From positions 1,426,001 through 1,490,000 of the forward strand of contig NZ_CP123990.1 in assembly GCF_029919115.1 (NCBI RefSeq): a DNA stretch of 64,000 nt. Reading direction: 5' to 3'. The first letter of the stretch is position 1. Each line of letters begins with the position of its first letter. This document shows positions 1 to 64,000 of this stretch, piece after piece. Source of the stretch: Variovorax paradoxus (lineage in GTDB: Bacteria > Pseudomonadota > Gammaproteobacteria > Burkholderiales > Burkholderiaceae_C). A program made the translations under genes and the position numbers. The notes beneath the pieces are model-generated. The model saw only the letters and a list, made by a program, of their open reading frames with translations, ran no database searches and was not told where the DNA came from.

Positions 1-1395
1 TTCCGCGACCGCGAAGCCTTCCAGGAAGTGGACTACGGCAGCTTCTTCGGGCCGAGCACCAAGGGCTTTGCCAAGCGCGTGGAGCGCATCGACGACGCGA
101 ATCGAATTCCCGAGTACGTGGCGCGCGCGTTTTCAACGGCGATGAACGGGCGCCCCGGGCCGGTGGTGCTGGTGTTGCCTGAGGACATGCTGCGCACGCA
201 GACCGCGTCGCGCCCGCTGCCGCGCGTGGACGCCGTTCAGCCCTGGAGCGACCCCGGCTCACTGCGCACCTTGCGCGAGTTGCTGCTTCAGTCGCAGCGG
301 CCGCTGGTGATTGCGGGCGGCGGCGGCTGGACGACGCAGGCCGCGCAGGCGCTGCAGCGCTTTGCCGAGAACTGGCGGCTGCCCGTTGCCAATGCGTTCC
401 GCTTTCAGGACACCTTCGACAACCATCATCCGCTCTACGCGGGTGACGTCGGCATTGCCATCAATCCCAAGCTTGCGCAGCGCGTGAAGGACAGCGACCT
501 GATCATTGCCATCGGCCCGCGGCTGGGTGAGATGACGACCGGCGGCTACACGCTGCTCGAAGCGCCGAAGGCCAGGCAGAAGCTGGTGCACATCCATGCG
601 AGCGCGGAAGAACTCAACCGCGTCTACCAGGCAGACCTGGCCATCAACGCCGGCATGAGCGCCGCCGCGCGCAGCCTCGAGGTGCTGAGTGCGCCCAATA
701 CCTTGCCGTGGGAGGAGTGGGCCGCACAGGCGCATGCGGACTACGAAGCGAACCTGGAGCCGCAGGCGCTCGCGGGCATGCCGGCTGAAACGCCGCGCGG
801 CCCGGTCGACATGGCGGAGGTGGTCGCGCTGCTGCAGAAGCACCTGCCGCCGGAGGCAGCCATTACCAACGGGGCCGGCAACTTTGCGAGCTGGATGCAC
901 CGCTATTTCCGATATCACGGGCTTGCCAAGGGCAGCAAGACGCAACTGGCGCCCACCAGCGGCGCCATGGGCTATGGCGTGCCGGCGGGCATCTCGGCCA
1001 ACCTTGCAACCGGCCGGGTGGCCTTCACGATTGCGGGCGACGGTGATTTTCTGATGACGGGGCAAGAGCTCGCGACAGCCTCGCAGCATGGCGGCAAGAG
1101 CATCATCGTGCTGCTGAACAACGGCATGTTCGGCACCATCCGCATGCACCAGGAGCGCGAATATCCGGAACGCACGAGCGGCACCGTGCTGCGCAACCCC
1201 GACTTCTGCGGCCTGGCGCGGGCCTATGGCTATGCCGCCGAACGCGTGACGGAAACCGCGCAGTTCGAAGCCGCGCTGCTGCGCGCACTGGCGGCCGATA
1301 CGGGCACGCTGATCGAGATTCCGCTGGACCCCGAGGTGATCACGACGCGCGGCACGCTGGCGTCGATCACGCGTGCGGCGCAGGCGCGGGGCTGA
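1..1395 (+). CDS. Thiamine-diphosphate-dependent enzyme, acetolactate-synthase-like (5' partial)
   Basis: The frame is open from the first base and stops at 1393-1395, leaving 464 visible residues; the N-terminal pyrimidine-binding domain is largely outside the window. The visible part has a central Rossmann-like domain (about residues 75-215, with the glycine run AGGGG) and a C-terminal cofactor domain with the GDGDF motif at residues 346-350 followed about 25 residues later by LLNNG, the classical ThDP/Mg2+ signature. The family (acetolactate synthase, glyoxylate carboligase, benzoylformate decarboxylase and relatives) carries out ThDP-dependent carboligation or decarboxylation in the cytosol. 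No small regulatory subunit gene follows, which argues for a catabolic member rather than the biosynthetic IlvB. Substrate not determinable. Confidence 0.9.
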   Translation, partial: FRDREAFQEVDYGSFFGPSTKGFAKRVERIDDANRIPEYVARAFSTAMNGRPGPVVLVLPEDMLRTQTASRPLPRVDAVQPWSDPGSLRTLRELLLQSQRPLVIAGGGGWTTQAAQALQRFAENWRLPVANAFRFQDTFDNHHPLYAGDVGIAINPKLAQRVKDSDLIIAIGPRLGEMTTGGYTLLEAPKARQKLVHIHASAEELNRVYQADLAINAGMSAAARSLEVLSAPNTLPWEEWAAQAHADYEANLEPQALAGMPAETPRGPVDMAEVVALLQKHLPPEAAITNGAGNFASWMHRYFRYHGLAKGSKTQLAPTSGAMGYGVPAGISANLATGRVAFTIAGDGDFLMTGQELATASQHGGKSIIVLLNNGMFGTIRMHQEREYPERTSGTVLRNPDFCGLARAYGYAAERVTETAQFEAALLRALAADTGTLIEIPLDPEVITTRGTLASITRAAQARG

Positions 1396-1429
1396 GCGAG
1401 CAAGGCGCGCCGAGCGCCGCGCGGCCAAA

Positions 1430-1455
1430 AAAAAGCCGGCATGTGCCGGCTTTTT
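1430..1455. terminator. Bidirectional intrinsic terminator
   Basis: A perfect hairpin (GCCGGC, loop ATGT, GCCGGC) is flanked by A-runs on the left and a T-run on the right, so it can end transcription of the ThDP enzyme on the plus strand and of the SWIB gene on the minus strand. Confidence 0.85.
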
Positions 1456-1492
1456 GGTTCGGGAGCGCGATGAACGCGCAGTACCCGAGCGC

Positions 1493-1933
1493 TTACTTGA
1501 CGTGCTTGCCGATCAGCGCGGCCAGTTCGAACATCGACACTTGCGGCTTGCCGAAGATTTCCTTCAGCTTGGCGTCGGCGTTGATGTTGCGCTTGTTGGC
1601 CTTGTCTTGAAGGTTGTTCTTCTTGATGTAGTCCCACAGCTTGCTCACGACTGCGGTGCGCGGCAGAGGCGTCGAACCGACCACAGCGGCGAGTGCCGGG
1701 CTGGGGGTCAGGGCCTTCATGAACGCGGCGTTGGGCGTGCGCTTCTTGGCGGGAGCGGCCTTCTTTGCAGGAGCCTTCTTCGCCGGTGCAGCCTTCTTCG
1801 CAGGAGCAGCCTTCTTTGCGGGAGCTGCCTTCTTAGCCGGTGCGGCCTTCTTTGCAGGAGCCGCAGCCTTCTTGGCGGGAGCGGCCTTCTTTGCCGGAGC
1901 TTTCTTGGCCGGAGCCTTCTTTGCAGTTGCCAT
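1493..1933 (-). CDS. SWIB/MDM2-domain protein with histone-H1-like Lys/Ala/Pro repeats
   Basis: This 146-residue basic protein has two parts. Residues about 5-65 are ten or so copies of a PAKKA-type repeat, resembling the tail of histone H1 or AlgP and likely to bind DNA non-specifically. Residues about 67-146 form a SWIB/MDM2 domain (SKLWDYIKKNNLQD is its typical core), a small helical fold used in eukaryotic chromatin remodelers and in chlamydial and some proteobacterial chromatin proteins. Start chosen at the ATG opening MATAKKAPAKK. The gene is monocistronic and shares the hairpin at 1430-1455 with the upstream gene. A nucleoid-associated role is inferred. Confidence 0.9.
   Translation of the reverse strand: MATAKKAPAKKAPAKKAAPAKKAAAPAKKAAPAKKAAPAKKAAPAKKAAPAKKAPAKKAAPAKKRTPNAAFMKALTPSPALAAVVGSTPLPRTAVVSKLWDYIKKNNLQDKANKRNINADAKLKEIFGKPQVSMFELAALIGKHVK
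1738..1921 (-). repeat. Tandem repeats encoding PAKKA units
   Basis: Degenerate 12-18 base direct repeats inside the SWIB gene, reading gcaggagc, gcgggagc and gccggtgc between conserved cttctt blocks. They encode about ten PAKK units separated by one to three alanines, and could expand or contract by slippage. Confidence 0.85.
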
Positions 1934-2088
1934 GGTTGATTTCCTTTTTTGGTTGAACAGTCACCAATGAAAAACTTGCGTCTCCAGTGGCATTGCGGAT
2001 GCTAAAGGAGAAAAAACGCGTTTCCAAGGGAAAAAGAGCTTTTTTCATTGGGAGTTGTTGTTTTTTCAGAGGGGAGAACCCGAGGTTT

Positions 2089-3015
2089 TCACCTTCGGCG
2101 TTCAGGCCAGGTCGCCAGCACCACACCAATGAGCGCGAGCGCGAATGCAAAGAGCTGTGCTGCGGAGAGGCTTTCGCCCAGCACAAGCACGCCTACAAGG
2201 GCCGCGCTCACGGGCAGCATCACCGCGAAAACACCGGCTTGCGCAGCGGGCACATGGCGCAGGCCCGTCATCCAGAGCCACACGGTCCAGATGCTCGCTG
2301 CGAGCGCGTAGACCACGAGCAAGGCCCAGGTGCCCATGCGCACGGCGGAGAAGTCGAACTGCAGTGCGAACCAGATGCCGAAGGGCATCGACAGCACGAA
2401 GCCCCAGAGGTTGATGAGCGACGAGATCCGCTTGGGCCCCAGGTGGCCGGTGAGCGACTTGCCGATTACCGCGTAGGCTGTCTCGCAAAGCACCGCGCAG
2501 AACACGAGCAGGTTGCCGAGCCATGGCATCGATGAGGGCGCCGCGCCGTCTGTGCTTGCCGGTGCATGCGCGGGCGTGAGGGCCAGCAAGCCAATGCCGA
2601 GTGCGGCGCAACCGATGGCAAGGCCGATGCGCACCGTGATGCGTTCGCGCAGGAATAGCCAGCTCGCCACCGCCACGGCCGCAGGAATGGACGCCATGAT
2701 CACGCCCGCGGACACCGCGCTGGTGAGGCTCACGCCGAACAGCATGAAGATCGAGAACAGGAAATTGCCGAGGAACGATTCCAGGAAGACGAGGCCGCGC
2801 GTGCGCGCGCTCATGGGCGCTTCGTCCGGCGCGCGCCGGAGCCAATGCGGCATGGCCAATGCTGCGATGCCGAACCGCAGCCATGCGAGCAGCAGCACCG
2901 GAAAGGCCGCCACCAGCGGTTTGGAAAGGGCGACGTAGCCGCCGACGAGCGACATGCTCAAGGCCAGGCAGCCATAGGCCGCAAGACGGCTGGAGGCGGG
3001 AGCGGCGGTGTTCAA
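2089..3015 (-). CDS. EamA/DMT-family membrane exporter
   Basis: A hydrophobic protein of roughly 308 residues with about ten membrane segments in two EamA-type halves. The second half ends with the family pattern ASIWTVWLWMTGLRHVPA and GVLVLGESLSAAQ. Such drug/metabolite transporters export small metabolites across the inner membrane; substrate unknown. The start is uncertain. The frame stays open upstream to a GTG at 3096, but that would overlap the divergent cyclotransferase gene. The TTG at 3015 keeps the first membrane segment whole, whereas the first internal ATG (2955) would cut into it. No convincing ribosome-binding site was seen for any of them. Confidence 0.85.
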   Translation of the reverse strand: MNTAAPASSRLAAYGCLALSMSLVGGYVALSKPLVAAFPVLLLAWLRFGIAALAMPHWLRRAPDEAPMSARTRGLVFLESFLGNFLFSIFMLFGVSLTSAVSAGVIMASIPAAVAVASWLFLRERITVRIGLAIGCAALGIGLLALTPAHAPASTDGAAPSSMPWLGNLLVFCAVLCETAYAVIGKSLTGHLGPKRISSLINLWGFVLSMPFGIWFALQFDFSAVRMGTWALLVVYALAASIWTVWLWMTGLRHVPAAQAGVFAVMLPVSAALVGVLVLGESLSAAQLFAFALALIGVVLATWPERRR

Positions 3016-3040
3016 TAGACTGGACGGCTTGTTGGGAACG

Positions 3041-3484
3041 ATGGATTCAATGATGCCGCAATCGCTGAGATTCGATGGCGCACCGGCCGTGCGCACACCA
3101 GGCCATGTCTTCGTCTACGGCACCCTGCGCCGCGGCGGGCGCAACGACATCGCGCGCTTTCGGCCCGAACCGATCCATGTGGCCGACGCTGCAATCGCAG
3201 GCACCTTGTACGACCTGGGCGCCTACCCCGGCCTGGTGCTGAACGGAAAAGGACGCGTGCTGGGCGAGATCTACCGCATCGAGCCCGAGGTGGAGGCGGC
3301 GCTCGACGTGCTCGAGGAAGTTGCGGACGACGACTCCGGCGAATACATCAAGCGACGTGTGACGGTGGACGCCGGAACGCGGCAGTTCGAATGCCTGGTC
3401 TACGAAATTCATCCGGATCGGATCGATGGGCGTGCGGTGATTGGCAGCGGGGACTGGATTGCGCATGCCGCTGCCAGTGAGTGA
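3041..3484 (+). CDS. Gamma-glutamylcyclotransferase (GGCT-like) family protein
   Basis: A cytosolic protein of about 147 residues with the GGCT/AIG2 signature near the N-terminus (VFVYGTLRRGG) and the acidic stretch LEEVADDDSGEY that in this family includes the catalytic glutamate region. Members convert gamma-glutamyl amines or amino acids to 5-oxoproline, or act on glutathione-like substrates. Start codons at 3041, 3050 and 3053 are all in frame; the one at 3041 is listed but any is possible. Divergent from the EamA gene. Exact substrate unknown. Confidence 0.85.
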   Translation: MDSMMPQSLRFDGAPAVRTPGHVFVYGTLRRGGRNDIARFRPEPIHVADAAIAGTLYDLGAYPGLVLNGKGRVLGEIYRIEPEVEAALDVLEEVADDDSGEYIKRRVTVDAGTRQFECLVYEIHPDRIDGRAVIGSGDWIAHAAASE

Positions 3485-3568
3485 AATGAGTGGGCTGCCG
3501 CGATGGCTTTTCACAACTGAAGCAGTGATTGCACATTGCGAAATGAGAGGCTGCTGCATTGCAATATT

Positions 3569-3587
3569 TTTTCTCGATATGAGAAAA
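3569..3587. promoter_or_regulatory. Inverted repeat in the aceA upstream region
   Basis: TTTTCTC-GATAT-GAGAAAA is a 7-bp inverted repeat in an unusually AT-rich stretch for this genome, about 150 bases before aceA. TTGCA/TTGCG elements lie around it. It is a candidate operator or activator site; the regulator is not known. Confidence 0.45.
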
Positions 3588-3642
3588 ATAATTTTGCATG
3601 GAGAAATACTGCCGTAAGCTGTTGATTTTGATAGGCTAAAAA

Positions 3643-3662
3643 TATGTCTTCTATAAGACATA
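3643..3662. promoter_or_regulatory. Palindromic operator candidate of aceA
   Basis: TATGTCTT-CTAT-AAGACATA is a perfect 8-bp inverted repeat with a 4-bp spacer, 72 bases upstream of the isocitrate lyase start codon. Size and symmetry fit a dimeric repressor, probably overlapping or just downstream of the promoter. The rest of 3485-3734 contains no gene. Confidence 0.6.
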
Positions 3663-3734
3663 AGAGTGTTGCTTGCGCTTAAAGTAACTCCACGGCCGCA
3701 GCGCCCAACCTTCAATCAACCTCACGGAGTGACC

Positions 3735-5054
3735 ATGCCCCAGACCCTTACCGAACAACTGAGCCGCGAACAGCAAATTGCCGCCCTCGAGAAAGACTGG
3801 GCCACCAATCCCCGCTGGAAGGGCATCAAGCGCGGCTACAGCGCGGCCGACGTTGTGCGCCTTCGCGGCTCGTTCCCCATCGAGCACACGCTGGCCCGCC
3901 GCGGCGCCGAGAAGCTCTGGGAGCTGGTGAACAACGAGCCCTACGTCAACTGCCTCGGCGCGCTCACGGGCGGCCAGGCCATGCAGCAGGTGAAGGCCGG
4001 TGTGAAGGCCATCTACCTGTCGGGCTGGCAGGTTGCGGCAGATGCCAACAGCTATTCGTCGATGTATCCCGACCAGTCGCTGTATCCGGTGGATTCGGTG
4101 CCCAATGTGGTCGAGCGCATCAACAACACCTTCCGCCGCGCGGACGAAATCCAGTGGTCGAAGAACGTGAACCCGGGCGACAAGGGCTATGTCGATTATT
4201 TCGCCCCCATCGTTGCCGATGCCGAAGCAGGCTTTGGCGGCGTGCTGAACGGCTTCGAACTGATGAAGGCCATGATCAAGGCCGGCGCCGGCGGCGTGCA
4301 CTTCGAAGACCAGCTCGCCTCGGTCAAGAAGTGCGGCCACATGGGCGGCAAGGTGCTCGTGCCCACCACCGAGGCCGTGCAGAAGCTCATCGCAGCGCGC
4401 ATGGCGGCTGACGTTTGCGGCACGCCGACGCTCGTGATTGCACGCACCGATGCGGAAGCGGCCGACCTCATCACGAGCGACTACGACGAGAACGACAAGC
4501 CCTTCCTGACCGGTGAGCGCACCGCGGAGGGCTTCTACAAGACGAAGAAGGGCATGGAGCAGGCCATCAGCCGCGCCGTTGCCTACGCGTATTACGCCGA
4601 CCTGGTGTGGTGCGAAACCGGCACGCCCGACCTCGAATTTGCCCGCAAGTTCGCTGAAGCCGTGCACAAGGTGCACCCCGGCAAGATGTTGGCCTACAAC
4701 TGCTCGCCGTCGTTCAACTGGAAGAAGAACCTCGACGATGCGACCATTGCCAAGTTCCAGAAGGAGCTGGGCGCCATGGGCTACAAGTACCAGTTCATCA
4801 CGCTGGCCGGCATTCACTCGATGTGGTTCAACATGTTCGACCTGGCGCAAGACTACGTGCAGCGCGGCATGTCGGCCTATGTCGAGAAGGTGCAAGAGCC
4901 CGAGTTCGCAGCACGCGACCGCGGCTACACCTTCGTGTCGCACCAGCAGGAAGTGGGCACCGGCTACTTCGACGAGGTGACCACGGTCATCCAGGGCGGC
5001 AAGTCCAGCGTCACGGCGCTGACGGGCTCGACCGAAGAAGAACAGTTCCACTGA
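3735..5054 (+). CDS. aceA: Isocitrate lyase
   Basis: Cleaves isocitrate into glyoxylate and succinate, the first step of the glyoxylate shunt, allowing growth on acetate and fatty acids. The 439-residue protein has the family active-site loop KKCGHMGGK with catalytic Cys200, and the substrate/Mg2+ region [15 protein letters not shown]. Length matches the short bacterial class (about 430). Start at MPQTLTEQL is preceded by ACGGAG seven bases upstream; an upstream in-frame extension to 3666 has no homology and is rejected. Monocistronic, closed by two hairpins at 5067-5128. Two palindromes upstream suggest repression when acetate-type carbon is absent. Malate synthase is not in the window. Confidence 0.97.
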
Positions 5055-5066
5055 TCGGCCGTTACT

Positions 5067-5128
5067 CGAACCGCCTCCACAGGCGGTTCGCGGCCACCTA
5101 AGAGCCCGGCCCTGCGCCGGGTTTTTTT
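5067..5128 (+). terminator. Tandem hairpin terminator of aceA
   Basis: Two consecutive hairpins: CGAACCGCCT/AGGCGGTTCG (loop CCAC) at 5067-5090, then CCCGGC/GCCGGG at 5105-5121 followed by seven T. The second is a classical intrinsic terminator. Confidence 0.85.
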
Positions 5129-5225
5129 CATCTGGGCGTGCAAGACCCGATGCCGACGGCCTGAACCGGCAGCGGATAGAATTGCGGTCTCTGCACCCAA
5201 CAAGAGCGAGAAAGGCACCCTGGTT

Positions 5226-5291
5226 ATGACACCGCGAACTACTCCGCAAGGATTCAGCGGCTTTTTCTTCTTCGAAGGAAAAGGCCGGTAG
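5226..5291 (+). CDS. Leader peptide rich in Thr and Phe codons (thrS operon attenuator)
   Basis: A 21-codon ORF starts MTPRTT and continues to [10 protein letters not shown] before TAG at 5289-5291. It has three Thr codons (ACA, ACT, ACT, all unusual in this GC-rich genome) among its first six and five Phe codons (codons 10 and 13-16). AAAGG at 5211-5215 is a plausible ribosome-binding site, and TAGAAT at 5177-5182 a possible -10 box. Its neighbours are an alternative helix and an intrinsic terminator (5293-5359), then thrS and, further on, pheS-pheT. This is the arrangement of an amino-acid attenuator sensing charged tRNA-Thr and tRNA-Phe, the substrates made by the operon. Function is inferred. 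Confidence 0.7.
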
Positions 5292-5292
5292 A

Positions 5293-5338
5293 CCGCGCAC
5301 GCTGGTTTCTTCCAGCTCTCACACCAGGCAAAGCGCGG
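5293..5338 (+). promoter_or_regulatory. Candidate antiterminator helix
   Basis: CCGCGC (5293-5298) plus CTGGT (5302-5306) can pair with ACCAG (5323-5327) plus GCGCGG (5333-5338). This uses the left arm of the terminator, so the two structures exclude each other. The 5' arm starts two bases after the leader stop codon: a ribosome finishing the leader would cover it and favour termination, while one stalled on Phe or Thr codons would leave it free. Confidence 0.65.
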
Positions 5339-5359
5339 CAATCACCGCGCTTTTTTGTT
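5330..5359 (+). terminator. Intrinsic terminator of the thrS leader (attenuator)
   Basis: AAAGCGCGG, loop CAATCA, CCGCGCTTT, then TTTGTTTTT: a 9-bp GC-rich stem with a U-tract, ending about 20 bases before the thrS start codon. It lies upstream of the gene, so it can only act on leader transcripts. Confidence 0.8.
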
Positions 5360-5379
5360 TTTCGCCCAAGGTTTTTTCC

Positions 5380-7287
5380 ATGATCCAGATCACGCTTCCC
5401 GACAACTCGCGCCGCGAGTTCCCCGGCCCGGTTTCGGTGGCCGAAGTTGCCCAGTCCATCGGACCGGGGCTCGCCAAGATGACGGTGGCCGGCAAGGTCG
5501 ACGGCAAACTGGTCGATGCCAGCGACGTCATCGACCGCGACGCCAAGCTGCAGATCATCACGCCCAAGGACGACGAGGGCCTGGAGATCATCCGCCACTC
5601 GACGGCCCATCTGGTCGGCCATGCGGTGAAGCAGCTGTATCCGACGGCCAAGATGGTCATCGGCCCGGTGATCGAAGAGGGCTTTTATTACGACATTTCG
5701 TACGAGCGCCCCTTCACGCCCGAAGACATGGCGGCCATCGAGGCGCGCATGCGCGAGCTCATTGCGCAGGATTACGACGTGGTCAAGAAGATGACGCCGC
5801 GCGCCGAAGTCATCGAGGTGTTCAAGTCGCGCGGCGAAGACTACAAGCTGCGCCTCGTCGAGGACATGCCCGACGAGCAGGCCATGGGCCTGTACTACCA
5901 CCAGGAATACGTGGACATGTGCCGCGGCCCGCACGTGCCGAACACGCGCTTCCTGAAGGTCTTCAAGCTCACGAAGCTGGCCGGCGCCTACTGGCGCGGC
6001 GACGCCAAGAACGAGCAGCTGCAGCGTATCTACGGCACGGCCTGGGCCGACAAGAAGCAGCTCGACCAGTACATCCAGCGCATCGAAGAGGCCGAGAAGC
6101 GCGACCACCGCAAGCTGGGCAAGGAACTCGACCTGTTCCACATCGACGAAGTGGCGCCGGGCGTGGTGTTCTGGCACCCCAAGGGTTGGGCCGTGTGGCA
6201 GGCGGTGGAGCAGTACATGCGCGGCATCTACCGCGACACGGGCTACTGGGAAGTGAAGGGCCCGCAGATCCTGGACAAGAGCCTGTGGGAGAAAACGGGC
6301 CACTGGCAGAACTACCGCGACAACATGTTCACGACGGAATCGGAAAAGCGCGAATACGCGCTCAAGCCGATGAACTGCCCTGGCCATGTGCTCATCTTCA
6401 AGAGCGACCTGCGCAGCTACCGCGACCTGCCGCTGCGCTACGGCGAATTCGGCCAGTGCCACCGCAACGAACCCAGCGGCGCGCTGCACGGCATCATGCG
6501 CGTGCGCGGCTTCACGCAGGACGACGGCCACATCTTCTGCACGGAAGACCAGATCCTCGACGAGTGCATTGCGTACACCGAACAGCTGCAGAAGGTGTAT
6601 GCCGACTTCGGCTTCACGGACATCCTCTACAAGGTGGCCACACGGCCCGACAACCGCGTGGGCTCCGACGAGCTGTGGGACAAGGCCGAGCATGCCGTGA
6701 TGGAGGCGCTGCGCCGCTCCGGGGTCGACTTCATCATCTCTCCCGGCGACGGCGCCTTCTACGGCCCGAAGATCGAATACACGCTGAAGGACGCGCTGGG
6801 CCGCCAGTGGCAGTGCGGCACGATGCAGGTCGACTTCAACACGGCCGAGCGCCTGGGCGGCGAATACGTCACGGAATCGAGCGGCCGCGCCCATCCGGTC
6901 ATGCTGCACCGCGCCATCGTAGGTAGCCTGGAGCGCTTCATCGGCATGCTGATCGAACACCATGCCGGCGCACTGCCCGCATGGCTCGCTCCGGTGCAGG
7001 TGGCGGTGCTCAATATCAGCGAAGGGCAGGCGGATTACGCCGCTTCAGTGGCGAAAACGCTGCAGAATCAAGGGCTTAGGGTTCAGCTGGACCTGCACAA
7101 CGAGAAGATTACGTATAAAATACGCAAGCATTCGTTGCAAAAGCTTCCCTATATCCTCGTCGTAGGCGACAAGGAGAAGGAAGCCGGTGCCGTCGCAGTG
7201 CGCGCCCGGGGCAATCAAGACCTCGGTGCAATGTCCCTCGGATCGTTCGTACTACGGCTCGTTCAGGATATTGCTGACAAGCGTTGA
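5380..7287 (+). CDS. thrS: Threonyl-tRNA synthetase
   Basis: Charges tRNA-Thr with threonine in the cytosol and edits mis-serylated tRNA. The 635-residue protein has the full class II layout: TGS domain (about 1-60), editing domain with [11 protein letters not shown] near residue 70, catalytic core with the motif 2 region ([13 protein letters not shown]), zinc ligands including the Cys of MNCPGH, and a C-terminal anticodon-binding domain (about 540-635). Length is normal. The start ATG follows the attenuator region, and the protein aligns from its first residue ([10 protein letters not shown]). First structural gene of thrS-infC-rpmI-rplT-pheS-pheT-ihfA. Confidence 0.98.
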
Positions 7288-7399
7288 TTTGTCCCGGAAG
7301 CACCCTCACATGTGTTTCTTGAGCCATTTTGCCGCTTGTTCGCGAGAACTGACCGGCGTCCGCTACAGATTTTGTAGCAACTTTTGAAGGATTCTGACC

Positions 7400-8005
7400 A
7401 TCGCTACTGCATTTCGCGACCGCCGCCACCGCGAGGAACGCCAACACCGCCTGAACCGGGAAATCATGGCCCCGGAAGTCCGCCTTGTAGGCCCGGAAAA
7501 CGAGCCATTGGGTGTTATGAGTCTCTCCGAGGCCTTGCGCCTCGCCGGTGAGGCTGACGTGGATCTGGTCGAGGTCGTTGCCGCGGCCAACCCGCCTGTC
7601 TGTCGTCTGATCGAGTACGGCAAGTTCAAGTACCACGAGCAGAAGAAGGCGGCCGAGGCAAAGTCGAAGCAGAAGGTCATCGAGGTCAAGGAAATCAAGT
7701 TCCGGCCCGGTACCGACGATGGTGACTACAACATCAAGATGCGCAACATCAAGCGCTTTCTTGAAGAGGGCGACAAATGCAAGATCACGCTGCGCTTTCG
7801 CGGCCGCGAGATCACGCACCAGGAGCTCGGTTTGGCTTTGCTGCAGCGCATTCGCGATGAGTTGGGCGACCTGATCGTCGTCGAGCAGTTCCCGAAGCTC
7901 GAAGGCCGGCAGATGATCATGATGATCGCTCCGGGCCGAAAGAAGCCGGGCGGCGGTACCGCCAAGCCGGCGTCGTCGGAAACGTCGGCGCCTGCAGCAG
8001 CCTGA
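7400..8005 (+). CDS. infC: Translation initiation factor IF-3, with a non-AUG (ATC) start
   Basis: IF-3 binds the 30S subunit and proofreads start-codon and initiator-tRNA selection. No ATG, GTG or TTG gives a full-length protein. The first ATG (7466) would remove the conserved N-terminal segment [15 protein letters not shown]. An ATC at 7400, nine bases after GAAGG, restores it and gives about 201 residues. A rare start codon is the known autoregulatory device of infC (AUU in E. coli), since IF-3 discriminates against it. N-domain, basic linker ([16 protein letters not shown]) and C-domain are intact; the tail is Pro/Ala rich. Operon gene between thrS and rpmI. Confidence 0.93.
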
Positions 8006-8047
8006 AAAGGCCGGCTGAGTGACAGAGAGATAGCAGGGTTTTAAAGA

Positions 8048-8095
8048 ATTTCGCCTTTGAGGGCGCTTCGAAAGAAGTGCCGGCAGGGGCGAAAT
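8048..8095 (+). promoter_or_regulatory. Structured leader before rpmI-rplT (candidate r-protein autoregulatory site)
   Basis: An outer helix ATTTCGCCT/GGGCGAAAT (8048-8056 with 8087-8095) encloses a hairpin GGCGCTTC-GAAA-GAAGTGCC (8062-8081) capped by a GNRA-type tetraloop. The asymmetric loop between them is TTGAG on one side and GGCAG on the other. L20 autoregulates rpmI-rplT in other bacteria by binding a leader that mimics its rRNA site; this element lies where such a site would be. The identity of the binder is inferred. Confidence 0.55.
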
Positions 8096-8171
8096 AAAGA
8101 AGTGTCTCGGGGCCAACAAGTCCGTGGAGTATCCGCGGCGCCTCACGAGCACAAACTAAAGGAGCATTCAT

Positions 8172-8375
8172 ATGCCCAAAATGAAGACCAAGAGCAGCGC
8201 GAAAAAACGTTTCCGCGTTCGTCCCGGTGGCACCGTCAAGCGCGGTCAAGCCTTCAAACGTCACATCTTGACCAAGAAGACCACCAAGAACAAGCGTCAC
8301 CTCCGTGGTGCAGTCGCAGTGCATGAAACCAACATGGTTTCCGTCGCCGCCATGCTGCCAGGCCGTGGCATTTAA
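8172..8375 (+). CDS. rpmI: 50S ribosomal protein L35
   Basis: A 67-residue, strongly basic structural protein of the large ribosomal subunit. It starts [14 protein letters not shown], the standard L35 N-terminus, and ends [13 protein letters not shown]; length is normal. AAAGGAG lies six bases upstream of the ATG. A 166-base structured leader separates it from infC, and rplT follows after 24 bases, the usual L35-L20 pairing. Confidence 0.98.
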
Positions 8376-8399
8376 CTCAGACGAACAAGGAGTACACAC

Positions 8400-8759
8400 A
8401 TGCCTCGCGTCAAACGTGGTGTAACGGCTCGCGCCCGCCACAAGAAAGTTCTCGCACTCGCCAAGGGTTTCCGTGGTCGCCGCGGTAATGTCTTCCGCAT
8501 CGCCAAACAGGCGGTAATGAAGGCTGGGCAATATGCCTACCGTGACCGCCGCACCAAGAAGCGCGTTTTCCGTCAACTGTGGATCGCGCGTATCAACGCC
8601 GCCTCGCGTGAACTGGGCCTGACCTACAGCCAGTTCGCAAACGGCATCCGCAAGGCCGGAATCGAGATCGACCGCAAGATGCTTGCGGACATCGCAGTGC
8701 ACGACAAGGCCGCTTTTGCCGGCATCGTGGAGCAGGTCAAGGCCAAGCTGGCTGCTTGA
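8400..8759 (+). CDS. rplT: 50S ribosomal protein L20
   Basis: L20 is an early assembly protein that binds 23S rRNA; in several bacteria it also represses its own operon through the rpmI leader. The 119-residue sequence starts [16 protein letters not shown] and has the conserved [19 protein letters not shown] segment. AAGGAG precedes the start. A gap of 115 bases with two hairpins follows before pheS. Confidence 0.98.
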
Positions 8760-8767
8760 TCCTGTAC

Positions 8768-8848
8768 AGCAGGGCGGCTGTCTTCGTGGCAGCCTCCTGC
8801 GCCCACGACACAAGGGCTGGCGCTTGAAAAGGCTCCAGCTCTTTTTTT
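8768..8848 (+). terminator. Hairpin pair with U-tract between rplT and pheS
   Basis: The first hairpin pairs GCAGG...GGCTG with CAGCC...CCTGC (about 8769-8800). The second pairs GGGCTGG (8814-8820) with CCAGCTC (8835-8841) and is followed by seven T. The second looks like a leaky or regulated intrinsic terminator that would set the ratio of ribosomal-protein to pheST transcripts. No Phe-rich leader peptide was found here, unlike pheM of E. coli at the same place. Confidence 0.55.
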
Positions 8849-8874
8849 ATTTCCCCCGCCTATTTTTTGTTGCT

Positions 8875-9951
8875 ATGAACGAGTTGGACTCCCTGGTCGA
8901 CACCGCACGCGTTGCCTTCGCCGAAGCGAAAACGCCCGCCGAGCTCGAGAACGCCAAGGCGCAGTTCCTCGGCAAATCGGGCCGCATCACCGAGCTGATG
9001 AAGGGCATGGCCGCGCTCAGCGTCGACGAGAAGAAGTCGCGCGGCGCCGCAATCAATGTGGCCAAGCAGGCCATCGAGTCCGCACTGACCGAACGCCGCC
9101 AGCAGCTGGCGGACGAGGAGCTTTCGCAACAGCTGCGCGCAGAAGCGCTTGACGTGAGCCTGCCTGGCCGCCGCCGCATTCCGGGCGGCCTGCACCCGGT
9201 GAGCCGCACCCTGGAGCGCATCGAGGAGATCTTCTCGAGCATGGGCTTCGACGTGGCCGACGGCCCGGAGATCGAGAGCGACTGGCACAGCTTCACCTCG
9301 CTCAACAACCCGCCGAACCATCCGGCGCGTTCGATGCAGGACACGTTCTATGTCGACCTGAACGGCGACGACGGCATTCCGTACAACCTGCGTCCGCACA
9401 CCAGCCCGATGCAGGTGCGCTATGCGCATCAGCACATCAAGAAGTACGCGGCCGAGTTCGCGGCCGCAGCCGCAGACACCACCGGTGCCGTCAAGGCGCC
9501 CGAGATCCGCGTGATTGCGCCGGGCCGCACCTACCGTGTAGACAGCGATGCCACCCACTCGCCCATGTTCCACCAGTGCGAAGGCCTGTGGCTTGGCGAG
9601 AACGTGAGCTTCAAGGACCTGAAGGTCGTCTTCACGGACTTCTGCCGTACCTTCTTCGAGAGCGACGACCTCGTGCTGCGCTTTCGGCCGAGCTTCTTCC
9701 CGTTTACCGAGCCCAGCGCCGAGATCGACATCCAGTTTGCGAGCGGCCCGCTCGCCGGCCGCTGGCTCGAAGTCGCGGGCTCTGGCCAAGTGCACCCGAA
9801 CGTGGTGCGCAACATGGGGCTCGACCCGGAGCGCTACATCGGCTTTGCCTTTGGCATGGGCCCCGACCGGCTCACGATGCTGCGCTACGGCGTGAACGAT
9901 TTGCGGCTGTTCTTCGACGGCGACTTGCGCTTTCTCTCGCAGTTCCAGTAA
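8875..9951 (+). CDS. pheS: Phenylalanyl-tRNA synthetase alpha subunit
   Basis: Catalytic subunit of the (alpha-beta)2 enzyme that charges tRNA-Phe. The 358-residue protein begins with the coiled-coil arm (about 1-90). It then has class II motifs, including motif 2 around [20 protein letters not shown] and the terminal [19 protein letters not shown]. Start ATG 8875 gives the standard [13 protein letters not shown]-terminus; an in-frame extension upstream through rplT is rejected. Partner pheT follows after 39 bases. Confidence 0.98.
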
Positions 9952-9990
9952 GCACCCATCCATAGAAAAACCGAATACGAGATCGAAGAG

Positions 9991-12432
9991 ATGCAATTCC
10001 CGGAATCCTGGCTGCGCGAGTTCTGCAATCCGCCCCTCGGCAGCGCCGAACTGGCCGAAACGCTCACCATGGGCGGTTTCGAGGTCGAAGAGCGCCGCCC
10101 CGTCGCGCCGCCCTTCAGCCGCATCGTGGTCGGCGAAATCAAGGAAGCCGTGCAGCACCCCAATGCCGATCGGCTGCGCGTGTGCCAAGTCGACGTGGGG
10201 CAGGGCGCCTTGCTCAACATCGTGTGCGGCGCACCCAATGCGCGCGTCGGCATCAAGGTGCCTTGCGCGCTGGTCGGCGCCGAACTGCCGCCGGGCGAAG
10301 ACGGCAAGCCCTTTCTCATCAAGCTCGGCAAGCTGCGTGGTGTCGAGAGCCAAGGCATGCTGTGCTCCGCACGCGAACTGCAATTGAGCGAAGACCATGG
10401 GGGCCTGCTCGAGCTCGACGCCGGTGCGCCCATTGGCGCCGACGTGCGCGACGTGCTCAAGCTCGACGACGCGCTGCTCACCCTCAAGCTCACGCCCAAC
10501 CTTGCCCACGGCCTGAGCGTCTACGGTGTTGCGCGCGAACTCGCAGCGCTCACCGGCGCGCCGCTCAAGACGCCGGCCATCCCGCCGGTGGCCGCATCGT
10601 TTGCCGATGTGCTGCCGGTGAAGGTGGAAGCACCCGAACTCTGCGGCCGTTTTTCGGGCCGCATTGTGCGCGGTGTGAACACCAAGGTGGCCACGCCGGC
10701 ATGGATGGTCGAGCGGCTTGCGCGCTGCGGCCAACGCAGCGTGACGCCGCTGGTCGACATCTCGAACTACGTCATGTTCGAATACGGCCAGCCCAGCCAC
10801 ATCTTCGACCTCGACAAGATCCATGGCGGCCTCACGGTGCGCTGGGGCAAGGCGGGCGAACAGCTCAAGCTGCTGAACGGCAACACCATCAGCGTCGACG
10901 ACAAGGTCGGCGTGATTGCCGACAACGAGGCCGTCGAGTCACTCGCCGGCATCATGGGCGGCGACGCGACCTCCGTGTCCGACGACACTCGCAACATCTA
11001 CGTCGAGGCCGCCTTCTGGTGGCCCGAAGCCGTTCAGGGCCGCTCGCGCCGCTTCAACTTTTCGACCGACGCAGGGCACCGCTATGAGCGCGGTGTCGAT
11101 CCGAGCCGCACGGTGGAGATCATCGAGCGCATCACGCAGCTCATCATCGAGATCTGCGGCGGCCAGGCCGGCGCCATGGACGACAAGATCCTGAACGTGC
11201 CCGAAGCCATGCCGGTCACGTTGCGCGTGGCACGCGCAGCGCGCGTCATCGGCATGCCGCTCACGCAGGCGCAATGCGCCGACGCGCTGCGCCGCCTCGG
11301 CTTTGCCCTCAGCGAAGGCGAGGGCACATTGACCGTGACTCCGCCGCCGCATCGCTTCGACCTGCTGATCGAGGAAGACCTGATCGAAGAGGTTGCGCGC
11401 CTCATCGGCTTCAACAACCTGCCGACCACGGCGCCGCTGGCGCCCATCACGGCACGTGTGCGTCCCGAGGCGCAGCGCAGCCGCTTCGCGGTGCGCCGCA
11501 GCATCGCGGCGCTCGGCTACCAGGAAACCATCAACTTCAGCTTCGTGGAAGCGCATTGGGAGCAAGACCTCGCCGGCAATGCCAACCCCGTCAAGCTGCT
11601 GAACCCCATCGCCAGCCAGATGAGCGTGATGCGCTCGTCGCTGATCGGCTCGCTGCTGCAGGTGCTCAAGTTCAATCTCGACCGCAAGGCGCCGCGCGTG
11701 CGCGTGTTCGAACTGGGCCGCGTGTTCATGCGCGACGACAGCGTGGCCACCACCGACAGCACCGTACGCGGCGTACACCAGCCGATGCGGGTGGCCGGCC
11801 TTGCATGGGGCGATGCCGAAGAAGCGCGCTGGGACGGCAAGCCGCATCGTGTCGACTTCTACGACGCCAAGGGCGACGTCGAAGCATTGCTCGCGCCGCT
11901 GGTGCCGAGCTTCGAGGCGGCCGAGCATCCCGCCCTGCACCCCGGCCGCTCGGCGCGCGTGCTGATCGACGGCAAGGCCATCGGCTTTGTCGGCGAGCTG
12001 CACCCGCGCTGGCGCCAGAAGTGGGACTTTGCGCTGGCCCCGGTGATCTTCGAACTGGACCTCGACGCCGTTGCCGCGCGCCCCGTGCCCGTGGCAAAGC
12101 CTGTGCCCAAGCACCAGGCCGTCGAGCGCGACATCGCCGTGGTGGTGGCCGAGGCCGTCACGCACAATGCGTTGATGCAGACCATCCATTCGGCTGCGGC
12201 AGCCCAGGGGCTGCTGCGGGACGCCACGCTGTTCGACATCTATCGCCCGCAACCTGCGCGCGACGGTGCCGTGCCGGCATCGGGAGGCCTGGCGCACGGG
12301 GACAAGAGCATGGCGGTGCGCCTGAGCTTCCAGGACGACAACGCCACGCTGACGGACGAGCAGGTGGAGCCGGCCGTGCGCGCCATCGTCGAACAATTGA
12401 GCGCCAAGCTCGGCGCACGCCTGAGGGGTTGA
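9991..12432 (+). CDS. pheT: Phenylalanyl-tRNA synthetase beta subunit
   Basis: The 813-residue beta subunit completes the PheST heterotetramer, binding tRNA and editing Tyr-tRNA-Phe. Domains in order: N-terminal B1 with an EMAP/OB-type tRNA-binding fold (about 40-150), B3/B4 editing domain (DISNYVMFEYGQPSHIFD is typical), B5, the catalytic-like core (VRVFELGRVF), and a C-terminal ferredoxin-like anticodon-binding domain (KHQAVERDIAVVV). Normal length. The stop codon overlaps the ihfA ATG by one base, suggesting translational coupling. Confidence 0.98.
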   Translation: MQFPESWLREFCNPPLGSAELAETLTMGGFEVEERRPVAPPFSRIVVGEIKEAVQHPNADRLRVCQVDVGQGALLNIVCGAPNARVGIKVPCALVGAELPPGEDGKPFLIKLGKLRGVESQGMLCSARELQLSEDHGGLLELDAGAPIGADVRDVLKLDDALLTLKLTPNLAHGLSVYGVARELAALTGAPLKTPAIPPVAASFADVLPVKVEAPELCGRFSGRIVRGVNTKVATPAWMVERLARCGQRSVTPLVDISNYVMFEYGQPSHIFDLDKIHGGLTVRWGKAGEQLKLLNGNTISVDDKVGVIADNEAVESLAGIMGGDATSVSDDTRNIYVEAAFWWPEAVQGRSRRFNFSTDAGHRYERGVDPSRTVEIIERITQLIIEICGGQAGAMDDKILNVPEAMPVTLRVARAARVIGMPLTQAQCADALRRLGFALSEGEGTLTVTPPPHRFDLLIEEDLIEEVARLIGFNNLPTTAPLAPITARVRPEAQRSRFAVRRSIAALGYQETINFSFVEAHWEQDLAGNANPVKLLNPIASQMSVMRSSLIGSLLQVLKFNLDRKAPRVRVFELGRVFMRDDSVATTDSTVRGVHQPMRVAGLAWGDAEEARWDGKPHRVDFYDAKGDVEALLAPLVPSFEAAEHPALHPGRSARVLIDGKAIGFVGELHPRWRQKWDFALAPVIFELDLDAVAARPVPVAKPVPKHQAVERDIAVVVAEAVTHNALMQTIHSAAAAQGLLRDATLFDIYRPQPARDGAVPASGGLAHGDKSMAVRLSFQDDNATLTDEQVEPAVRAIVEQLSAKLGARLRG

Positions 12433-12809
12433 TGAGAATGAACGCTGCGGAATTCACGCTCGAAGCCCTCGAAACGCCCGCACTCACGAAGGCGCACCTG
12501 GCCGACCTGCTGTTCGAGCAGATCGGCCTGAACAAGCGCGAATCCAAGGACATGGTGGAGGCGTTTTTCGACCTCATCGCCAACAGCCTGATCGAAGGCA
12601 CGGACGTGAAGATCTCCGGCTTCGGCAACTTCCAGATCCGTGTGAAGGCGCCCCGGCCTGGCCGCAACCCGCGCACCGGCGAAGCCATTCCGATCGGCGA
12701 GCGCCGCGTGGCCACCTTTCACGCGAGCGCCAAGCTGAAGGAACAGATTCACGGAAGCATCGAGCAGAGCGGCACTTCCGAAGTCGAGTGGAGCCTGGGC
12801 GCCGAATAG
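12432..12809 (+). CDS. ihfA: Integration host factor alpha subunit
   Basis: A DNA-bending nucleoid protein that works as a heterodimer with IhfB. The 125-residue product has the complete HU/IHF fold, with the beta-arm sequence PRPGRNPRTGEAIPI and the upstream KISGFGNFQIR. It is longer than the 99-residue E. coli protein, with a short N-terminal extension and an acidic C-terminal tail (SEVEWSLGAE). Two start codons are possible (12432, overlapping the pheT stop, or 12438). The last gene of the thrS operon proper, as in enteric bacteria. Confidence 0.96.
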   Translation: MRMNAAEFTLEALETPALTKAHLADLLFEQIGLNKRESKDMVEAFFDLIANSLIEGTDVKISGFGNFQIRVKAPRPGRNPRTGEAIPIGERRVATFHASAKLKEQIHGSIEQSGTSEVEWSLGAE

Positions 12810-12819
12810 TGCTTGGTGC

Positions 12820-12859
12820 TGCGCGGGTGCGTAGAGTAATCTCTAAGGTTTCCCGCGCA
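12820..12859. other. Nested hairpin between ihfA and the merR-type gene
   Basis: TGCGCGGG (12820-12827) pairs with CCCGCGCA (12852-12859). Inside lies a second hairpin TAGAG-TAAT-CTCTA (12832-12845). No T-run follows, so it is not a simple terminator; an RNA-processing or partial-termination role is possible. Confidence 0.5.
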
Positions 12860-12873
12860 CGGTCTTGATTTCA

Positions 12874-13347
12874 ATGGAAATAATGGAGAAAGCGCTCCCG
12901 CCGATCCCCGTCAAACGCTACTTCACCATCGGTGAGGTCGGCGAACTTTGCGGCGTCAAGCCGCACGTGCTGCGTTACTGGGAGCAGGAGTTCACGCAAC
13001 TGCGCCCCATGAAGCGGCGCGGCAACCGGCGCTACTACCAGCACCACGAAGTGCTCATGATCCGCCGCATCCGCGATCTGCTCTACGACCAGGGCTTCAC
13101 CATCAGCGGTGCGCGCAACAAGCTGCAGGAGCTGGTGCAGGGCGAGCGCGACCGCCGCAAGGCGGGCATGGTGCCGCTCGAGGGCATGGAGGCGGTCGAA
13201 ATCGACCAGGAAGAGTTCGATGCAGCCGTTCACGAGGACGACGATCCCGCATCCGGAAGTGCCGCTCGCACGATCGATCCGTCGCAATTGCTGCACCTGC
13301 GACGCGAACTCTTTGAAATTCGTGAGCTGCTGACCGTCGGACGGTGA
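12874..13347 (+). CDS. MerR-family transcriptional regulator
   Basis: A cytosolic DNA-binding protein of about 157 residues with a MerR winged helix-turn-helix at residues 15-85 (YFTIGEVGELCGVKPHVLRYWEQEF, written here only to name its start and end: YFTIGEV to WEQEF). No metal-binding cysteines are visible in the C-terminal part, which is acidic and short. This gene follows ihfA in many proteobacteria, but its regulon is not well known. Starts are possible at 12874 or 12883; the TTG at 12865 is less likely. Confidence 0.9.
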   Translation: MEIMEKALPPIPVKRYFTIGEVGELCGVKPHVLRYWEQEFTQLRPMKRRGNRRYYQHHEVLMIRRIRDLLYDQGFTISGARNKLQELVQGERDRRKAGMVPLEGMEAVEIDQEEFDAAVHEDDDPASGSAARTIDPSQLLHLRRELFEIRELLTVGR

Positions 13348-13358
13348 TTTCAGCCGGC

Positions 13359-13364
13359 TATAAT
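13359..13364 (+). promoter_or_regulatory. -10 box of the tRNA-Pro promoter
   Basis: A consensus TATAAT ends ten bases before the mature tRNA. No good -35 box was found at the usual distance. Confidence 0.65.
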
Positions 13365-13373
13365 TGAGAGCTT

Positions 13374-13450
13374 CGGTGTGTGGCGCAGCCTGGTAGCGCA
13401 CTTGCATGGGGTGCAAGGGGTCGAAGGTTCGAATCCTTTCACACCGACCA
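13374..13450 (+). tRNA. tRNA-Pro (anticodon GGG)
   Basis: A full cloverleaf: acceptor stem CGGTGTG/CACACCG, D-arm with AGCCTGGTA, anticodon stem CTTGC/GCAAG with loop ATGGGGT (anticodon GGG, reading CCC and CCU), T-arm with GGTTCGAATCC, and an encoded CCA end. 77 bases with normal spacing. Confidence 0.98.
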
Positions 13451-13475
13451 AAATTGCCTTGTCAAACAAGGATTT

Positions 13476-13510
13476 AAAAGGGCCTGGTTCCAACGAACGA
13501 GGCCCTTTTT
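13476..13510 (+). terminator. Intrinsic terminator after tRNA-Pro
   Basis: AAAAGGGCCT and AGGCCCTTTTT form a ten-base-pair stem around a 14-base loop and end in a T-run. Placed 25 bases after the tRNA, it can also serve the converging small gene on the minus strand. Confidence 0.85.
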
Positions 13511-13536
13511 ATTTTGCTGAAAAGCACGCGGGGCAT

Positions 13537-13725
13537 CTACGTCAAAGCGCCTTGGCCAGACGAAGCCGGCGCCTCTTGCCGAGAGCCGAGCCGCACCTTC
13601 GCGTATTCGGCCCTCAGGATTGCCGCCTTCTTGCGCAGGCGCGCAGATTCATCAACCAGTTGCTTCGCAACTGCGTTGAGTTCCGCGATCCGTCGTTTCA
13701 GCTCGAAATTGCTTTCACTGCGCAT
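13537..13725 (-). CDS. Small coiled-coil protein, function unknown
   Basis: A 62-residue ORF between the tRNA terminator and the next minus-strand gene. The middle (about residues 8-45) is helical, rich in Arg, Lys, Glu, Ala and Leu with a heptad-like pattern (ELNAVAKQLVDESARL), and the C-terminus is short and polar. No known domain is recognised. The composition looks like genuine protein rather than a random frame, but the ribosome-binding site is weak, so confidence is moderate. Confidence 0.5.
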   Translation of the reverse strand: MRSESNFELKRRIAELNAVAKQLVDESARLRKKAAILRAEYAKVRLGSRQEAPASSGQGALT

Positions 13726-13784
13726 CCCGCCATTACGAGTTGCGCGCGCTCATGGATTGTTTGGACGGGCAGTTTTTTCGTGCG

Positions 13785-14060
13785 CTAGCCTGCCTCGGCT
13801 GCCGGCATGCGACGAGTCAGGCTTTCCGCCGCGTCTTGCAGGATCGCTTGGCGATCCGGGTCGCCGCTCACATACGGGCTCGACAGCAACTGGGCGATCA
13901 GCTGATCGAAGTAGTGCCTGACTCTTTCGGGCGCAGGGTGTGCCATGTACATGGCGCGCAGCATCGAGGCCATGGTGGTGATCTGCGCCTCGAACACTTC
14001 GGCCTCGCCTATGCGTTCGGCGGCGCTGGAAACCGGACATGGGTCGTTGATCGTCGTCAT
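13785..14060 (-). CDS. Hypothetical protein
   Basis: A 91-residue protein, mostly helical by composition, with no recognised domain. It starts MTTINDPCPV and includes ASMLRAMYMAHPAPERVRHYFDQLIAQLL. No signal peptide or membrane segment. AAGGG lies upstream of the ATG. An open frame extends far upstream but crosses the promoter-like AT-rich segment and the VOC gene in another frame, so the ATG at 14060 is preferred. Confidence 0.6.
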   Translation of the reverse strand: MTTINDPCPVSSAAERIGEAEVFEAQITTMASMLRAMYMAHPAPERVRHYFDQLIAQLLSSPYVSGDPDRQAILQDAAESLTRRMPAAEAG

Positions 14061-14143
14061 GTTGTCGCCGCCCTTGGCGGCCTCAAAGTGCGTGGTGCTG
14101 GCGCGGTACTGCTTCGCTTGGTTCCCGACGCGCGCCGGTCGGC

Positions 14144-14191
14144 GGATCAAATATTTGCTGGAAATGAATTCTAACGTACTACATTTGATCC
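14144..14191. promoter_or_regulatory. Spaced inverted repeat upstream of the hypothetical gene
   Basis: GGATCAAAT (14144-14152) and ATTTGATCC (14183-14191) are perfect 9-bp arms 30 bases apart, around an AT-rich core that includes TAGAAT on the minus strand. It could be a pair of operator half-sites or a stem. It lies between two minus-strand genes in otherwise GC-rich DNA. Confidence 0.5.
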
Positions 14192-14221
14192 AGCGGGCAT
14201 CCTGCACGAGCGGTTGGCGCA

Positions 14222-14701
14222 TCAACCGCGCCGGGCCGCTTCGATCGTCGCAATGTCGATCTTTCTCATCTCCATCATGGCTTCGAATGCGCGCTTGGCC
14301 GCCGCCGGGTCGGGGTCGGCAATTGCGGCGATCAAGGCGCGCGGCGTGATCTGCCACGAGAGCCCCCATTTGTCCTTGCACCAGCCGCACTCGCTTTCCT
14401 GGCCGCCGTTTCCGACAATCGCACTCCACAGCCGGTCGGTCTCGGCCTGGTCGTCGGTTGCCACCTGAAACGAAAAGGCCTCGTTGTGCTTGAACACCGG
14501 CCCTCCGTTCAGTCCGAGGCAAGGAATGCCCATCACGGTGAATTCGACCGTCAAGACATCGCCTTGCTTGCCCGACGGGTAGTCGCCGGGCGCGCGATGG
14601 ACTGCGCCCACCGAACTGTCTGGAAAGGTCTCGGCGTAGAACTTGGCGGCGTCCAGTGCATCGCGGTCGTACCAGAGACATATCGTGTTCTTGCTGGCCA
14701 T
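14222..14701 (-). CDS. VOC-superfamily (PhnB/3-demethylubiquinone methyltransferase-like) protein
   Basis: A cytosolic protein of 159 residues with the PhnB-type VOC (glyoxalase/bleomycin-resistance) fold: start NTICLWYDRDALDAAKFYAE, middle GIPCLGLNGGPVFKHNEAFS, and WGLSWQITPRAL near the end. Despite the Pfam name these proteins are not shown to be methyltransferases, and their reactions are mostly unknown. Start chosen at MASKNT because AGGAGA lies eight bases before it; the open frame further upstream has no homology. Confidence 0.9.
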   Translation of the reverse strand: MASKNTICLWYDRDALDAAKFYAETFPDSSVGAVHRAPGDYPSGKQGDVLTVEFTVMGIPCLGLNGGPVFKHNEAFSFQVATDDQAETDRLWSAIVGNGGQESECGWCKDKWGLSWQITPRALIAAIADPDPAAAKRAFEAMMEMRKIDIATIEAARRG

Positions 14702-14926
14702 CTTGGTTCTCCTGGGTTGAGAAGACAGATCGCATCCGGTGACGGTTTTCGACCCATCGGTGGAACGCACCAGACCATACGCAAATCCGCGTCCCATTGC
14801 CAGTAACTCTGCTGTTTGCCGGCGCCGGCGACGCTCCCTGGATGGCTGCCGCGCGGGCGAGGAAAAAGGCCGTTGCTATCATCGAAAAATGCGGCCACGA
14901 ACAACCCTCCTCGCGAAGGAAACCAC

Positions 14927-17900
14927 GTGCGGCTCAAGCTGAGAACGAAGACGGCGCTGCTGGTCACTTCTCTCGTGCTCGCTCTTGTCGGCGCAACGGG
15001 CTGGTGGCAGTACCGCAACCTGTCCAGCGAATACCTCACCCTGATGCGCGAGCAGCAGCAGGCGCTCACTGAAAGCGCTGCGGCCGATCTCGACTACAAG
15101 CTGGGCGTTCATCTGGCCGCCTTGGCACGAGCAGCACGGGAGCTCGGTGCGCGCGGTTTCGACGACGCGGACGCGCGGCAGCGCTTTCTTTCGGACATGG
15201 ACCTGCGCGCGATGTTCGACGACGCTGCGCTGGCCAACCTGGACGGCGCCATCGTTGCCATCAACCCGCCTGCGAGCGACCCACCGAACGTTGCCGATCG
15301 CGATTACTTCCGGCAAGTGCGCGACCTGAGGCAACCCGCCATCTCGGCACCCTTGCTTACCAAAGGTGGCAAACAGCCCGCGGTGATCATGGCGGTTCCG
15401 GTCGAAACACCGGAGGGCCGCCTCATCGGCGTGCTTGGCGCGGCCCTGAACCTGCAGCGCGCCAACGTGCTCGGCGACATGAGCCAAGCCACCGTCGGCC
15501 GGGGCGGCTACTACGTGATCGTCACGCGCGACGCGTCCCCGCAGGTGGTCATGCACCATGACTCGACCCTGCTGCTGAAGCCGGCAAGTGCAGCTGCTGT
15601 GGCGCCAGCCGATGGCACCCTGAACGATCTCGCGACCCGCGCCACCATACGCAACGCCGACTGGGAGTTGCGTCTGATCGTGCCGGCGAGCATTGCCTAC
15701 GCCCCGCTGGAGCAGGCACGGCGGGCCCTGCTGCTGCAACTGTTGTGGCTTGGCCTGGGCTGCGCGCTCCTCGTCTGGCTGGGTACGTCGTGGGTGATGC
15801 GGCCGCTGGAGGCGCTGACCAAGGCCATCCGCTCGCTGCGGCATTCGCCCGACAGCAAGGTCAAGCTCGATGTTGCCGCCAACGACGAACGCGGCGAACT
15901 GGCACGCGAGTTCGACGCCTTGATGGCCGAGCTGCGCGAGCAGCGCCTTGAGGTGGCGGCGGTAACCGATGCATCGCCCGTCGGACTGTTCCGTTCAGAC
16001 ACCGAAGGACGCGCGACCTACGTGAACGACGAGTACCTGGCGATCCATGGCCTGGAACGGAAAGATGCCGCCCAGGGATGGCTCACGCTGGTGCGCGAGG
16101 ACATCCGTGAAAAGGTGCGCAAGGAATGGATTCGTCTTGTCAACACGCCAGAGCCATTCAGCGCGACTCGCCGGCTGCATCGCAGGGATGGAACCCGCGT
16201 GCTGGTGGCATTGAAGAGCCGGCCTGTGATCGTCGGCGGCCGGGTTCTCGGCCATGTTGGAACGGTGACCGACATCACCGAGCGCACCCGGGCCGACGAG
16301 GCCCTTCGCACGCTCACGGCCATCTTCGACATGACGACGGACTACATCGTCCAGCTCGATGTGGCGGGCCGGCTCATCTATATGAACCCGGCCGCGCGCC
16401 TTCGCACCGGGCTGCGTCTCGATGCGCCGATCGAACAGCTGAGCGCGAGCGACTTCAATCCGCCCAGGACAATCGAAAGGTTCCGGTCTGAGGTTGTGCC
16501 CACCGCGCTTGCCAATGGCGTATGGGTCGGAGAGTCGATGGTGTGGGACGCCGAGCGCCGCGAGTTTCCGGTCAGCCACATGGTCATTGCGCACCGCGAC
16601 AAGCACGGCAAGGTGGAGTATTTCTCGGGCCTGATGCGCGACATTTCTGCGGCCAAGGCGGCGCAACAGGCGCTTCGCAACAGCGAACACCGCCTGCGCA
16701 TGGTGACGGACCACCTGCCTGCGCTGATCTCCTACCTGGACTGGGACTTGCGCTTCCGCTTCGTCAACAAGGCTTACCAGGACTGGTTCGGTGTCGACCC
16801 CGAAAAGCTGATCGGCCGCAGCATGCGCGAGTTCTACGGAGACGAGGCCTGGGCCCAGATGGAGCCGCATCTGCGCGCCGCACTCGCAGGGCGCCAGGTT
16901 ACCTACGAGCGAAGGGTGACGGGCCCCGGCGGGCGCCGCGACATCCAGGCCACGCTGGTTCCGGAGCGCAATGAGCAGGGCAGGGTCATGGGCCTCTACA
17001 CGCTGGACAGCGACATCACCGCGCACCACGAGGCGGAAGAAGCCCTTCAAGAGAGCGAGGCCCGCCTGCGCACGGTAGCCGACGCGCTGCCCATGCGCGT
17101 GGCCTACATCGACGCGGACGAGCGCTACCGCTTCAACGCCCTGGCCTACGAGCGTGAATTCGGCCTCTCGCGCGACCAGATCCAGGGCCACACCGTGCAG
17201 GAACTGCTCGGCGAGCCCGCCTACGAGAGCGTGAAGCCGCACATACGCGCCGCGCTCGCCGGCGAGGTGGTCACCTTCCAGAGCGAAGACACTCAAAGCG
17301 ACAGCTACAACTGCTATGAGGCCCAGTACATTCCGCAGCCCGCCGCAAATGCCGACACCATCGTCGGCTTCCACGCCGTCATCACCGACATCACGCGCCA
17401 GAAGCTCGAGGAGAAGCGCCTGGTCAACCTGGCGCAGATCGATCCGCTCACCGGACTTGCCAACCGCGCGGGCTTCCAGGCGCGCCTGGGCGAGGCCATG
17501 GAGCGCAGCCGGGGCGCCGGCGCGCTGATGGCGCTGATGTACCTGGACATCGACGGCTTCAAACAGGTCAACGACCAGTTCGGCCATCAGGCGGGAGACG
17601 AGCTGCTGAAGGCTTTTTCGAACAGGCTGTCGCATGGCCTGCGCTCCACCGACGTGCGGGCGCGCCTCGGCGGCGACGAGTTCACGGTGATCATGGAAGG
17701 CCTGCCCAATACCGACGTTGCGGTCTCCGCTGCCGCGAAGCTCGTCGCGGCCACGCAAGCGCCGTTTGCCATCGAGCAGCAGCACCAAGCTCAGCTGACG
17801 ATCAACATCACGTTGAGCATCGGCTTGGCGTTCTACCAAGGCGGCAACGCGGACGCCGCCACGCTGGTCAAGCGCGCGGACGAAATGCTCTACCAGGCCA

Positions 17901-17962
17901 AGCGATCGGGCCGCAACAATGTCCAGGTGGCGCCGCTGCCGGTGCAAGACGACCGCCCATGA
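14927..17962 (+). CDS. Membrane sensor diguanylate cyclase: periplasmic sensor, HAMP, multiple PAS, GGDEF
   Basis: A protein of about 1011 residues predicted to make cyclic di-GMP. Order: membrane segment near residues 9-27, periplasmic Cache-like sensor (about 30-265), second membrane segment (about 275-297), HAMP (about 297-350), then about four PAS/PAC units, each ending with a typical VTDIT or DSDITAH-type segment, and GGDEF. The active-site GGDEF is intact at 915-919, and the inhibitory I-site RSTD lies exactly five residues before it, so the enzyme should be active and product-inhibited. No EAL domain. The GTG start at 14927 has AAGGA six bases upstream and puts the first membrane segment at the N-terminus. 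Confidence 0.93.
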   Translation: MRLKLRTKTALLVTSLVLALVGATGWWQYRNLSSEYLTLMREQQQALTESAAADLDYKLGVHLAALARAARELGARGFDDADARQRFLSDMDLRAMFDDAALANLDGAIVAINPPASDPPNVADRDYFRQVRDLRQPAISAPLLTKGGKQPAVIMAVPVETPEGRLIGVLGAALNLQRANVLGDMSQATVGRGGYYVIVTRDASPQVVMHHDSTLLLKPASAAAVAPADGTLNDLATRATIRNADWELRLIVPASIAYAPLEQARRALLLQLLWLGLGCALLVWLGTSWVMRPLEALTKAIRSLRHSPDSKVKLDVAANDERGELAREFDALMAELREQRLEVAAVTDASPVGLFRSDTEGRATYVNDEYLAIHGLERKDAAQGWLTLVREDIREKVRKEWIRLVNTPEPFSATRRLHRRDGTRVLVALKSRPVIVGGRVLGHVGTVTDITERTRADEALRTLTAIFDMTTDYIVQLDVAGRLIYMNPAARLRTGLRLDAPIEQLSASDFNPPRTIERFRSEVVPTALANGVWVGESMVWDAERREFPVSHMVIAHRDKHGKVEYFSGLMRDISAAKAAQQALRNSEHRLRMVTDHLPALISYLDWDLRFRFVNKAYQDWFGVDPEKLIGRSMREFYGDEAWAQMEPHLRAALAGRQVTYERRVTGPGGRRDIQATLVPERNEQGRVMGLYTLDSDITAHHEAEEALQESEARLRTVADALPMRVAYIDADERYRFNALAYEREFGLSRDQIQGHTVQELLGEPAYESVKPHIRAALAGEVVTFQSEDTQSDSYNCYEAQYIPQPAANADTIVGFHAVITDITRQKLEEKRLVNLAQIDPLTGLANRAGFQARLGEAMERSRGAGALMALMYLDIDGFKQVNDQFGHQAGDELLKAFSNRLSHGLRSTDVRARLGGDEFTVIMEGLPNTDVAVSAAAKLVAATQAPFAIEQQHQAQLTINITLSIGLAFYQGGNADAATLVKRADEMLYQAKRSGRNNVQVAPLPVQDDRP

Positions 17963-17989
17963 CCCAGCCCCGGACCGCAGTCCAGGTCC

Positions 17990-19231
17990 TTACCCTGCCG
18001 GCTGCAGGCGCGGTTGCTTGCCGGCGTGGTCCGTTCGGGGGAACGTGAGTGCGATGAGCACCGCGCCAAGCCCTACGGCCATGGAGCCGATGTACATCCA
18101 GGCATAACTGCCGTAGCGGTCGAAGAGCCAGCCGCCCAGCACCGGACCCAGCGCCATGCCGACACTGGACAACATCGACGCCGCGCCCAGCACCGTGCCC
18201 AGGATGCGCGTGCCAAAATAGTCCCGCGCCAGCACGGCATAGAGCGGCATCACGCCGCCGTACGCAAGGCCGAAAACAATGGCCACGGCATAGAAGCCGC
18301 CCAACTGGTTGACCAGCAGGTAGCTGGCAGCGGCAAACGCCTGGATCAGCAAGCCCGCGACAAGCACCCGCTTGGCACCCAACCGGTCCGCCAGCACCCC
18401 GAAGAGCAATCGCCCACCCAGGCCGGCCGCGCCTTCCATGCTGTAGATGGTCACCGCCGCGAAGGTCGGAAGGCCGCAGCCGATGGCGTAGCTGACCGTG
18501 TGGAAGATCGGCCCCGAATGCGCCGCGCAGCAAGCGAAGAAGGTGATTCCGAGCACGAGGAAAGCACGCGAGCGCAGCGCCTCGCCGACCTTCATCTCCG
18601 GCGCCTGCGCTGCTCCGCCCGCGGCGGCGGGGGAAGCGCCGGGAGCCGCGCGGACAAGCCACACGGCGGGCAGCAGCACGACCCATGCGCCAATGCCGAT
18701 GATCAACTGCGCCATGCGCCAGTCGTAGTGCGTTACCAGCCACGCGGCCAGCGGAGAAATGGTCATCGGCGCCACGCCCATGCCCGCCGACACCAGCGAG
18801 ACGGCCAGGCTGCGATGCTTGTCGAACCATGACGCGGTGGTTGCGATCACCGGGGCGAAGAAGCTGCCGGCGGCAATGCCCATCATCACGCCGTAGAAAA
18901 GCTGGAACTGGAGCAAGGTCGATGCGCGGCTGGCAAGCACCGTCGAAAGCCCCAGCAGCACCGTGCCCGCCAGCACCACCACGCGCGGGCCGTAGCGGTC
19001 GCTCAATGCGCCCCAGCCGAAGCCGGCCACGCCCATGCTCAAGAAGGCCAGCGTCATCGCGCTCGAAATGCCGGCCCGGGACCAGCCCGTGGCCGCGCTC
19101 ATGGGCTCCAGAAAAACCGCCAGCGAGAACAGCACGCCAATGGCAACGCAAGTCATCAGCGCGCCGGCGGCAACAATGGACCAGTTCGAATCGAGCGCGT
19201 CGGCCGGGCGCGCGGAGGCACGGATGTTCAT
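17990..19231 (-). CDS. MFS transporter
   Basis: An inner-membrane protein of 413 residues with about 12 membrane segments and a typical MFS loop (GALSDRYGPRVVVL after segment 2). The C-terminal half begins after a Pro/Ala/Gly-rich loop near residue 200. The overall pattern resembles the monocarboxylate/oxalate-formate type more than drug exporters, but the substrate is unknown. Start ATG 19231 follows GGAG; a longer open frame upstream overlaps norR and is rejected. Two palindromes at 19261-19283 lie directly upstream. Confidence 0.92.
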   Translation of the reverse strand: MNIRASARPADALDSNWSIVAAGALMTCVAIGVLFSLAVFLEPMSAATGWSRAGISSAMTLAFLSMGVAGFGWGALSDRYGPRVVVLAGTVLLGLSTVLASRASTLLQFQLFYGVMMGIAAGSFFAPVIATTASWFDKHRSLAVSLVSAGMGVAPMTISPLAAWLVTHYDWRMAQLIIGIGAWVVLLPAVWLVRAAPGASPAAAGGAAQAPEMKVGEALRSRAFLVLGITFFACCAAHSGPIFHTVSYAIGCGLPTFAAVTIYSMEGAAGLGGRLLFGVLADRLGAKRVLVAGLLIQAFAAASYLLVNQLGGFYAVAIVFGLAYGGVMPLYAVLARDYFGTRILGTVLGAASMLSSVGMALGPVLGGWLFDRYGSYAWMYIGSMAVGLGAVLIALTFPRTDHAGKQPRLQPAG

Positions 19232-19260
19232 CGTCTTGCTCCGGAAGGAATGTAATGGTG

Positions 19261-19283
19261 AACCAATTGGTTTACTGTACAGT
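19261..19283. promoter_or_regulatory. Two adjacent perfect palindromes before the MFS gene
   Basis: AACCAATTGGTT (19261-19272) and ACTGTACAGT (19274-19283) are separated by one base, 30 to 52 bases upstream of the MFS start codon. Perfect 12-bp symmetry is typical of TetR-type operators, and the TACAGT within the second could serve as a -10 box on the minus strand. No regulator gene adjoins apart from norR, which belongs to the NO system. Confidence 0.6.
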
Positions 19284-19346
19284 CCTTTTGTTTTTTCCGC
19301 AGCGCCTTTTTTGTGCCTCGCCGATCGAGCGGCGGCTCTTGCGGTG

Positions 19347-20942
19347 TTATTGCTCGTCGCCCGAGGGGCGCACCCCCAGCTTTCGCAACGTGCGGTGAAA
19401 GTTGCTGCGGTCGATGCCGGCCTCGCGCGCAGCGTTGGCCATGTGCCCGTTGTGGCGCGCCAGCACATCGGCGAGCCACGCGCGCTGGAAGGCGGCCGTC
19501 GCTTCGCGCAGCGTGCGGCCCGGGGCGGTGGCAGTGACGCTTGCCTTGCTGTCACCGGCCGGCGTCGGTGCCGCCGCAAGCGGCGGCGGTGATTCCGCTG
19601 CTTGCCCGCCGCCCGCCGCGGCATCCAACGCCAGGTGGTGCGGCTCGACGGCTGTCCACCGCGCGCCGCGGCCTTGCTCGGTAAAAGCCCTGAGCGCCGC
19701 GCGGCTGACGACGTGCTCGAGCTCTCGCACATTGCCCGGCCAGTTGTGCGCCAGCAAGGCGGCCTTCGAGGCCGGTGAGAGCCGCAGGTTGCGCGCGCCG
19801 AGGCGATGCTGGTTCTCCTCGAGAAAACCGCCTGCCAGGGCCACCACGTCGCGCCCGCGCTCGCGCAGCGGCGGCACCACCAGCGGATACACCGAGAGCC
19901 GGTGGTAAAGGTCAGCGCGAAAACGCCCTTGCGCAATGGCGGCGGGCAGGTCGCGGTTGGTGGCCGCAATCACGCGCACGTCGACCTTCAGCGTCCGGTC
20001 GCTGCCGGGCCGCTGCACCTCGCCGCTTTGCAGCACGCGCAAGAGCTTGGCCTGCACCGTCAGCGGCAGCTCGCCCACTTCGTCCAGAAAGAGCGTGCCG
20101 CCGTCGGCTATCTCGAACTTGCCGTTCCGGTCTTGCACGGCGCCGGTGAACGCGCCGCGCTTGTGGCCGAAGAGTTCGCTGTCGGCCAGTGTCTCGGGCA
20201 GCGCTGCGCAGTTCACCTGCACGAGCGGCTGGTCGCGCCGCCTCGAAAGCGCATGAAGGCGCTGTGCCACCAGGTCCTTGCCCACGCCGGTTTCTCCGAG
20301 CACCAGCACCGTGAGGTCAGACGCGGCGACCGTGTCGATCTCGCTGCACAGCTGCTTCATTGCGGCGCTGCTTCCGAGCAGTTCGCGCGTGGCGCCGCGC
20401 CCCGAGCGCAGGGCCTGCACCACGGCCTGCTCGCGCATGGCGCGGGCTTCCATCTCCTGGATCGTCTGGGCCGACTCGATGCCCGTTTCCACCAGCGCAA
20501 CGAGAGCTTCGAGTTGCGCGGGGCTCACCGATTCGAATGCGCCGGGCTCCAGCGCATCCAGCGTCAGCAGGCCCCAGACGGCACCACGCAAGCGAAGCGG
20601 CGCGCCCATGCAGTCGTGCACCGGCAGGATGCCCGGTTGGCCCGCCACAAGGCCGTCGTATGGATCGGGCAGGGCGCAATCGTGCGCAAAGCGCAGGCCC
20701 TGTTCGCTCTCGAGCAGGCGCGCGAAGCGCGGATGCGACGCCACGGGAAACTGCCGCCCCAGGGTCTCGTCGCTCAGGCCGTCCACGGCAAGCGGCCGCA
20801 GCACGTCGCCGTCGAGCCGCAGCAGCGCGGCGGCGTCGCACCGCACAAGGCCGCGCGCCGCGGCAAGAAGCGAGCGGTAGCGCTGGCCTTCGGAGGTTGG
20901 ATCGGCTTCTGCGGTAGTCAAATCGACACTACTGGTGGTCAT
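19347..20942 (-). CDS. norR: NO-responsive sigma-54 activator NorR
   Basis: Activates nitric oxide detoxification genes together with RpoN. The 531-residue protein has an N-terminal GAF sensor (about 20-185), an AAA+ domain with Walker A GETGVGKD, the sigma-54 contact loop GAFTGA (about 262-267) and Walker B GGTLFLDEVGEL, and a C-terminal Fis-type helix-turn-helix (AAREAGIDRSNFHRTLRKL). The start at MTTSSVDLTT is preferred to an upstream in-frame ATG that has no homology. It is divergent from the flavohemoglobin gene hmp, the standard norR target in betaproteobacteria, which supports the assignment over other sigma-54 activators. Confidence 0.92.
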   Translation of the reverse strand: MTTSSVDLTTAEADPTSEGQRYRSLLAAARGLVRCDAAALLRLDGDVLRPLAVDGLSDETLGRQFPVASHPRFARLLESEQGLRFAHDCALPDPYDGLVAGQPGILPVHDCMGAPLRLRGAVWGLLTLDALEPGAFESVSPAQLEALVALVETGIESAQTIQEMEARAMREQAVVQALRSGRGATRELLGSSAAMKQLCSEIDTVAASDLTVLVLGETGVGKDLVAQRLHALSRRRDQPLVQVNCAALPETLADSELFGHKRGAFTGAVQDRNGKFEIADGGTLFLDEVGELPLTVQAKLLRVLQSGEVQRPGSDRTLKVDVRVIAATNRDLPAAIAQGRFRADLYHRLSVYPLVVPPLRERGRDVVALAGGFLEENQHRLGARNLRLSPASKAALLAHNWPGNVRELEHVVSRAALRAFTEQGRGARWTAVEPHHLALDAAAGGGQAAESPPPLAAAPTPAGDSKASVTATAPGRTLREATAAFQRAWLADVLARHNGHMANAAREAGIDRSNFHRTLRKLGVRPSGDEQ

Positions 20943-21025
20943 AAATACAACTTTGGTGCTGTTGCGAATTTGACCACGAAGCGAAAATCCCCAATGCCGG
21001 CGGGCACTTGCGCAGTGGCCATGCC

Positions 21026-21040
21026 TGGCACGGATCGTGA
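21026..21040 (+). promoter_or_regulatory. Possible sigma-54 promoter of hmp
   Basis: TGGCAC, five bases, GTGA. The -24 element is perfect but the -12 element departs from TTGC. It would start transcription about 30 bases before hmp, beside the sigma-54 activator gene norR. Confidence 0.35.
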
Positions 21041-21079
21041 GAGAGAAGAAGCATCTCAACAGCCGATCCCGAGCCACAG

Positions 21080-22264
21080 ATGAACCCCCAGACCATCGCC
21101 ATCGTCAAAGCCACCGTACCCGCACTGCAGGCGCACGGGGAGGCCATCACCAGCCACTTCTACCGGATCATGTTCGAGGGCCATCCGGAAGTGAAGGCGT
21201 TCTTCAACGAGGCGCACCAGGCCGCCGGCAGCCAGGCACGCGCGCTCGCCGGTGCGGTGCTGGCCTATGCCATGCACATCGACCGGCTCGACGAAATTGC
21301 CGGTGCGCTGCCGCGCATCATTCAGAAGCATGCAGCGCTGGGGGTGCTGCCCGAGCACTATCCGGTGGTCGGCGGCTGCCTGCTGCAGGCCATCAAGGAC
21401 GTGCTTGGCGACGCTGCAACCGACGAGATCATTGCCGCATGGGGCGAGGCCTACGAGTCGCTCGCGGCAATCCTGATTGCCGCCGAAGAAGAGGTCTACC
21501 GCAACAACGCCGCCCAGACCGGCGGATGGCGCGGCGAGCGCGAGTTTCGCGTGGCCCGCCGCGAGAAAGAGAGCGAAGTCATCACGTCTTTCTACCTGGA
21601 GCCCGTCGACGGCGGCCCGCTGCTCGCCTTTTCGCCCGGCCAATACCTCACGCTGGTGCTCAACATCGGCGGCGAGCCGCTCAGGCGCAATTATTCGCTG
21701 TCCGATGCGCCGGGCAAGCCCTGGTACCGCATCAGCGTCAAGCAGGAAGAGGGCGGCCGTGCCTCGAACTGGCTGCACGAGAGCGCGACTGTCGGAACGA
21801 TTCTGAAAGCGCAGGCGCCCTGCGGCGACTTCGTGCTCCAGCCCTCGGGCAAGCAGTCGCGTCCGTTGGTTCTGGTAACGGGCGGCGTCGGCATTACGCC
21901 GGCCATGAGCATGCTCGAATCCGTGGCGCACACCGGGCGGCCGGTGCACTTCATTCATGCGGCGCGGCATGGCGGCGCTCACGCTTTCCGCGAACGGGTC
22001 GACGCACTGGCGGCGCAGCATGCCAACGTGAAGCCGCTCTACGTGTACGACACGCCGCGTGAATCCGACCGGCCGCATGCAACCGGCTTTGTCACGCGCG
22101 AACTGCTTGGGCAGCAACTGCCCGCCGACCGCGATGTCGACCTGTATTTTCTCGGCCCCAAGCCTTTCATGAAGGCGGTGTATGCCAACAGCCTCGAACT
22201 GGGCGTGCCGAAGCAGCAATTGCGCTACGAATTCTTCGGCCCGCTCGAAGCGCTCGAGGCATAA
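21080..22264 (+). CDS. hmp: Flavohemoglobin / nitric oxide dioxygenase
   Basis: Oxidises NO to nitrate using O2 and NAD(P)H in the cytosol. The 394-residue protein has an N-terminal globin domain (about 1-140), with the proximal histidine in the IIQKHAALGV helix. The FAD domain includes RRNYSLSD, and the NAD domain has GGVGITPAMSML and the terminal YEFFGP. Normal length. Divergent from norR across 137 bases, so NO-induced expression is expected. Confidence 0.97.
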   Translation: MNPQTIAIVKATVPALQAHGEAITSHFYRIMFEGHPEVKAFFNEAHQAAGSQARALAGAVLAYAMHIDRLDEIAGALPRIIQKHAALGVLPEHYPVVGGCLLQAIKDVLGDAATDEIIAAWGEAYESLAAILIAAEEEVYRNNAAQTGGWRGEREFRVARREKESEVITSFYLEPVDGGPLLAFSPGQYLTLVLNIGGEPLRRNYSLSDAPGKPWYRISVKQEEGGRASNWLHESATVGTILKAQAPCGDFVLQPSGKQSRPLVLVTGGVGITPAMSMLESVAHTGRPVHFIHAARHGGAHAFRERVDALAAQHANVKPLYVYDTPRESDRPHATGFVTRELLGQQLPADRDVDLYFLGPKPFMKAVYANSLELGVPKQQLRYEFFGPLEALEA

Positions 22265-22290
22265 AGCAGCGAGCGGGGCACTGGCAGCGC

Positions 22291-22734
22291 CTATCGGAGC
22301 ACAAGCACGGGCAGCGCCGAGTGCGCCAGCACGTGCTGCGTCTCGCTGCCCAGCAGCAGGCGCTTGATGCCCTTGCGGCCGTGCGAGGCCATCACGATCA
22401 GGTCGCTCTTGTGCTTTTTTGCGGCGGCGACGATCGATTCCGCCACGAGGTCGGAGTTGACCGTCGCAGTCTTGATTCGCACGCCGCTTTGCTCGGCGCG
22501 CGATTTCACGGTGTCGAGCATGGCCTGGGCTTTTTCGGCCCATTGCCTTTCGACGCGGCCGATGTCCTCGGGCGAGAAGGCCACTGCACCATCGAAGTAG
22601 CCTTTGGGGTAGCGCGGAATCACGTTGATCGCCACCAGGTCGGCGTCGTGCCTGGCGGCCAGCGCAATGGCGCTCGTCACGGCTTTTTTGGAGAGCGTCG
22701 AACCGTCCGTGGCGACGAGGATGCGTTTGAACAT
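22291..22734 (-). CDS. Universal stress protein (UspA family)
   Basis: A 147-residue cytosolic Usp with the ATP-binding-type signature: MFKRILVATDGST at the start and VMASHGRKGIKRLLLGSETQHVLAHS near the end (the G-2x-G-9x-G pattern). GGAG precedes the ATG. An FNR-type box centred about 57 bases upstream fits class II activation with a start site near 22750, so induction under low oxygen is likely. Divergent from ccoI. Confidence 0.95.
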   Translation of the reverse strand: MFKRILVATDGSTLSKKAVTSAIALAARHDADLVAINVIPRYPKGYFDGAVAFSPEDIGRVERQWAEKAQAMLDTVKSRAEQSGVRIKTATVNSDLVAESIVAAAKKHKSDLIVMASHGRKGIKRLLLGSETQHVLAHSALPVLVLR

Positions 22735-22784
22735 GAGGGGCTCCGAAGATTGCGCCCAGCTTAGGAACGCGGCGGCTGCGGGGG

Positions 22785-22798
22785 TTGATGCAGATCAA
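22785..22798. promoter_or_regulatory. FNR/ANR box (uspA / ccoI)
   Basis: TTGATGCAGATCAA is a perfect match to TTGAT-N4-ATCAA. By spacing it serves uspA best (about -41.5 from a start near 22750, with TAAGCT as a possible -10 box). It is too close to the ccoI ATG for the usual geometry there unless that transcript is leaderless. Confidence 0.85.
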
Positions 22799-22832
22799 AG
22801 GGCGTCTTGGCGGCCGCCCTTAGCCTTGCCCG

Positions 22833-25178
22833 ATGCAAGCAGCGCTCGCCCCGTTTTCGCCGCCTTCCTCACCGGCTTCTTCAGCCACGCCGGCCTCCGG
22901 CGAGGCGTTGCGGGTATTGGACGATCCCATCGAATGGCCGGCATTCAGCCGCCTTGCCGAAGGCGATGCGGCCACGGGCCGATGGGAATCGCAGACCGTG
23001 GTCGAGGGCATGCACTGCGCCGCTTGCGCGTTCACCGTCGAAGCCGCCTTGCTGCAAGTGCCGGGCGTGCTCGAAGCGCAGGTCAACGCCGCGAACCGGC
23101 GTGCCCGCGTGGTGTGGTCGGCTGCGGCCACGCGCCCTTCGCGCTGGTTCGAGGCCGCGGCCGCGGCCGGATACCCGCTGTTGCCGGCTTCGAACAGCTC
23201 TGCCCGCGAGGGTCGTGCAAGGGACCTGCGCCTTGCGCTTTGGCGCTGGCTGGTGTCGGGCTTTTGCATGATGCAGGTCATGATGTATGCCTACCCGGCC
23301 TACATCGCGCAGCCCGGGGAAATGACGGCCGACGCAGCGCAGTTGCTTCGCTGGGCCTCCTGGGTGCTCACGCTGCCGGTGCTGTTCTTTTCATGCGGGC
23401 CATTTTTTCGCAGCGCATGGAATGACCTTCGCCATGCGCGCATCGGCATGGACGTGCCCGTTGCCTTCGGCATCGGCATTACCTTTGCCGTCAGCACCGC
23501 GGCCACCTTCGACAGTGGGGGCGTGCTGGGCGCCGAGGTGTTTTTCGATTCGCTCACCATGTTCGTGTTCTTCCTGCTCACCGGCCGTTGGCTCGAGGCG
23601 CGGCTGCGGGACCGCACCGCCGGCTCGCTCGACGCGGTGATGAACCGCCTGCCCGACAGCATCGATCGGCTCGGCGCAGGGTGCGGCTGGCAACGCGTGG
23701 CCGTCGGCCGCCTGGCGGTGGGCGACGTGGTGCGCGTGCTGCCGGGCGAGGCCTTTCCAGCGGATGGCGTGCTGATCGACGGCAACACCAGCACCGGCGA
23801 GGCGCTGCTCACCGGCGAATCGCGCCCGGTGCCGCGCACATGCGGTGAACGCGTTCTCGCGGGCAGCCACAACCTTTCGGCCACCGTCCAGGTGCGCATC
23901 GAATCGGTGGGCGAGGGCACCCGCTTCGCGCAGATCGTCCGGCTGATGGAAAGCGCCGCATCAAGCAAGCCGCGGCTGGCCCAGCTGGCCGATCGCATCG
24001 CGCGGCCGTTTCTTGTTCTGGTGCTGTTGTCGGCGGCGGGCGCTGCAGCGTTCTGGTGGCATGCAGACACCGGAAAGGCCTTGATGGTGGCTGTGGCGGT
24101 GCTCATCGTGACTTGCCCTTGCGCGCTGTCGCTTGCCACCCCAGCAGCCATGCTCACCAGCGCGGGCGCACTCGCCCGCGGCGGCGTGCTCACATCGAAC
24201 CTGCAGGCGCTCGAAGCGCTGGCAGCCGTGGATACGGTGGTTTTCGACAAGACGGGCACCTTGACCGGCGACACGCCGCGCCTCGAACGCGTGTATTGCC
24301 GCCAGGGCCTGCGCCCCGGCGATGCGCTGGAGATAGGCGCGGCGCTCGGCGCGCATTCCCTTCACCCCGGGGCGCGTGCGCTGGTGAACGCATGGAATGC
24401 GCAGTTCCGCACGCCGCCTGCGTGGAACGTGACGCAGCCGGCCGAACGCGCGGGCCTTGGCCTCGAAGGCCTTTTGTGCCGCGGCTTCGGCGACGAGGGC
24501 ACCGCACAACGTGTGCGGCTCGGCTCCGCAGGCTACTGCGGGGTGACGCCGCTCAAGGTCGACGCGCCGCAGGTTCACCTGTGCGATGAGCATGGCTGGA
24601 TCGCGAGCTTCGTGCTCGCTGAAGAACTGCGCGCCGATGCAGCCTCCGCCGTGGCGGCGCTGCAGGCGGAGGGCATCACGGTGCGCCTGCTTTCGGGCGA
24701 CCGCGACAGCGCCGCCCGCGAGATTGCCGCCCGCGCCGGCATCGAATTTGCGCAGGGCGATTGCAGGCCCGAAGACAAGCTGGAGGCCCTGTGGCGCCTG
24801 CAGGCGGAGGGCCGGCAAGTCGCAATGGTGGGCGACGGCCTCAACGACGGTCCTTCGCTGGCACGCGCAAATGCATCCTTCGCTTTCGGCAACGCGGTGC
24901 CGCTTTCGCGCGCGCGGGCCGACTTCGTGGTGCTCGGCGATGCGCTGGAGGCCATTCCACGCACCATTGCGCAGGCGCGCCGGACGCTTCGCGTGGTGCG
25001 CCAGAACCTTGCCTGGGCCGCCGGGTACAACGCCCTGTGCGTGCCGCTGGCCGTGGCGGGATGGCTGCCCGCATGGCTGGCGGGCCTTGGCATGGCCGCC
25101 AGTTCGCTGGTGGTGGTGGTCAACGCGGCGCGGCTCGCCGACCCGGGCAACGCGCGAGCGAGTGGAGCGGCGCGCTGA
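22833..25178 (+). CDS. ccoI: Copper-translocating P-type ATPase for cbb3 oxidase assembly (CcoI/FixI)
   Basis: An inner-membrane P1B-type ATPase thought to handle the copper needed for the CuB centre of cbb3 oxidase. The 781-residue protein has an HMA domain with GMHCAACA (near residue 58), eight membrane segments, the CPC transport motif ([14 protein letters not shown]), phosphorylation site DKTGTLTGD, and the hinge motif [11 protein letters not shown]. The N-terminal cysteine-rich module present in many gamma/betaproteobacterial CcoI proteins is missing, giving a FixI-like form. The stop overlaps the ccoS start by one base. Confidence 0.95.
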
Positions 25179-25315
25179 TGGACATCCTCTTTCTCCTCAT
25201 TCCGCTGTCGGTCATGCTGGTTCTCGTCATTCTCGGCGGGCTGTGGTGGGCCATCGAGCGCGGCCAGTTCGAAGACGTCGACGTCGAGGCCGACCGGATC
25301 CTGCGCGGCGATTGA
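25178..25315 (+). CDS. ccoS: cbb3-type oxidase assembly protein CcoS
   Basis: A 45-residue protein with one N-terminal membrane segment ([17 protein letters not shown]) and a short acidic tail. The [13 protein letters not shown] sequence is the CcoS hallmark. It is needed for cofactor insertion into cbb3 oxidase in other bacteria. Translationally coupled to ccoI; its stop overlaps the FNR box of ccoN. Confidence 0.95.
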
Positions 25316-25325
25316 TCTGCATCAA
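25312..25325 (+). promoter_or_regulatory. FNR/ANR box of the ccoN operon
   Basis: TTGATCTGCATCAA is a perfect FNR-type palindrome. Its centre lies about 62 bases before the ccoN ATG, so a class II start site near 25360 would leave a leader of about 20 bases. Confidence 0.9.
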
Positions 25326-25380
25326 ACCCTGTGTCGGGTTGCAAAGAGACACTGCCTGCAGTTCATCAACAGGCACCACG

Positions 25381-26820
25381 ATGCAAGAACCCAATCCCCC
25401 CGCAGCGGTCTACGACGACACCGTCGTGCGGCAGTTCGCCCTCATGTCCGTGGTCTGGGGCGTGGTCGGCATGCTCGTCGGCGTGATCATCGCCTCGCAG
25501 CTGACCTGGCCCGAGCTCAACCTCGGCATTCCATGGCTCGGCTACGGACGCTTGCGCCCGCTGCACACCAACGCGGTGATCTTCGCGTTTGGCGGTTGCG
25601 CGCTCATGGCCACCAGCTTTCACGTGGTGCAGCGTACCTGCCAGGTGCGGCTGTTTGCGCCGGGGCTCGCATCATTCGTGTTCTGGGGCTGGCAGGCGGT
25701 GATCGTGGCCGCGGCCATCAGCCTGCCGCTTGGCTACACCACGGGCAAGGAATACGCCGAACTCGAATGGCCCATCGACATCCTCATCGCAGTGGTGTGG
25801 GTGGCCTACGCGGTGGTGTTCTTCGGAACCATCGGCGTTCGCAAGGTGCGCCACATCTACGTTGCCAATTGGTTCTTCGGCGCGTTCATCATTGCCGTGG
25901 CGCTGCTGCACATCGTCAACAGCGCAGAAATTCCTGCCGGCTGGATGAAGAGCTATTCGGCCTATGCCGGTGTGCAGGACGCCATGGTGCAGTGGTGGTA
26001 CGGGCACAACGCGGTGGGCTTCTTCCTCACGGCGGGCTTCCTCGGAATGATGTACTACTACATCCCCAAGCAGGCTGCGCGCCCGGTGTATTCGTACCGG
26101 CTTTCCATCGTCCACTTCTGGGCGCTGATCTTCACCTACATGTGGGCCGGCCCGCATCACCTGCACTACACCGCGCTGCCCGACTGGACGCAATCGCTCG
26201 GCATGGTGTTCTCGCTCATCCTGCTGGCACCCAGCTGGGGCGGAATGATCAACGGCGTGATGACGCTCTCGGGCGCATGGCACAAGCTGCGCACCGACCC
26301 GATCCTGCGCTTCCTGATTGTTGCGCTCTCGTTCTACGGCATGGCGACCTTCGAGGGCCCGATGATGTCCATCAAGACCGTCAACGCCCTGAGCCACTAC
26401 ACCGACTGGACCGTGGGCCACGTGCATGCCGGCGCGCTGGGCTGGGTGGGCTTCATCACCATGGGTTCGCTCTACTACCTGATACCGCGCATGTACGGCC
26501 GCACCGAGATGTACAGCGTCAAGGCCATCGAAGCCCACTTCTGGGTGGCCACCATCGGCATCGTGCTGTACATCGCGGCCATGTGGATTGCCGGCGTGAT
26601 GCAGGGCCTGATGTGGCGCGCCATCAACCCCGACGGCACGCTCACCTACACCTTTGTCGAGAGCGTGAAGGCCACGTTCCCGTTCTACCTGGTGCGGCTG
26701 GTCGGCGGCCTGCTGTACCTCGGCGGAATGCTGGTCATGGCCTGGAACGTGTGGATGACCGTCATCTCCGGCCGCTCGGTGCGCGCCGTGATTCCGGCCG
26801 CCGCCATTGCCCACGCCTGA
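25381..26820 (+). CDS. ccoN: cbb3-type cytochrome c oxidase subunit I
   Basis: The catalytic subunit of the high-affinity terminal oxidase, reducing O2 at a heme b3-CuB site and pumping protons. 479 residues, 12 membrane segments. Conserved histidines are visible: the low-spin heme and CuB ligands in [32 protein letters not shown] and HVHAGALGW. Start ATG 25381 ([16 protein letters not shown]) is supported by the FNR box upstream and by homology beginning here; the frame is open further up without homology. First gene of ccoNOQPGH. Confidence 0.98.
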
Positions 26821-26830
26821 GAAAGCAGCC

Positions 26831-27460
26831 ATGAATACGAAAACCGAAACCAAGACCGGCTTCACGCACGAGAAGGTGGAAACCAACAACCTGCTGATGA
26901 TCGTGCTCATCCTGGTGGTGGTGGCCATTGGCGGGCTGGTCGAGATCGTGCCGCTGTTCTTCCAGAAGTCGACCACCGAGGCCGTCCAGGGCCTGAAGCC
27001 GCCCACGGCGCTGCAGCTTGCGGGCCGCGACGTGTACCTGCGCGAGGGCTGCTACAACTGCCACTCGCAGATGATCCGTCCGTTTCGCTCGGAAACGCTG
27101 CGCTACGGCCATTACTCGGTGGCGGGCGAGTTCGTGTACGACCACCCGTTTCAGTGGGGCAGCAAGCGCACCGGCCCCGACCTGCACCGGGTGGGCGGCA
27201 AGTACAGCGACGAATGGCAACGCATTCACCTGAACAACCCGCGCGACCTTGTGCCCGAGTCGAATATGCCGGCCTATCCGTGGCTCGGCAAGAGCCTGGT
27301 CGACTCCGAAGCCATTCCGCGCCGCATGCGCGCTCTGCGCAGGGTCGGTGTTCCGTACACCGACGAAGAAATTGCCAGCGCCGCCGAAGAGGTTCGCGGC
27401 AAGACAGAGCTGGACGCCACGGTGGCGTACCTGCAATCGCTGGGCCTCACGCTCAAGTAG
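26831..27460 (+). CDS. ccoO: cbb3-type cytochrome c oxidase subunit II (mono-heme c)
   Basis: A 209-residue membrane-anchored cytochrome c that passes electrons to CcoN. It has one membrane segment near residues 22-42 ([19 protein letters not shown]) and a single heme c site CYNCH followed by SQMIRPFR, characteristic of CcoO; the methionine ligand is probably in [10 protein letters not shown]. Ten bases separate it from ccoN. Confidence 0.97.
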
Positions 27461-27473
27461 GAAGCACCGAACC

Positions 27474-27614
27474 ATGACCGACATCACCACCCTGCGCGTT
27501 GCCGCAACCGTTCTGTGCTTTGCGCTCTTCGTGGGCATCGTGGCGTGGGCGTTCGCCCGCCGCAACACGGCCCGCTTCGAGGAAGCCGCCCGCCTGCCGT
27601 TCGAGCAAGACTGA
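27474..27614 (+). CDS. ccoQ: cbb3-type oxidase subunit CcoQ
   Basis: A 46-residue protein with one membrane segment (VAATVLCFALFVGIVAWAF) and a basic-acidic tail (RRNTARFEEAARLPF). Size, topology and position between ccoO and ccoP identify it; it stabilises the oxidase core in other species. Confidence 0.93.
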   Translation: MTDITTLRVAATVLCFALFVGIVAWAFARRNTARFEEAARLPFEQD

Positions 27615-27633
27615 AGAAGAAGAGGGGCCCCCG

Positions 27634-28548
27634 ATGAGCGATTTCGTCAACAACTTCTGGTCCAACTACATTGCCGCCGGCACCGTGCTGAGCATTCTCG
27701 GATGCATGCTGCTGTTGTGGCTCACCGCCCGCAAGCGCGTGCCGTCCGATGCCGACAACACCACGGGCCACGTGTGGGACGAAGACCTGCGCGAAGCCAA
27801 CAACCCGCTGCCGATGTGGTGGGTGGGGCTCTTCGTGCTGACCATCTTCTTTTCGGCCGGCTACCTGGTGATCTTTCCGGGCCTGGGCAGTTTCAGCGGC
27901 CAGGCCAACTGGAGCACCGAGTCGGAGTACGGCACCGAAGTGGCAAAGGCCAACCAGGCGTTGGCACCCGTGTATGCGGCCTTCGACAACATGCCCGCGG
28001 AAGAGGTTGCCCGCAGCCCGAAGGCCATGGCCATCGGCGAGCGGCTTTTCATGAACAACTGTTCGCAATGCCACGGCTCCGATGCACGCGGCAGCAAGGG
28101 CTTTCCCAACCTGACCGACAAGGATTGGCTGCACGGCGGCACGCCCGAGAAGATTGCCGAGAGCATTACCAAGGGCCGCACCGGCGTGATGCCTCCCATG
28201 GCTGCGGCAGTGGGCTCGCAAGACGACGTGAAGAACCTGGCCAACTACGTGCTGAGCCTTTCGGGCGAGCCGCACGATTCGGTGCGCGCGGGCCTCGGAA
28301 AGTCGAAGTTCACGGTGTGCGCGGCCTGCCATGGCATTGGCGGCGTCGGCAACCAGGCTGTGGGTGCGCCCAACCTGAGCGACAAGGTCTGGCTCCACGG
28401 CTATGGCGAGGCAGCCATCGTGCAGATCGTCAATGCCGGCAAGCACAGCCAGATGCCCGCCCAGGAAGGCCGGCTGACCGAAGCGCAGATCAAGCTGCTT
28501 TCCGCATACGTCTGGGGGCTTTCGAACGCACCCGTTGCGGGGCCCTGA
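27634..28548 (+). CDS. ccoP: cbb3-type oxidase subunit III (di-heme cytochrome c)
   Basis: A 304-residue protein with two N-terminal membrane segments (about 10-30 and 60-80, the longer CcoP form) and a periplasmic region with two heme c sites, CSQCH and CAACH. It brings electrons from soluble cytochromes. The CcoP N-terminal pattern YNNPLP is here represented by EANNPLPMWW. Eighteen bases after ccoQ. Confidence 0.97.
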   Translation: MSDFVNNFWSNYIAAGTVLSILGCMLLLWLTARKRVPSDADNTTGHVWDEDLREANNPLPMWWVGLFVLTIFFSAGYLVIFPGLGSFSGQANWSTESEYGTEVAKANQALAPVYAAFDNMPAEEVARSPKAMAIGERLFMNNCSQCHGSDARGSKGFPNLTDKDWLHGGTPEKIAESITKGRTGVMPPMAAAVGSQDDVKNLANYVLSLSGEPHDSVRAGLGKSKFTVCAACHGIGGVGNQAVGAPNLSDKVWLHGYGEAAIVQIVNAGKHSQMPAQEGRLTEAQIKLLSAYVWGLSNAPVAGP

Positions 28549-28558
28549 AGGCGACGCC

Positions 28559-30001
28559 ATGAACTCATCGGTACCCGCGAGACCGGCCCCGCGAAAGATC
28601 ATTCCCATTGCTGCCGCAGAGCCGGAAGCGGTGGGCTTGTACGAGGCCACGAAGAAGATCTACCCGCGCAGCGTTCGCGGCATGTTCGCGCGCTGGCGCT
28701 GGGCAATGGTCTTTCTTACCCAGCTGGTCTTCTACGGCATGCCCTGGGCGCAGTGGGGCGAGCGGCAGCTTGTGCTGTTCGACCTTGCGGCGCGGCGCTT
28801 CTACATCTTCGGCCTGGTGCTGTATCCGCAGGACCTGATCTATCTTTCCGGCCTGCTGGTGGTCAGCGCGCTGGCGCTCTTTCTCTTTACCGCCGTGGCC
28901 GGACGGCTGTGGTGCGGCTATGCCTGTCCGCAGACGGTGTACACCGAGATCTTCATGTGGGTGGAGCACAAGATAGAGGGCAACCGCACCGCGCGCATGC
29001 GGCTCGACGCCGAGCCGATGTCGGCCGAGAAGCTGGTGAAGAAGTGGTTCAAGCACCTGGTGTGGATCGGCATTGCGCTGTGGACGGGCTTTACCTTCGT
29101 GGGCTACTTCACGCCCATCCGCGAGCTGGGCATGGCTTTCCTGCAGACCCGCATGGGCTCGTGGGAGGTGTTCTGGGTTTTCTTCTACGGATTCGCGACC
29201 TACGGCAACGCGGGTTTCATGCGTGAGCAGGTGTGCAAGTACATGTGCCCGTATGCGCGCTTCCAGAGCGCCATGTTCGACCGCGACACCCTCATCGTCA
29301 CCTATGACCCGAAGCGCGGCGAGCCGCGTGCACCGCGGCGCAAGGGTCCCGATCCGCGCAGCATGGCGGCCGGCGACTGCATCGACTGCGGGCTCTGTGT
29401 GCAGGTGTGCCCCACGGGCATCGACATTCGCCAGGGGTTGCAATACGAATGCATTGGCTGCGGACTTTGCGTAGACGCCTGCGACACGGTGATGAAGAAG
29501 ATGGCCTATGCGCCGCGCCTGATCCGCTACGACACGCAAAACGGCATGGAGGCCGGCTGGACGCGCGCCCAGCTGGTGCGCCGCGTGCTGCGCCCCCGCG
29601 TGCTGGTCTACACCGCCGTGCTCGCGCTGCTGGTGGCGGGGCTGCTTGCCAGCCTTGTGACGCGCACGCCGCTGAAGGTCGATGTGGTGCGCGACCGGGC
29701 ATCGCTCGCCCGCATCGTGGAGGGCGGCCGGCTCGAGAACGTCTACCGGCTGCAGATCATGAACGCCACCGAAGAGCCGCGCGGCTATCGCATTGCCGCG
29801 CACGGCATCGAAGGGCTGAGCGTTTCGCCGGACGAGCGCATCACTGTGGGCCCCGCCCAGTCGCGATGGGTGGCCGTGCGGCTGCAGGTGCCCTATGGCG
29901 CGGCATCGGCCGGCTCGCACACGGTGTACTTCGACATCAGGGAAGAGGGCGCAGGCGCGGTGCAGGTGTCGGAAAAAGCGGTGTTCCTTGTACCGCGCTG
30001 A
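28559..30001 (+). CDS. ccoG: cbb3 oxidase accessory protein CcoG (RdxA/FixG-type ferredoxin)
   Basis: A 480-residue membrane protein with about five membrane segments and two 4Fe-4S ferredoxin motifs (CIDCGLCVQVCPTGI and CIGCGLCVDACDTV), plus further conserved cysteines (GYACPQTVYTE, CKYMCPYARFQ). The C-terminal part (about 370-480) is an Ig-like periplasmic domain. In other bacteria it is implicated in copper reduction during cbb3 biogenesis. Ten bases after ccoP. Confidence 0.96.
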   Translation: MNSSVPARPAPRKIIPIAAAEPEAVGLYEATKKIYPRSVRGMFARWRWAMVFLTQLVFYGMPWAQWGERQLVLFDLAARRFYIFGLVLYPQDLIYLSGLLVVSALALFLFTAVAGRLWCGYACPQTVYTEIFMWVEHKIEGNRTARMRLDAEPMSAEKLVKKWFKHLVWIGIALWTGFTFVGYFTPIRELGMAFLQTRMGSWEVFWVFFYGFATYGNAGFMREQVCKYMCPYARFQSAMFDRDTLIVTYDPKRGEPRAPRRKGPDPRSMAAGDCIDCGLCVQVCPTGIDIRQGLQYECIGCGLCVDACDTVMKKMAYAPRLIRYDTQNGMEAGWTRAQLVRRVLRPRVLVYTAVLALLVAGLLASLVTRTPLKVDVVRDRASLARIVEGGRLENVYRLQIMNATEEPRGYRIAAHGIEGLSVSPDERITVGPAQSRWVAVRLQVPYGAASAGSHTVYFDIREEGAGAVQVSEKAVFLVPR

Positions 30002-30011
30002 AGGAATCGAA

Positions 30012-30302
30012 ATGGACGCAACGAGAAACGAACTGTCGGCGCCGCAAGACGCATGGTGGCGGCATCCCCTGCTGTGGATGGTGATTGCGGGGCCGGCGCT
30101 GGTGGTGGTCGCGAGCTTCGTGACCTTCTGGTACGCCTGGGACAGGCCCGATCCGCTGGTGTCGGAAGACTACTACCGCCGCGGCGTCGAGATCAACAAG
30201 ACGTTGGCCGACAAGAAGCTGCTGCCCGCGCTCGCCGGCAGAAACCACGCGGCAACGCCGGCCGAAGCCGTGCCCCTGCCGCGCCGGGAGGCCGCGCCAT
30301 GA
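30012..30302 (+). CDS. ccoH: FixH-family cbb3 assembly protein (CcoH)
   Basis: A 96-residue protein with one membrane segment (LLWMVIAGPALVVVASFVTF) and the FixH pattern VSEDYYRRGVEINKTLA directly after it. It helps cbb3 assembly. It is shorter than rhizobial FixH because the periplasmic domain is reduced to a short tail. Overlaps the next gene by four bases. Confidence 0.9.
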   Translation: MDATRNELSAPQDAWWRHPLLWMVIAGPALVVVASFVTFWYAWDRPDPLVSEDYYRRGVEINKTLADKKLLPALAGRNHAATPAEAVPLPRREAAP

Positions 30303-30550
30303 GCAGCTCGCCCCGGTTGATCAGCATCCTGTGGCCGTCATTCCTGCTGGCCTGCGCCATCGAGATCCTGGTGTTCGCGCTGGTCGATCCGGCCGACCTG
30401 CACTGGGGCGGCGAGGCGCTGCGGATGTCGCGCCAGGGCGTCTACACCGTGGCTTTCTTTCTTTTCTGGGGCATGGCGGCGGCTTCCAGCGCGTTCACCG
30501 CGCTGCTGGCCGAATCGCCGCCCCGCGAGTTTTCGGGACGTGTGCAATGA
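30299..30550 (+). CDS. Small two-segment membrane protein of the cbb3 cluster
   Basis: An 83-residue protein with two predicted membrane segments (ISILWPSFLLACAIEILVF and GVYTVAFFLFWGMAAASSAF). No domain is recognised with certainty. Overlaps of four bases with ccoH upstream and hemN downstream show it belongs to the operon, so a role in oxidase biogenesis or stability is likely but unproven. Confidence 0.8.
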   Translation: MSSSPRLISILWPSFLLACAIEILVFALVDPADLHWGGEALRMSRQGVYTVAFFLFWGMAAASSAFTALLAESPPREFSGRVQ

Positions 30551-31959
30551 CATCGCCTTCCACCGCCCGCGCCCAGGTTGCGGGCGCCGCACCGCTGCCG
30601 GCCTCCGTGCTGCGGCAGTTCGACGTTGCAGGGCCGCGCTATACCTCCTACCCCACCGCGGACCGCTTCGTCGAAGCCTTCGGCGCGGACGACTACGCGT
30701 CGGCGCTTCGCGCACGGCGCGATGCCGGTGCCTCCGCGCCGCCGCTTTCGCTCTACGTGCACATTCCGTTCTGCGAATCGCTCTGCTACTACTGCGCCTG
30801 CAACAAGGTTGTGACACGGCACCCCGAAAGGGCTGTGCAATACCTGGCCTACCTGGAGCGCGAAACGCGGCTCCAGGCCGCGCAGCTCGGCCGCCGCGCC
30901 ACCGTGAGCCAGTTGCACCTGGGCGGCGGCACGCCCACTTTCCTGAGCGACACGCAGCTGGGCGGGCTTCTTGCCATGCTGCGCGAATCGTTCGACCTTT
31001 CTGCCGGCGGCGAGCAGTCCATCGAGATCGATCCCCGCACTGTCGATGCGGCACGGCTCGCCAACCTCGCGGCGCTGGGCTTCAACCGGCTGAGCTTCGG
31101 CGTGCAAGACTTCGACCCCGACGTGCAGAAGGCCGTGCACCGCATCCAGCCGGCGCACCAGGTGTTCGCGCTCATGGCCGATGCGCGGGCTCTGGGCTTC
31201 AAGTCGATCAACGTCGACCTGATCTACGGCCTGCCGCGCCAGAACGACGCGTCTTTCGCGCGCACCATGGAGCAGGTCTGCGAGCTTCGGCCCGACCGCA
31301 TTGCGCTCTATGCCTATGCGCACCTGCCGGAGCGCTTCAAGCCGCAACGTCGCATTGCCGCCGAAGACCTGCCCGACGCCCAGATGCGGGTGCGCATGCT
31401 CTCCAGCGCCATTGCAACGCTCACGGCCGCGGGCTACGTCTACATAGGCATGGACCACTTCGCACTGCCCGACGATCCGCTGGCCGTGGCCAAGCGGCAG
31501 GGCCGGTTGCAGCGCGATTTCCAGGGCTACAGCACCCAGCCCGAGGGCGACCTGGTCGCGCTCGGCGTTTCCGCCATCGGCCGCATCGGCACCACCTACA
31601 GCCAGAACGCCAAGACGGTGGATACCTACTACGACCTGCTCGACCAGGGCCGTCTTCCGGTCGTCCGCGGCATTGCGCTCTCGCGAGACGATGTGCTGAG
31701 GCGCGCCGTGATCATGGCGCTGATGTGCAAGGGCCGCGTGGGCTTGGACGACATGGGCGAAGCGCACCGCATCGATTTTCGGCACCACTTTGCCGCTGAA
31801 TTCGCGGCCCTCGGGCCGCTGGCTGCACAGGGCTTTGTCCGGGTTACCGATCACGACGTCGAAGTGACCGCCGAGGGATGGTTCGTGGTGCGCGCCATCG
31901 CCATGGTGTTCGACCGCTATTGCCGCGACAACCGCACCCGCTTTTCGCGCGTGGTCTGA
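30547..31959 (+). CDS. hemN: Oxygen-independent coproporphyrinogen III dehydrogenase
   Basis: A radical SAM enzyme converting coproporphyrinogen III to protoporphyrinogen IX without O2, supplying heme when oxygen is scarce. The 470-residue protein has the HemN-type cluster motif CESLCYYCACN (CX3CX2C plus the fourth cysteine), the preceding YVHIPFC, and GGGTPTFL; the length is that of true HemN rather than HemW. Its placement in the cbb3 operon fits co-induction at low oxygen. Confidence 0.96.
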   Translation: MTSPSTARAQVAGAAPLPASVLRQFDVAGPRYTSYPTADRFVEAFGADDYASALRARRDAGASAPPLSLYVHIPFCESLCYYCACNKVVTRHPERAVQYLAYLERETRLQAAQLGRRATVSQLHLGGGTPTFLSDTQLGGLLAMLRESFDLSAGGEQSIEIDPRTVDAARLANLAALGFNRLSFGVQDFDPDVQKAVHRIQPAHQVFALMADARALGFKSINVDLIYGLPRQNDASFARTMEQVCELRPDRIALYAYAHLPERFKPQRRIAAEDLPDAQMRVRMLSSAIATLTAAGYVYIGMDHFALPDDPLAVAKRQGRLQRDFQGYSTQPEGDLVALGVSAIGRIGTTYSQNAKTVDTYYDLLDQGRLPVVRGIALSRDDVLRRAVIMALMCKGRVGLDDMGEAHRIDFRHHFAAEFAALGPLAAQGFVRVTDHDVEVTAEGWFVVRAIAMVFDRYCRDNRTRFSRVV

Positions 31960-31961
31960 AC

Positions 31962-32672
31962 ATGCAGGCCGCGCTCGCCGGTGCCGCTTTGCTGATGGGC
32001 CTGGCCGGGGGGGCGCACTGCGTGGCCATGTGCGGTGCGGCGTCGGCCGCGGTGATCCGTATCGTGCCGGTTGCTCTTTCGGCCGGGCCCGGCGCCGTGG
32101 GCGGCACCGCACCGGCTGCGCAGGCGGCTTTTCACATCGGCCGTATCGCGAGCTACGCCGTTGCCGGTGCCTTGGCGGCGGCCAGCGTCAACAGCCTGGC
32201 GCTGGCCGGCACGCAAGTGGCCGCGCTCAAGCCGCTCTGGATGCTGCTGCACGTGTTCGTCTTTGCCTGGGGTGCCATGCTCGCCATTGCGGGCCGCCAG
32301 CCCGCATGGGCGCGGCGCATCGGGCGCACGCTCGAAATGCGGCTTCGCTCGCACGCGGCAAGCACGGCCTGGGGCGTGCTGGCAACCGGCGCGCTGTGGG
32401 TTGCAATGCCTTGCGGGCTGCTCTATTCGGCACTGCTGCTCGCCAGCTTGGGCAATGGGCCATTGCAGGGTGCGCTGGCAATGGTTCTGTTCGCCATCGG
32501 CAGCGGTCTCTCGCTGGTGCTTGCGCCGTGGCTCTGGCAGCGGCTGCGCCGTAGCGGCGGAGACCAAGGCCAGGCCTGGGGTGCGCGCCTTGCCGGTGTG
32601 TTGCTCGCCGCCGTCGCGCTGCAGGCGCTCTGGGCCGACCTCAGCCACCAGATCGGCATCTGGTGCCGCTGA
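31962..32672 (+). CDS. SafE/TauE-like membrane protein (cbb3/copper-associated type)
   Basis: A 236-residue membrane protein with about six membrane segments; begins LLMGLAGGAHCVAMCGAAS, the cysteine-containing N-terminal motif of the sulfite exporter-like proteins that accompany cbb3 clusters, and contains VAMPCGLLYSALLLAS mid-chain. Homologues near cbb3 genes are suspected in metal handling or cytochrome maturation; the reaction is unknown. Two bases after hemN, so co-transcribed. Confidence 0.85.
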   Translation: MQAALAGAALLMGLAGGAHCVAMCGAASAAVIRIVPVALSAGPGAVGGTAPAAQAAFHIGRIASYAVAGALAAASVNSLALAGTQVAALKPLWMLLHVFVFAWGAMLAIAGRQPAWARRIGRTLEMRLRSHAASTAWGVLATGALWVAMPCGLLYSALLLASLGNGPLQGALAMVLFAIGSGLSLVLAPWLWQRLRRSGGDQGQAWGARLAGVLLAAVALQALWADLSHQIGIWCR

Positions 32673-32697
32673 ACGGGCGCGAGCACCGCTCGCGTTG

Positions 32698-32711
32698 TTG
32701 ACCTGTATCAA
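32698..32711 (+). promoter_or_regulatory. FNR/ANR box of the desaturase operon
   Basis: TTGACCTGTATCAA has one mismatch to TTGAT-N4-ATCAA. Centre to desaturase ATG is about 60 bases, the same geometry as the ccoN box. Confidence 0.75.
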
Positions 32712-32763
32712 ACGCACCGGGGCGGCTGCTTCGCAAAATTGCCCCACTGTTCTAGAGGTGCCA

Positions 32764-33948
32764 ATGCAATCCGTCCTGTTCTCCGGAGTTTTCGATCTTC
32801 CATGGTGGGGTGCCGTGCTCGTGGCGCTCGCGCTCACGCACGTCACCATCGCCTCTGTCACCATCTTCCTGCATCGCCACCAGGCGCATCGCGCATTGGA
32901 GCTGCATCCGGTGGCCAGCCATTTCTTTCGCTTCTGGCTTTGGATGACCACCGGCATGGTGACCAAGGAATGGGCGGCCGTGCACCGCAAGCACCATGCA
33001 AAGTGCGACACGCCCGAAGATCCGCACAGCCCCCAGGTTTTCGGCCTCTCCCGCGTGCTGTGGGGCGGCGTGTTTCTCTACATTCGCGAGAGCAACGTAG
33101 CCGAGACCATTGCACGCTACGGCCACGGCACGCCGGACGACTGGATCGAGCACACGCTGTATTCGCGCCACAAGATCCTGGGCATCGTGTTGATGGGCAT
33201 GCTCGACATGGCGCTCTTCGGCGTGGTGCCGGGCGGGCTCATCCTGCTCACGCAGATTGCGTGGATTCCGTTCTGGGCGGCGGGCGTGGTCAACGGCATT
33301 GGCCACTACTGGGGCTACCGCAACTGGCAAGCGCAAGATTCCAGCACCAACATCTCGCCGATCGGCATCTTGATTGGCGGCGAAGAGCTGCACAACAACC
33401 ACCACGCCTTTCCCAGCTCCGCCAAGCTCTCCAGCAAGTGGTACGAGTTCGACGTGGGCTGGTTCTACATTCGCGTGCTGCAGGCGCTCGGCCTTGCCAC
33501 GGTGAAGCACGTCGCGCCTACGGCCCGGCTTGCCGCGCCCAAGCCGAACGTCGACCTGGAAACTGTGCAGGCGGTGATCCGGTGCCACTACGACGTGCTT
33601 TCCAGCTATGGCCGTTCCCTCAAGCAGGCCTACGCCGAAGAGTTCGGCCGGCTGCGCCGTCTTTCGCCGCGCGAGGCACGCTCGCTGCAAGCAGTGAAGC
33701 ACTGGCTTCCCAAGGACGAACGCATGCTCGACGAGTCGCGCCGCGCGCGGGTTGCAATGGCTTTGCGCGGATCGCATGCGCTGGACACCATGTACTCGAT
33801 GCGCAGGGAACTGACTGCGCTGTGGAGCCGTTCCGCTGCAACGGGCGAACAACTCGTCAAGCAGCTGCAGGACTGGTGCCACCGGGCCGAAGCCAGCGGC
33901 ATTGCGCCGCTGGCCGAGTTCTCCAGGCGCCTTCGTTCCTACGCCTGA
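32764..33948 (+). CDS. Membrane fatty acid desaturase (DesA/stearoyl-type)
   Basis: An O2-dependent di-iron desaturase acting on acyl chains in the membrane. The 394-residue protein has the three histidine boxes HRHQAH, HRKHH and HNNHH and about four membrane segments in the first 230 residues. The C-terminal 150 residues form a helical extension rich in Arg, Leu and Glu, absent from minimal desaturases. It sits behind an FNR-type box in a low-oxygen cluster, so its oxygen-requiring reaction would be induced when oxygen falls. Followed by a hemerythrin and a Usp gene. Confidence 0.94.
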   Translation: MQSVLFSGVFDLPWWGAVLVALALTHVTIASVTIFLHRHQAHRALELHPVASHFFRFWLWMTTGMVTKEWAAVHRKHHAKCDTPEDPHSPQVFGLSRVLWGGVFLYIRESNVAETIARYGHGTPDDWIEHTLYSRHKILGIVLMGMLDMALFGVVPGGLILLTQIAWIPFWAAGVVNGIGHYWGYRNWQAQDSSTNISPIGILIGGEELHNNHHAFPSSAKLSSKWYEFDVGWFYIRVLQALGLATVKHVAPTARLAAPKPNVDLETVQAVIRCHYDVLSSYGRSLKQAYAEEFGRLRRLSPREARSLQAVKHWLPKDERMLDESRRARVAMALRGSHALDTMYSMRRELTALWSRSAATGEQLVKQLQDWCHRAEASGIAPLAEFSRRLRSYA

Positions 33949-33972
33949 GCCGGGCACGCACAGGAGCCGTTC

Positions 33973-34557
33973 ATGACCCATGCGACCATTCGCATCATCC
34001 GCCAGGAGCACGCGGCACTTGCCGCGATGCTGCGCTCCATCACCATGCTGCTCGAGCAGCACCGCCGAAAGGCGACGCGGCCCGACTTCGCGGCCCTGCG
34101 GGCGATGCTGTTCTACGTGGACGAATTTCCCGAAAAGCGCCATCACCGCAAGGAGAGCGAACTGCTCTTTCCAAAGCTGCGCGCCAGAACGCCGATCTCG
34201 CGCGAGTTGATGGACCGGCTCGACAACGACCATGCCTGGGGCGAGCGGAAGGTGCGCAATGTCGAGCATGCGCTGCTCGCGTTCGAGATGCTGGGCGAAT
34301 CGCGCCGGGCCGCCTTCGAAACCGCCATGGCGCAGTACGTCGACTTCTACCTGGACCACATGTCGCTCGAAGAACGCGAGATTCTTCCGCTCGCAGAGCG
34401 CGTGCTCACCGCCGAAGACTGGCGCGAGCTCGACGAGGCCTTCGGCAGGAACCGCGATCCGCTCACGGGCTACCGGCCCGAGCGGGAATACGAGGCGCTT
34501 TTCACCCGCATCGTGAACATCGTGCCGGCGCCCATCGGGCTTGGCCCCGCTGCCTAG
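33973..34557 (+). CDS. Hemerythrin-domain protein
   Basis: A 194-residue, all-helical protein with the hemerythrin HHE pattern: IRQEHAALAAML near residue 10, KRHHRKESELLF, DHAWGER, and LDHMSLEEREILPLAE. These supply the His/Glu ligands of a di-iron site that binds O2 or NO. Located 24 bases after the desaturase. It may act as an O2/NO buffer, iron store or sensor; which one cannot be decided from sequence. Confidence 0.92.
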   Translation: MTHATIRIIRQEHAALAAMLRSITMLLEQHRRKATRPDFAALRAMLFYVDEFPEKRHHRKESELLFPKLRARTPISRELMDRLDNDHAWGERKVRNVEHALLAFEMLGESRRAAFETAMAQYVDFYLDHMSLEEREILPLAERVLTAEDWRELDEAFGRNRDPLTGYRPEREYEALFTRIVNIVPAPIGLGPAA

Positions 34558-34605
34558 CGCCGCCGGGCATGCTGCCCGGCTTCAAACAATCAACCAAGGA
34601 ACATC

Positions 34606-35028
34606 ATGAAAATTCTTCTCGCAGTCGATGGCAGCGAATACACCGCCCGCATGCTCGACTACATCGGCGCGCACAAGGAATGGTCGAACGCGGGCCATGC
34701 GTTCACCGTCTTCACCGCCGTGCTGCCCGTGCCGCACAGGGCTGCGGCTTTTGCTGGGCCCGACCTCGTGCACACCTACTACGACGACGAGGCTCGCGTT
34801 GTGCTGGAGCCCGTGCGCGCAGCCCTGGCCGCGCGTGGCATAGAGGCGGCGTTTGCTCACAAGGTCGGACACGCGGCGGACGAAATAGCGGCATTTGCGG
34901 AGCACGGAAAGTCCGACCTGCTGGTGATGGGCTCGCGCGGGGAGGGCGCACTGTCGAACCTGGTGCTGGGCTCGGTGGCCATGAAGGTGCTGGCCCGCTG
35001 CACGGTGCCGGTGCTGCTGGTGCGCTGA
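34606..35028 (+). CDS. Universal stress protein (UspA family)
   Basis: A 140-residue Usp: starts MKILLAVDGSEYTARML and ends with the nucleotide-binding signature MGSRGEGALSNLVLGSVAMKVL. AAGGA precedes the ATG. Probably co-transcribed with desaturase and hemerythrin from the FNR-boxed promoter. Usp genes are frequent members of ANR/FNR regulons. Confidence 0.93.
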   Translation: MKILLAVDGSEYTARMLDYIGAHKEWSNAGHAFTVFTAVLPVPHRAAAFAGPDLVHTYYDDEARVVLEPVRAALAARGIEAAFAHKVGHAADEIAAFAEHGKSDLLVMGSRGEGALSNLVLGSVAMKVLARCTVPVLLVR

Positions 35029-35155
35029 TACACGCCGGACACAAACCATTCACGGAGCGTTACCCACCGTCTCTTGCTGTTGTCACTGTGTTGCCGGGCG
35101 CTTCATAGCATCCATCCATCGACCCGCGATGCACACAACAAACAGGAGCGTTCAC

Positions 35156-35944
35156 ATGTTCAACCCGTCCCAGACCCAGGCCGCCGCACCTTCGATGACC
35201 GGCTTTATTGCCGCAGGCGCACTGCCGAAGGCCGGCGTGGCGGTCCACGAGCGGGCCAGCCACAAGCTGATGGAGACGCAAAAGCTGCTGAAGGAGCGCC
35301 TGGACCCGCAACGCCGCGTGGTGCATGCCGGCGACGTGGTCTACCAGGCGGGCGAGCGCTTCGGCAACCTCTACATCCTGAACTCGGGCTTCTTCAAGGT
35401 CGTGAACCTGTCGGCCGACGGCCGCGAGCAGGTGGTAGGCTTGAAGTTCCGCGGCGACTGGCTGGGCTTCGACGGCATTGCCGGGGGCTGCTACTCGTGC
35501 GACGCCGTGGCCATGGACACCGGCGAGCTCTGGGTGGTGTCGTACGAATCGCTGCTGGCCGCCGCCCTTGCGGAACCCGCCTTGCTGCAGGTGTTCCACA
35601 CCGCGATGAGCCGCGAGATCGCGCATGACCGCGATTCGCTGATGTCGGTGTGCACGCTGCCCGCCGACGCGCGCGTGGCGGACTTCCTGCGCTACTGGGC
35701 GGAGTCGCTGGCCGAGCGCGGCATGCGGGCCGACCAGATCACGCTGCGCATGACGCGCGCCGAAATCGGCAACTACCTGGGCATGACGCTCGAAAGCGTG
35801 AGCCGCGCGCTCTCTCGGCTGGCGCGCGACAAGGTGATCGAGTTCGTTGAAAAAGGCCGGCGCGACGTGCAGATCCCCGATGTGGGCGCTCTGTCCGCCT
35901 TCGTGCAGCGCTGTCTTGCGCCGGCACCCGCCATGCTGCAGTGA
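35156..35944 (+). CDS. Crp/Fnr-family regulator of the microaerobic island, without N-terminal Fe-S cysteines
   Basis: A 262-residue DNA-binding protein with a cyclic-nucleotide-type sensor barrel (about 55-170) and a winged helix-turn-helix (about 190-255). The recognition helix reads LESVSRALSRL. It keeps the E..SR residues by which FNR reads TTGAT, so it should bind boxes like those at 22785, 25312 and 32698. The first 60 residues contain no cysteine, whereas FNR/ANR have an N-terminal cluster; only GGCYSC (about residue 110) and SVC (about 165) occur. It is therefore closer to FixK or Dnr in design. AGGAG lies before ATG 35156. Confidence 0.92.
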   Translation: MFNPSQTQAAAPSMTGFIAAGALPKAGVAVHERASHKLMETQKLLKERLDPQRRVVHAGDVVYQAGERFGNLYILNSGFFKVVNLSADGREQVVGLKFRGDWLGFDGIAGGCYSCDAVAMDTGELWVVSYESLLAAALAEPALLQVFHTAMSREIAHDRDSLMSVCTLPADARVADFLRYWAESLAERGMRADQITLRMTRAEIGNYLGMTLESVSRALSRLARDKVIEFVEKGRRDVQIPDVGALSAFVQRCLAPAPAMLQ

Positions 35945-35956
35945 CGCCCGCGTCTT

Positions 35957-36232
35957 TCACATCAACCGCAATCCCCGGTTGAACTGCATGAAGGTCTTGA
36001 TGGGCGCCGGCACATTGCCCATCTTTGCTATCTCGGAACGGCCGTCTTCGGTGATGCGGATCACGGTGGCCATGCGCGAGGATACATAGGGCGATGTCGG
36101 CTTGAGCGTTGTGATCTCGGCTTCGATCAAGCCTGTGGCCAGGAGCACAGAGACGTGCCGGATCTCCTCCGGATTGGCGACACGAACCGGTAGCTGCACA
36201 TGCTGCAGCCTGTTCAGGAACGAAAGCGGCAT
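35957..36232 (-). CDS. Hypothetical protein
   Basis: A 91-residue soluble protein starting MPLSFLNRLQHVQLP, with a central pattern ATGLIEAEITTLKP and RMATVIRITEDGRSEIAKMG that looks like a winged-helix or small alpha/beta fold with a terminal helix. No family is recognised. GGAGGA five to ten bases before the ATG strongly supports this start over a longer frame. It converges on the Fnr-type gene. Confidence 0.75.
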   Translation of the reverse strand: MPLSFLNRLQHVQLPVRVANPEEIRHVSVLLATGLIEAEITTLKPTSPYVSSRMATVIRITEDGRSEIAKMGNVPAPIKTFMQFNRGLRLM

Positions 36233-36449
36233 TCGACGATCCTCCGATTGCAGGTGTTGACCCTTGCGGGGGGAACACCTCGGGGGCAATCCATGTGCCC
36301 GAACCGCGCCCCCGTCGCGGTCCACTGGTTGTAGCATCTGCCCGGGTTATCACCTATGCGCCAAATGGCTACGGCGTGGTGGTAGTAGAAAGACTTACTG
36401 CATATATCGCCGCGAGTCGTTCCGCTGCGATGTCTGGTACAAAAGGCCG

Positions 36450-37622
36450 ATGACCGTTCCACTCGCGGTTTCCCTCGTCGATCTCCTCTTCGGACTGGAA
36501 CTCGGGGCCTCCGGCGGGGCAGCTCGCAACCGCTGCTCGCTCGAAGGCCTCGCCTGGAAAAGCTCCAGCCAGGAGGGCGTGCTCCAGGTTTCCATCCAGG
36601 AACTGGAAGCGACCGCGCTTCAGTTCGCATCGGGGCCGTTCGTGCTCGATGTCGGCCGAGTCGCCGCGCATGCAATCACAGGCGAGGTGCGCACCTCCGA
36701 TGCCGGCGCTCTGAGCCTCTGCGCCATCGAGGCAGCCGAAGCCGAGTTCTCGGGAGTCAGGCTGCAGGGGCCCTTGGTCATGCCGCCGCAAATCCAAACG
36801 GCGTTGCATGCCTTGCAGGGCGCGAGCAGCGCGGCGCCGACTGCGGGCGGCGCCACCGCGCCCCAGGCAGCGGCCGAAGCCTGGCGCCTCGGCCCACTCG
36901 GGCAGGCCGACGGCGCGATTCGCGGGCGGATCACCGACGCGCACCTGCTGTTCGACGCCGACGTGACCGTGCCCATAGCGCATGGCCAGATCGACTTCAA
37001 CGACGCGACCGTCGAGCACGTCGGACCGGATTCGCGCATGGGTGTGAGCCGGCTCGGCCTCTATGTCGATGCGCCGAACGGGCGCAGCTACCTGTACCAG
37101 TTTGCTTCGGCGCCGCTTGCCGGCGTGGAGTTCGAGCGCCGCGGTGCCTTGCTGAGCCCGTGGGTTTCCGAGCGGGGCAAGCTGCACTTGCAGGCTTTTG
37201 CCGAGGCCATGCTGCGCCAGTGCCTGGGCGGCCAAGGCCAGGGCTTGACCGAGCAGGCGCGCCTGCTGCTGGGCCGCACGGCGATTTCGGGCGAGGTGCA
37301 GCTCGGCGACGGACTTCTTGCGGTCCCGGGTGCCCAGGCTCACATGGAAGGCCGCGTCGAAGGGCGCAATGCAGTGGGCATGCGCTCCGATGCGCTCGGC
37401 CAGGGCCTGACGATCGAGATGGCTTCGCTTTCAGCCCGCGATGCGGCCGCGAAGTGGCGGGGCGCGCAGCTGGGCTCTGAGAGGATTACCGCGCGGCTCA
37501 AGCTGCAGCTCTTGATTGAAGGTGCGCACATGCGCTTCGTCGCCGAAATCGAGAACTGCAAGCTCGCGGGACTGCGGCTCGATCTTCAGGGCCGGCCGGC
37601 TCAGGCGCTCGGGGGAAGGTAG
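36450..37622 (+). CDS. Hypothetical protein (about 390 residues)
   Basis: Family not recognised. The sequence is rich in short beta-like segments (GAIRGRITDAHLLFDADVT, GAISGEVQLG-like repeats) without signal peptide or membrane helix. A Pro/Ala/Thr-rich linker near residues 120-140 separates two halves. Composition suggests a repeated beta-fold such as a beta-helix or AsmA-like protein, but this is only an impression. Start at MTVPLAVSLVDLLFG; the frame runs 62 codons further up without convincing composition. Its last 22 bases overlap the convergent SDR gene. Confidence 0.75.
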   Translation: MTVPLAVSLVDLLFGLELGASGGAARNRCSLEGLAWKSSSQEGVLQVSIQELEATALQFASGPFVLDVGRVAAHAITGEVRTSDAGALSLCAIEAAEAEFSGVRLQGPLVMPPQIQTALHALQGASSAAPTAGGATAPQAAAEAWRLGPLGQADGAIRGRITDAHLLFDADVTVPIAHGQIDFNDATVEHVGPDSRMGVSRLGLYVDAPNGRSYLYQFASAPLAGVEFERRGALLSPWVSERGKLHLQAFAEAMLRQCLGGQGQGLTEQARLLLGRTAISGEVQLGDGLLAVPGAQAHMEGRVEGRNAVGMRSDALGQGLTIEMASLSARDAAAKWRGAQLGSERITARLKLQLLIEGAHMRFVAEIENCKLAGLRLDLQGRPAQALGGR

Positions 37623-38305
37623 CTCGGCCGCGGCGCTGTCAAGCCTCGCTTCACTTGCTGGGTGAGCTCGTCGGCAAGCACCTCGTCTTCGCCCGCTTCG
37701 AGCCCGTCGAGTGCGCGCCTGACGATTTCTTCGGGGCTGGTCTTGGGAACGTCGAACCCGCGTGTCAGGTCGGTATCCACATAGGCCATGTGCAGGCCCA
37801 ATACCTGGGTCTGCTGCGCCGACAGTTCGGTGCGCAGCGAATTGGTGAGCGACCATGCGGCCGACTTGCTTGCCGAATAGGCCGCCAGCTCGCCGCCGTT
37901 GACCCATGACGCAACCGACAGCACGTTGAGCAGCGCGCCGCCGCCATTGGCCTTGAGAACCGGCGCGAAGGCCTTGCTCATGCGCAGCACCGCGAAGAAG
38001 TTGGTCTCGAAGATGCGCCGCGCAAGCTCTTCGCTGTCGGCTGCGAGAAAGCCTCCCACTTGGGCAATCCCTGCGTTGTTGACCACCAGCGTCACATCGG
38101 ACGCGAGCGCGGCGGCGGCCGCCACCTCTTGCGGGTTGTTGACATCCAGCCGCAGCGCGTGAACGCCCGATTGGGTTACTGCCACGGGATCGCGTGCGCC
38201 GGCATACACCTTGCGCGCGCCGCGGGCGAGCAGCTCGCGTGCAAACGCCAGGCCAATGCCGCGATTGGCGCCGGTGACAAGGGCGACGGAATTTTCGATC
38301 TTCAT
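37601..38305 (-). CDS. Short-chain dehydrogenase/reductase
   Basis: A 234-residue classical SDR: cofactor motif TGANRGIG near residue 12, NNAG near 78, catalytic Ser in SVASWV and YSASK. Probably NADP-linked reduction of a carbonyl compound; substrate unknown. It follows the quinone-oxidoreductase-like gene on the same strand (37 bases) and is likely co-transcribed under the TetR regulator. Confidence 0.94.
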   Translation of the reverse strand: MKIENSVALVTGANRGIGLAFARELLARGARKVYAGARDPVAVTQSGVHALRLDVNNPQEVAAAAALASDVTLVVNNAGIAQVGGFLAADSEELARRIFETNFFAVLRMSKAFAPVLKANGGGALLNVLSVASWVNGGELAAYSASKSAAWSLTNSLRTELSAQQTQVLGLHMAYVDTDLTRGFDVPKTSPEEIVRRALDGLEAGEDEVLADELTQQVKRGLTAPRPSYLPPSA

Positions 38306-38342
38306 GGGAATCTCCAGGGTGGGGTGGGGGGACGAACGAAGC

Positions 38343-39344
38343 TCACTTGACCTTGATGACGACCTTGCCCTTGGCACGGCCTGCTTCGACATAGGCCAGG
38401 GCTTCATTGGTGGACGCGAACGGGAACACACGGTCAATCACCGGGCGGACGGCGCCGGCCTCGATCAGGCTGGTGATCTCGCGCAACTGGCTTCCGTCCG
38501 CCCTCATGAAGAGAAACGAGAAACCGACCCCGCGGGCCTTGGCTCTGCGCCTGATGCCGGCGCTCAAGAGCCGCATGACGAGTTTCACGAAACCGGGCGC
38601 GCCGCTCTCCTTGCCGAATTCAGGGTCGGGCGGTCCGGAGATGGAGATGAGCTTGCCGCCGCGCTTGAGCACGCGAAGCGACTTTTCGAGTGTCTTGCCG
38701 TCCTGGCTGTTCAGCACCACGTCGTAGTCCTGCAAGACATCCTCGAAGTCCTGTGCGCGGTAGTCGATCACCGCGTCCGCGCCCAGGCTCTTGACGAGTG
38801 CTGCATTGGACGCGCTCGTCGTCGTGGCAACGGTTGCGCCCAGCTGCTTGGCCAGCTGAATGGCAAAGGTGCCGACCCCGCCGGAGCCCGCCTGTATGAA
38901 AACCTTCTGGCCCTTCTTGAGCCCGGCCTTTTCGACCAATGCCTGCCAAGCCGTCAATGACACCAAAGGAATGGAGGCCGCTTCCTCCATCGTCAGGTTC
39001 TTGGGCTTGAGCGCGAGCGACGTCTCCTTCACGGGGACGAATTCGGCGAAGGTGCCAATGCGGAAATCGTCGACGCGCGCATAGACCTCGTCGCCCGGCT
39101 TGAACTGACGCACACGGGAGCCGGCCTCGACGACCACGCCAGCCACGTCGTGGCCCAGCACCATCGGCAGGCGATAGGGCAGGATGAGCTTGAACTCGCC
39201 GTCCCTTATCTTGGAATCGAGCAAGTTCACGCCGGCGGCATGAACCTCGACCAGCACCTCGTCGTCGCGCAGCTCTGGCGTCGGCATCTCTGCCGCTCGC
39301 AGCGGCCGCTTCTTGCCGTAACGGTCAAGAACAAAAGCTTTCAT
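38343..39344 (-). CDS. NADP-dependent MDR-family oxidoreductase (quinone reductase-like)
   Basis: A 333-residue medium-chain dehydrogenase with a GroES-like N-terminal half (GHDVAGVVVEAGS) and a Rossmann half with IQAGSGGVGTFAIQLAKQLGA. It lacks the zinc ligands of alcohol dehydrogenases, so it fits the quinone oxidoreductase/2-alkenal reductase branch, detoxifying reactive carbonyls or quinones. First gene of a two-gene operon; an operator-like palindrome at 39417-39430 lies in its promoter region. Confidence 0.94.
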   Translation of the reverse strand: MKAFVLDRYGKKRPLRAAEMPTPELRDDEVLVEVHAAGVNLLDSKIRDGEFKLILPYRLPMVLGHDVAGVVVEAGSRVRQFKPGDEVYARVDDFRIGTFAEFVPVKETSLALKPKNLTMEEAASIPLVSLTAWQALVEKAGLKKGQKVFIQAGSGGVGTFAIQLAKQLGATVATTTSASNAALVKSLGADAVIDYRAQDFEDVLQDYDVVLNSQDGKTLEKSLRVLKRGGKLISISGPPDPEFGKESGAPGFVKLVMRLLSAGIRRRAKARGVGFSFLFMRADGSQLREITSLIEAGAVRPVIDRVFPFASTNEALAYVEAGRAKGKVVIKVK

Positions 39345-39416
39345 GGTCTTCCTTGTTTCCTGGCGGACCCAGGTTTGCGAATGGCAGCGATGCCGGGATG
39401 CTCATCTTTATTTCGT

Positions 39417-39430
39417 ATGATATTCATCAT
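39417..39430. promoter_or_regulatory. Putative TetR operator before the oxidoreductase
   Basis: ATGAT-ATTC-ATCAT, with one more paired base on each side, 73 bases before the oxidoreductase start. It shares both half-sites and the 4-base spacing with the palindrome at 40058-40071. Confidence 0.7.
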
Positions 39431-39471
39431 ATTTTTTGGCAAGAAACACAGGCGCCGGTTGGCGGCCGATT

Positions 39472-40059
39472 TCAGGCGGCGCCCAGGTGCTTCAGCGCGG
39501 CTTCGCGCAGGCTTGCCGACAGCGCGGGCTCGTCGACCGCGCGCGCCAGCAGCAGCGTGCCCACCATGGTGGCCACGGTCGCGAGCGCCCGTTCGTGCGC
39601 GCCGGGCTGGCCCCAATCGGGCGACTGGCGGGCGACAAGATCGATCATTTCCTTGACGTGGCGCGTGGTGGCCCGGCGCACCTCCGGTGCCTGGCGCGGC
39701 GTTTCAGAACCCAGCGCGGCAAGAGGGCAGCCGAGTTCGACCTGCGCCACGTGTTCGGGGGAGAGGTAAGTGCGGAGCATCACCGCCAGCGCCTGCTCGG
39801 GCGGCACGCTGGCCGCGACGTTGGCCGCCACCGCGGCCGATTCGGCGCATGCCCGGCTTGCCGCTTCGGCCAGCATGGCTTCGCGCGACTCGAAGTGGGC
39901 ATAGAAGGCGCCGTGGGTCAGGCCCGCTTCCTTCATGATGTCCGCGACGCCGGTTCCGCCGTAGCCGCTGCGGCGGATGGCGCGCGCGGCCGCGGACACG
40001 ATGCGCTCGTGAGAGGCTTCTTTGGCAGAGGTCCTGGTTCCGTGTTTTGCATTTCGCAT
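39472..40059 (-). CDS. TetR-family transcriptional repressor
   Basis: A 195-residue regulator: N-terminal helix-turn-helix (about 10-60, with GGTGVADIMKEAGLTHGAFYAHF) and an all-helical ligand domain with a conserved GCPLAALGSE segment typical of the YcdC/AcrR-like group that senses reactive compounds. Start at MRNAKHG; two further ATGs lie 9 and 12 bases upstream within the operator. Same strand as the two redox genes it probably controls, and as its own operator. Confidence 0.92.
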   Translation of the reverse strand: MRNAKHGTRTSAKEASHERIVSAAARAIRRSGYGGTGVADIMKEAGLTHGAFYAHFESREAMLAEAASRACAESAAVAANVAASVPPEQALAVMLRTYLSPEHVAQVELGCPLAALGSETPRQAPEVRRATTRHVKEMIDLVARQSPDWGQPGAHERALATVATMVGTLLLARAVDEPALSASLREAALKHLGAA

Positions 40060-40071
40060 GATGCGCATCAT
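40058..40071. promoter_or_regulatory. Putative TetR autoregulatory operator
   Basis: ATGATGCGCATCAT is a perfect 14-bp palindrome lying on the start codon of the TetR gene. Binding here would block both transcription and start-codon access; it matches the site at 39417-39430. Confidence 0.7.
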
Positions 40072-40171
40072 ACATATTTCGGAAGAGCACGTAAACCTGG
40101 GCCTCGAAGCGTGTCGCCCCCCGGAATGGCCGCCGTGCACAATCTGCCGCATGTCGACCCTCTTTCAGTGA

Positions 40172-41251
40172 ATGCGAATCCACGAACTCAAGCAACGGCT
40201 GCGGCAAGCCGGCGCGGGCCCCAGCCACGAGCAGCGGATCTTGCGGCTGTGGTCGCACGCGCTGCCCCGCAACAGCGGCAGGCGCCTGCCGGCGAGCTTC
40301 TTTCCGTCTTCGCTGCTCGAAGCCTTGCCATCCATTGAAGCCGAGCTTGCGGGGTTGGCGCGCATTCACACGGTGCATCCCGGCGCCGACGGTTCCGAAC
40401 GGCTGCTCGTTGCCCTTGCGGACGGCCAAACGGTGGAAAGCGTGTTGCTGCCCCGCGCTGGCTTGTGCGTGTCGTCTCAGGTCGGCTGCGCGGTAGGGTG
40501 CCAGTTCTGCATGACGGGCCGGGACGGATTGCTGCGCCAGGTGGGAAGCGCCGAGATCATTGCCCAGGTCGCCCTTGCGCGCATGCGCCGGCCGGTGCGC
40601 AAGGTGGTGTTCATGGGCATGGGTGAACCGGCCCACAACCTGGACAACGTGCTGGAGGCGATCGAACTGCTCGGCACTGTCGGCAACATCGGCCACAAGA
40701 ACCTGGTGTTCTCCACGGTGGGCGATCCGCGCGTTTTCGAACGGCTGCCGCAAGAAAGCGTGCGGCCAGCGCTGGCGCTCTCGCTGCACACCACCAAGGC
40801 CGAGTTGCGCAGGAAGCTCCTTCCGCGCGCGCCCGGCATGACGCCCGAAGAACTGGTCGACGCAGGCGAGCGCTACGCCAGGGCCACCGGCTACCCGATC
40901 CAATACCAGTGGACGCTGCTCGAAGGCGTCAACGACGGGCCGGACGAGATCGAGGGCATCGTCAGGCTGCTGTCCGGCAAGTACGGCGTGCTGAACATGA
41001 TTCCCTTCAATGCGGTGGACGGCGTGGCGTTCAGCCGTCCGTCGTGGGAGCGCTGCAAGCAGATGGCTCGTGCGCTGCACCAGCGGGGCATTTTGACGAA
41101 GCTGCGCAATTCGGCGGGGCAAGACATCGACGGCGGCTGCGGCCAGCTGAGGGCGCGCGTGGCCGAGGTGCCGGTGCGCTTCGTTGAAGGGCGGCGGCGC
41201 AATCCCGCCAATCTTGTTACTCCCGGCATTCGGCCGCCCGCGCCAAACTGA
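40172..41251 (+). CDS. RlmN-like radical SAM RNA methyltransferase (divergent paralogue)
   Basis: A 359-residue protein of the RlmN/Cfr family, which methylates A2503 of 23S rRNA (C2 for RlmN, C8 for Cfr). It has the radical SAM motif CAVGCQFC (Cys106, 110, 113), GMGEPAHNLDNVLEA, STVGDPRVF, and the C-terminal catalytic Cys323 in AGQDIDGGCGQL. The N-terminal accessory domain differs from housekeeping RlmN (no typical RATQVIKWI pattern). A housekeeping copy probably exists elsewhere, so substrate and position are uncertain. Confidence 0.88.
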   Translation: MRIHELKQRLRQAGAGPSHEQRILRLWSHALPRNSGRRLPASFFPSSLLEALPSIEAELAGLARIHTVHPGADGSERLLVALADGQTVESVLLPRAGLCVSSQVGCAVGCQFCMTGRDGLLRQVGSAEIIAQVALARMRRPVRKVVFMGMGEPAHNLDNVLEAIELLGTVGNIGHKNLVFSTVGDPRVFERLPQESVRPALALSLHTTKAELRRKLLPRAPGMTPEELVDAGERYARATGYPIQYQWTLLEGVNDGPDEIEGIVRLLSGKYGVLNMIPFNAVDGVAFSRPSWERCKQMARALHQRGILTKLRNSAGQDIDGGCGQLRARVAEVPVRFVEGRRRNPANLVTPGIRPPAPN

Positions 41252-41338
41252 CTCCTGCCGCCACCGAGCGGCAAGCAACAGCGATAGCTCGCTTCGGTCA
41301 CAAGGCGCGGGCGTTCGCCAACCCAGGAGATTTCAGCA

Positions 41339-42133
41339 ATGACTGCATCCATCGAAAGCGCGCCCGAAGGCGGCCAGCCTGCCATGCACACGCCTCCCGT
41401 CGTGTCGCCCAAGGCGTGGCAAGCGGCCTACGAGCAACTGCTGGTAAAGGAAAAAGCGCACACCCGCGCCCGAGACGCCTTGGCCGCCGAACGGCGGCGA
41501 ATGCCGTGGACGGCCGTGGAGAAGACCTATGCCTTCGAAGGCCCCGCGGGCAAGGCCAGCCTGGCAGACCTGTTCGAGGGACGGCGCCAGTTGATCGTGT
41601 ATCGTGCCTTCTTCGAGCCCGGCGTATTCGGCTGGCCTGAACACGCCTGCCGCGGCTGCTCGATGGTGGCCGACCAGGTGGCCCATGTGGCGCACCTGAA
41701 CGCACGCGACACCACGCTTGTCTTCGTTTCGCGGGCGCCTCAGCAAGACATTGCGCGGCTCAAGGCACGAATGGGGTGGGAGATACCGTGGTTCACCCTC
41801 ACCGACAGCTTCGATGCCGACTTTGGCGTGGACGAATGGCACGGCACGAACGTGTTTTATCGCGACGGCGGCCGCGTGTTCCGAACGTACTTCCTGAACA
41901 ACCGCGGCGACGAGCAGATGGGCAATACCTGGAACTATCTCGACATCACGCCGCTGGGCCGGCAAGAGGTATGGGAAGACTCGCCCAAGGGCTATCCGCA
42001 GACGCCCACCTACAAGTGGTGGAACTGGCACGACAGTTATGCCGCCGATGCCGAGTCCGACAAGAAATGGGCCGAGGTGTCGGCGGCTGGCGAGGCGGCC
42101 TTCCGGGAGGAGAGCGCCCGCGCCAAGTCTTGA
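41339..42133 (+). CDS. DUF899 family thioredoxin-like protein
   Basis: A 264-residue soluble protein. Visible family features are the ELLVKEKAHTRARDALAAERRRMPW-type opening (positions about 33-57), YRAFFEPG, the cysteine pair ACRGCSMVAD, and the terminal YKWWNWHDSY. DUF899 proteins adopt a thioredoxin-like fold and are common in soil bacteria; enzymatic activity is not established. Monocistronic. Confidence 0.9.
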   Translation: MTASIESAPEGGQPAMHTPPVVSPKAWQAAYEQLLVKEKAHTRARDALAAERRRMPWTAVEKTYAFEGPAGKASLADLFEGRRQLIVYRAFFEPGVFGWPEHACRGCSMVADQVAHVAHLNARDTTLVFVSRAPQQDIARLKARMGWEIPWFTLTDSFDADFGVDEWHGTNVFYRDGGRVFRTYFLNNRGDEQMGNTWNYLDITPLGRQEVWEDSPKGYPQTPTYKWWNWHDSYAADAESDKKWAEVSAAGEAAFREESARAKS

Positions 42134-42163
42134 CGCACGGCTCAAGGGGCATGCCTTCTCGCG

Positions 42164-42586
42164 CTACTTGGAGGAGCCCTGCTTCGCCATTCGCGTCCAG
42201 CGCTGGTCGGTGTGCCTGCCCGCATATTCCTGGTCGATCTCGTCGATCAGCTTATCGGCGTTCTTCGGGTCGACTGCCGCCAGGATGGCGTCGATCTTGG
42301 CTTCCATGCGGTCGTCGCCTTCCTTGGATTGCGGCGAGCCGACATACAGAAGAAACGCCAGCCCGCCGATCTGCCAGATCAGCTGCAAAAATTCCGATTG
42401 CCAGTTTTCCAGCGTGTCGCGCGACATCTGGATGAGGTAGCCCGACATTTCCGGCGGCACGCCGAAATTCTTTTGTTCGTCGACATAGGCGAACCAGCCA
42501 AAGACCCAGTGGCCGACCAACGAGACGAGGAAGAAGCCCAGGGTGACCCACCCATAGCCGTAGAGTTTCCAGATCGATTTCTTCAT
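42164..42586 (-). CDS. DUF6766-like membrane protein
   Basis: A 140-residue protein with an N-terminal membrane segment (YGWVTLGFFLVSLVGHWVFG), a second one (FLQLIWQIGGLAFLLYVG) and a cytosolic acidic tail. The opening MKKSIWKLYGYGWVTLGF recalls the DUF6766 family. Function unknown. Its start overlaps the stop of the upstream iron-permease-like gene by four bases, so the two are co-translated. Confidence 0.85.
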   Translation of the reverse strand: MKKSIWKLYGYGWVTLGFFLVSLVGHWVFGWFAYVDEQKNFGVPPEMSGYLIQMSRDTLENWQSEFLQLIWQIGGLAFLLYVGSPQSKEGDDRMEAKIDAILAAVDPKNADKLIDEIDQEYAGRHTDQRWTRMAKQGSSK

Positions 42587-43026
42587 GTTGTGCTTTCCGC
42601 TCGGGTTGCTTTTTCAGTGGCGCCCTTGTGGGCGCGGCGTGCACGCTCACCGCGCGTCTTGTCCAGCGCCGCATGGCTTTTCTTTGCGGCTGCTTCGCAC
42701 TGTTCGTGCAGTACGGCCAGCTCCTTGTCGGTGAGCTTCTCGATGCCGATGAATTCGTCGCCGGCGTTGGAAGAGCGAATCAGTTCGTCGAGCTTGGTCT
42801 GAAGTGCCACCCCATCGCGGTTTTGCGTGTTCTGGATCAGGAACACCATCAAGAAAGTGACGATGGTGGTGCCCGTGTTGATGGTCAGTTGCCAGTTTTC
42901 CGAAAAGCCGAAGAAAGGGCCCGCAACTGCCCAGGCAACCACCAGCGCGATGCACAGCAGAAATGCAAATGGACTGCCGGCTGCGCGCGCGGTGGCATTC
43001 GCAAAGGTTGCAAAGAACTTGTCCAT
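42583..43026 (-). CDS. Low-affinity iron permease family protein
   Basis: A 147-residue inner-membrane protein with two N-terminal membrane segments. It has the family signature NTGTTIVTFLMVFLIQNTQN followed by RDGVALQTKLDELI, and a basic C-terminal tail. The name derives from fungal Fet4; iron transport by bacterial members is not proven, and a stress-related membrane role is equally possible. Paired with the DUF6766-like gene. Confidence 0.9.
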   Translation of the reverse strand: MDKFFATFANATARAAGSPFAFLLCIALVVAWAVAGPFFGFSENWQLTINTGTTIVTFLMVFLIQNTQNRDGVALQTKLDELIRSSNAGDEFIGIEKLTDKELAVLHEQCEAAAKKSHAALDKTRGERARRAHKGATEKATRAESTT

Positions 43027-43265
43027 GGGTGAAAGGGTGCTGCTTCGTCAGCCTCTGGGCGTCATCCATCGCCGATAAAACGAGGCTGAAAATTACCCTT
43101 GCGCGTGTGAGGGGCGAGCCATCTGCCGGCTCGAGGTTGCGTTCGGAGCCGCTGCGGGAAGGTAACCGGAGGTAGGAAAGTACCGACCCGCGCTGGCGAC
43201 GGTTGCTTGCGTCGGCAGGCTGCGGTAGTGACTGAGATAAAGGTCCCACTCAATGGAGGTGACCC

Positions 43266-43754
43266 ATGCACGCAAGAGTTCGTCTTCTCGGCCATCCGGT
43301 GCACCAGATGCTCGTGGTGTTTCCGCTCGGGCTGCTCGCCACGGCGGTGGTCTTCGACATCATCTACCTGATCGGCAACAGCCAGGTCATGGCGGCGGTG
43401 TCCTATTGGATGATCGCGGCGGGCCTGGTCGGCGGCCTTCTGGCTGCGCCTTTCGGCACCATCGACTGGCTGGGCATTCCGGCCGGAACGCGGGCCAAGC
43501 GCATCGGCGCAATGCACGGCGGTGGCAACGTGCTCGTGCTGCTGCTGTTCGCGCTGAGCTTTTTCCTGCGCGACAGGGACTACGCGCCGGGCCTGGCGCA
43601 AATGGTGTGGTCCTTCGCGGGTGCGGCCATCGCAATGGTCACCGCCTGGCTAGGCGGCGAGCTGGTGGACCGGCTGGGCATAGGCGTCGACGAAGACGCG
43701 AGCTTGAACGCTTCCAGTTCGCTGAACAAGCGGCATGTGGTGGCCGGCAAGTAA
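43266..43754 (+). CDS. DUF2231 membrane protein
   Basis: A 162-residue protein with four predicted membrane segments, starting MHARVRLLGHPVHQMLVVFPLGLL, the typical DUF2231 opening with its HPVH motif. Family members bind or act near heme/redox proteins in some genomes, but no function is established. GGAGG lies before the ATG. The 239 bases upstream hold no gene. Confidence 0.9.
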   Translation: MHARVRLLGHPVHQMLVVFPLGLLATAVVFDIIYLIGNSQVMAAVSYWMIAAGLVGGLLAAPFGTIDWLGIPAGTRAKRIGAMHGGGNVLVLLLFALSFFLRDRDYAPGLAQMVWSFAGAAIAMVTAWLGGELVDRLGIGVDEDASLNASSSLNKRHVVAGK

Positions 43755-43759
43755 AGGTA

Positions 43760-46360
43760 TCAAGCCGGGGCTCGCTCGGCCATATCGACCGACAGCACAG
43801 CTTGCAGCACCTGGGCCTCTTCCACCGGTTTCACGAAGTGGCCGTCCATGCCGGCGCGCCTGCTCTTTTCGCGGTCTGCCGGCTGGCCGAACCCGGTCAG
43901 CGAAAAAATCTTGAGAGGCGCTGATTCACCCAGTTCTTTTCGCAGCAGCGCGGCCAGCTCGTAGCCGTCCATCACCGGCAAGCCGATGTCCAGAAAGGCG
44001 ACCTCCGGCTTGAACGACGAGGCAAGCGTCAAGGCCGCGGCCGGGTCGTAGGCCACCCGCGCGTCGTGCCCGTGCTCGCGGAATATTGCGCCGAGCAGGT
44101 CCGCGGCATCCTGGTTGTCGTCGACGATCAACACCTTGCGGCGAAGCACGGCGCCGCTCGAAAGCGCAAGCGCCTCGGGCGAGATGGCCTTCAACTGGTC
44201 GCTGGAGGGCAGCGGCAGGCGAACCGTGAACTCGCTGCCTTGTCCCGGCCCGGCACTGCGGGCTTGTACCGTGCCGTTGTGCGCGGCAACCAGGCTCTTG
44301 ACCAGCGCCAGGCCCACGCCGAGCCCGCCTGCGGCGCGCTCGATCGTTTGCGCCCCCTGGTAGAACAGGTCGAAGACCTTGGGCAGCGCGTCTTCTTCGA
44401 TGCCCCGCCCGTTGTCGGTCACGGAGATGACCACGTCGCCTTGTTCCTGCCGTGTTTCCAGATGAATGACGCCGCCCAACGGGGTGTAGCGCGCGGCATT
44501 GGTCAGCAGATTGCTGATCACCTGGGCCAAGCGCGTCGGGTCTCCATGCCAGAGCATCGCGCTGTCCGGATAGAGGGCATTCAGTGTGTGCTGGCGCTGC
44601 TCCATCAGCACGCTCACCATTTCGACGGCCTTTGCAAGCACCGATGCCAGCTGAACCGTTTCTTCGCGCAGCGTCAACTTGCCCCGGGTCACGCGCGACA
44701 CGTCCATCAGGTCGTCGACCAGCCGGATCAGGTGCTGAACCTGGCGGTGGATGGCGTCCTGCTCCTTCGAGGTCTTGAGGTCTCCGCGCCGCTTCATCAA
44801 CTCGAGCGCAGTGACGATCGGCGCCAGCGGATTGCGAAGTTCGTGCCCGAGCACCGCAAGAAATTCGTCCTTCGCCCGGCTGGCGCGTTCGAGATCGCGC
44901 AGGAGCGCTTCGCGCTCGGCGCTCGCCCGCTCCTGTCCCCGCCGTGAGGCGACGAGGTCGGTCACGTCCACGGCAATCAGCATCAGGCCGTACAGGCGGT
45001 CGACCCGCTTCAGCGGCTGCACACTGAGCTTGAAATAGCGTTCATCGAGGCGCCCGCTGCCGGCGCGCTCGACCAGGGTCAGGTGCTCTTCGGCCACATA
45101 GGGGTGACCGGATTCGAAGGCCTCGTCCAGGATGCGCAGCGTGTCGTCACGCGCGCAAAGCTCGGGCAGTGCCTGCGCGTAGGTTTTTCCTTCAAGGTCG
45201 AACTTGCCCACCATCGACTTGTAGACATCGTTGGCCAGTTCGAACCGGTGCTCGGTGCCCACCAGCAACGCCGCGGCAACAGGCGCCTGGCGCAGCAGGT
45301 CGTTTCGTTCGCTCTCGGCTTCTTCGCGCGCCACGCGCTCCGTAACGTCGCGCGAAAAGCAGCGCGTGTAGCGCAGCACCCCGTTTTCGAAACGGCCGTT
45401 CGACTGGATGAGAACGTGCTTGATGGCGCCGTCCTTGCAGACGAGGCGGGCCGGGTAGTTGCGCAGCGTTTCCCCCGCGCTGAGCCGCTTGAGAATGTCC
45501 TGGATCACCGGCTGGTCGAGATGAAACCGCGTGATGTGCTGGCCGATGTATTCGTCGGCGCTGTAGCCCAGCAGCTCGAGTTCCGCCCGGTTGGCCCAGA
45601 GGATCGTGCCGTCGGCCGCCACCTGGTGCAGGCCTTCCGCGGCGTTCTCGGCGAAGTCAGCCAAGTCGCGCTCGCGCGCACGCGTGGATTCTTCAGCCTG
45701 GCGCCGGCGCAGCACTTCGTCGTCCAGCGACAGCACCTTTTGCTGGAGCACCGCGATCTCGGCCGGCGCCATGATGGCCGTGCCGCCGATGGGAATCACC
45801 CGGGAATGCGCCTGGCACACATGGCGGAATACCGCGGCGTGCGCCGTGCCCGGGAATACGGAGAGCGGATAGCCGCAAAAAAGCTCGAACTCGCGCCGGG
45901 TGGCAAGTCGGTTCCAGTAACCCTCCAGCAAGAGCGCATCTTCATGCTTGCCGTCCGCGCAAAGAAGAGCGACCAGCTCGCCGTAGATGCGGAGCTTTCC
46001 GCGGCCTTGCAGGGTATCGAGCAGGCCCCCGACCAGCTGGTTGAACAGGCGTTCGTCGGGCTTGCCGTTCAACACGATTTGTCCGAGCGCTTCCGCGGCG
46101 TCCACGAAAACGATGTTGTCGTCGGGGCCAACCCCGGACAGGCGCATGCGGAAATTGCGGCGATGTGCCTCGGTGGCAAGAATCAGGGCGCAACCGCCTT
46201 CAGCCAGGGCTTCGGCCAGAAAGTCGGCTGCCGACGCGATCAGGATCTTTTCGTCGTCGTAGAACTGCACCTGGTGGGCGCAAGGGGCGCCGGTGTCGCT
46301 GGCAGGGAGAAGATGGGCGCTCATGCCGCACATTTTCAGGCCTGCTCGACTCATCGGCAT
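43760..46360 (-). CDS. Hybrid sensor histidine kinase: MEDS, PAS, PAS, HisKA, HATPase, receiver
   Basis: An 866-residue soluble signalling protein. It starts with a MEDS domain (about 25-190, as in DcmR/MEDS sensors, HQVQFYDDEKILI), then two PAS domains (about 230-350 and 355-470). HisKA follows with the phospho-acceptor His506 in GHELRNPL, then an ATPase domain with NAARYTPLGG and GRGIEEDALPKVFDLF, and a C-terminal receiver with phospho-acceptor Asp791 in FLDIGLPVMDG. No transmembrane segment and no adjacent output gene. Start may be at 46360 or 46324. Confidence 0.93.
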   Translation of the reverse strand: MPMSRAGLKMCGMSAHLLPASDTGAPCAHQVQFYDDEKILIASAADFLAEALAEGGCALILATEAHRRNFRMRLSGVGPDDNIVFVDAAEALGQIVLNGKPDERLFNQLVGGLLDTLQGRGKLRIYGELVALLCADGKHEDALLLEGYWNRLATRREFELFCGYPLSVFPGTAHAAVFRHVCQAHSRVIPIGGTAIMAPAEIAVLQQKVLSLDDEVLRRRQAEESTRARERDLADFAENAAEGLHQVAADGTILWANRAELELLGYSADEYIGQHITRFHLDQPVIQDILKRLSAGETLRNYPARLVCKDGAIKHVLIQSNGRFENGVLRYTRCFSRDVTERVAREEAESERNDLLRQAPVAAALLVGTEHRFELANDVYKSMVGKFDLEGKTYAQALPELCARDDTLRILDEAFESGHPYVAEEHLTLVERAGSGRLDERYFKLSVQPLKRVDRLYGLMLIAVDVTDLVASRRGQERASAEREALLRDLERASRAKDEFLAVLGHELRNPLAPIVTALELMKRRGDLKTSKEQDAIHRQVQHLIRLVDDLMDVSRVTRGKLTLREETVQLASVLAKAVEMVSVLMEQRQHTLNALYPDSAMLWHGDPTRLAQVISNLLTNAARYTPLGGVIHLETRQEQGDVVISVTDNGRGIEEDALPKVFDLFYQGAQTIERAAGGLGVGLALVKSLVAAHNGTVQARSAGPGQGSEFTVRLPLPSSDQLKAISPEALALSSGAVLRRKVLIVDDNQDAADLLGAIFREHGHDARVAYDPAAALTLASSFKPEVAFLDIGLPVMDGYELAALLRKELGESAPLKIFSLTGFGQPADREKSRRAGMDGHFVKPVEEAQVLQAVLSVDMAERAPA

Positions 46361-46461
46361 ACATCACAGGACACTGTCCGACACGCGCTTTACACGATAG
46401 GGCGCTCCGGCCCCACCGAATGCCGGACGCGCGTGCGTCCGGCGCTTTCCAAATCAGCGGA

Positions 46462-46599
46462 TCAGCAGTTGCCCTTCTTGGCCTGTCCTGGCGGGCATTG
46501 CTTTCCGTAGCCACCACCGCCGTGGCCCGGGCCGTCGGTGTAGACGGCACAGCCGCCGAGCATTGCTGTTGCGAGGAGTGCGGCGAATAGTTTCTTCAT
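46462..46599 (-). CDS. Small lipoprotein
   Basis: A 45-residue precursor with a lipoprotein signal (MKKLFAALLATAMLGGC, lipobox LGGC), leaving a mature peptide of about 29 residues rich in Gly, with two more cysteines (KQCPPGQAKKGNC). Likely anchored in the outer membrane. Function unknown; such small cysteine-containing lipoproteins are common and poorly studied. Confidence 0.8.
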   Translation of the reverse strand: MKKLFAALLATAMLGGCAVYTDGPGHGGGGYGKQCPPGQAKKGNC

Positions 46600-46900
46600 G
46601 GGGAGCTTTCGAATTTTTTGGAATTCGAGCATAGCTGTCGTGCCCGGCCTTCCAACGGTCGTCAGCGGTTTCTCCGTGTAGGACTTCACGACGCGTGGCT
46701 TCGATCGGATGCGGAGCGCCGCGCGGCAGGAAACCCCGGGGATCCGGCACATTTCGGCAATCTCGCCTGGAACCTGCTCCGCCGGCCGTGCTTTCCGAAG
46801 AAGACCTGCCCGATGATCCGGCCGCACGTGCATGCGGCGCGGAAACGTGTTGCAGCTCTTCGAACAACGCGGGCGCGGGGCCCGCCCACAGGGATGGCCT
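46600..46900. other. Gene-free stretch
   Basis: About 300 bases between two divergent lipoprotein genes. Open frames exist on both strands but none has family resemblance or a ribosome-binding site. No clear promoter or repeat seen. Confidence 0.5.
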
Positions 46901-47296
46901 ATGCCGAAACAATCAAGACACGACATCGCGCGGAAAAGCGGGCGGCTGGCAAGTCGCCTCGCTGTACTCGGCGCTTCTGCGGTGCTGGCGGGCTGCGCCG
47001 TGGGCGTCGGCTTCGGCATTCCGCTGGCCCCAGGGCTGTCGCTCAGCGTGGGTGTCGGCTCCGGTGGGCCGAGCCTGGGCCTGAGCACCGGCTGGGGGCC
47101 GCTCGGCGCGGGCATCAGCGTGAACCCTCGCGGCCAGCTCGTCGGCAGTGCAGGCATCGGCGTGGGTGCGGGGCCGGTGGGCGTCGGGGTCGGCCGCAGT
47201 GTGGTGCTGCACGACCCGCAACAACCGCCGGCCTACGCGTTGCCCGAGGCACCCACCTATGGCGTTGGCCAGCCCGGCGATCCCATGGCGCCCTGA
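46901..47296 (+). CDS. Glycine-rich lipoprotein
   Basis: A 131-residue precursor with a signal peptide ending in lipobox LAGC (about residue 31). It is followed by a Gly/Val/Ser-rich body with beta-like repeats (GVGFGIPLAPGLSLSVGVG, then GWGPLGAGISVNPRG) and a Pro-rich tail. Function unknown. Start at MPKQSRHD preferred to an upstream in-frame ATG because the signal peptide then has a normal length. Confidence 0.75.
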   Translation: MPKQSRHDIARKSGRLASRLAVLGASAVLAGCAVGVGFGIPLAPGLSLSVGVGSGGPSLGLSTGWGPLGAGISVNPRGQLVGSAGIGVGAGPVGVGVGRSVVLHDPQQPPAYALPEAPTYGVGQPGDPMAP

Positions 47297-47317
47297 GGTT
47301 CAGACGCCCGTTGCGGC

Positions 47318-48298
47318 TCAGGGCTGGAAGCCGGACCGGCGCACTACCGGCTCCCATTGCTGACGGAAGGCCTTGAGCATTTGCACGGTCTCGGCCTGCG
47401 TGCTGACGATGGGTGTGATGTAGGCGGCATTGGCGGCCTTCTGCAAGGCCGGGTCTTGCATCACGTCGCGGATGGCGGCGGCCAGCAACTGCACCTTGGC
47501 GGGCGGCATCGTGGCGGGCGCGAAGAAGGTGTTCCAGCCGTCGGCATCGATCTTCATGCCGGCCTCGCGGAAGGTGGGAATCGCCGGCGCGAAGCTCACA
47601 CGCTTCTTGCCCGACACAGCCAGGATGCGGATCTTGCCGGCCAGATGCTGGCCATAGAGCGAGTCGAGCGTGTCGATCGCAATCGGCAAGCTGCCGCCGC
47701 TCAGGTCGGCCGACAGCGGCGCCGATCCGCCGTAGCCCTTGATCTGCGGCTGCACGCTGAGCGCGTCGCCCACCATCAGGCCGAAGAAGTGGGGCAGGCT
47801 GCCGGTTGCCGGCACGCCGAAGACGGCTTCTTCCGGATGCGCCCAGAGCCGGCCCACCAGGAACATGGCGCGGTCGAGCTGCAGCTTGTTGCCCACCGCC
47901 AGCGCAAAGTCGTAGCTGCTGACCTGCGAGACCGGCACAAAGTCCCTGTCGGGGTCGTAGCCCGCGTCCTTGAACACGAGCGGCGCCACCACCATCACGG
48001 CGGGGTTGCCGAGCATCAGCACGTTCTGTCCCGCGGGCGCGCGCTTGACCTCCTTGGCTGCAAGCCGGCCGCCTTCGCCGGGGCGGTTCTCGACGGTGGT
48101 TGCCACGCCGAGCTTGGCGCCGAGCCGCTCGGCCACCAGGCGGGCGATGCGGTCGGTACTGCCGCCGGCGGTGTAGCCCACCACCAGCGTCAGCGGACCG
48201 TCGAGAGCGGGCGCCTGGGCATGGGCGAGGGGCGCGGCACACGCGCCGAGCGCCAGGCACCATGCGGTGAGCTTTCGGCGGGAAAGAAAAACAGACAT
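47318..48298 (-). CDS. Bug-family tripartite-type periplasmic solute-binding protein
   Basis: A 326-residue protein with an N-terminal signal peptide (to about LAHAQA, residue 29) and the TctC/Bug fold: LTLVVGYTAGGSTDRIARLVAERL, VENRPGEGG, PAIPTFREAGM. Such proteins bind carboxylates or similar small acids in the periplasm, and most lack cognate TctA/TctB membrane genes, as here. Divergent from a MarR-type regulator, which probably controls it through the palindrome at 48432-48446. Confidence 0.92.
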   Translation of the reverse strand: MSVFLSRRKLTAWCLALGACAAPLAHAQAPALDGPLTLVVGYTAGGSTDRIARLVAERLGAKLGVATTVENRPGEGGRLAAKEVKRAPAGQNVLMLGNPAVMVVAPLVFKDAGYDPDRDFVPVSQVSSYDFALAVGNKLQLDRAMFLVGRLWAHPEEAVFGVPATGSLPHFFGLMVGDALSVQPQIKGYGGSAPLSADLSGGSLPIAIDTLDSLYGQHLAGKIRILAVSGKKRVSFAPAIPTFREAGMKIDADGWNTFFAPATMPPAKVQLLAAAIRDVMQDPALQKAANAAYITPIVSTQAETVQMLKAFRQQWEPVVRRSGFQP

Positions 48299-48431
48299 GG
48301 GTCCTCCTGCTGCGTTATTTGCGAACGGGTGCGCGCAGGTTTTCACGGCGACAATCGCCGGCCCGCTTCGTTTCAACCCGTGTAATTTGTTACTGGTTTA
48401 TACGTACGCAACAATCAGTTGATCTAATCCA

Positions 48432-48446
48432 TCAATTGCCAATTGA
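48432..48446. promoter_or_regulatory. Putative MarR operator
   Basis: TCAATTG-C-CAATTGA is a perfect inverted repeat with a one-base centre, in the AT-rich gap between the Bug gene and the divergent MarR gene. Size and symmetry fit a MarR dimer. Confidence 0.65.
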
Positions 48447-48498
48447 GGCGTGCGAGTCACACTGCGCCGTCGCCTCTCACACCCGTTAGAACCTTTCC

Positions 48499-49065
48499 AT
48501 GCACGGCACGCAAGGTATGCAAGCTTTTCCCGATGCAGGCGACTTGCGCACGCCGCAATCCCTGAACGACCTGCTGCTGTATCGGCTTTCGCGCGCGGTG
48601 CGCACCAGCAGCGGCATGGCGACCCGACTTGTGGAGGGGGGCTTCGGCATCACGCGCCGCGAATGGGGAATGATCGCCACGCTTGCACAGCAGGGCGAGA
48701 TGCGGTCTTCGGCGCTGGCCGCGCACCTGCACCTGGACCGCGTGCGCACCTCGCGCGGCCTGCGGGGCCTGGTCGAAAAGAAGCTGGTGGTGCGCCGGCA
48801 GGATGCGGACGACCGGCGCGAAGTGCATGTGCGGCTGAGCGCCTCGGGCCGCGAGCTCTACGAAAAGGTGTTTCCGCGCATCGCCGGGCTCAACACCGAT
48901 CTGCTCGAGGGCATCGAGCCCGCGCACCTGGACATCTTCTTGCAGTGCCTGCGGCACCTCGAAGAACGCGCGAACACGTTGAGTGCACAAGGCGCGGTGG
49001 TGGAGAAGGCCAACCGGCGCTCCGGCGGCACGCGGCACCGGTGGCCGGAGTCCGGCACGGCTTAG
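48499..49065 (+). CDS. MarR-family transcriptional regulator
   Basis: A 188-residue regulator with a winged helix-turn-helix (about 50-115: RREWGMIATLAQQGEMRSSALAAHL, given here by its ends RREWG and AAHL) and the wing DADDRREVHVRLSASG. MarR proteins usually respond to aromatic or carboxylic ligands. Divergent from the Bug binding protein, so its ligand may be the transported compound. A shorter start at Met7 is possible. Confidence 0.92.
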   Translation: MHGTQGMQAFPDAGDLRTPQSLNDLLLYRLSRAVRTSSGMATRLVEGGFGITRREWGMIATLAQQGEMRSSALAAHLHLDRVRTSRGLRGLVEKKLVVRRQDADDRREVHVRLSASGRELYEKVFPRIAGLNTDLLEGIEPAHLDIFLQCLRHLEERANTLSAQGAVVEKANRRSGGTRHRWPESGTA

Positions 49066-49113
49066 CGGCCCTGTCCCTGGCGTGCCTTGGCAGGCGAATC
49101 GCGGAGTTCGGCT

Positions 49114-49809
49114 TCAGCTCCCCGGCACGATAAAGCTGGGATGCCGCGCGCAGATTTCCGGCAGCGAGCTCAGCGTGCCCGAGAGGTGCTCGCGCAGCGC
49201 CTTCTGCGCGCCGGCACTGTCGCCTTGCGCAATGGCGCGCACGATGGCGCGGTGGTCGCGAAGAATTGCCTCGGTCTTGCCCGCGGTGGGCAGGTGCAGG
49301 CGCCGCAGCCGGTCGACGTGGCCTGAAACGCGGCTCACCATGTCCCACAGGCTCGGCACCCCGGCCGCCTCGTACATCAGGTGATGAAACTTGCGGTCGG
49401 CGCCGACGAAGTCGCCGTACTGCCGTTCCGCCGCCAGCGTTGCCTGCAGCGCGATCTGTGTCTTGAGCTGCGCCACGAGATCGGGCGTGGCCTGCTCGGC
49501 CAGCTGGTGCACGATCTCGAGCTCGATCGAGCGGCGCAGAAAGTGCGCCTGCCGGGCCGCGTCGATGTCGATACGGCTGACCAGCGTCGCATGCTGGGGA
49601 AACACATCCACCAAGCCTTCTTCGGCCAGCCGCAGCAAGGCCTCGCGCACGGGTGTCTGGCTCACGCCGAACCTGTCGGCCAGCTCTTGCCGAACCAGCA
49701 CTGTGCCGGGCACGAGTTCAAGCGAAAGAATGGCATCGCGCAGCTTCTCGAGCACCTGTGGTGCTGCGAGGCGCGTGCGGTCGAGTCGGATCCGGGTGAG
49801 GGCGGTCAT
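49114..49809 (-). CDS. GntR-family (FadR/FCD) transcriptional regulator
   Basis: A 231-residue regulator with an N-terminal GntR winged helix (about 15-80, RQELADRFGVSQTPVREALLRL) and a C-terminal FCD domain with metal-binding histidines (FHHLMYEAAG, HVDRL, DHRAIVRAI). FCD regulators sense organic acids. Divergent from the IlvD-type dehydratase operon, its probable target, with an operator-like site between them. Confidence 0.94.
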   Translation of the reverse strand: MTALTRIRLDRTRLAAPQVLEKLRDAILSLELVPGTVLVRQELADRFGVSQTPVREALLRLAEEGLVDVFPQHATLVSRIDIDAARQAHFLRRSIELEIVHQLAEQATPDLVAQLKTQIALQATLAAERQYGDFVGADRKFHHLMYEAAGVPSLWDMVSRVSGHVDRLRRLHLPTAGKTEAILRDHRAIVRAIAQGDSAGAQKALREHLSGTLSSLPEICARHPSFIVPGS

Positions 49810-49834
49810 TCGCTGGAATTCTCGCTTTGCTGAA

Positions 49835-49846
49835 CTGATATATTAG
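49835..49846. promoter_or_regulatory. Putative GntR operator
   Basis: CTGATATATTAG is a near-perfect palindrome (10 of 12 positions) in an AT-rich block between the divergent GntR gene and the dehydratase operon. Confidence 0.5.
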
Positions 49847-49921
49847 TGTTTTAATGTAGTTGATTCCACAAAGGCCACTGGTTCAGCCATCCGGTTCAGT
49901 TCCTCCGTTTCAGCCCCCCCG

Positions 49922-51649
49922 ATGCAACGCTCCTACGACACCCTGCGCAGCGCCCGCTGGTTCGCACCCGACGACTTTCGCTCCTTCGGCCATCGCTCGC
50001 GCGTGATGCAGATGGGCTACGCGCCCACCGACTGGGTCGGCAAACCGATCATCGCCATCGTCAACACGTGGAGCGATGCCAACCAGTGTCACTCGCACTT
50101 CAAGCAGCGTGTGGACGACGTCAAGCGCGGCATCTTCCAGGCCGGCGGCTTTCCGCTGGAGCTGCCCGCCATCTCGCTGTCCGAGAGCATGGTCAAGCCG
50201 ACCACCATGCTCTACCGCAACTTCCTGGCGATGGAAACCGAAGAGCTGCTGCGCAGCCATCCCATCGACGGCGCCGTGCTGATGGGCGGCTGCGACAAGA
50301 CCACGCCGGGCCTCACCATGGGCGCGCTCAGCATGGGCCTGCCGTTCATCTACCTGCCGGCCGGCCCCATGCTGCGGGGCAACTGGCGGGGGCAGGTGCT
50401 GGGCTCTGGCTCGGACGCCTTCAAGTATTGGGACCAGCGCCGCGCCGGCCAGCTGAGCGACCAGGCCTGGCAAGAAATGGAAGCCGGCATTGCGCGCAGC
50501 CATGGCACCTGCATGACCATGGGCACCGCGGCCACCATGATGGGCATTGCCGAAGCCGTCGGTTTTTCGCTGCCGGGCGCATCGAGCATTCCGGCGGCCG
50601 ATGCCAACCATGTGCGCATGAGCGCCGAATGCGGCCGCCGCATCGTCGAGATGGTGTGGGAAGACCTGACGCCCGCCAAGATGCTCACGCGCGCCAACTT
50701 CGAAAACGGCATCGCCTGCGCCATGGCCATGGGCTGCAGCACCAACGCCATCGTCCACCTGATTGCCATGTCGCGCCGCGCCGGCCACCCGGTCACGCTG
50801 GACGACTTCGATGCCGCAAGCCGCCGGGTGCCGGTGGTCGCCAACATCCGGCCTAGCGGCGATACCTATCTGATGGAAGATTTCTTCTACGCCGGCGGCC
50901 TGCCCGCGATGCTGGAGCGCATTCGCGGCCACCTGAACACCGAGGCGCGCACGGTCAACGGCCGCACCATCGGCCAGAACATCGAGGGCGCCGAGGTGTT
51001 CAACGATGACGTGATCCGGCCGCTCGAGAACCCCATCTATGCCGAAGGTGCGCTTGCCGTGCTGCGCGGCAACATCGCCCCCGATGGCGTGGTGATCAAG
51101 CCGAGCGCATGCGCGCCGCACCTTCTGCAGCACACCGGCCGCGCGCTGGTGTTCGACGACTACCCCGCGCTCAAGAAGGCAGTGGACGATCCCGAGCTGG
51201 ACGTGACCGGCGACGATATCCTGGTGCTGCGCAATGCCGGCCCGCGCGGTGCCGGCATGCCCGAGTGGGGCATGCTGCCGATTCCCACCAAGCTGCTGAA
51301 GCAGGGCGTGAAAGACATGCTGCGCCTGTCTGACGCGCGCATGAGCGGCACCAGCTACGGCGGCTGCCTGCTGCACTGCTCGCCGGAGGCGGCTGTCGGC
51401 GGCCCGCTGGCACTGGTGCGCACAGGAGACCGCATCTCCGTCGACGTGCCCGCGCGGCGCATTCACCTGGAGGTGAGCGACGAGGAGCTGGCCAGCCGCA
51501 AGGCCGCATGGACACCGCCGCCGCCGCGCTACGAGCGCGGCTACGGGTGGATGTTCGGCCGCCACATCCTGCAAGCCAACGAGGGCTGCGACTTCGACTT
51601 TCTCGAAACCGCGTTCGGCAAGCCGGTGCCCGAGCCCGACATTTTCTGA
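49922..51649 (+). CDS. IlvD/Edd-family sugar-acid dehydratase
   Basis: A 575-residue Fe-S dehydratase. Cluster-ligand cysteines appear in GGCDKTTPG, SHGTCMTMGTA and MGCSTNAIVH, with the family C-terminal pattern MLRLSDARMSGTSYGG. It resembles L-arabonate/D-xylonate dehydratases more than IlvD, and is set beside an aldolase-like gene and a binding protein rather than branched-chain genes. It should convert an aldonate-type acid to its 2-keto-3-deoxy form. Exact substrate not determinable. First gene of a three-gene operon opposite the GntR regulator. Confidence 0.92.
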   Translation: MQRSYDTLRSARWFAPDDFRSFGHRSRVMQMGYAPTDWVGKPIIAIVNTWSDANQCHSHFKQRVDDVKRGIFQAGGFPLELPAISLSESMVKPTTMLYRNFLAMETEELLRSHPIDGAVLMGGCDKTTPGLTMGALSMGLPFIYLPAGPMLRGNWRGQVLGSGSDAFKYWDQRRAGQLSDQAWQEMEAGIARSHGTCMTMGTAATMMGIAEAVGFSLPGASSIPAADANHVRMSAECGRRIVEMVWEDLTPAKMLTRANFENGIACAMAMGCSTNAIVHLIAMSRRAGHPVTLDDFDAASRRVPVVANIRPSGDTYLMEDFFYAGGLPAMLERIRGHLNTEARTVNGRTIGQNIEGAEVFNDDVIRPLENPIYAEGALAVLRGNIAPDGVVIKPSACAPHLLQHTGRALVFDDYPALKKAVDDPELDVTGDDILVLRNAGPRGAGMPEWGMLPIPTKLLKQGVKDMLRLSDARMSGTSYGGCLLHCSPEAAVGGPLALVRTGDRISVDVPARRIHLEVSDEELASRKAAWTPPPPRYERGYGWMFGRHILQANEGCDFDFLETAFGKPVPEPDIF

Positions 51650-51703
51650 AGACCGCTTTTCCTCCATACCGAATCAACGCCCAAGCAAACGGAGACCCCC
51701 GAC

Positions 51704-52414
51704 GTGAATCCCCAAACCCGCGAGAAGCTGATGCAGGTCAGCACCGCCACCCTGTGCACGGCCCTGTTCAAGCGCGGCCTGCGCAACCAGTTCATCCAGA
51801 ACGTGCATCCGCTCAACCCTTCGCTGCCCAACATGGTGGGCGAGGCCTTCACGCTGCGCTACATGCCCGCGCGCGAAGACCTGAACCCGATCACCGTGTT
51901 CAACGACCGCAGCCATCCGCAGCGCCAGGCCGTGGAGCAATGCCCCGTGGGCGCGGTGCTGCTGATGGACAGCCGCAAGGACGCGCGCGCCGCATCGGCC
52001 GGCGGCATTCTGGTGAGCCGGCTCATGAAGCGCGGCGTGGCGGGCGTGGTCACCGACGGCGGTTTTCGCGACAGCCCCGACATCGCGAAGCTGGGCTTCC
52101 CCGCCTACCACCAGCGCCCGAGCGCGCCGACCAACCTCACGCTGCACCAGGCCATCGACATCAACGTACCCATCGGCTGCGGCGACGTGGCCGTGTGGCC
52201 TGGCGACGTGGTGGTGGGCGATGCAGAGGGCGTCATCGTGATTCCGGCGGACATTGCCGACGAAGTCGCGGCCGAGGCCACGGAGATGACGGTCTTCGAA
52301 GACTTCGTGCAAGAGAAGGTGCTCGAAGGCCGCTCGATCCTCGGCCTTTATCCGCCGACGGAAGAGCAAAGCCGCACCGAGTTCGCTGCCTGGCGGCAGG
52401 CCCGCGGCCGCTGA
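51704..52414 (+). CDS. RraA-like / HMG aldolase family protein
   Basis: A 236-residue protein of the RraA/4-hydroxy-4-methyl-2-oxoglutarate aldolase superfamily: GGILVSRLMKRGVAGVVTDGGFRD contains the Asp/Arg active-site motif, followed by WPGDVVVGDAEGVIVIP. It begins at GTG 51704, with GGAG ten bases upstream. Next to a dehydratase it probably cleaves or otherwise processes the keto-acid product rather than regulating RNase E. Confidence 0.9.
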   Translation: MNPQTREKLMQVSTATLCTALFKRGLRNQFIQNVHPLNPSLPNMVGEAFTLRYMPAREDLNPITVFNDRSHPQRQAVEQCPVGAVLLMDSRKDARAASAGGILVSRLMKRGVAGVVTDGGFRDSPDIAKLGFPAYHQRPSAPTNLTLHQAIDINVPIGCGDVAVWPGDVVVGDAEGVIVIPADIADEVAAEATEMTVFEDFVQEKVLEGRSILGLYPPTEEQSRTEFAAWRQARGR

Positions 52415-52469
52415 CCGCCCGGCTTTCATTCATCCGACCACGACAACTACATCAACGAGAGACAAGACC

Positions 52470-53459
52470 ATGCCCTTCATTCACCGCGCCGCGCGGCTGC
52501 TGCTCGCCGCATCTGCATTCGTACTGGCCCCCACACTGGCGCTCGCGCAGGCTGAATGGCCCGCCGCCAAGACCATCACGTATGTCGTGCCGTTCACGGC
52601 CGGCGGCTCGACCGACATCGTGGGCCGCATCCTCGCCAACAAGTTGCAGGAGAGCCTGCACCAGTCGGTGGTGGTCGACAACAAGCCGGGGCAGGCCGGC
52701 GGCATCGGCGCCGCCTACGTGGCCAAGGCCGCGCCGGACGGCTATACGCTCTTCGGCGGCACCATCAGCACGCACGCCATCAACGCCAGCCTCTACAAGA
52801 AGCTGCCCTACGACCCGATGAAGGACTTCGAGCCCGTGTCGCTGGTCGGCCGGCTGCCCAATGTGCTGATTGTCAACAGCCAGCTTGGCGTCAACTCGGT
52901 GGCCGAGCTGATCGCGCTGCTCAAGAAAGACGAATCGAAGCGCACCTTCGCTTCTTCGGGAGCGGGCACATCGACCCACCTGGCCGGCGAGATGTTCGCC
53001 GACATGATCGGCGTGAAGCTCACCCACGTGCCGTACAAGGGCACGCCGCCCGCGATGACCGACGTGGCATCGGGCCTGGTGCCCTTCATGTTCGACCAGG
53101 TGACCGCCGCGCTGCCGCTCGTGAAGAGCGGCAAGCTCAAGCTGCTGGCGGTGACCACCGGCAAGCGCATTGCGCTGGTGCCCGAGTTGCCGACCATGAT
53201 CGAATCGGGCGTGGCGGGTTTCGAGATGTCGTCGTGGCAAGCTGTGTACGCGCCCAAGGGCACGCCCAAGCCCATCATCCAGCGCCTCAACGCCGAGATC
53301 GTGAAGGCGCTCAAGCAGCCCGACGTGCAGGCCAAGCTCTCGGGCCAGCTGGCCATGGACATCGCCGCCAGCACGCCCGAGGAACTGCGCGACCACATGG
53401 CCCGCGAGATTCCGCGCTGGGCCGAGCTGGTGAAGAAGTCGGGCGCCACTGCCGACTGA
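52470..53459 (+). CDS. Bug-family periplasmic solute-binding protein
   Basis: A 329-residue protein with a clear signal peptide (LLLAASAFVLAPTLALAQA) and the TctC/Bug pattern: ITYVVPFTAGGSTDIVGRILA, VVDNKPGQAGGIGAAYVAK, PYKGTPPAMTDVASG. It binds a small carboxylate for uptake; no membrane partner genes are adjacent. Last gene of the GntR-linked operon, so its ligand is likely the substrate of the IlvD-type dehydratase. Confidence 0.94.
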   Translation: MPFIHRAARLLLAASAFVLAPTLALAQAEWPAAKTITYVVPFTAGGSTDIVGRILANKLQESLHQSVVVDNKPGQAGGIGAAYVAKAAPDGYTLFGGTISTHAINASLYKKLPYDPMKDFEPVSLVGRLPNVLIVNSQLGVNSVAELIALLKKDESKRTFASSGAGTSTHLAGEMFADMIGVKLTHVPYKGTPPAMTDVASGLVPFMFDQVTAALPLVKSGKLKLLAVTTGKRIALVPELPTMIESGVAGFEMSSWQAVYAPKGTPKPIIQRLNAEIVKALKQPDVQAKLSGQLAMDIAASTPEELRDHMAREIPRWAELVKKSGATAD

Positions 53460-53586
53460 AACTGCGGCGCCGTGGAACCGGCCTGGGGCTTTGCGGCCCA
53501 GGCCGGAATTTCTTTTAAAGTTCCTGAATCCTTCTGGCCGTGATGCGCCCTCTATGCAAGGGTCAACATCAACCGGAGTGTTCAAC

Positions 53587-53802
53587 GTGTTCCATCTCAA
53601 ACGCAATCTCCCCGCCTGGGAGCGAATCATTCGCCTGTGCCTGGGAGCCTTCGCCGCCGCCGGCGCGTTCTACTTTCTGCCGGCCGGAACGTTTCGCCTC
53701 CTCGGGTTTGCCACGGCCGGGGTGCTTGCGTCCACCGCCATCGTCGGCTTCTGCCCGGCCTGTGCGATGCTCGGCCGCAAAGCGCCGGGCGCGGCGAAAT
53801 GA
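53587..53802 (+). CDS. DUF2892 small membrane protein
   Basis: A 71-residue protein with two membrane segments (IIRLCLGAFAAAGAFYFL and LLGFATAGVLASTAIVGF) and the family ending CPACAMLGRK, a cysteine pair near the membrane. GTG 53587 is chosen because GGAG lies nine bases before it and the protein then begins VFHLKRNLPAWERI, as family members do; an upstream ATG (53554) is less likely. Overlaps the following sigma factor gene by four bases. Confidence 0.88.
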   Translation: MFHLKRNLPAWERIIRLCLGAFAAAGAFYFLPAGTFRLLGFATAGVLASTAIVGFCPACAMLGRKAPGAAK

Positions 53803-54338
53803 TCCGTGCGTCCGCACCGCTCATCGAGGCTGCATGCGCGGGAGACGAGCGGGCGCTGTCCCAACTGCTCTCCGTATGCCAGCCCGATCTGAAGCGATTC
53901 GCGCGCCGGACCTGCGCAAACAGCGAAGACGCCGAAGACGCCGTGCAGGTGGCGCTGTGGCAACTCCATAGAAAGATCGGCACGCTCGGCACGGTGGCTG
54001 CCTTCGCCACCTGGCTGTTCCGCATCGTCGAGCGTGAGTGCTACCGGATATTCAGGCGCAGCTCTGCCGCAGGCCCTCTTTTGGAGCCCACTTACCCAGA
54101 ATTGGCAGCGCCGCAAATTCCCACGGACCTGCGCCTCGACCTGACAAAGGCCATTGCGGCGCTTCCGGAGCCCTACCGCGTGGCGCTGGTCTTGCGCGAT
54201 GTCGAGGAACTGACTGCCCCCGAAGTCGCGGCAAACCTGGGCGTGAGCGTCGAGGCGGTGAAGAGCCGGCTGCATCGTGCCCGCGCCATGGTGCGGGAAA
54301 GCCTGATGAACGGCGGCTACTGGAATCAGGATGGCTGA
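53799..54338 (+). CDS. ECF-type RNA polymerase sigma factor
   Basis: A 179-residue sigma-70-family ECF factor: region 2 about 10-75 (DAEDAVQVALWQLHRKI) and region 4 about 115-170 (LPEPYRVALVLRDVEELTAPEVAANL, cited by its ends LPEPYR and VAANL; then GVSVEAVKSRLHRARAMVRE). The ATG overlaps the stop of the DUF2892 gene, so the two are coupled. No anti-sigma gene follows; the next gene lies on the other strand. Activation may involve the small cysteine-bearing membrane protein, but this is speculative. Confidence 0.92.
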   Translation: MIRASAPLIEAACAGDERALSQLLSVCQPDLKRFARRTCANSEDAEDAVQVALWQLHRKIGTLGTVAAFATWLFRIVERECYRIFRRSSAAGPLLEPTYPELAAPQIPTDLRLDLTKAIAALPEPYRVALVLRDVEELTAPEVAANLGVSVEAVKSRLHRARAMVRESLMNGGYWNQDG

Positions 54339-54373
54339 TCCGATGCGCCGCCGCGCTGGAGGACGTGTGGGCT

Positions 54374-55177
54374 TCAGTAGGCCGCGCGAGACGCTGGCTC
54401 AGCGGCTGTTGGCGCGCCGTTGAAGTCGGCCGCCAGCTTTCGTGCGGCGCCGGCGTACAGCAGCACGTCGACACCCACCGCAACGAAGGTGCAGCCGAGC
54501 TCGAGGTAGCGGCGCGCCAGCTTCGGGTCTGAAGTGAGCGTGCCCGCGGCCTTGCCGGATGCCACGATGGTCTGCATGGCGGCTTCGATTGCAGCCTGCA
54601 CCTCCGGGTGCCCGGGCCGGCCGCGATGGCCCATGGAGGCGGCCAGATCGGCCGGGCCGATGAACACACCGTCGATGCCGTCCACTGCGCATATCTCGGC
54701 GAGGTTCGAAAGCGCCTTCACGGTTTCGACCTGCACCAGAAGGCAGACTTCGCTGTCGGCCACGTCCAGATAGTCGGTGCGTGCGCTCCACTGCGATGCG
54801 CGCCCCACGGCGCTGCCGACGCCGCGGATACCCAGCGGCGGATAGCGCGTGGCCGATACCAGTGCCCGGGCCTGTTCCGCCGTGTCGACCATCGGCACCA
54901 GCAAGTTCTTCGCGCCGATGTCGAGCAGCTGCTTGATGAGCGCCGTGTCGCCCTGGACCGCACGCACCACCGGCTGGGCGGGGTGCGGCGCCACGGCCTG
55001 CAGTGCGGCCAGGGTCGAGCGCAGGTCGTTGGGCGCGTGCTCGCCGTCGATCAGCAGCCAGTCGAAGCCGGCGGTGGCGCTCACCTCCGCCATGTACGGG
55101 TCGGCCATCGAAAGCCAGAGGCCGGTTTGCGGCCGGTGGGCGGCCAATGCTGTCTTGAAGGCGTTGTAGGCGGGCAT
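54374..55177 (-). CDS. HpaI/HpcH-family class II aldolase
   Basis: A 267-residue metal-dependent aldolase: catalytic His in [10 protein letters not shown], metal ligands in VQVETVKAL and [13 protein letters not shown]. Family members cleave 4-hydroxy-2-oxo acids, including 5-keto-4-deoxy-D-glucarate, to pyruvate and an aldehyde. Next to a GarD/UxaA dehydratase and a semialdehyde dehydrogenase, cleavage of a keto-deoxy sugar acid is the best guess. Last gene of the LysR-linked operon. Confidence 0.93.
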
Positions 55178-55219
55178 GGGTGATGTCTCTTTGGCAGGTG
55201 TTGTTGGTGTGAAGCAAGC

Positions 55220-56689
55220 TCAGTCCAGCTGGCCTTGGCATACGTACTTGGTGTGCATGTAGTCGTCCAGCCCATGCACTGAGCCTTCGCGCCCGTAGCC
55301 GGAATCCTTCACGCCGCCGAAGGGTGCCGCCTCCGCGGCCAATGCGCCTTCGTTGATGCCGACGATGCCGGCCTCCAGTGCATCGGCCACGCGCCAGATG
55401 CGGCGCACGTCGCGCGAATAGAAGTACGCCGCCAATCCGAAAGGCGTGTCGTTGGCCTGGGCCACCACGTCGGCTTCGTCGGTGAAGCGCGTCAGGGGAA
55501 CGACCGGGCCGAAGGTCTCTTCGCAGGCGCAGGCCATCGTGGCATCGGCGTTCACGAGCACTGTGGGGGCGAAGTAGTTCGGTCCCAGTGCGGGCAGCCG
55601 CGCGCCGCCTGAGAGCAGGCGCGCACCGCGGGACACCGCATCCTGCACGTGACGTTCGATCTTTTCGACGGCACGCGCATTGATCATCGGGCCGATCTGC
55701 GAGCCCGGGTCGCTGGCCGGCCCCACCCGCAAGGCCGAGACGCGTGCCGACAGCAGTTCGGCGAATTCGTCATGCACGGCTTCATGCACGAACACGCGGT
55801 TGGGGCACACGCAGGTCTGGCCGCCGTTGCGGAACTTGGCGGCCATGAGGCCCTCGACCGCGGCGCCGATCTCGGCATCCTCGAACACGATGAACGGCGC
55901 ATTGCCGCCCAGTTCGAGCGACAGTTTCTTCAGCGTATCGGCCGAGCGCCGCGCCAGGTGCTTGCCGACGGGCGTCGATCCGGTGAAGGTGATCTTGCGC
56001 ACCCGCGCATCGTCCAGCCACACGTCGACCACCTCGGGCGTTCGCTCGCGTGAGGCCGTCACGATGTTGAGCACCCCCGCGGGCACGCCGGCCTCCGCGG
56101 CCAGGGCCACCAGCGCCAGCGAGGTGAGCGGCGTGTCCTCCGCCGGCTTGCACACCACGGTGCAGCCCGCGGCCAGGGCCGGTGCGATCTTGCGCGCGAT
56201 CATCGCGGCCGGAAAATTCCAAGGAGTGATGGCTGCGACCACGCCCACCGGCTCTTTCATGGCGAACATGCGCCGGCCGGGCACAGGGGCGGGAATCACA
56301 TCGCCGTTGGCGCGCGTGGCCTCTTCGGCAAACCACTCGATGTAGCTTGCCGCATAGGCAACCTCGCCAATGCCTTCGGCCAGCGGCTTGCCTTGCTCGC
56401 GCGAGATCAGGCGGCCCAGGTCGTCCTGATGCGCAAGCACCAGGTCGTTCCAGCGCTTGAGTATTTGCGCGCGCTGCTTGGCCGGCGTGCGGCGCCATGC
56501 GGGGAAGGCTGCGTGCGCGGCATCGACGGCGGCGCGCGCGGCGTCGGCGCCGGAGTCGGGCACGTGCGCAATCAGCTCGCCGGTGGCGGGGTCGGTCACC
56601 TCGAGCGTGCGGCCGGCGGCGTCGCACCATTCGCCCGCGATGAAGTTGGCCGTGCGTTGCAGTTGGGGGCGGGAGAGGGTAAGTGGCAT
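55220..56689 (-). CDS. NAD(P)-dependent semialdehyde dehydrogenase
   Basis: A 489-residue ALDH of the succinate-semialdehyde/alpha-ketoglutarate-semialdehyde group. The nucleophile Cys lies in GGQTCVCPNR, the catalytic Glu in LELGGNAPF, and cofactor-binding GSTPVGKHLA and ITPWNFPAAM are present. In the operon it could oxidise the aldehyde from the aldolase or 2,5-dioxopentanoate from a sugar-acid route. Forty-two bases before the aldolase gene. Confidence 0.93.
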   Translation of the reverse strand: MPLTLSRPQLQRTANFIAGEWCDAAGRTLEVTDPATGELIAHVPDSGADAARAAVDAAHAAFPAWRRTPAKQRAQILKRWNDLVLAHQDDLGRLISREQGKPLAEGIGEVAYAASYIEWFAEEATRANGDVIPAPVPGRRMFAMKEPVGVVAAITPWNFPAAMIARKIAPALAAGCTVVCKPAEDTPLTSLALVALAAEAGVPAGVLNIVTASRERTPEVVDVWLDDARVRKITFTGSTPVGKHLARRSADTLKKLSLELGGNAPFIVFEDAEIGAAVEGLMAAKFRNGGQTCVCPNRVFVHEAVHDEFAELLSARVSALRVGPASDPGSQIGPMINARAVEKIERHVQDAVSRGARLLSGGARLPALGPNYFAPTVLVNADATMACACEETFGPVVPLTRFTDEADVVAQANDTPFGLAAYFYSRDVRRIWRVADALEAGIVGINEGALAAEAAPFGGVKDSGYGREGSVHGLDDYMHTKYVCQGQLD

Positions 56690-56704
56690 TTGAAGAATAG
56701 AAGT

Positions 56705-58228
56705 TCAGCTCACGATGCCCAGGTGCCACGGCACGAACTCGTGGTCGCCAAGGCCCAGCGCTTCGCTGCGCGTGCGTTCGCCGGAAGCGTGGCGCAATAT
56801 CTGCTCGAAGATCTGCTGCCCCAGCTCGGGCACCGAGAGTTCGCCGTCGATCACCACGCCGCAGTTGATGTCCATGTCTTCTTCCAGGCGCTTGAACATC
56901 GGCGTGTTGCTGGCCAGCTTGATGGTCGGTGCCGGCTTGCTGCCGAACATCGAGCCGCGTCCGGTGGTGAAGCAGATCATCTGCGCGCCGCTGGCAATCT
57001 GCCCGGTCACGGCCACCGGGTCGTAGCCCGGCGAATCCATGAAGACGAAGCCCGCCTTGTCGATGGGCTCCGCATATTCGTACACCGCCTGCAGCGGCGT
57101 GGTCCCGCCCTTCATGGCCGAGCCAAGCGACTTCTCGAAGATGTTGGCCAGCCCGCCGGCCTGGTTGCCGTGCCCGACCACACCGTTGAACTGCGCGTTC
57201 TGGCCGGCGGCGTAGCGCTCCCACCAGGCCAGCCGGTCGAGCAGCTTCTGTCCGACCGCGGGCGTTGCGGCGCGCCGAGTGAGCATGAACTCCACACCGT
57301 GGATCTCGGGCGTTTCAGAAAGGATGGCGGTGCCGCCGTGGCGCACCAGCACGTCCATGGCCGCGCCCAATGCGGGGTTGGCCGTGATACCCGAGAAGCC
57401 GTCCGACCCGCCGCACTCCAGCCCGATCTTCAGGTGGTTGGCGCCGACGCGGGTGCGCCGCGCCGCATCGGCCTCGGGCAGCATTTCCTCGATGGCGCGA
57501 ATGCCGGCTTCGATCGTCTGCCGGGTGCCTCCCACTTCCTGCATCACCATCGTGCGCATCAGCCGCCCCTGCTGGAGCCCCTGCGAGTCGACCAGCGCAT
57601 CGACCTGGTTGCGTTCGCAGCCCAGGCCCACGATCAGCACGCCGGCCAGGTTGGGGTGGCGCGCGTAGCCGGCCAGCGTGCGGCGCAGCACGTCGAAATG
57701 CTCGCTCGGCGAAGACATGCCGCAGCCGCTGGTCTGCGCAAAAGCGGCCACGCCGTCCACGTTGGGAAACGCCGCCAGCCGCTCGGGCGTGAAATGCGCC
57801 GCAATGCGCTTGATGACCGTGGCCGAGCAGTTGACCGACGACAAGATGCCGATGAAGTTGCGCGTGCCCACGCGGCCGTCTGCGCGCACAAAGCCCATGA
57901 AGGTGGCGCGCTCCGCCTCAGGCACGTAGTCCACCGGCCGCACGTCCTGGCAAAAGCCCGGGTCGCGGTACGAATCGACCAGCGTGAGGTTGTGGCTGTG
58001 CACGTAGTCGCCAGCCTCCAGGTCGCGCGAAGCCACGCCAATCACGGTGTCGTACTTCTTCACCTGCTCGCCGGCCGCAATGCCGCGCGACGCGATCTTG
58101 TGCCCCGCGGGAATCTGCGCGCGCGCCCGCACGCCGAACTCGGCAATCGTCTCGCCCAGGGCGATGGGTGTCTTGGCAACCAGTACGTTGTCGTTCGGGT
58201 GCAGGCGGAGCAGGGGGCTGTCGTTCAT
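56705..58228 (-). CDS. UxaA/GarD-family sugar-acid dehydratase
   Basis: A 507-residue Fe2+-dependent dehydratase with an N-terminal SAF-like domain (about 1-95) and the galactarate/altronate dehydratase core: SVNCSATVIKRI, TSGCGM, GLGCERNQ, LECGGSDGFSGITANPALG, FTTGRGSMFG. It removes water from an aldarate or uronate-derived acid such as galactarate or altronate; sequence does not decide. ATG 58228 overlaps the stop of the upstream binding-protein gene by one base. Operon with dehydrogenase and aldolase. Confidence 0.93.
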   Translation of the reverse strand: MNDSPLLRLHPNDNVLVAKTPIALGETIAEFGVRARAQIPAGHKIASRGIAAGEQVKKYDTVIGVASRDLEAGDYVHSHNLTLVDSYRDPGFCQDVRPVDYVPEAERATFMGFVRADGRVGTRNFIGILSSVNCSATVIKRIAAHFTPERLAAFPNVDGVAAFAQTSGCGMSSPSEHFDVLRRTLAGYARHPNLAGVLIVGLGCERNQVDALVDSQGLQQGRLMRTMVMQEVGGTRQTIEAGIRAIEEMLPEADAARRTRVGANHLKIGLECGGSDGFSGITANPALGAAMDVLVRHGGTAILSETPEIHGVEFMLTRRAATPAVGQKLLDRLAWWERYAAGQNAQFNGVVGHGNQAGGLANIFEKSLGSAMKGGTTPLQAVYEYAEPIDKAGFVFMDSPGYDPVAVTGQIASGAQMICFTTGRGSMFGSKPAPTIKLASNTPMFKRLEEDMDINCGVVIDGELSVPELGQQIFEQILRHASGERTRSEALGLGDHEFVPWHLGIVS

Positions 58229-59223
58229 CAACCTTTCTCCATCAGTTCCTTGAGGTTGAGCTTGCGGATCAGGTCGGTCTCCTGGCGGTACACGGCTTCG
58301 ACGTATTTCTTGTAGTCGGGGCCGTCCTGGTACATCACCGGTGCGTCGATGCTGTCGGCCACCTTCTTGAATTCTTCGCTGTTGACGGCCACGCGGAATG
58401 CGTCGCGCAGCTTTTTTTCCACTGCGGGCGGCAGTCCGCGCGGCGCGCCGATGCCGTTCGGTGCCTCCACCACCACGTCGAAACCCAGTTCCTTGAGCGT
58501 GGGCGTGTCCTTGAAGCGCGGCGTGCGCGCCTCGCCCCAGGTGGCAAGCAGGCGCAGCTTGCCGCTTTCCACATGCGGGGCCCAGGAGCTGCTGTCCGCC
58601 AGCATGTCGACCTGTTCGCCCAGCACGTCCTGCAGCGCCGCTGAGCCGCCCTTGTAGGCAATGGCGTTGAACTTGACACCCGCTGCCTGCGCGAACTGCT
58701 CCATGCCCACGTGGGTGGCGCCGCCCACGCCGGCGTGGGCATAGCTGATCACGCCCGGCTTGGCCTTGGCCTGCGCCAGCATGTCCCGCAGCGACTTGAA
58801 AGGCGAACTCGCCGGCACCGCAATGCCGAAGGTCTGGCCCGAGGTGCGGGCAAGGTAGCTCAGGTCTTTCAGCGGATCGACCTGCACGGTGCCGATCTGC
58901 GCAAAGCGCGTGACCGAGATCGGGATCTGTCCGATGGTGTAGCCATCAGGCCTGGCGGAAGCCAGGGCCTTGGTGCCGATCATTCCCGAAGCGCCGGCCC
59001 GGTTTTCAAGCGCAATCGGCTGGCCGAGTTCTCGCGCTGCAATCTGGCAGATGGCGCGCATCGAGCGGTCGGCCGTGCCGCCGGCCGGCCAGGGGCAGAT
59101 GAAGGTGATGGGGCGTTCGGGATAGTCGGCTGCGAATGCGCGGGCGGGCACCGCGGCCAGTGCGGCGGCACCAAGGCTGCCCAGCATCAATTGACGTCGC
59201 CGTGGGGAGTGATTCAAGGTCAT
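58228..59223 (-). CDS. Bug-family periplasmic solute-binding protein
   Basis: A 331-residue protein with a Tat-like signal (SPRRRQLMLGSLGAAALAAV, ending near AFA) and the TctC/Bug core: ITFICPWPAGGTADRSMRA, ENRAGASGMIGTKALA, AYKGGSAALQDVLG. First gene of a four-gene operon with the UxaA/GarD dehydratase, so its ligand is probably the substrate acid. Start at MTLNHSPRRRQ gives a normal signal; an upstream in-frame ATG is less likely. Confidence 0.94.
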   Translation of the reverse strand: MTLNHSPRRRQLMLGSLGAAALAAVPARAFAADYPERPITFICPWPAGGTADRSMRAICQIAARELGQPIALENRAGASGMIGTKALASARPDGYTIGQIPISVTRFAQIGTVQVDPLKDLSYLARTSGQTFGIAVPASSPFKSLRDMLAQAKAKPGVISYAHAGVGGATHVGMEQFAQAAGVKFNAIAYKGGSAALQDVLGEQVDMLADSSSWAPHVESGKLRLLATWGEARTPRFKDTPTLKELGFDVVVEAPNGIGAPRGLPPAVEKKLRDAFRVAVNSEEFKKVADSIDAPVMYQDGPDYKKYVEAVYRQETDLIRKLNLKELMEKG

Positions 59224-59280
59224 GTGTGTCTCCGACGATTTGTAGTTCGATGAAAGCAGAGCGCATTCTTCAGTAGACAA

Positions 59281-59297
59281 TCATTGCAATCCAATGA
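59281..59297. promoter_or_regulatory. LysR-type binding site
   Basis: TCATTG-CAATC-CAATGA has perfect 6-bp arms with a 5-bp centre and contains the T-N11-A pattern of LysR regulators. It lies about 60 bases from each of the two divergent start codons. Confidence 0.7.
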
Positions 59298-59359
59298 AAT
59301 AGCGGACTCTCTTCATAGCCTGGAGGTTATGTAGATGAAAAGTCCCGCCACCGCCCACA

Positions 59360-60301
59360 ATGAGCCAGATCGACCGCGTCCTGCGTTCCAACCTCAAGCT
59401 GCGCCACCTGCAAATGCTGGTGGCGCTCGACCAGTTCCGGCACCTGGGCCGCGCGGCCGAATTTCTTTCGGTCACCCAGCCGGCGGTTTCCAAGTCGTTG
59501 GTCGAAATAGAGCGCATGTTCGGCCTGGCGCTGTTCGAGCGCTCCACACGCGGCACCGAACCCACCCCCTATGGCGAGAGCGTGGTACGTTTTGCACGCT
59601 CGGTGCTTGCCGACTACGACCGCACCCGCGACGAGATTGCCGCGGTTGCCAGCGGTGCTGCGGGCCGCACCAGCGTGGGCGCCATGGTGGTGGCCATGCC
59701 CGTGCTCATGGCCCGCGCGGTCGAAATGCTCAAGACCCGTTCTTCGCAAACCACAGTGCTGGTGGAGGAGGGCGATCTCACCCGGCTGCTGCCCAAGCTG
59801 CGCCTGGGCGAGCTCGACCTGTTCGTGGGGCGCCTGGAGCCCGGTTACGCGGCACCTGACCTGGAAACGGAGGCGCTTCTTGCCGAGCCCATGACGGCGG
59901 TGGCGAGGCCCGGCCATCCGTTGGCCGCCAAACGCAGGTTGAACTGGGCCGACCTGGCGAAAGAGCGCTGCGTGATGCCGCCGCCCTGGGCGTCGCTGCG
60001 CGTCAAGCTCGACCAGATGTTCTTTCGCGACGGCGTGCACCCGCCAGCGGACATCATCGAGTCGGCTTCCTTCTTGGCGCAGATCAGCTTTCTGCAGAAA
60101 CGCGACGCCGTGGCCTTCATGGCGCGCTCCGTGGCGCGGCACTTCCAGCAGCAAGGCATGCTGGAGGTGCTTCCTCTCAAGGTGCCCATCGACCTGCCGC
60201 CCGTCGGCCTCATCACCATGCGTGGCCGAAGGCGCACGCCCAGTACGCAGCAGCTCATCGAATGCCTGCGGCGTGCGGCCAAGGCAAGGCCCGAGCGGTA
60301 G
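59360..60301 (+). CDS. LysR-family transcriptional regulator
   Basis: A 313-residue LTTR: N-terminal winged helix (about 12-70: HLGRAAEFLSVTQPAVSKSL) and a substrate-binding C-terminal domain (about 100-305). The pattern TRGTEPTPYGE after the helix-turn-helix is typical of the GbpR/galactose-binding-regulator branch. Divergent from the Bug-dehydratase operon with a palindromic site between them, so it most likely activates that operon with the sugar acid as inducer. Confidence 0.94.
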   Translation: MSQIDRVLRSNLKLRHLQMLVALDQFRHLGRAAEFLSVTQPAVSKSLVEIERMFGLALFERSTRGTEPTPYGESVVRFARSVLADYDRTRDEIAAVASGAAGRTSVGAMVVAMPVLMARAVEMLKTRSSQTTVLVEEGDLTRLLPKLRLGELDLFVGRLEPGYAAPDLETEALLAEPMTAVARPGHPLAAKRRLNWADLAKERCVMPPPWASLRVKLDQMFFRDGVHPPADIIESASFLAQISFLQKRDAVAFMARSVARHFQQQGMLEVLPLKVPIDLPPVGLITMRGRRRTPSTQQLIECLRRAAKARPER

Positions 60302-60376
60302 GGGGCCGCCCCGGCGATCCGCAGCATCCCCAATTCATGGGTACTCTGCCGTGGCGCTCTGGGGCACCATCCGGAC

Positions 60377-61108
60377 ATGTATCTGCATACGTTGGTTGCC
60401 GGTCTGCCGCAGGCGGAACGCGCTGCATTGGTCCAGGCCACCGAACTGCGCTCCTGCCGGCGCAATGAAACCGTGCTCGCCGCCGACGAGTGGACCGACT
60501 GCATCTATTGCGTGGCAGGCGGGCTGCTGCGCGTGGTGGCGCATGGGAGCGCCAGCGACGACGTCACCACCGAATTCATCCGCCAGGACGATTTCTTCTT
60601 CGGCTCTTCTTTCAGCGAAGACCGCTACCAGGTCGCGCAGTCGCTGGTTGCGGCGCTTCCCTCGTCGGTTTACCTCATTCCGGTTTCCGAGATGCGCAGG
60701 CTGTGCGCGGCGCATCCGGAAATTTCGTTGAAGCTGCTCGAGATGGCCATGAGGCGCCTGAGCGCGATGCGCGGGCAGCTCAGGCGAATTTCGTCGCTCC
60801 CCTCCGAAGACCTGGTAGGCCGCGTGCTGCATCAGCTGAGCCAGCTGGCGCCTTCCACCACCGGCGGCTACGACAAGCGCATCACGCAGGCGGTGATCGC
60901 TTCTTATGCGGGGCTTTCGCGCGAGGTGGTCAACAAGGCCATGCGAAACATGGAAGACCGCGGGCTCGTGCGCCGCGACGAGCACGGCCTGCATGTGTCG
61001 GCCGATTTTGCCGCGACCGATTTCGAACCGCTGCCTTCCGAGCCCGGGGCAACCGGCGCTGCGGGCCAACCGGGCGCTCTGCCGGAGCCGGACCCCCGCG
61101 CCGATTGA
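60377..61108 (+). CDS. Crp/Fnr-family regulator
   Basis: A 243-residue regulator with a cyclic-nucleotide-type barrel (about 15-130), dimer helix (LKLLEMAMRRLSAMRGQLRRI) and winged helix (about 150-205). The recognition helix GLSREVVNKAMRNME differs from the FNR pattern, so it should not read TTGAT boxes. Cysteines occur (LRSCRR, DCIYC) but not in an FNR-like cluster. The C-terminus has a Pro/Ala-rich tail. Ligand and targets unknown. Confidence 0.9.
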   Translation: MYLHTLVAGLPQAERAALVQATELRSCRRNETVLAADEWTDCIYCVAGGLLRVVAHGSASDDVTTEFIRQDDFFFGSSFSEDRYQVAQSLVAALPSSVYLIPVSEMRRLCAAHPEISLKLLEMAMRRLSAMRGQLRRISSLPSEDLVGRVLHQLSQLAPSTTGGYDKRITQAVIASYAGLSREVVNKAMRNMEDRGLVRRDEHGLHVSADFAATDFEPLPSEPGATGAAGQPGALPEPDPRAD

Positions 61109-61251
61109 AGCCTGGAGCCATTCCGGAGCCGATGCGGGCCGAGTTTTCTCTTCTACATGTGAACGCAAACACATCCGCGCTTGAAAAATGGCTGCGCAGG
61201 GCGGTCATTCTCCATAGCATCGAGTTCCATCAACGCGCGCGGAGTTGCAAC

Positions 61252-61332
61252 GTGAAGGTCTTCAGATCCATGTTTCCGAGTCCCATCCACATGAGTCGTG
61301 CGGCCGCGGTGCTGCCGGCGGCGGGCCTATGA
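61252..61332 (+). CDS. Small upstream ORF coupled to the LuxR-type gene
   Basis: A 26-residue ORF starting at GTG 61252, seven bases after a good GGAG. The peptide begins VKVFRSMFPSPIHM and ends AAAVLPAAGL. Its TGA overlaps the ATG of the LuxR-type gene (ATGA), whose own ribosome-binding site is weak. It could be a translational coupler or a true small protein. No homology known. Confidence 0.5.
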   Translation: MKVFRSMFPSPIHMSRAAAVLPAAGL

Positions 61333-61769
61333 GCGCCGCCACTGCCGCCGCAGGTGTTGTTCGGCACCTTTTCGCCGAGGCGAACGAAACGGACCTTGCC
61401 TTGCTGATGCGCTCGGTCGAACTCGGCGACTCGCTGGGCGCCTCGCAGATTGCACGCCGCATCCTGGACGGTGTTGCCGCGAACCCCGATGCAAAACTCT
61501 CCGCCGTCGCTGCGCAACGCGCAGGCAGCCTGGTGCGTGCCGAGCACATGGCGCCCAAGGGGCTGCTGACGCCGCGCGAGCTGAACGTGTTGCGGCTCCT
61601 CGCCCAGGGCAAGACCAACCGGCAGATCGCCGAGGAGAGCAAGCGCTCCGCCCACACCGTCGGGGCCCAGCTCAAGAGCATCTTCTACAAGCTGGCGGTC
61701 AAGACGCGCACGCAGGCAGTGTGCGAGGCCACGCAGCAGGGCCTGCTGAACTGGAACACCTCGTCCTGA
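61329..61769 (+). CDS. LuxR-type helix-turn-helix regulator (no receiver)
   Basis: A 146-residue protein with a C-terminal LuxR/NarL-type helix-turn-helix (about 80-140: LTPRELNVLRLLAQGKTNRQIAEE, cited by its ends LTPREL and QIAEE; then KRSAHTVGAQLKSIFYKL). The N-terminal 75 residues are helical, without phosphorylation or acyl-HSL motifs, so it is a stand-alone or partner-dependent regulator. Follows the small coupled ORF. Targets unknown. Confidence 0.88.
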   Translation: MSAATAAAGVVRHLFAEANETDLALLMRSVELGDSLGASQIARRILDGVAANPDAKLSAVAAQRAGSLVRAEHMAPKGLLTPRELNVLRLLAQGKTNRQIAEESKRSAHTVGAQLKSIFYKLAVKTRTQAVCEATQQGLLNWNTSS

Positions 61770-61799
61770 CGCGAGCCGCGGCGCGCGGCTGAAACGCGC

Positions 61800-62012
61800 C
61801 TATTTCGTCGGCGAAGCCGGCGGTGCCGCAGGAGACGTCGTCTGCGGTGCACTCTGTGTCGGCGTGTCGGGCTTCACCGGGCCTTCTTCGCGCGTCTGCG
61901 TGAGCAGGTTGTAGGCCAGCGCTAGCACGAACACGAAAATCGCCGCACCCACGCCCCACCGAAAAACCCGCTTGTTGTCACGCTCGTCGTTTCTTGCTTG
62001 TTGAGCCTTCAT
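61800..62012 (-). CDS. Small single-pass membrane protein
   Basis: A 70-residue protein with a charged N-terminus (MKAQQARNDERDNKR), one membrane segment (WGVGAAIFVFVLALAYNLL) and a Pro/Thr/Ala-rich periplasmic tail. ATG 62012 has AAAGG nine bases upstream; a GTG three codons earlier is less likely. No family known. Confidence 0.75.
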   Translation of the reverse strand: MKAQQARNDERDNKRVFRWGVGAAIFVFVLALAYNLLTQTREEGPVKPDTPTQSAPQTTSPAAPPASPTK

Positions 62013-62200
62013 CTGGTTCACCTTTCAGTGCAAGGCGCCAAGGCTGCGGCGGCTCATGCGCGCCAGGTGTCGGACAGCGGCGCGCAGCCCTGTCGCGAAA
62101 CTCCCGCAGCACACATCGCTTGCACCAATGCGGCGCCGGCCTACGTATTTGTGCTCCCGGCCGCACTCGCGCCGCAGCCCGAAGCGCTAAAGATCCGGGC

Positions 62201-62722
62201 ATGCAAACCAGCGAAACGATGTCTCCGGAAATGGATGCGCAGAGCGGGAGCCGTGCGAAGTCGGCCATCAGGACCGGCCTGATTGCGGGCGCGTTCGCCA
62301 GCGTGGCTTCGACCATTGCGCTGGGGGTATGCGGACGCTACGAGGCCGGCAGCTCCACCGCAACAACCAATGCCATCAGCCACTGGGTATGGGACCGCGA
62401 GGCCCTGTTCCGCAAGTCGCCCTCATTGCGCCACACGGTGCTCGGCTATGCCATTCACCACGGCTCGGCAACCTTCTGGGCGGTTCTCTATGCGTGGCTT
62501 CATGCCAACCGGCGGCCTGCCCGATCGGTGCCTGCTGCGCTCGGAGGCGCCGGCGTGGCCGCGGCCACCGCGTGCGCGGTCGACTACCTGGCGACACCCC
62601 GGCGGCTGACGCCCGGCTTCGAGCATCACCTGTCCAAAAGCGCCATGGCGGCGGTGTACGCGAGCTTTGCGGTCGGCCTGGCGCTGGGCTGCGCGGTGGC
62701 CAACCGCGAGCACCGGCAGTGA
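62201..62722 (+). CDS. Hypothetical multi-pass membrane protein
   Basis: A 173-residue protein with about four membrane segments (for example TGLIAGAFASVASTIALGV and AAVYASFAVGLALGCAVA) and conserved-looking loops (HTVLGYAIHHGSATFWAVLYAWLH, cited by its ends HTVLGY and YAWLH). The pattern resembles small membrane proteins often annotated without function. Start at MQTSETMSPEM; no strong ribosome-binding site. Probably co-oriented with the SDR gene that follows after 35 bases. Confidence 0.75.
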   Translation: MQTSETMSPEMDAQSGSRAKSAIRTGLIAGAFASVASTIALGVCGRYEAGSSTATTNAISHWVWDREALFRKSPSLRHTVLGYAIHHGSATFWAVLYAWLHANRRPARSVPAALGGAGVAAATACAVDYLATPRRLTPGFEHHLSKSAMAAVYASFAVGLALGCAVANREHRQ

Positions 62723-62757
62723 GGCCCCGCTGGCCGCGGCACGGGGAAGGGCAAAGA

Positions 62758-64000
62758 GTGAGGGTCGTGATCGTCGGCGCATCCGGATTTCTCGGGCGCG
62801 CGTTCGCCGAAGCCTTCGCACACCGCGGGGCGGACTTGCTGTGTACCGCGCGCGACGCCGGCAAGGCGCGTGCGGAGGCCGGCTGGCCGCAGACCCACAC
62901 GCACTGGATCTCTGCCGACCTGGCGGAGGTTCCGCCGGCTTCCTTCTGGATGGAGCACCTGCGCCCCGGCGACATCGTCGTCAACGCGGCCGGCATATTG
63001 CGCGAGCGGCGGGCGGGCGATTTCGAGGCCATTCACCACCTGGGCCCCGCGCAGCTCTTCGATGCCTGTGTCCAGGCAGGGGCCGCGCTGGTGATCCAGG
63101 TTTCGGCACTCGGCGCTACGCCCGCCGCACCTGGCGGCTATCACCGCAGCAAAGGCGCGGCCGATCGCCACCTGCGGCAGTGCCGCGTGGCTTCGGCCAT
63201 CGTGCAGCCTTCGCTGGTGTGGGGCGACGAAGGCGCGAGCGCGGGCCTCTTTGCCACCTTGGCCGTCATGCCCATGCTGCTGCTGCCGGGCGGCGGCCAC
63301 CAATGGCTGCAGCCCGTGCACTTGCACGACGTGGTCGCGGGCGTGCTGGCGCTGGCCGAGGCACGGCCCGTGGGCAGCCGCACCATCGCCTTCGTGGGGC
63401 CCGAGCCGGTGAGCCTGCGCACCTACCTGGCCGACCTGCGGCGCCAACTCGGCTATGCGCACCAGGCCTGGGTGCTGCCGCTGCCCGAGCGCCTTTTCAG
63501 GCTTGGCGCAACGCTGGCCGGGCGGTGGAAAGGCAGCTTTCTCGACCCCGAGACCGCGGGCATGCTGCTGCAAGGCAATGCCGCACCCGCGGCCGACCTG
63601 CAGGCCTGGCTCGGGCGCGCGCCGCGCTCGCACCGCGCTTTCGTTCCGGCCCATGGCGTGCAGGCGCTGCGCCGCGCGGCCTGGCTGCAATGGATGCTGC
63701 CGCTGCTGCGGTGGTCCGTTGCGCTGGTGTGGATCTGGACTTTCGTCGTCTCCATCGGGCTTTATCCGCGCGGCCAGAGTCTTGCGCTGCTGGCCCGCGT
63801 GGGCGCCAGCGGCCTATGGGCCGAACTGCTGCTCGACGGCGCCGCGCTGTTCGACCTGGCCCTCGGCATCGGCACGATCGCGCTGCCCGCCGCCTGGCGC
63901 AGCCGGGTGCTTTGGCCGCTGCAGCTTGCGTTGATCGCCTTCTACACGGCCGCCATCACATGGGCCATGCCGGAGTTCTGGCTGCATCCCTTCGGCCCGC
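62758..64000 (+). CDS. SDR-family protein with DoxX-like membrane C-terminus (3' partial)
   Basis: The frame is open to the end of the window (414 codons). It starts at GTG 62758 with GGGAAGGG upstream, and begins with an extended-SDR NAD-binding motif VVIVGASGFLGRAFAEAF. The Rossmann part (about 1-290) has GYHRSKGAADRHLRQ, where Tyr and Lys match the SDR active site. From about residue 310 the protein becomes hydrophobic, with several membrane segments (WMLPLLRWSVALVWIWTFVV) like the DoxX-type fusions annotated as membrane SDRs. Substrate unknown. Confidence 0.88.
   Translation, partial: MRVVIVGASGFLGRAFAEAFAHRGADLLCTARDAGKARAEAGWPQTHTHWISADLAEVPPASFWMEHLRPGDIVVNAAGILRERRAGDFEAIHHLGPAQLFDACVQAGAALVIQVSALGATPAAPGGYHRSKGAADRHLRQCRVASAIVQPSLVWGDEGASAGLFATLAVMPMLLLPGGGHQWLQPVHLHDVVAGVLALAEARPVGSRTIAFVGPEPVSLRTYLADLRRQLGYAHQAWVLPLPERLFRLGATLAGRWKGSFLDPETAGMLLQGNAAPAADLQAWLGRAPRSHRAFVPAHGVQALRRAAWLQWMLPLLRWSVALVWIWTFVVSIGLYPRGQSLALLARVGASGLWAELLLDGAALFDLALGIGTIALPAAWRSRVLWPLQLALIAFYTAAITWAMPEFWLHPFGP

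Follow-up and report, generated by a model that had tools for sequence, protein, structure and literature searches.

The short leader upstream of thrS in the window studied here, a stretch of 64,000 nucleotides of Variovorax paradoxus DNA, is probably a ribosome-mediated transcription attenuator which reports a shortage of threonyl-tRNA and controls the thrS-infC-rpmI-rplT-pheST-ihfA operon. Comparison of the leader with its relatives shows a near-invariant initiation block carrying threonine codons at positions 2 and 5, and mostly at 6, with a terminator past the reading frame. Furthermore, folding supports a predicted state without ribosome in which the strand at the ribosome-binding site (RBS) and start pairs with the segment before the terminator, in a helix designated P1, and the antiterminator is not formed. 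An earlier note on this DNA had proposed that the leader reads both threonine and phenylalanine charging; the attenuator ahead of the operon and the reading of threonine are supported while the sensing of phenylalanine is not, and the leader most likely senses Thr shortage rather than Phe. If this holds, the leader adds a layer of control, observed in eight or more families of a single order, to a core translation operon which E. coli controls quite differently. It also raises the question of why an attenuator leader keeps rare synonymous codons and the bases before its AUG, since, to our knowledge, such leaders usually keep the amino acid alone.

The leader and its conserved initiation block

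The leader lies between aceA (isocitrate lyase, 3666-5054), behind which a sequence scan gives a terminator-like site at 5108-5123, and thrS (threonyl-tRNA synthetase, 5380-7287; TIGR00418, 723 bits), all features named here being on the forward strand. A likely -10 element, TAGAAT, is found at 5177-5182 in a form that is conserved among the leaders: in 102 of 119 leaders the best TATAAT match in the 45 nt preceding the block fits TANNNT, and its score is at least 6 in 92/119, compared to 5/119 when the search is shifted upstream by 60 nt. A promoter scan returned no site. Downstream of thrS follow infC (IF-3, 7400-8005; TIGR00168 on 7466-8002, start assigned by reading), rpmI (L35, 8172-8375; position and translation read by eye), rplT (L20, 8400-8759; family search), pheS (8875-9951; position and reading), pheT (9991-12432; family search) and ihfA (12432-12809, start at 12432 or 12438; position and reading). 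The infC frame opens with ATC and has no ATG where one is expected, reminiscent of E. coli infC, whose AUU start serves the autoregulation of IF-3. By eye, the rplT-pheS gap contains a terminator-like 7-bp stem (GGGCTGG/CCAGCTC, 14-nt loop, T run) at 8814-8848, which is left out by a terminator scan allowing loops up to 8.

The leader ORF has 21 codons, from the ATG at 5226 to the TAG at 5289-5291, with Thr at codons 2, 5 and 6 and Phe at codons 10 and 13-16, and is preceded by a conserved Shine-Dalgarno sequence, AGAAAGG (5209-5215); all of this was present as first described. The Thr codons are also rightly termed rare, since ACA and ACT represent 2 and 4 of the 118 Thr codons of seven coding sequences of the window. 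One feature that the earlier note missed is a 41-nt conserved block (5202-5242) comprising the Shine-Dalgarno sequence, the spacer, the start and codons 2-6, with the 18-nt core GTTATGACACCGCGAACT at 5223-5240.

It is above all the recurrence of this 5' part before thrS in relatives that makes the leader more than chance. Indeed, the core was found upstream of thrS in all 30 congeneric loci obtained. From a family sample of 200 genomes, with thrS at cut-off in 191 and its upstream region read in 110, the 19-nt core GGTTATGACACCGCGAACT was present upstream of thrS in 95 of the 110 when up to five substitutions were allowed (27 of 30 loci and 68 of 80 fetched regions). Given that 75 of the 95 have no substitution, 15 have one, five have two and none has three to five, the invariance of GGTTATGACACCGCGAACT, which extends to its wobble bases, is not made by the cut-off. 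Carriers include Variovorax paradoxus, Xenophilus, Pseudacidovorax, Aquincola, Comamonas aquatica, Piscinibacter, Roseateles, Paucibacter and Acidovorax facilis, and the core was not found in the loci of Malikia, Extensimonas and three Limnohabitans. By eye, a number of the family genomes lacking the core still have a terminator shortly after a -10-like element. In a Polaromonas MAG (L131), most of the block is kept with ATA at the leader start and the Thr5 codon lost, possibly a decaying copy.

Across the order, a 3-mismatch pattern matched 17 of 399 genomes from three families and a sequence model matched 35 of 250 at E ≤ 0.01; thrS was beside the model match in 21 of the 24 order loci inspected (of 30 loci) and absent beside three, and the five model matches without a locus were weak. 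At least eight of the order's families (f1, f3, f8, f10, f32, f35, f39, f47) contain exact GTTATGACACCGCGAACT, with AT-rich surroundings, by eye, in f35. When one genome was taken from each of 20 families (including f3 and f10), three matched within six substitutions and 17 gave no match. Class-wide, with E ≤ 0.001 as threshold, the block was found in 3 of 274 genomes, each belonging to the own family. Hence, the block is common in its own family, present in several others and was not found in many. The own genome has one full copy; the 3-mismatch pattern gave one other place there (three mismatches) and the sequence model one other weak match (E 3.6). Some of the 17 non-matching families show, by eye, leaders with a CGA-ACN pair (MTLRTC, MQRTST, MGFRTC).

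In order to examine the block at the nucleotide level, 120 distinct leaders with at most seven substitutions to the 41 nt were retained after deduplication on 110 nt. This set leaves out 32 of the 95 family leaders, which are duplicates, have more substitutions or differ in spacer length. Across the 120 leaders, GAAAGGC and GGTTATGACACCGCGAAC show hardly any variation; what varies is the sequence past codon 6 and the three to four bases separating the two motifs. Thr2 is conserved in 120/120, Thr5 in 119/120 and Thr6 in 100/120, and in the 92 leaders from other genera Thr accounts for 19.7% of the residues past codon 6. The comparison of thrS upstream regions, which the earlier note had suggested, bears out the conservation of the Thr codons and not that of the Phe codons.

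The constraint extends to the choice among synonymous codons. In the 95 less selected leaders ACA is present in 93, CCG in 94, CGA in 93 and ACT in 81 (ACG in 14). As a wobble control, invariant thrS sites (4 Thr, 13 Pro and 16 Arg sites) were examined in 82 genomes, where ACA and ACT represent 12 and 9 of 328 Thr codons and CGA 19 of 1310 Arg codons, while the leaders of the same 82 genomes have ACA in 81, CCG in 82, CGA in 78 and ACT in 76. At these thrS sites, the mean share of the commonest codon is 0.75 for Thr, 0.69 for Pro and 0.80 for Arg, and the commonest codons overall are ACG, CCG and CGC. By this control, the rare synonymous codons of the leader and the bases before its AUG appear to be under selection, and a plain count of Thr codons does not account for the invariance of CCG, CGA and GTT. 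Thr tRNAs with anticodons GGU, UGU and CGU were found among the best 30 of 48 tRNA places; ACA and ACT are presumably read by different ones (UGU and GGU), which may be one reason for the codon constraint. In addition, the complementarity of GGUUAUGA to an initiator-type tRNA-Met extends past the anticodon into the loop, a lead towards a putative extended pairing of the leader with the initiator tRNA. For E. coli, a pairing of A4 with U33 of the initiator tRNA has been proposed, according to an excerpt of PMC9841429.

Leader folding and ribosome position

The region 5200-5365 folds better than 200 of 200 dinucleotide shuffles (z -4.35). The intrinsic terminator before thrS (5330-5359; arms 5330-5338 and 5345-5353, followed by a U tract), already recognised in the earlier note, is the longer of two terminator-like sites in 4900-5500, and a terminator was found past the leader ORF in all 120 leaders by a permissive search with no shuffle baseline of its own. 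An attenuator is indicated both by a conserved leader ORF with codons of the regulated amino acid and by an intrinsic terminator between this ORF and the gene. The proposed antiterminator excluding the terminator was likewise recovered by fold prediction, with CCGCGC at 5293-5298 pairing with GCGCGG at 5333-5338, which is part of the terminator 5' arm; a small hairpin GCUGG/CCAGC is predicted at 5301-5316. Taken alone, the pairing of the post-stop sequence with the terminator exceeds that of shuffles only to a modest extent, with a mean z of 1.17 and 13 of 119 leaders below rank 0.05. A classical 1:2 helix between the leader codons CCGCGAAC and the post-stop strand was tried and rejected: it is above z 1.65 in 21 of 119 leaders but is not general, because the matches are mostly leaders with GTTCGCG after the stop (by eye).

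The helix P1, missed at first, joins CCUGGU at the RBS and start (5219-5224) to ACCAGG (5323-5328), one base before the terminator, and in the predicted folds would let the RBS region, and not only the post-stop arm, decide the outcome. P1 was tested by permuting ungapped strands; structure counts from a MAFFT alignment were dropped because its gaps displace the 3' strand. Among 30 genus-like leaders, the pairing score was 14.73 with own partners versus 13.20 with permuted ones (0/10000; repeats 1/5000, and 1 and 2/5000), these permutation p-values, like those below, being optimistic because the sequences are related. At least five contiguous pairs in one register are formed in 24 of the 30 and are absent in the other six (L018, L023, L032, L061, L062, L064), and in L022 both strands have changed (GGUU to GGCU and AACC to AGCC). 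In other lineages the variable spacer pairs with post-stop sequence using other letters, such as GCACCCTG/CAGGGTGC in L144 and GCAATCT/AGATTGC in L106 and L123. Outside the genus, P1-type pairing was equalled in 10/5000 permutations (n=84), 13/5000 after thinning and 23/5000 with another search window, compared to 3226/5000 for a control region; with a longer strand it was not significant (386/5000).

The effect of ribosome position was modelled by folding the transcript up to the terminator 5' arm with 34-38 nt masked as ribosome, for 119 of the 120 leaders, so that the values below are those of equilibrium folding with an assumed footprint on related sequences. On average, the arm was held by some upstream segment with a probability of 0.52 without ribosome, 0.79 and 0.74 with a ribosome at codons 2 and 5, 0.52 at codon 10 and 0.55 at the stop, compared to 0.67, 0.71, 0.68, 0.64 and 0.66 in the same order (none, codon 2, codon 5, codon 10, stop) with shuffled spacers. 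The gain at codon 2 over no ribosome is thus 0.27 versus 0.04 for shuffled spacers. Codon 2 exceeds the state without ribosome by 0.1 in 81 of 119 leaders and the stop by 0.1 in 83; hence about a third of the leaders (L011, L014, L015 and L018 for instance) show no switch in the model. With the ribosome at the stop, 78/119 leaders still hold the arm at a probability of at least 0.5, as do 64/119 without ribosome. Stalls with Thr in the A site hold the arm at 0.69 on average and those at other codons at 0.61. The window leader displays the switch clearly, with an antiterminator probability of 0.94-0.99 at codons 2-7 and of 0.02 without ribosome, P1 being then at 0.96; further along, the values are 0.00-0.16 at codons 8-16, 0.72 and 0.95 at codons 17-18 and 0.00-0.03 at codons 19-22. 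According to the folding model, there is therefore a ribosome-dependent, exclusive antiterminator, which is clear in the window and seen as an average against shuffles elsewhere. The claim that the leader reads Thr is sustained by the conserved Thr codons, the terminator in 120/120 leaders and a fold switch not reproduced with shuffled spacers.

In the proposed mechanism, a ribosome short of threonyl-tRNA would wait at codons 2-6 while still on the RBS and would block P1; the post-stop CCGCGC would then be free to take the terminator 5' arm, and RNA polymerase would read through. With plentiful threonyl-tRNA the ribosome would move on, and either P1 or a ribosome at the stop codon would prevent the antiterminator, so that transcription would stop. 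A waiting ribosome would thus act from the RBS, which would explain why the sensor codons adjoin the start.

Alternative readings of the leader

That the leader reads Phe as well as Thr charging, as the earlier note held, is unlikely. The window leader has five Phe codons, 17 of the 28 distinct genus leaders carry runs of at least three Phe (one of them, L021, has FFF in a lengthened frame only), pheST is within the operon and no Phe leader ORF was seen before pheS in the rplT-pheS gap. However, such runs occur in 0 of the 92 other leaders and FFF is missing from 11 of the 28 inside the genus; the conserved Phe codons of a pheM-like attenuator are thus not found among the 120 leaders. The Phe run forms the 5' arm of a pre-stop hairpin over the Phe codons and the ORF end (5258-5287; arms 5258-5268 and 5277-5287), which the earlier note had described, which folding does predict and which persists with other sequences in Phe-poor relatives. 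For this hairpin, 92.4% of the alignment cells are paired compared to 40-70% when it is slid, and the covariation score is 0.283 versus 0.133-0.262; by a weaker measure, 10 cells are changed on both sides versus 5 to 15 slid, and pairs changed on both sides are not above shuffles (86/500). Most likely, the Phe run of the own subclade is incidental to a hairpin arm rich in pyrimidines. In the model, the window antiterminator reaches 0.01-0.15 with a single ribosome of normal footprint placed at Phe 13-16, compared to 0.02 without ribosome, and in 16 FFF leaders the arm is held at 0.67-0.80 at the Phe codons, 0.70 without ribosome and 0.92-0.95 at codons 2-7. Given these window values, start-adjacent Thr stalls would switch the leader and single Phe stalls would not; in the model, the antiterminator would form at the Phe codons with a second ribosome on the start (0.77-0.98 at Phe 13-16) or with the whole Phe run masked over 46 nt (0.56 and 0.68 in two slightly different counts).

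The nature of the block suggests other readings. Somewhat less improbable than Phe sensing, though still doubtful, is that the block programs a special pause at initiation or early elongation, in which GGUUAUGA would pair over a longer stretch with the loop of the initiator tRNA, and Pro and the rare codon CGA would follow. The leader would then report general translation capacity or ribosome-targeting drugs and not Thr alone. The invariant part does correspond to the ribosome footprint at initiation (its size being taken from general knowledge), GGTTATGA is complementary in register to UCAUAACC of the initiator-type tRNA-Met, CGA is 1 of 196 Arg codons in the seven coding sequences of the window, and an E. 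coli uORF sensing several drug classes exists, according to an excerpt of PMC12121999. On the other hand, the tRNA match was found post hoc, a match of 8 nt to some member of the tRNA set is not very improbable, and both the Thr enrichment past codon 6 and the site before thrS point to Thr. A related idea, which we hold as tentative and give a slightly better chance, is that the initiating ribosome itself is the sensor: the 18-nt sequence would set a slow start, in which the initiator tRNA would pair beyond its anticodon, the first A site would hold a Thr codon, and Pro and the rare CGA would come next; while waiting, the ribosome would cover the strand at its own RBS. Both synthetases, IF-3, L35, L20 and IHF would then be tied by one leader either to the charging of Thr tRNA or to the speed of early elongation. 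Two trans-acting schemes are both very improbable. Invariance at the RNA level suggests a partner in trans and thrS heads the operon, as would suit ThrRS binding to a block that mimics tRNA-Thr, but 5220-5242 (23 nt) shares no identical or complementary run of 8 or more with the three Thr tRNAs (from the best 30 of 48 tRNA places, one Gly match outside the tRNA body being left out), and RNAalifold gives no anticodon-like hairpin with covariation in the block. As for the terminated leader acting as a small RNA with the block as seed, a short invariant stretch next to variable sequence and a terminator are present, yet the block lies at the Shine-Dalgarno sequence and start codon, keeps its reading frame and has one full genome copy.

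Known leaders and neighbouring arrangements

The kind of element proposed here, a Thr attenuator, is known; this family, its invariant initiation block and its start-proximal mode were not found in Rfam or the open papers searched. In the whole window, tRNA was the only Rfam match above the gathering score and no T-box matched, while 5150-5400 gave, up to E 10, six weak matches and no Thr leader. No Burkholderiales thrS leader appeared among the matches listed in the open-licence literature. The enterobacterial thrLABC leader (Rfam Thr_leader) has a short ORF rich in the regulated amino acid with a terminator and an antiterminator, as is the case here, but the present leader differs by its synthetase/ribosomal operon, its sensor codons from codon 2 and its near-invariant start nucleotides. 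E. coli pheM-pheST, a Phe leader attenuator, has the same gene neighbourhood and the window leader has Phe codons; however, the latter lies before thrS and not pheST, and it is Thr and not Phe codons that are conserved. In the E. coli trp leader, distal RNA folds back on the leader RBS and ribosome position decides the fold, as proposed here, whereas its sensing codons are well inside the ORF instead of adjoining the start. The E. coli thrS operator, to which ThrRS binds to repress its own translation, also controls thrS but, unlike it, the present leader has a terminator and an ORF; no tRNA-Thr-like run of 8 or more was found in 5220-5242. ThrRS autoregulation is mentioned in an excerpt of PMC2965389. 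A leader in the same position is thrL before thrS in Streptomyces lividans, a predicted Thr-dependent leader peptide which, as far as the excerpt of PMC8079986 goes, differs by its sequence (MKRVRPFLETTPGFVPAR, unrelated to the present one), Thr at 10-11, a leaderless transcript and unclear termination.

Other arrangements were observed upstream of thrS. Five loci (L121, L129, L133, L187, L210) have no leader block and display a GCGCGG-type terminator shortly after a -10-like element, directly before thrS (AACGCGGC in L133). Xanthomonads (L072, L074, L077, L079, L085) have a different short Thr ORF upstream of thrS, such as METTRIPR (L077) or MSTTIAHR (L074), which follows TGCGACATG in L072, L077 and L079 and is possibly an independent Thr attenuator. 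In other Burkholderiales families (L268, L269, L273, L275, L276, L279, L280, L283, L285, L286), an apparent tRNA-Val (GAC, by eye) is found shortly before thrS. Pandoraea bronchicola (L134) has a leader with CGA-ACT and another start, MFMIARTFTVVKVRR.
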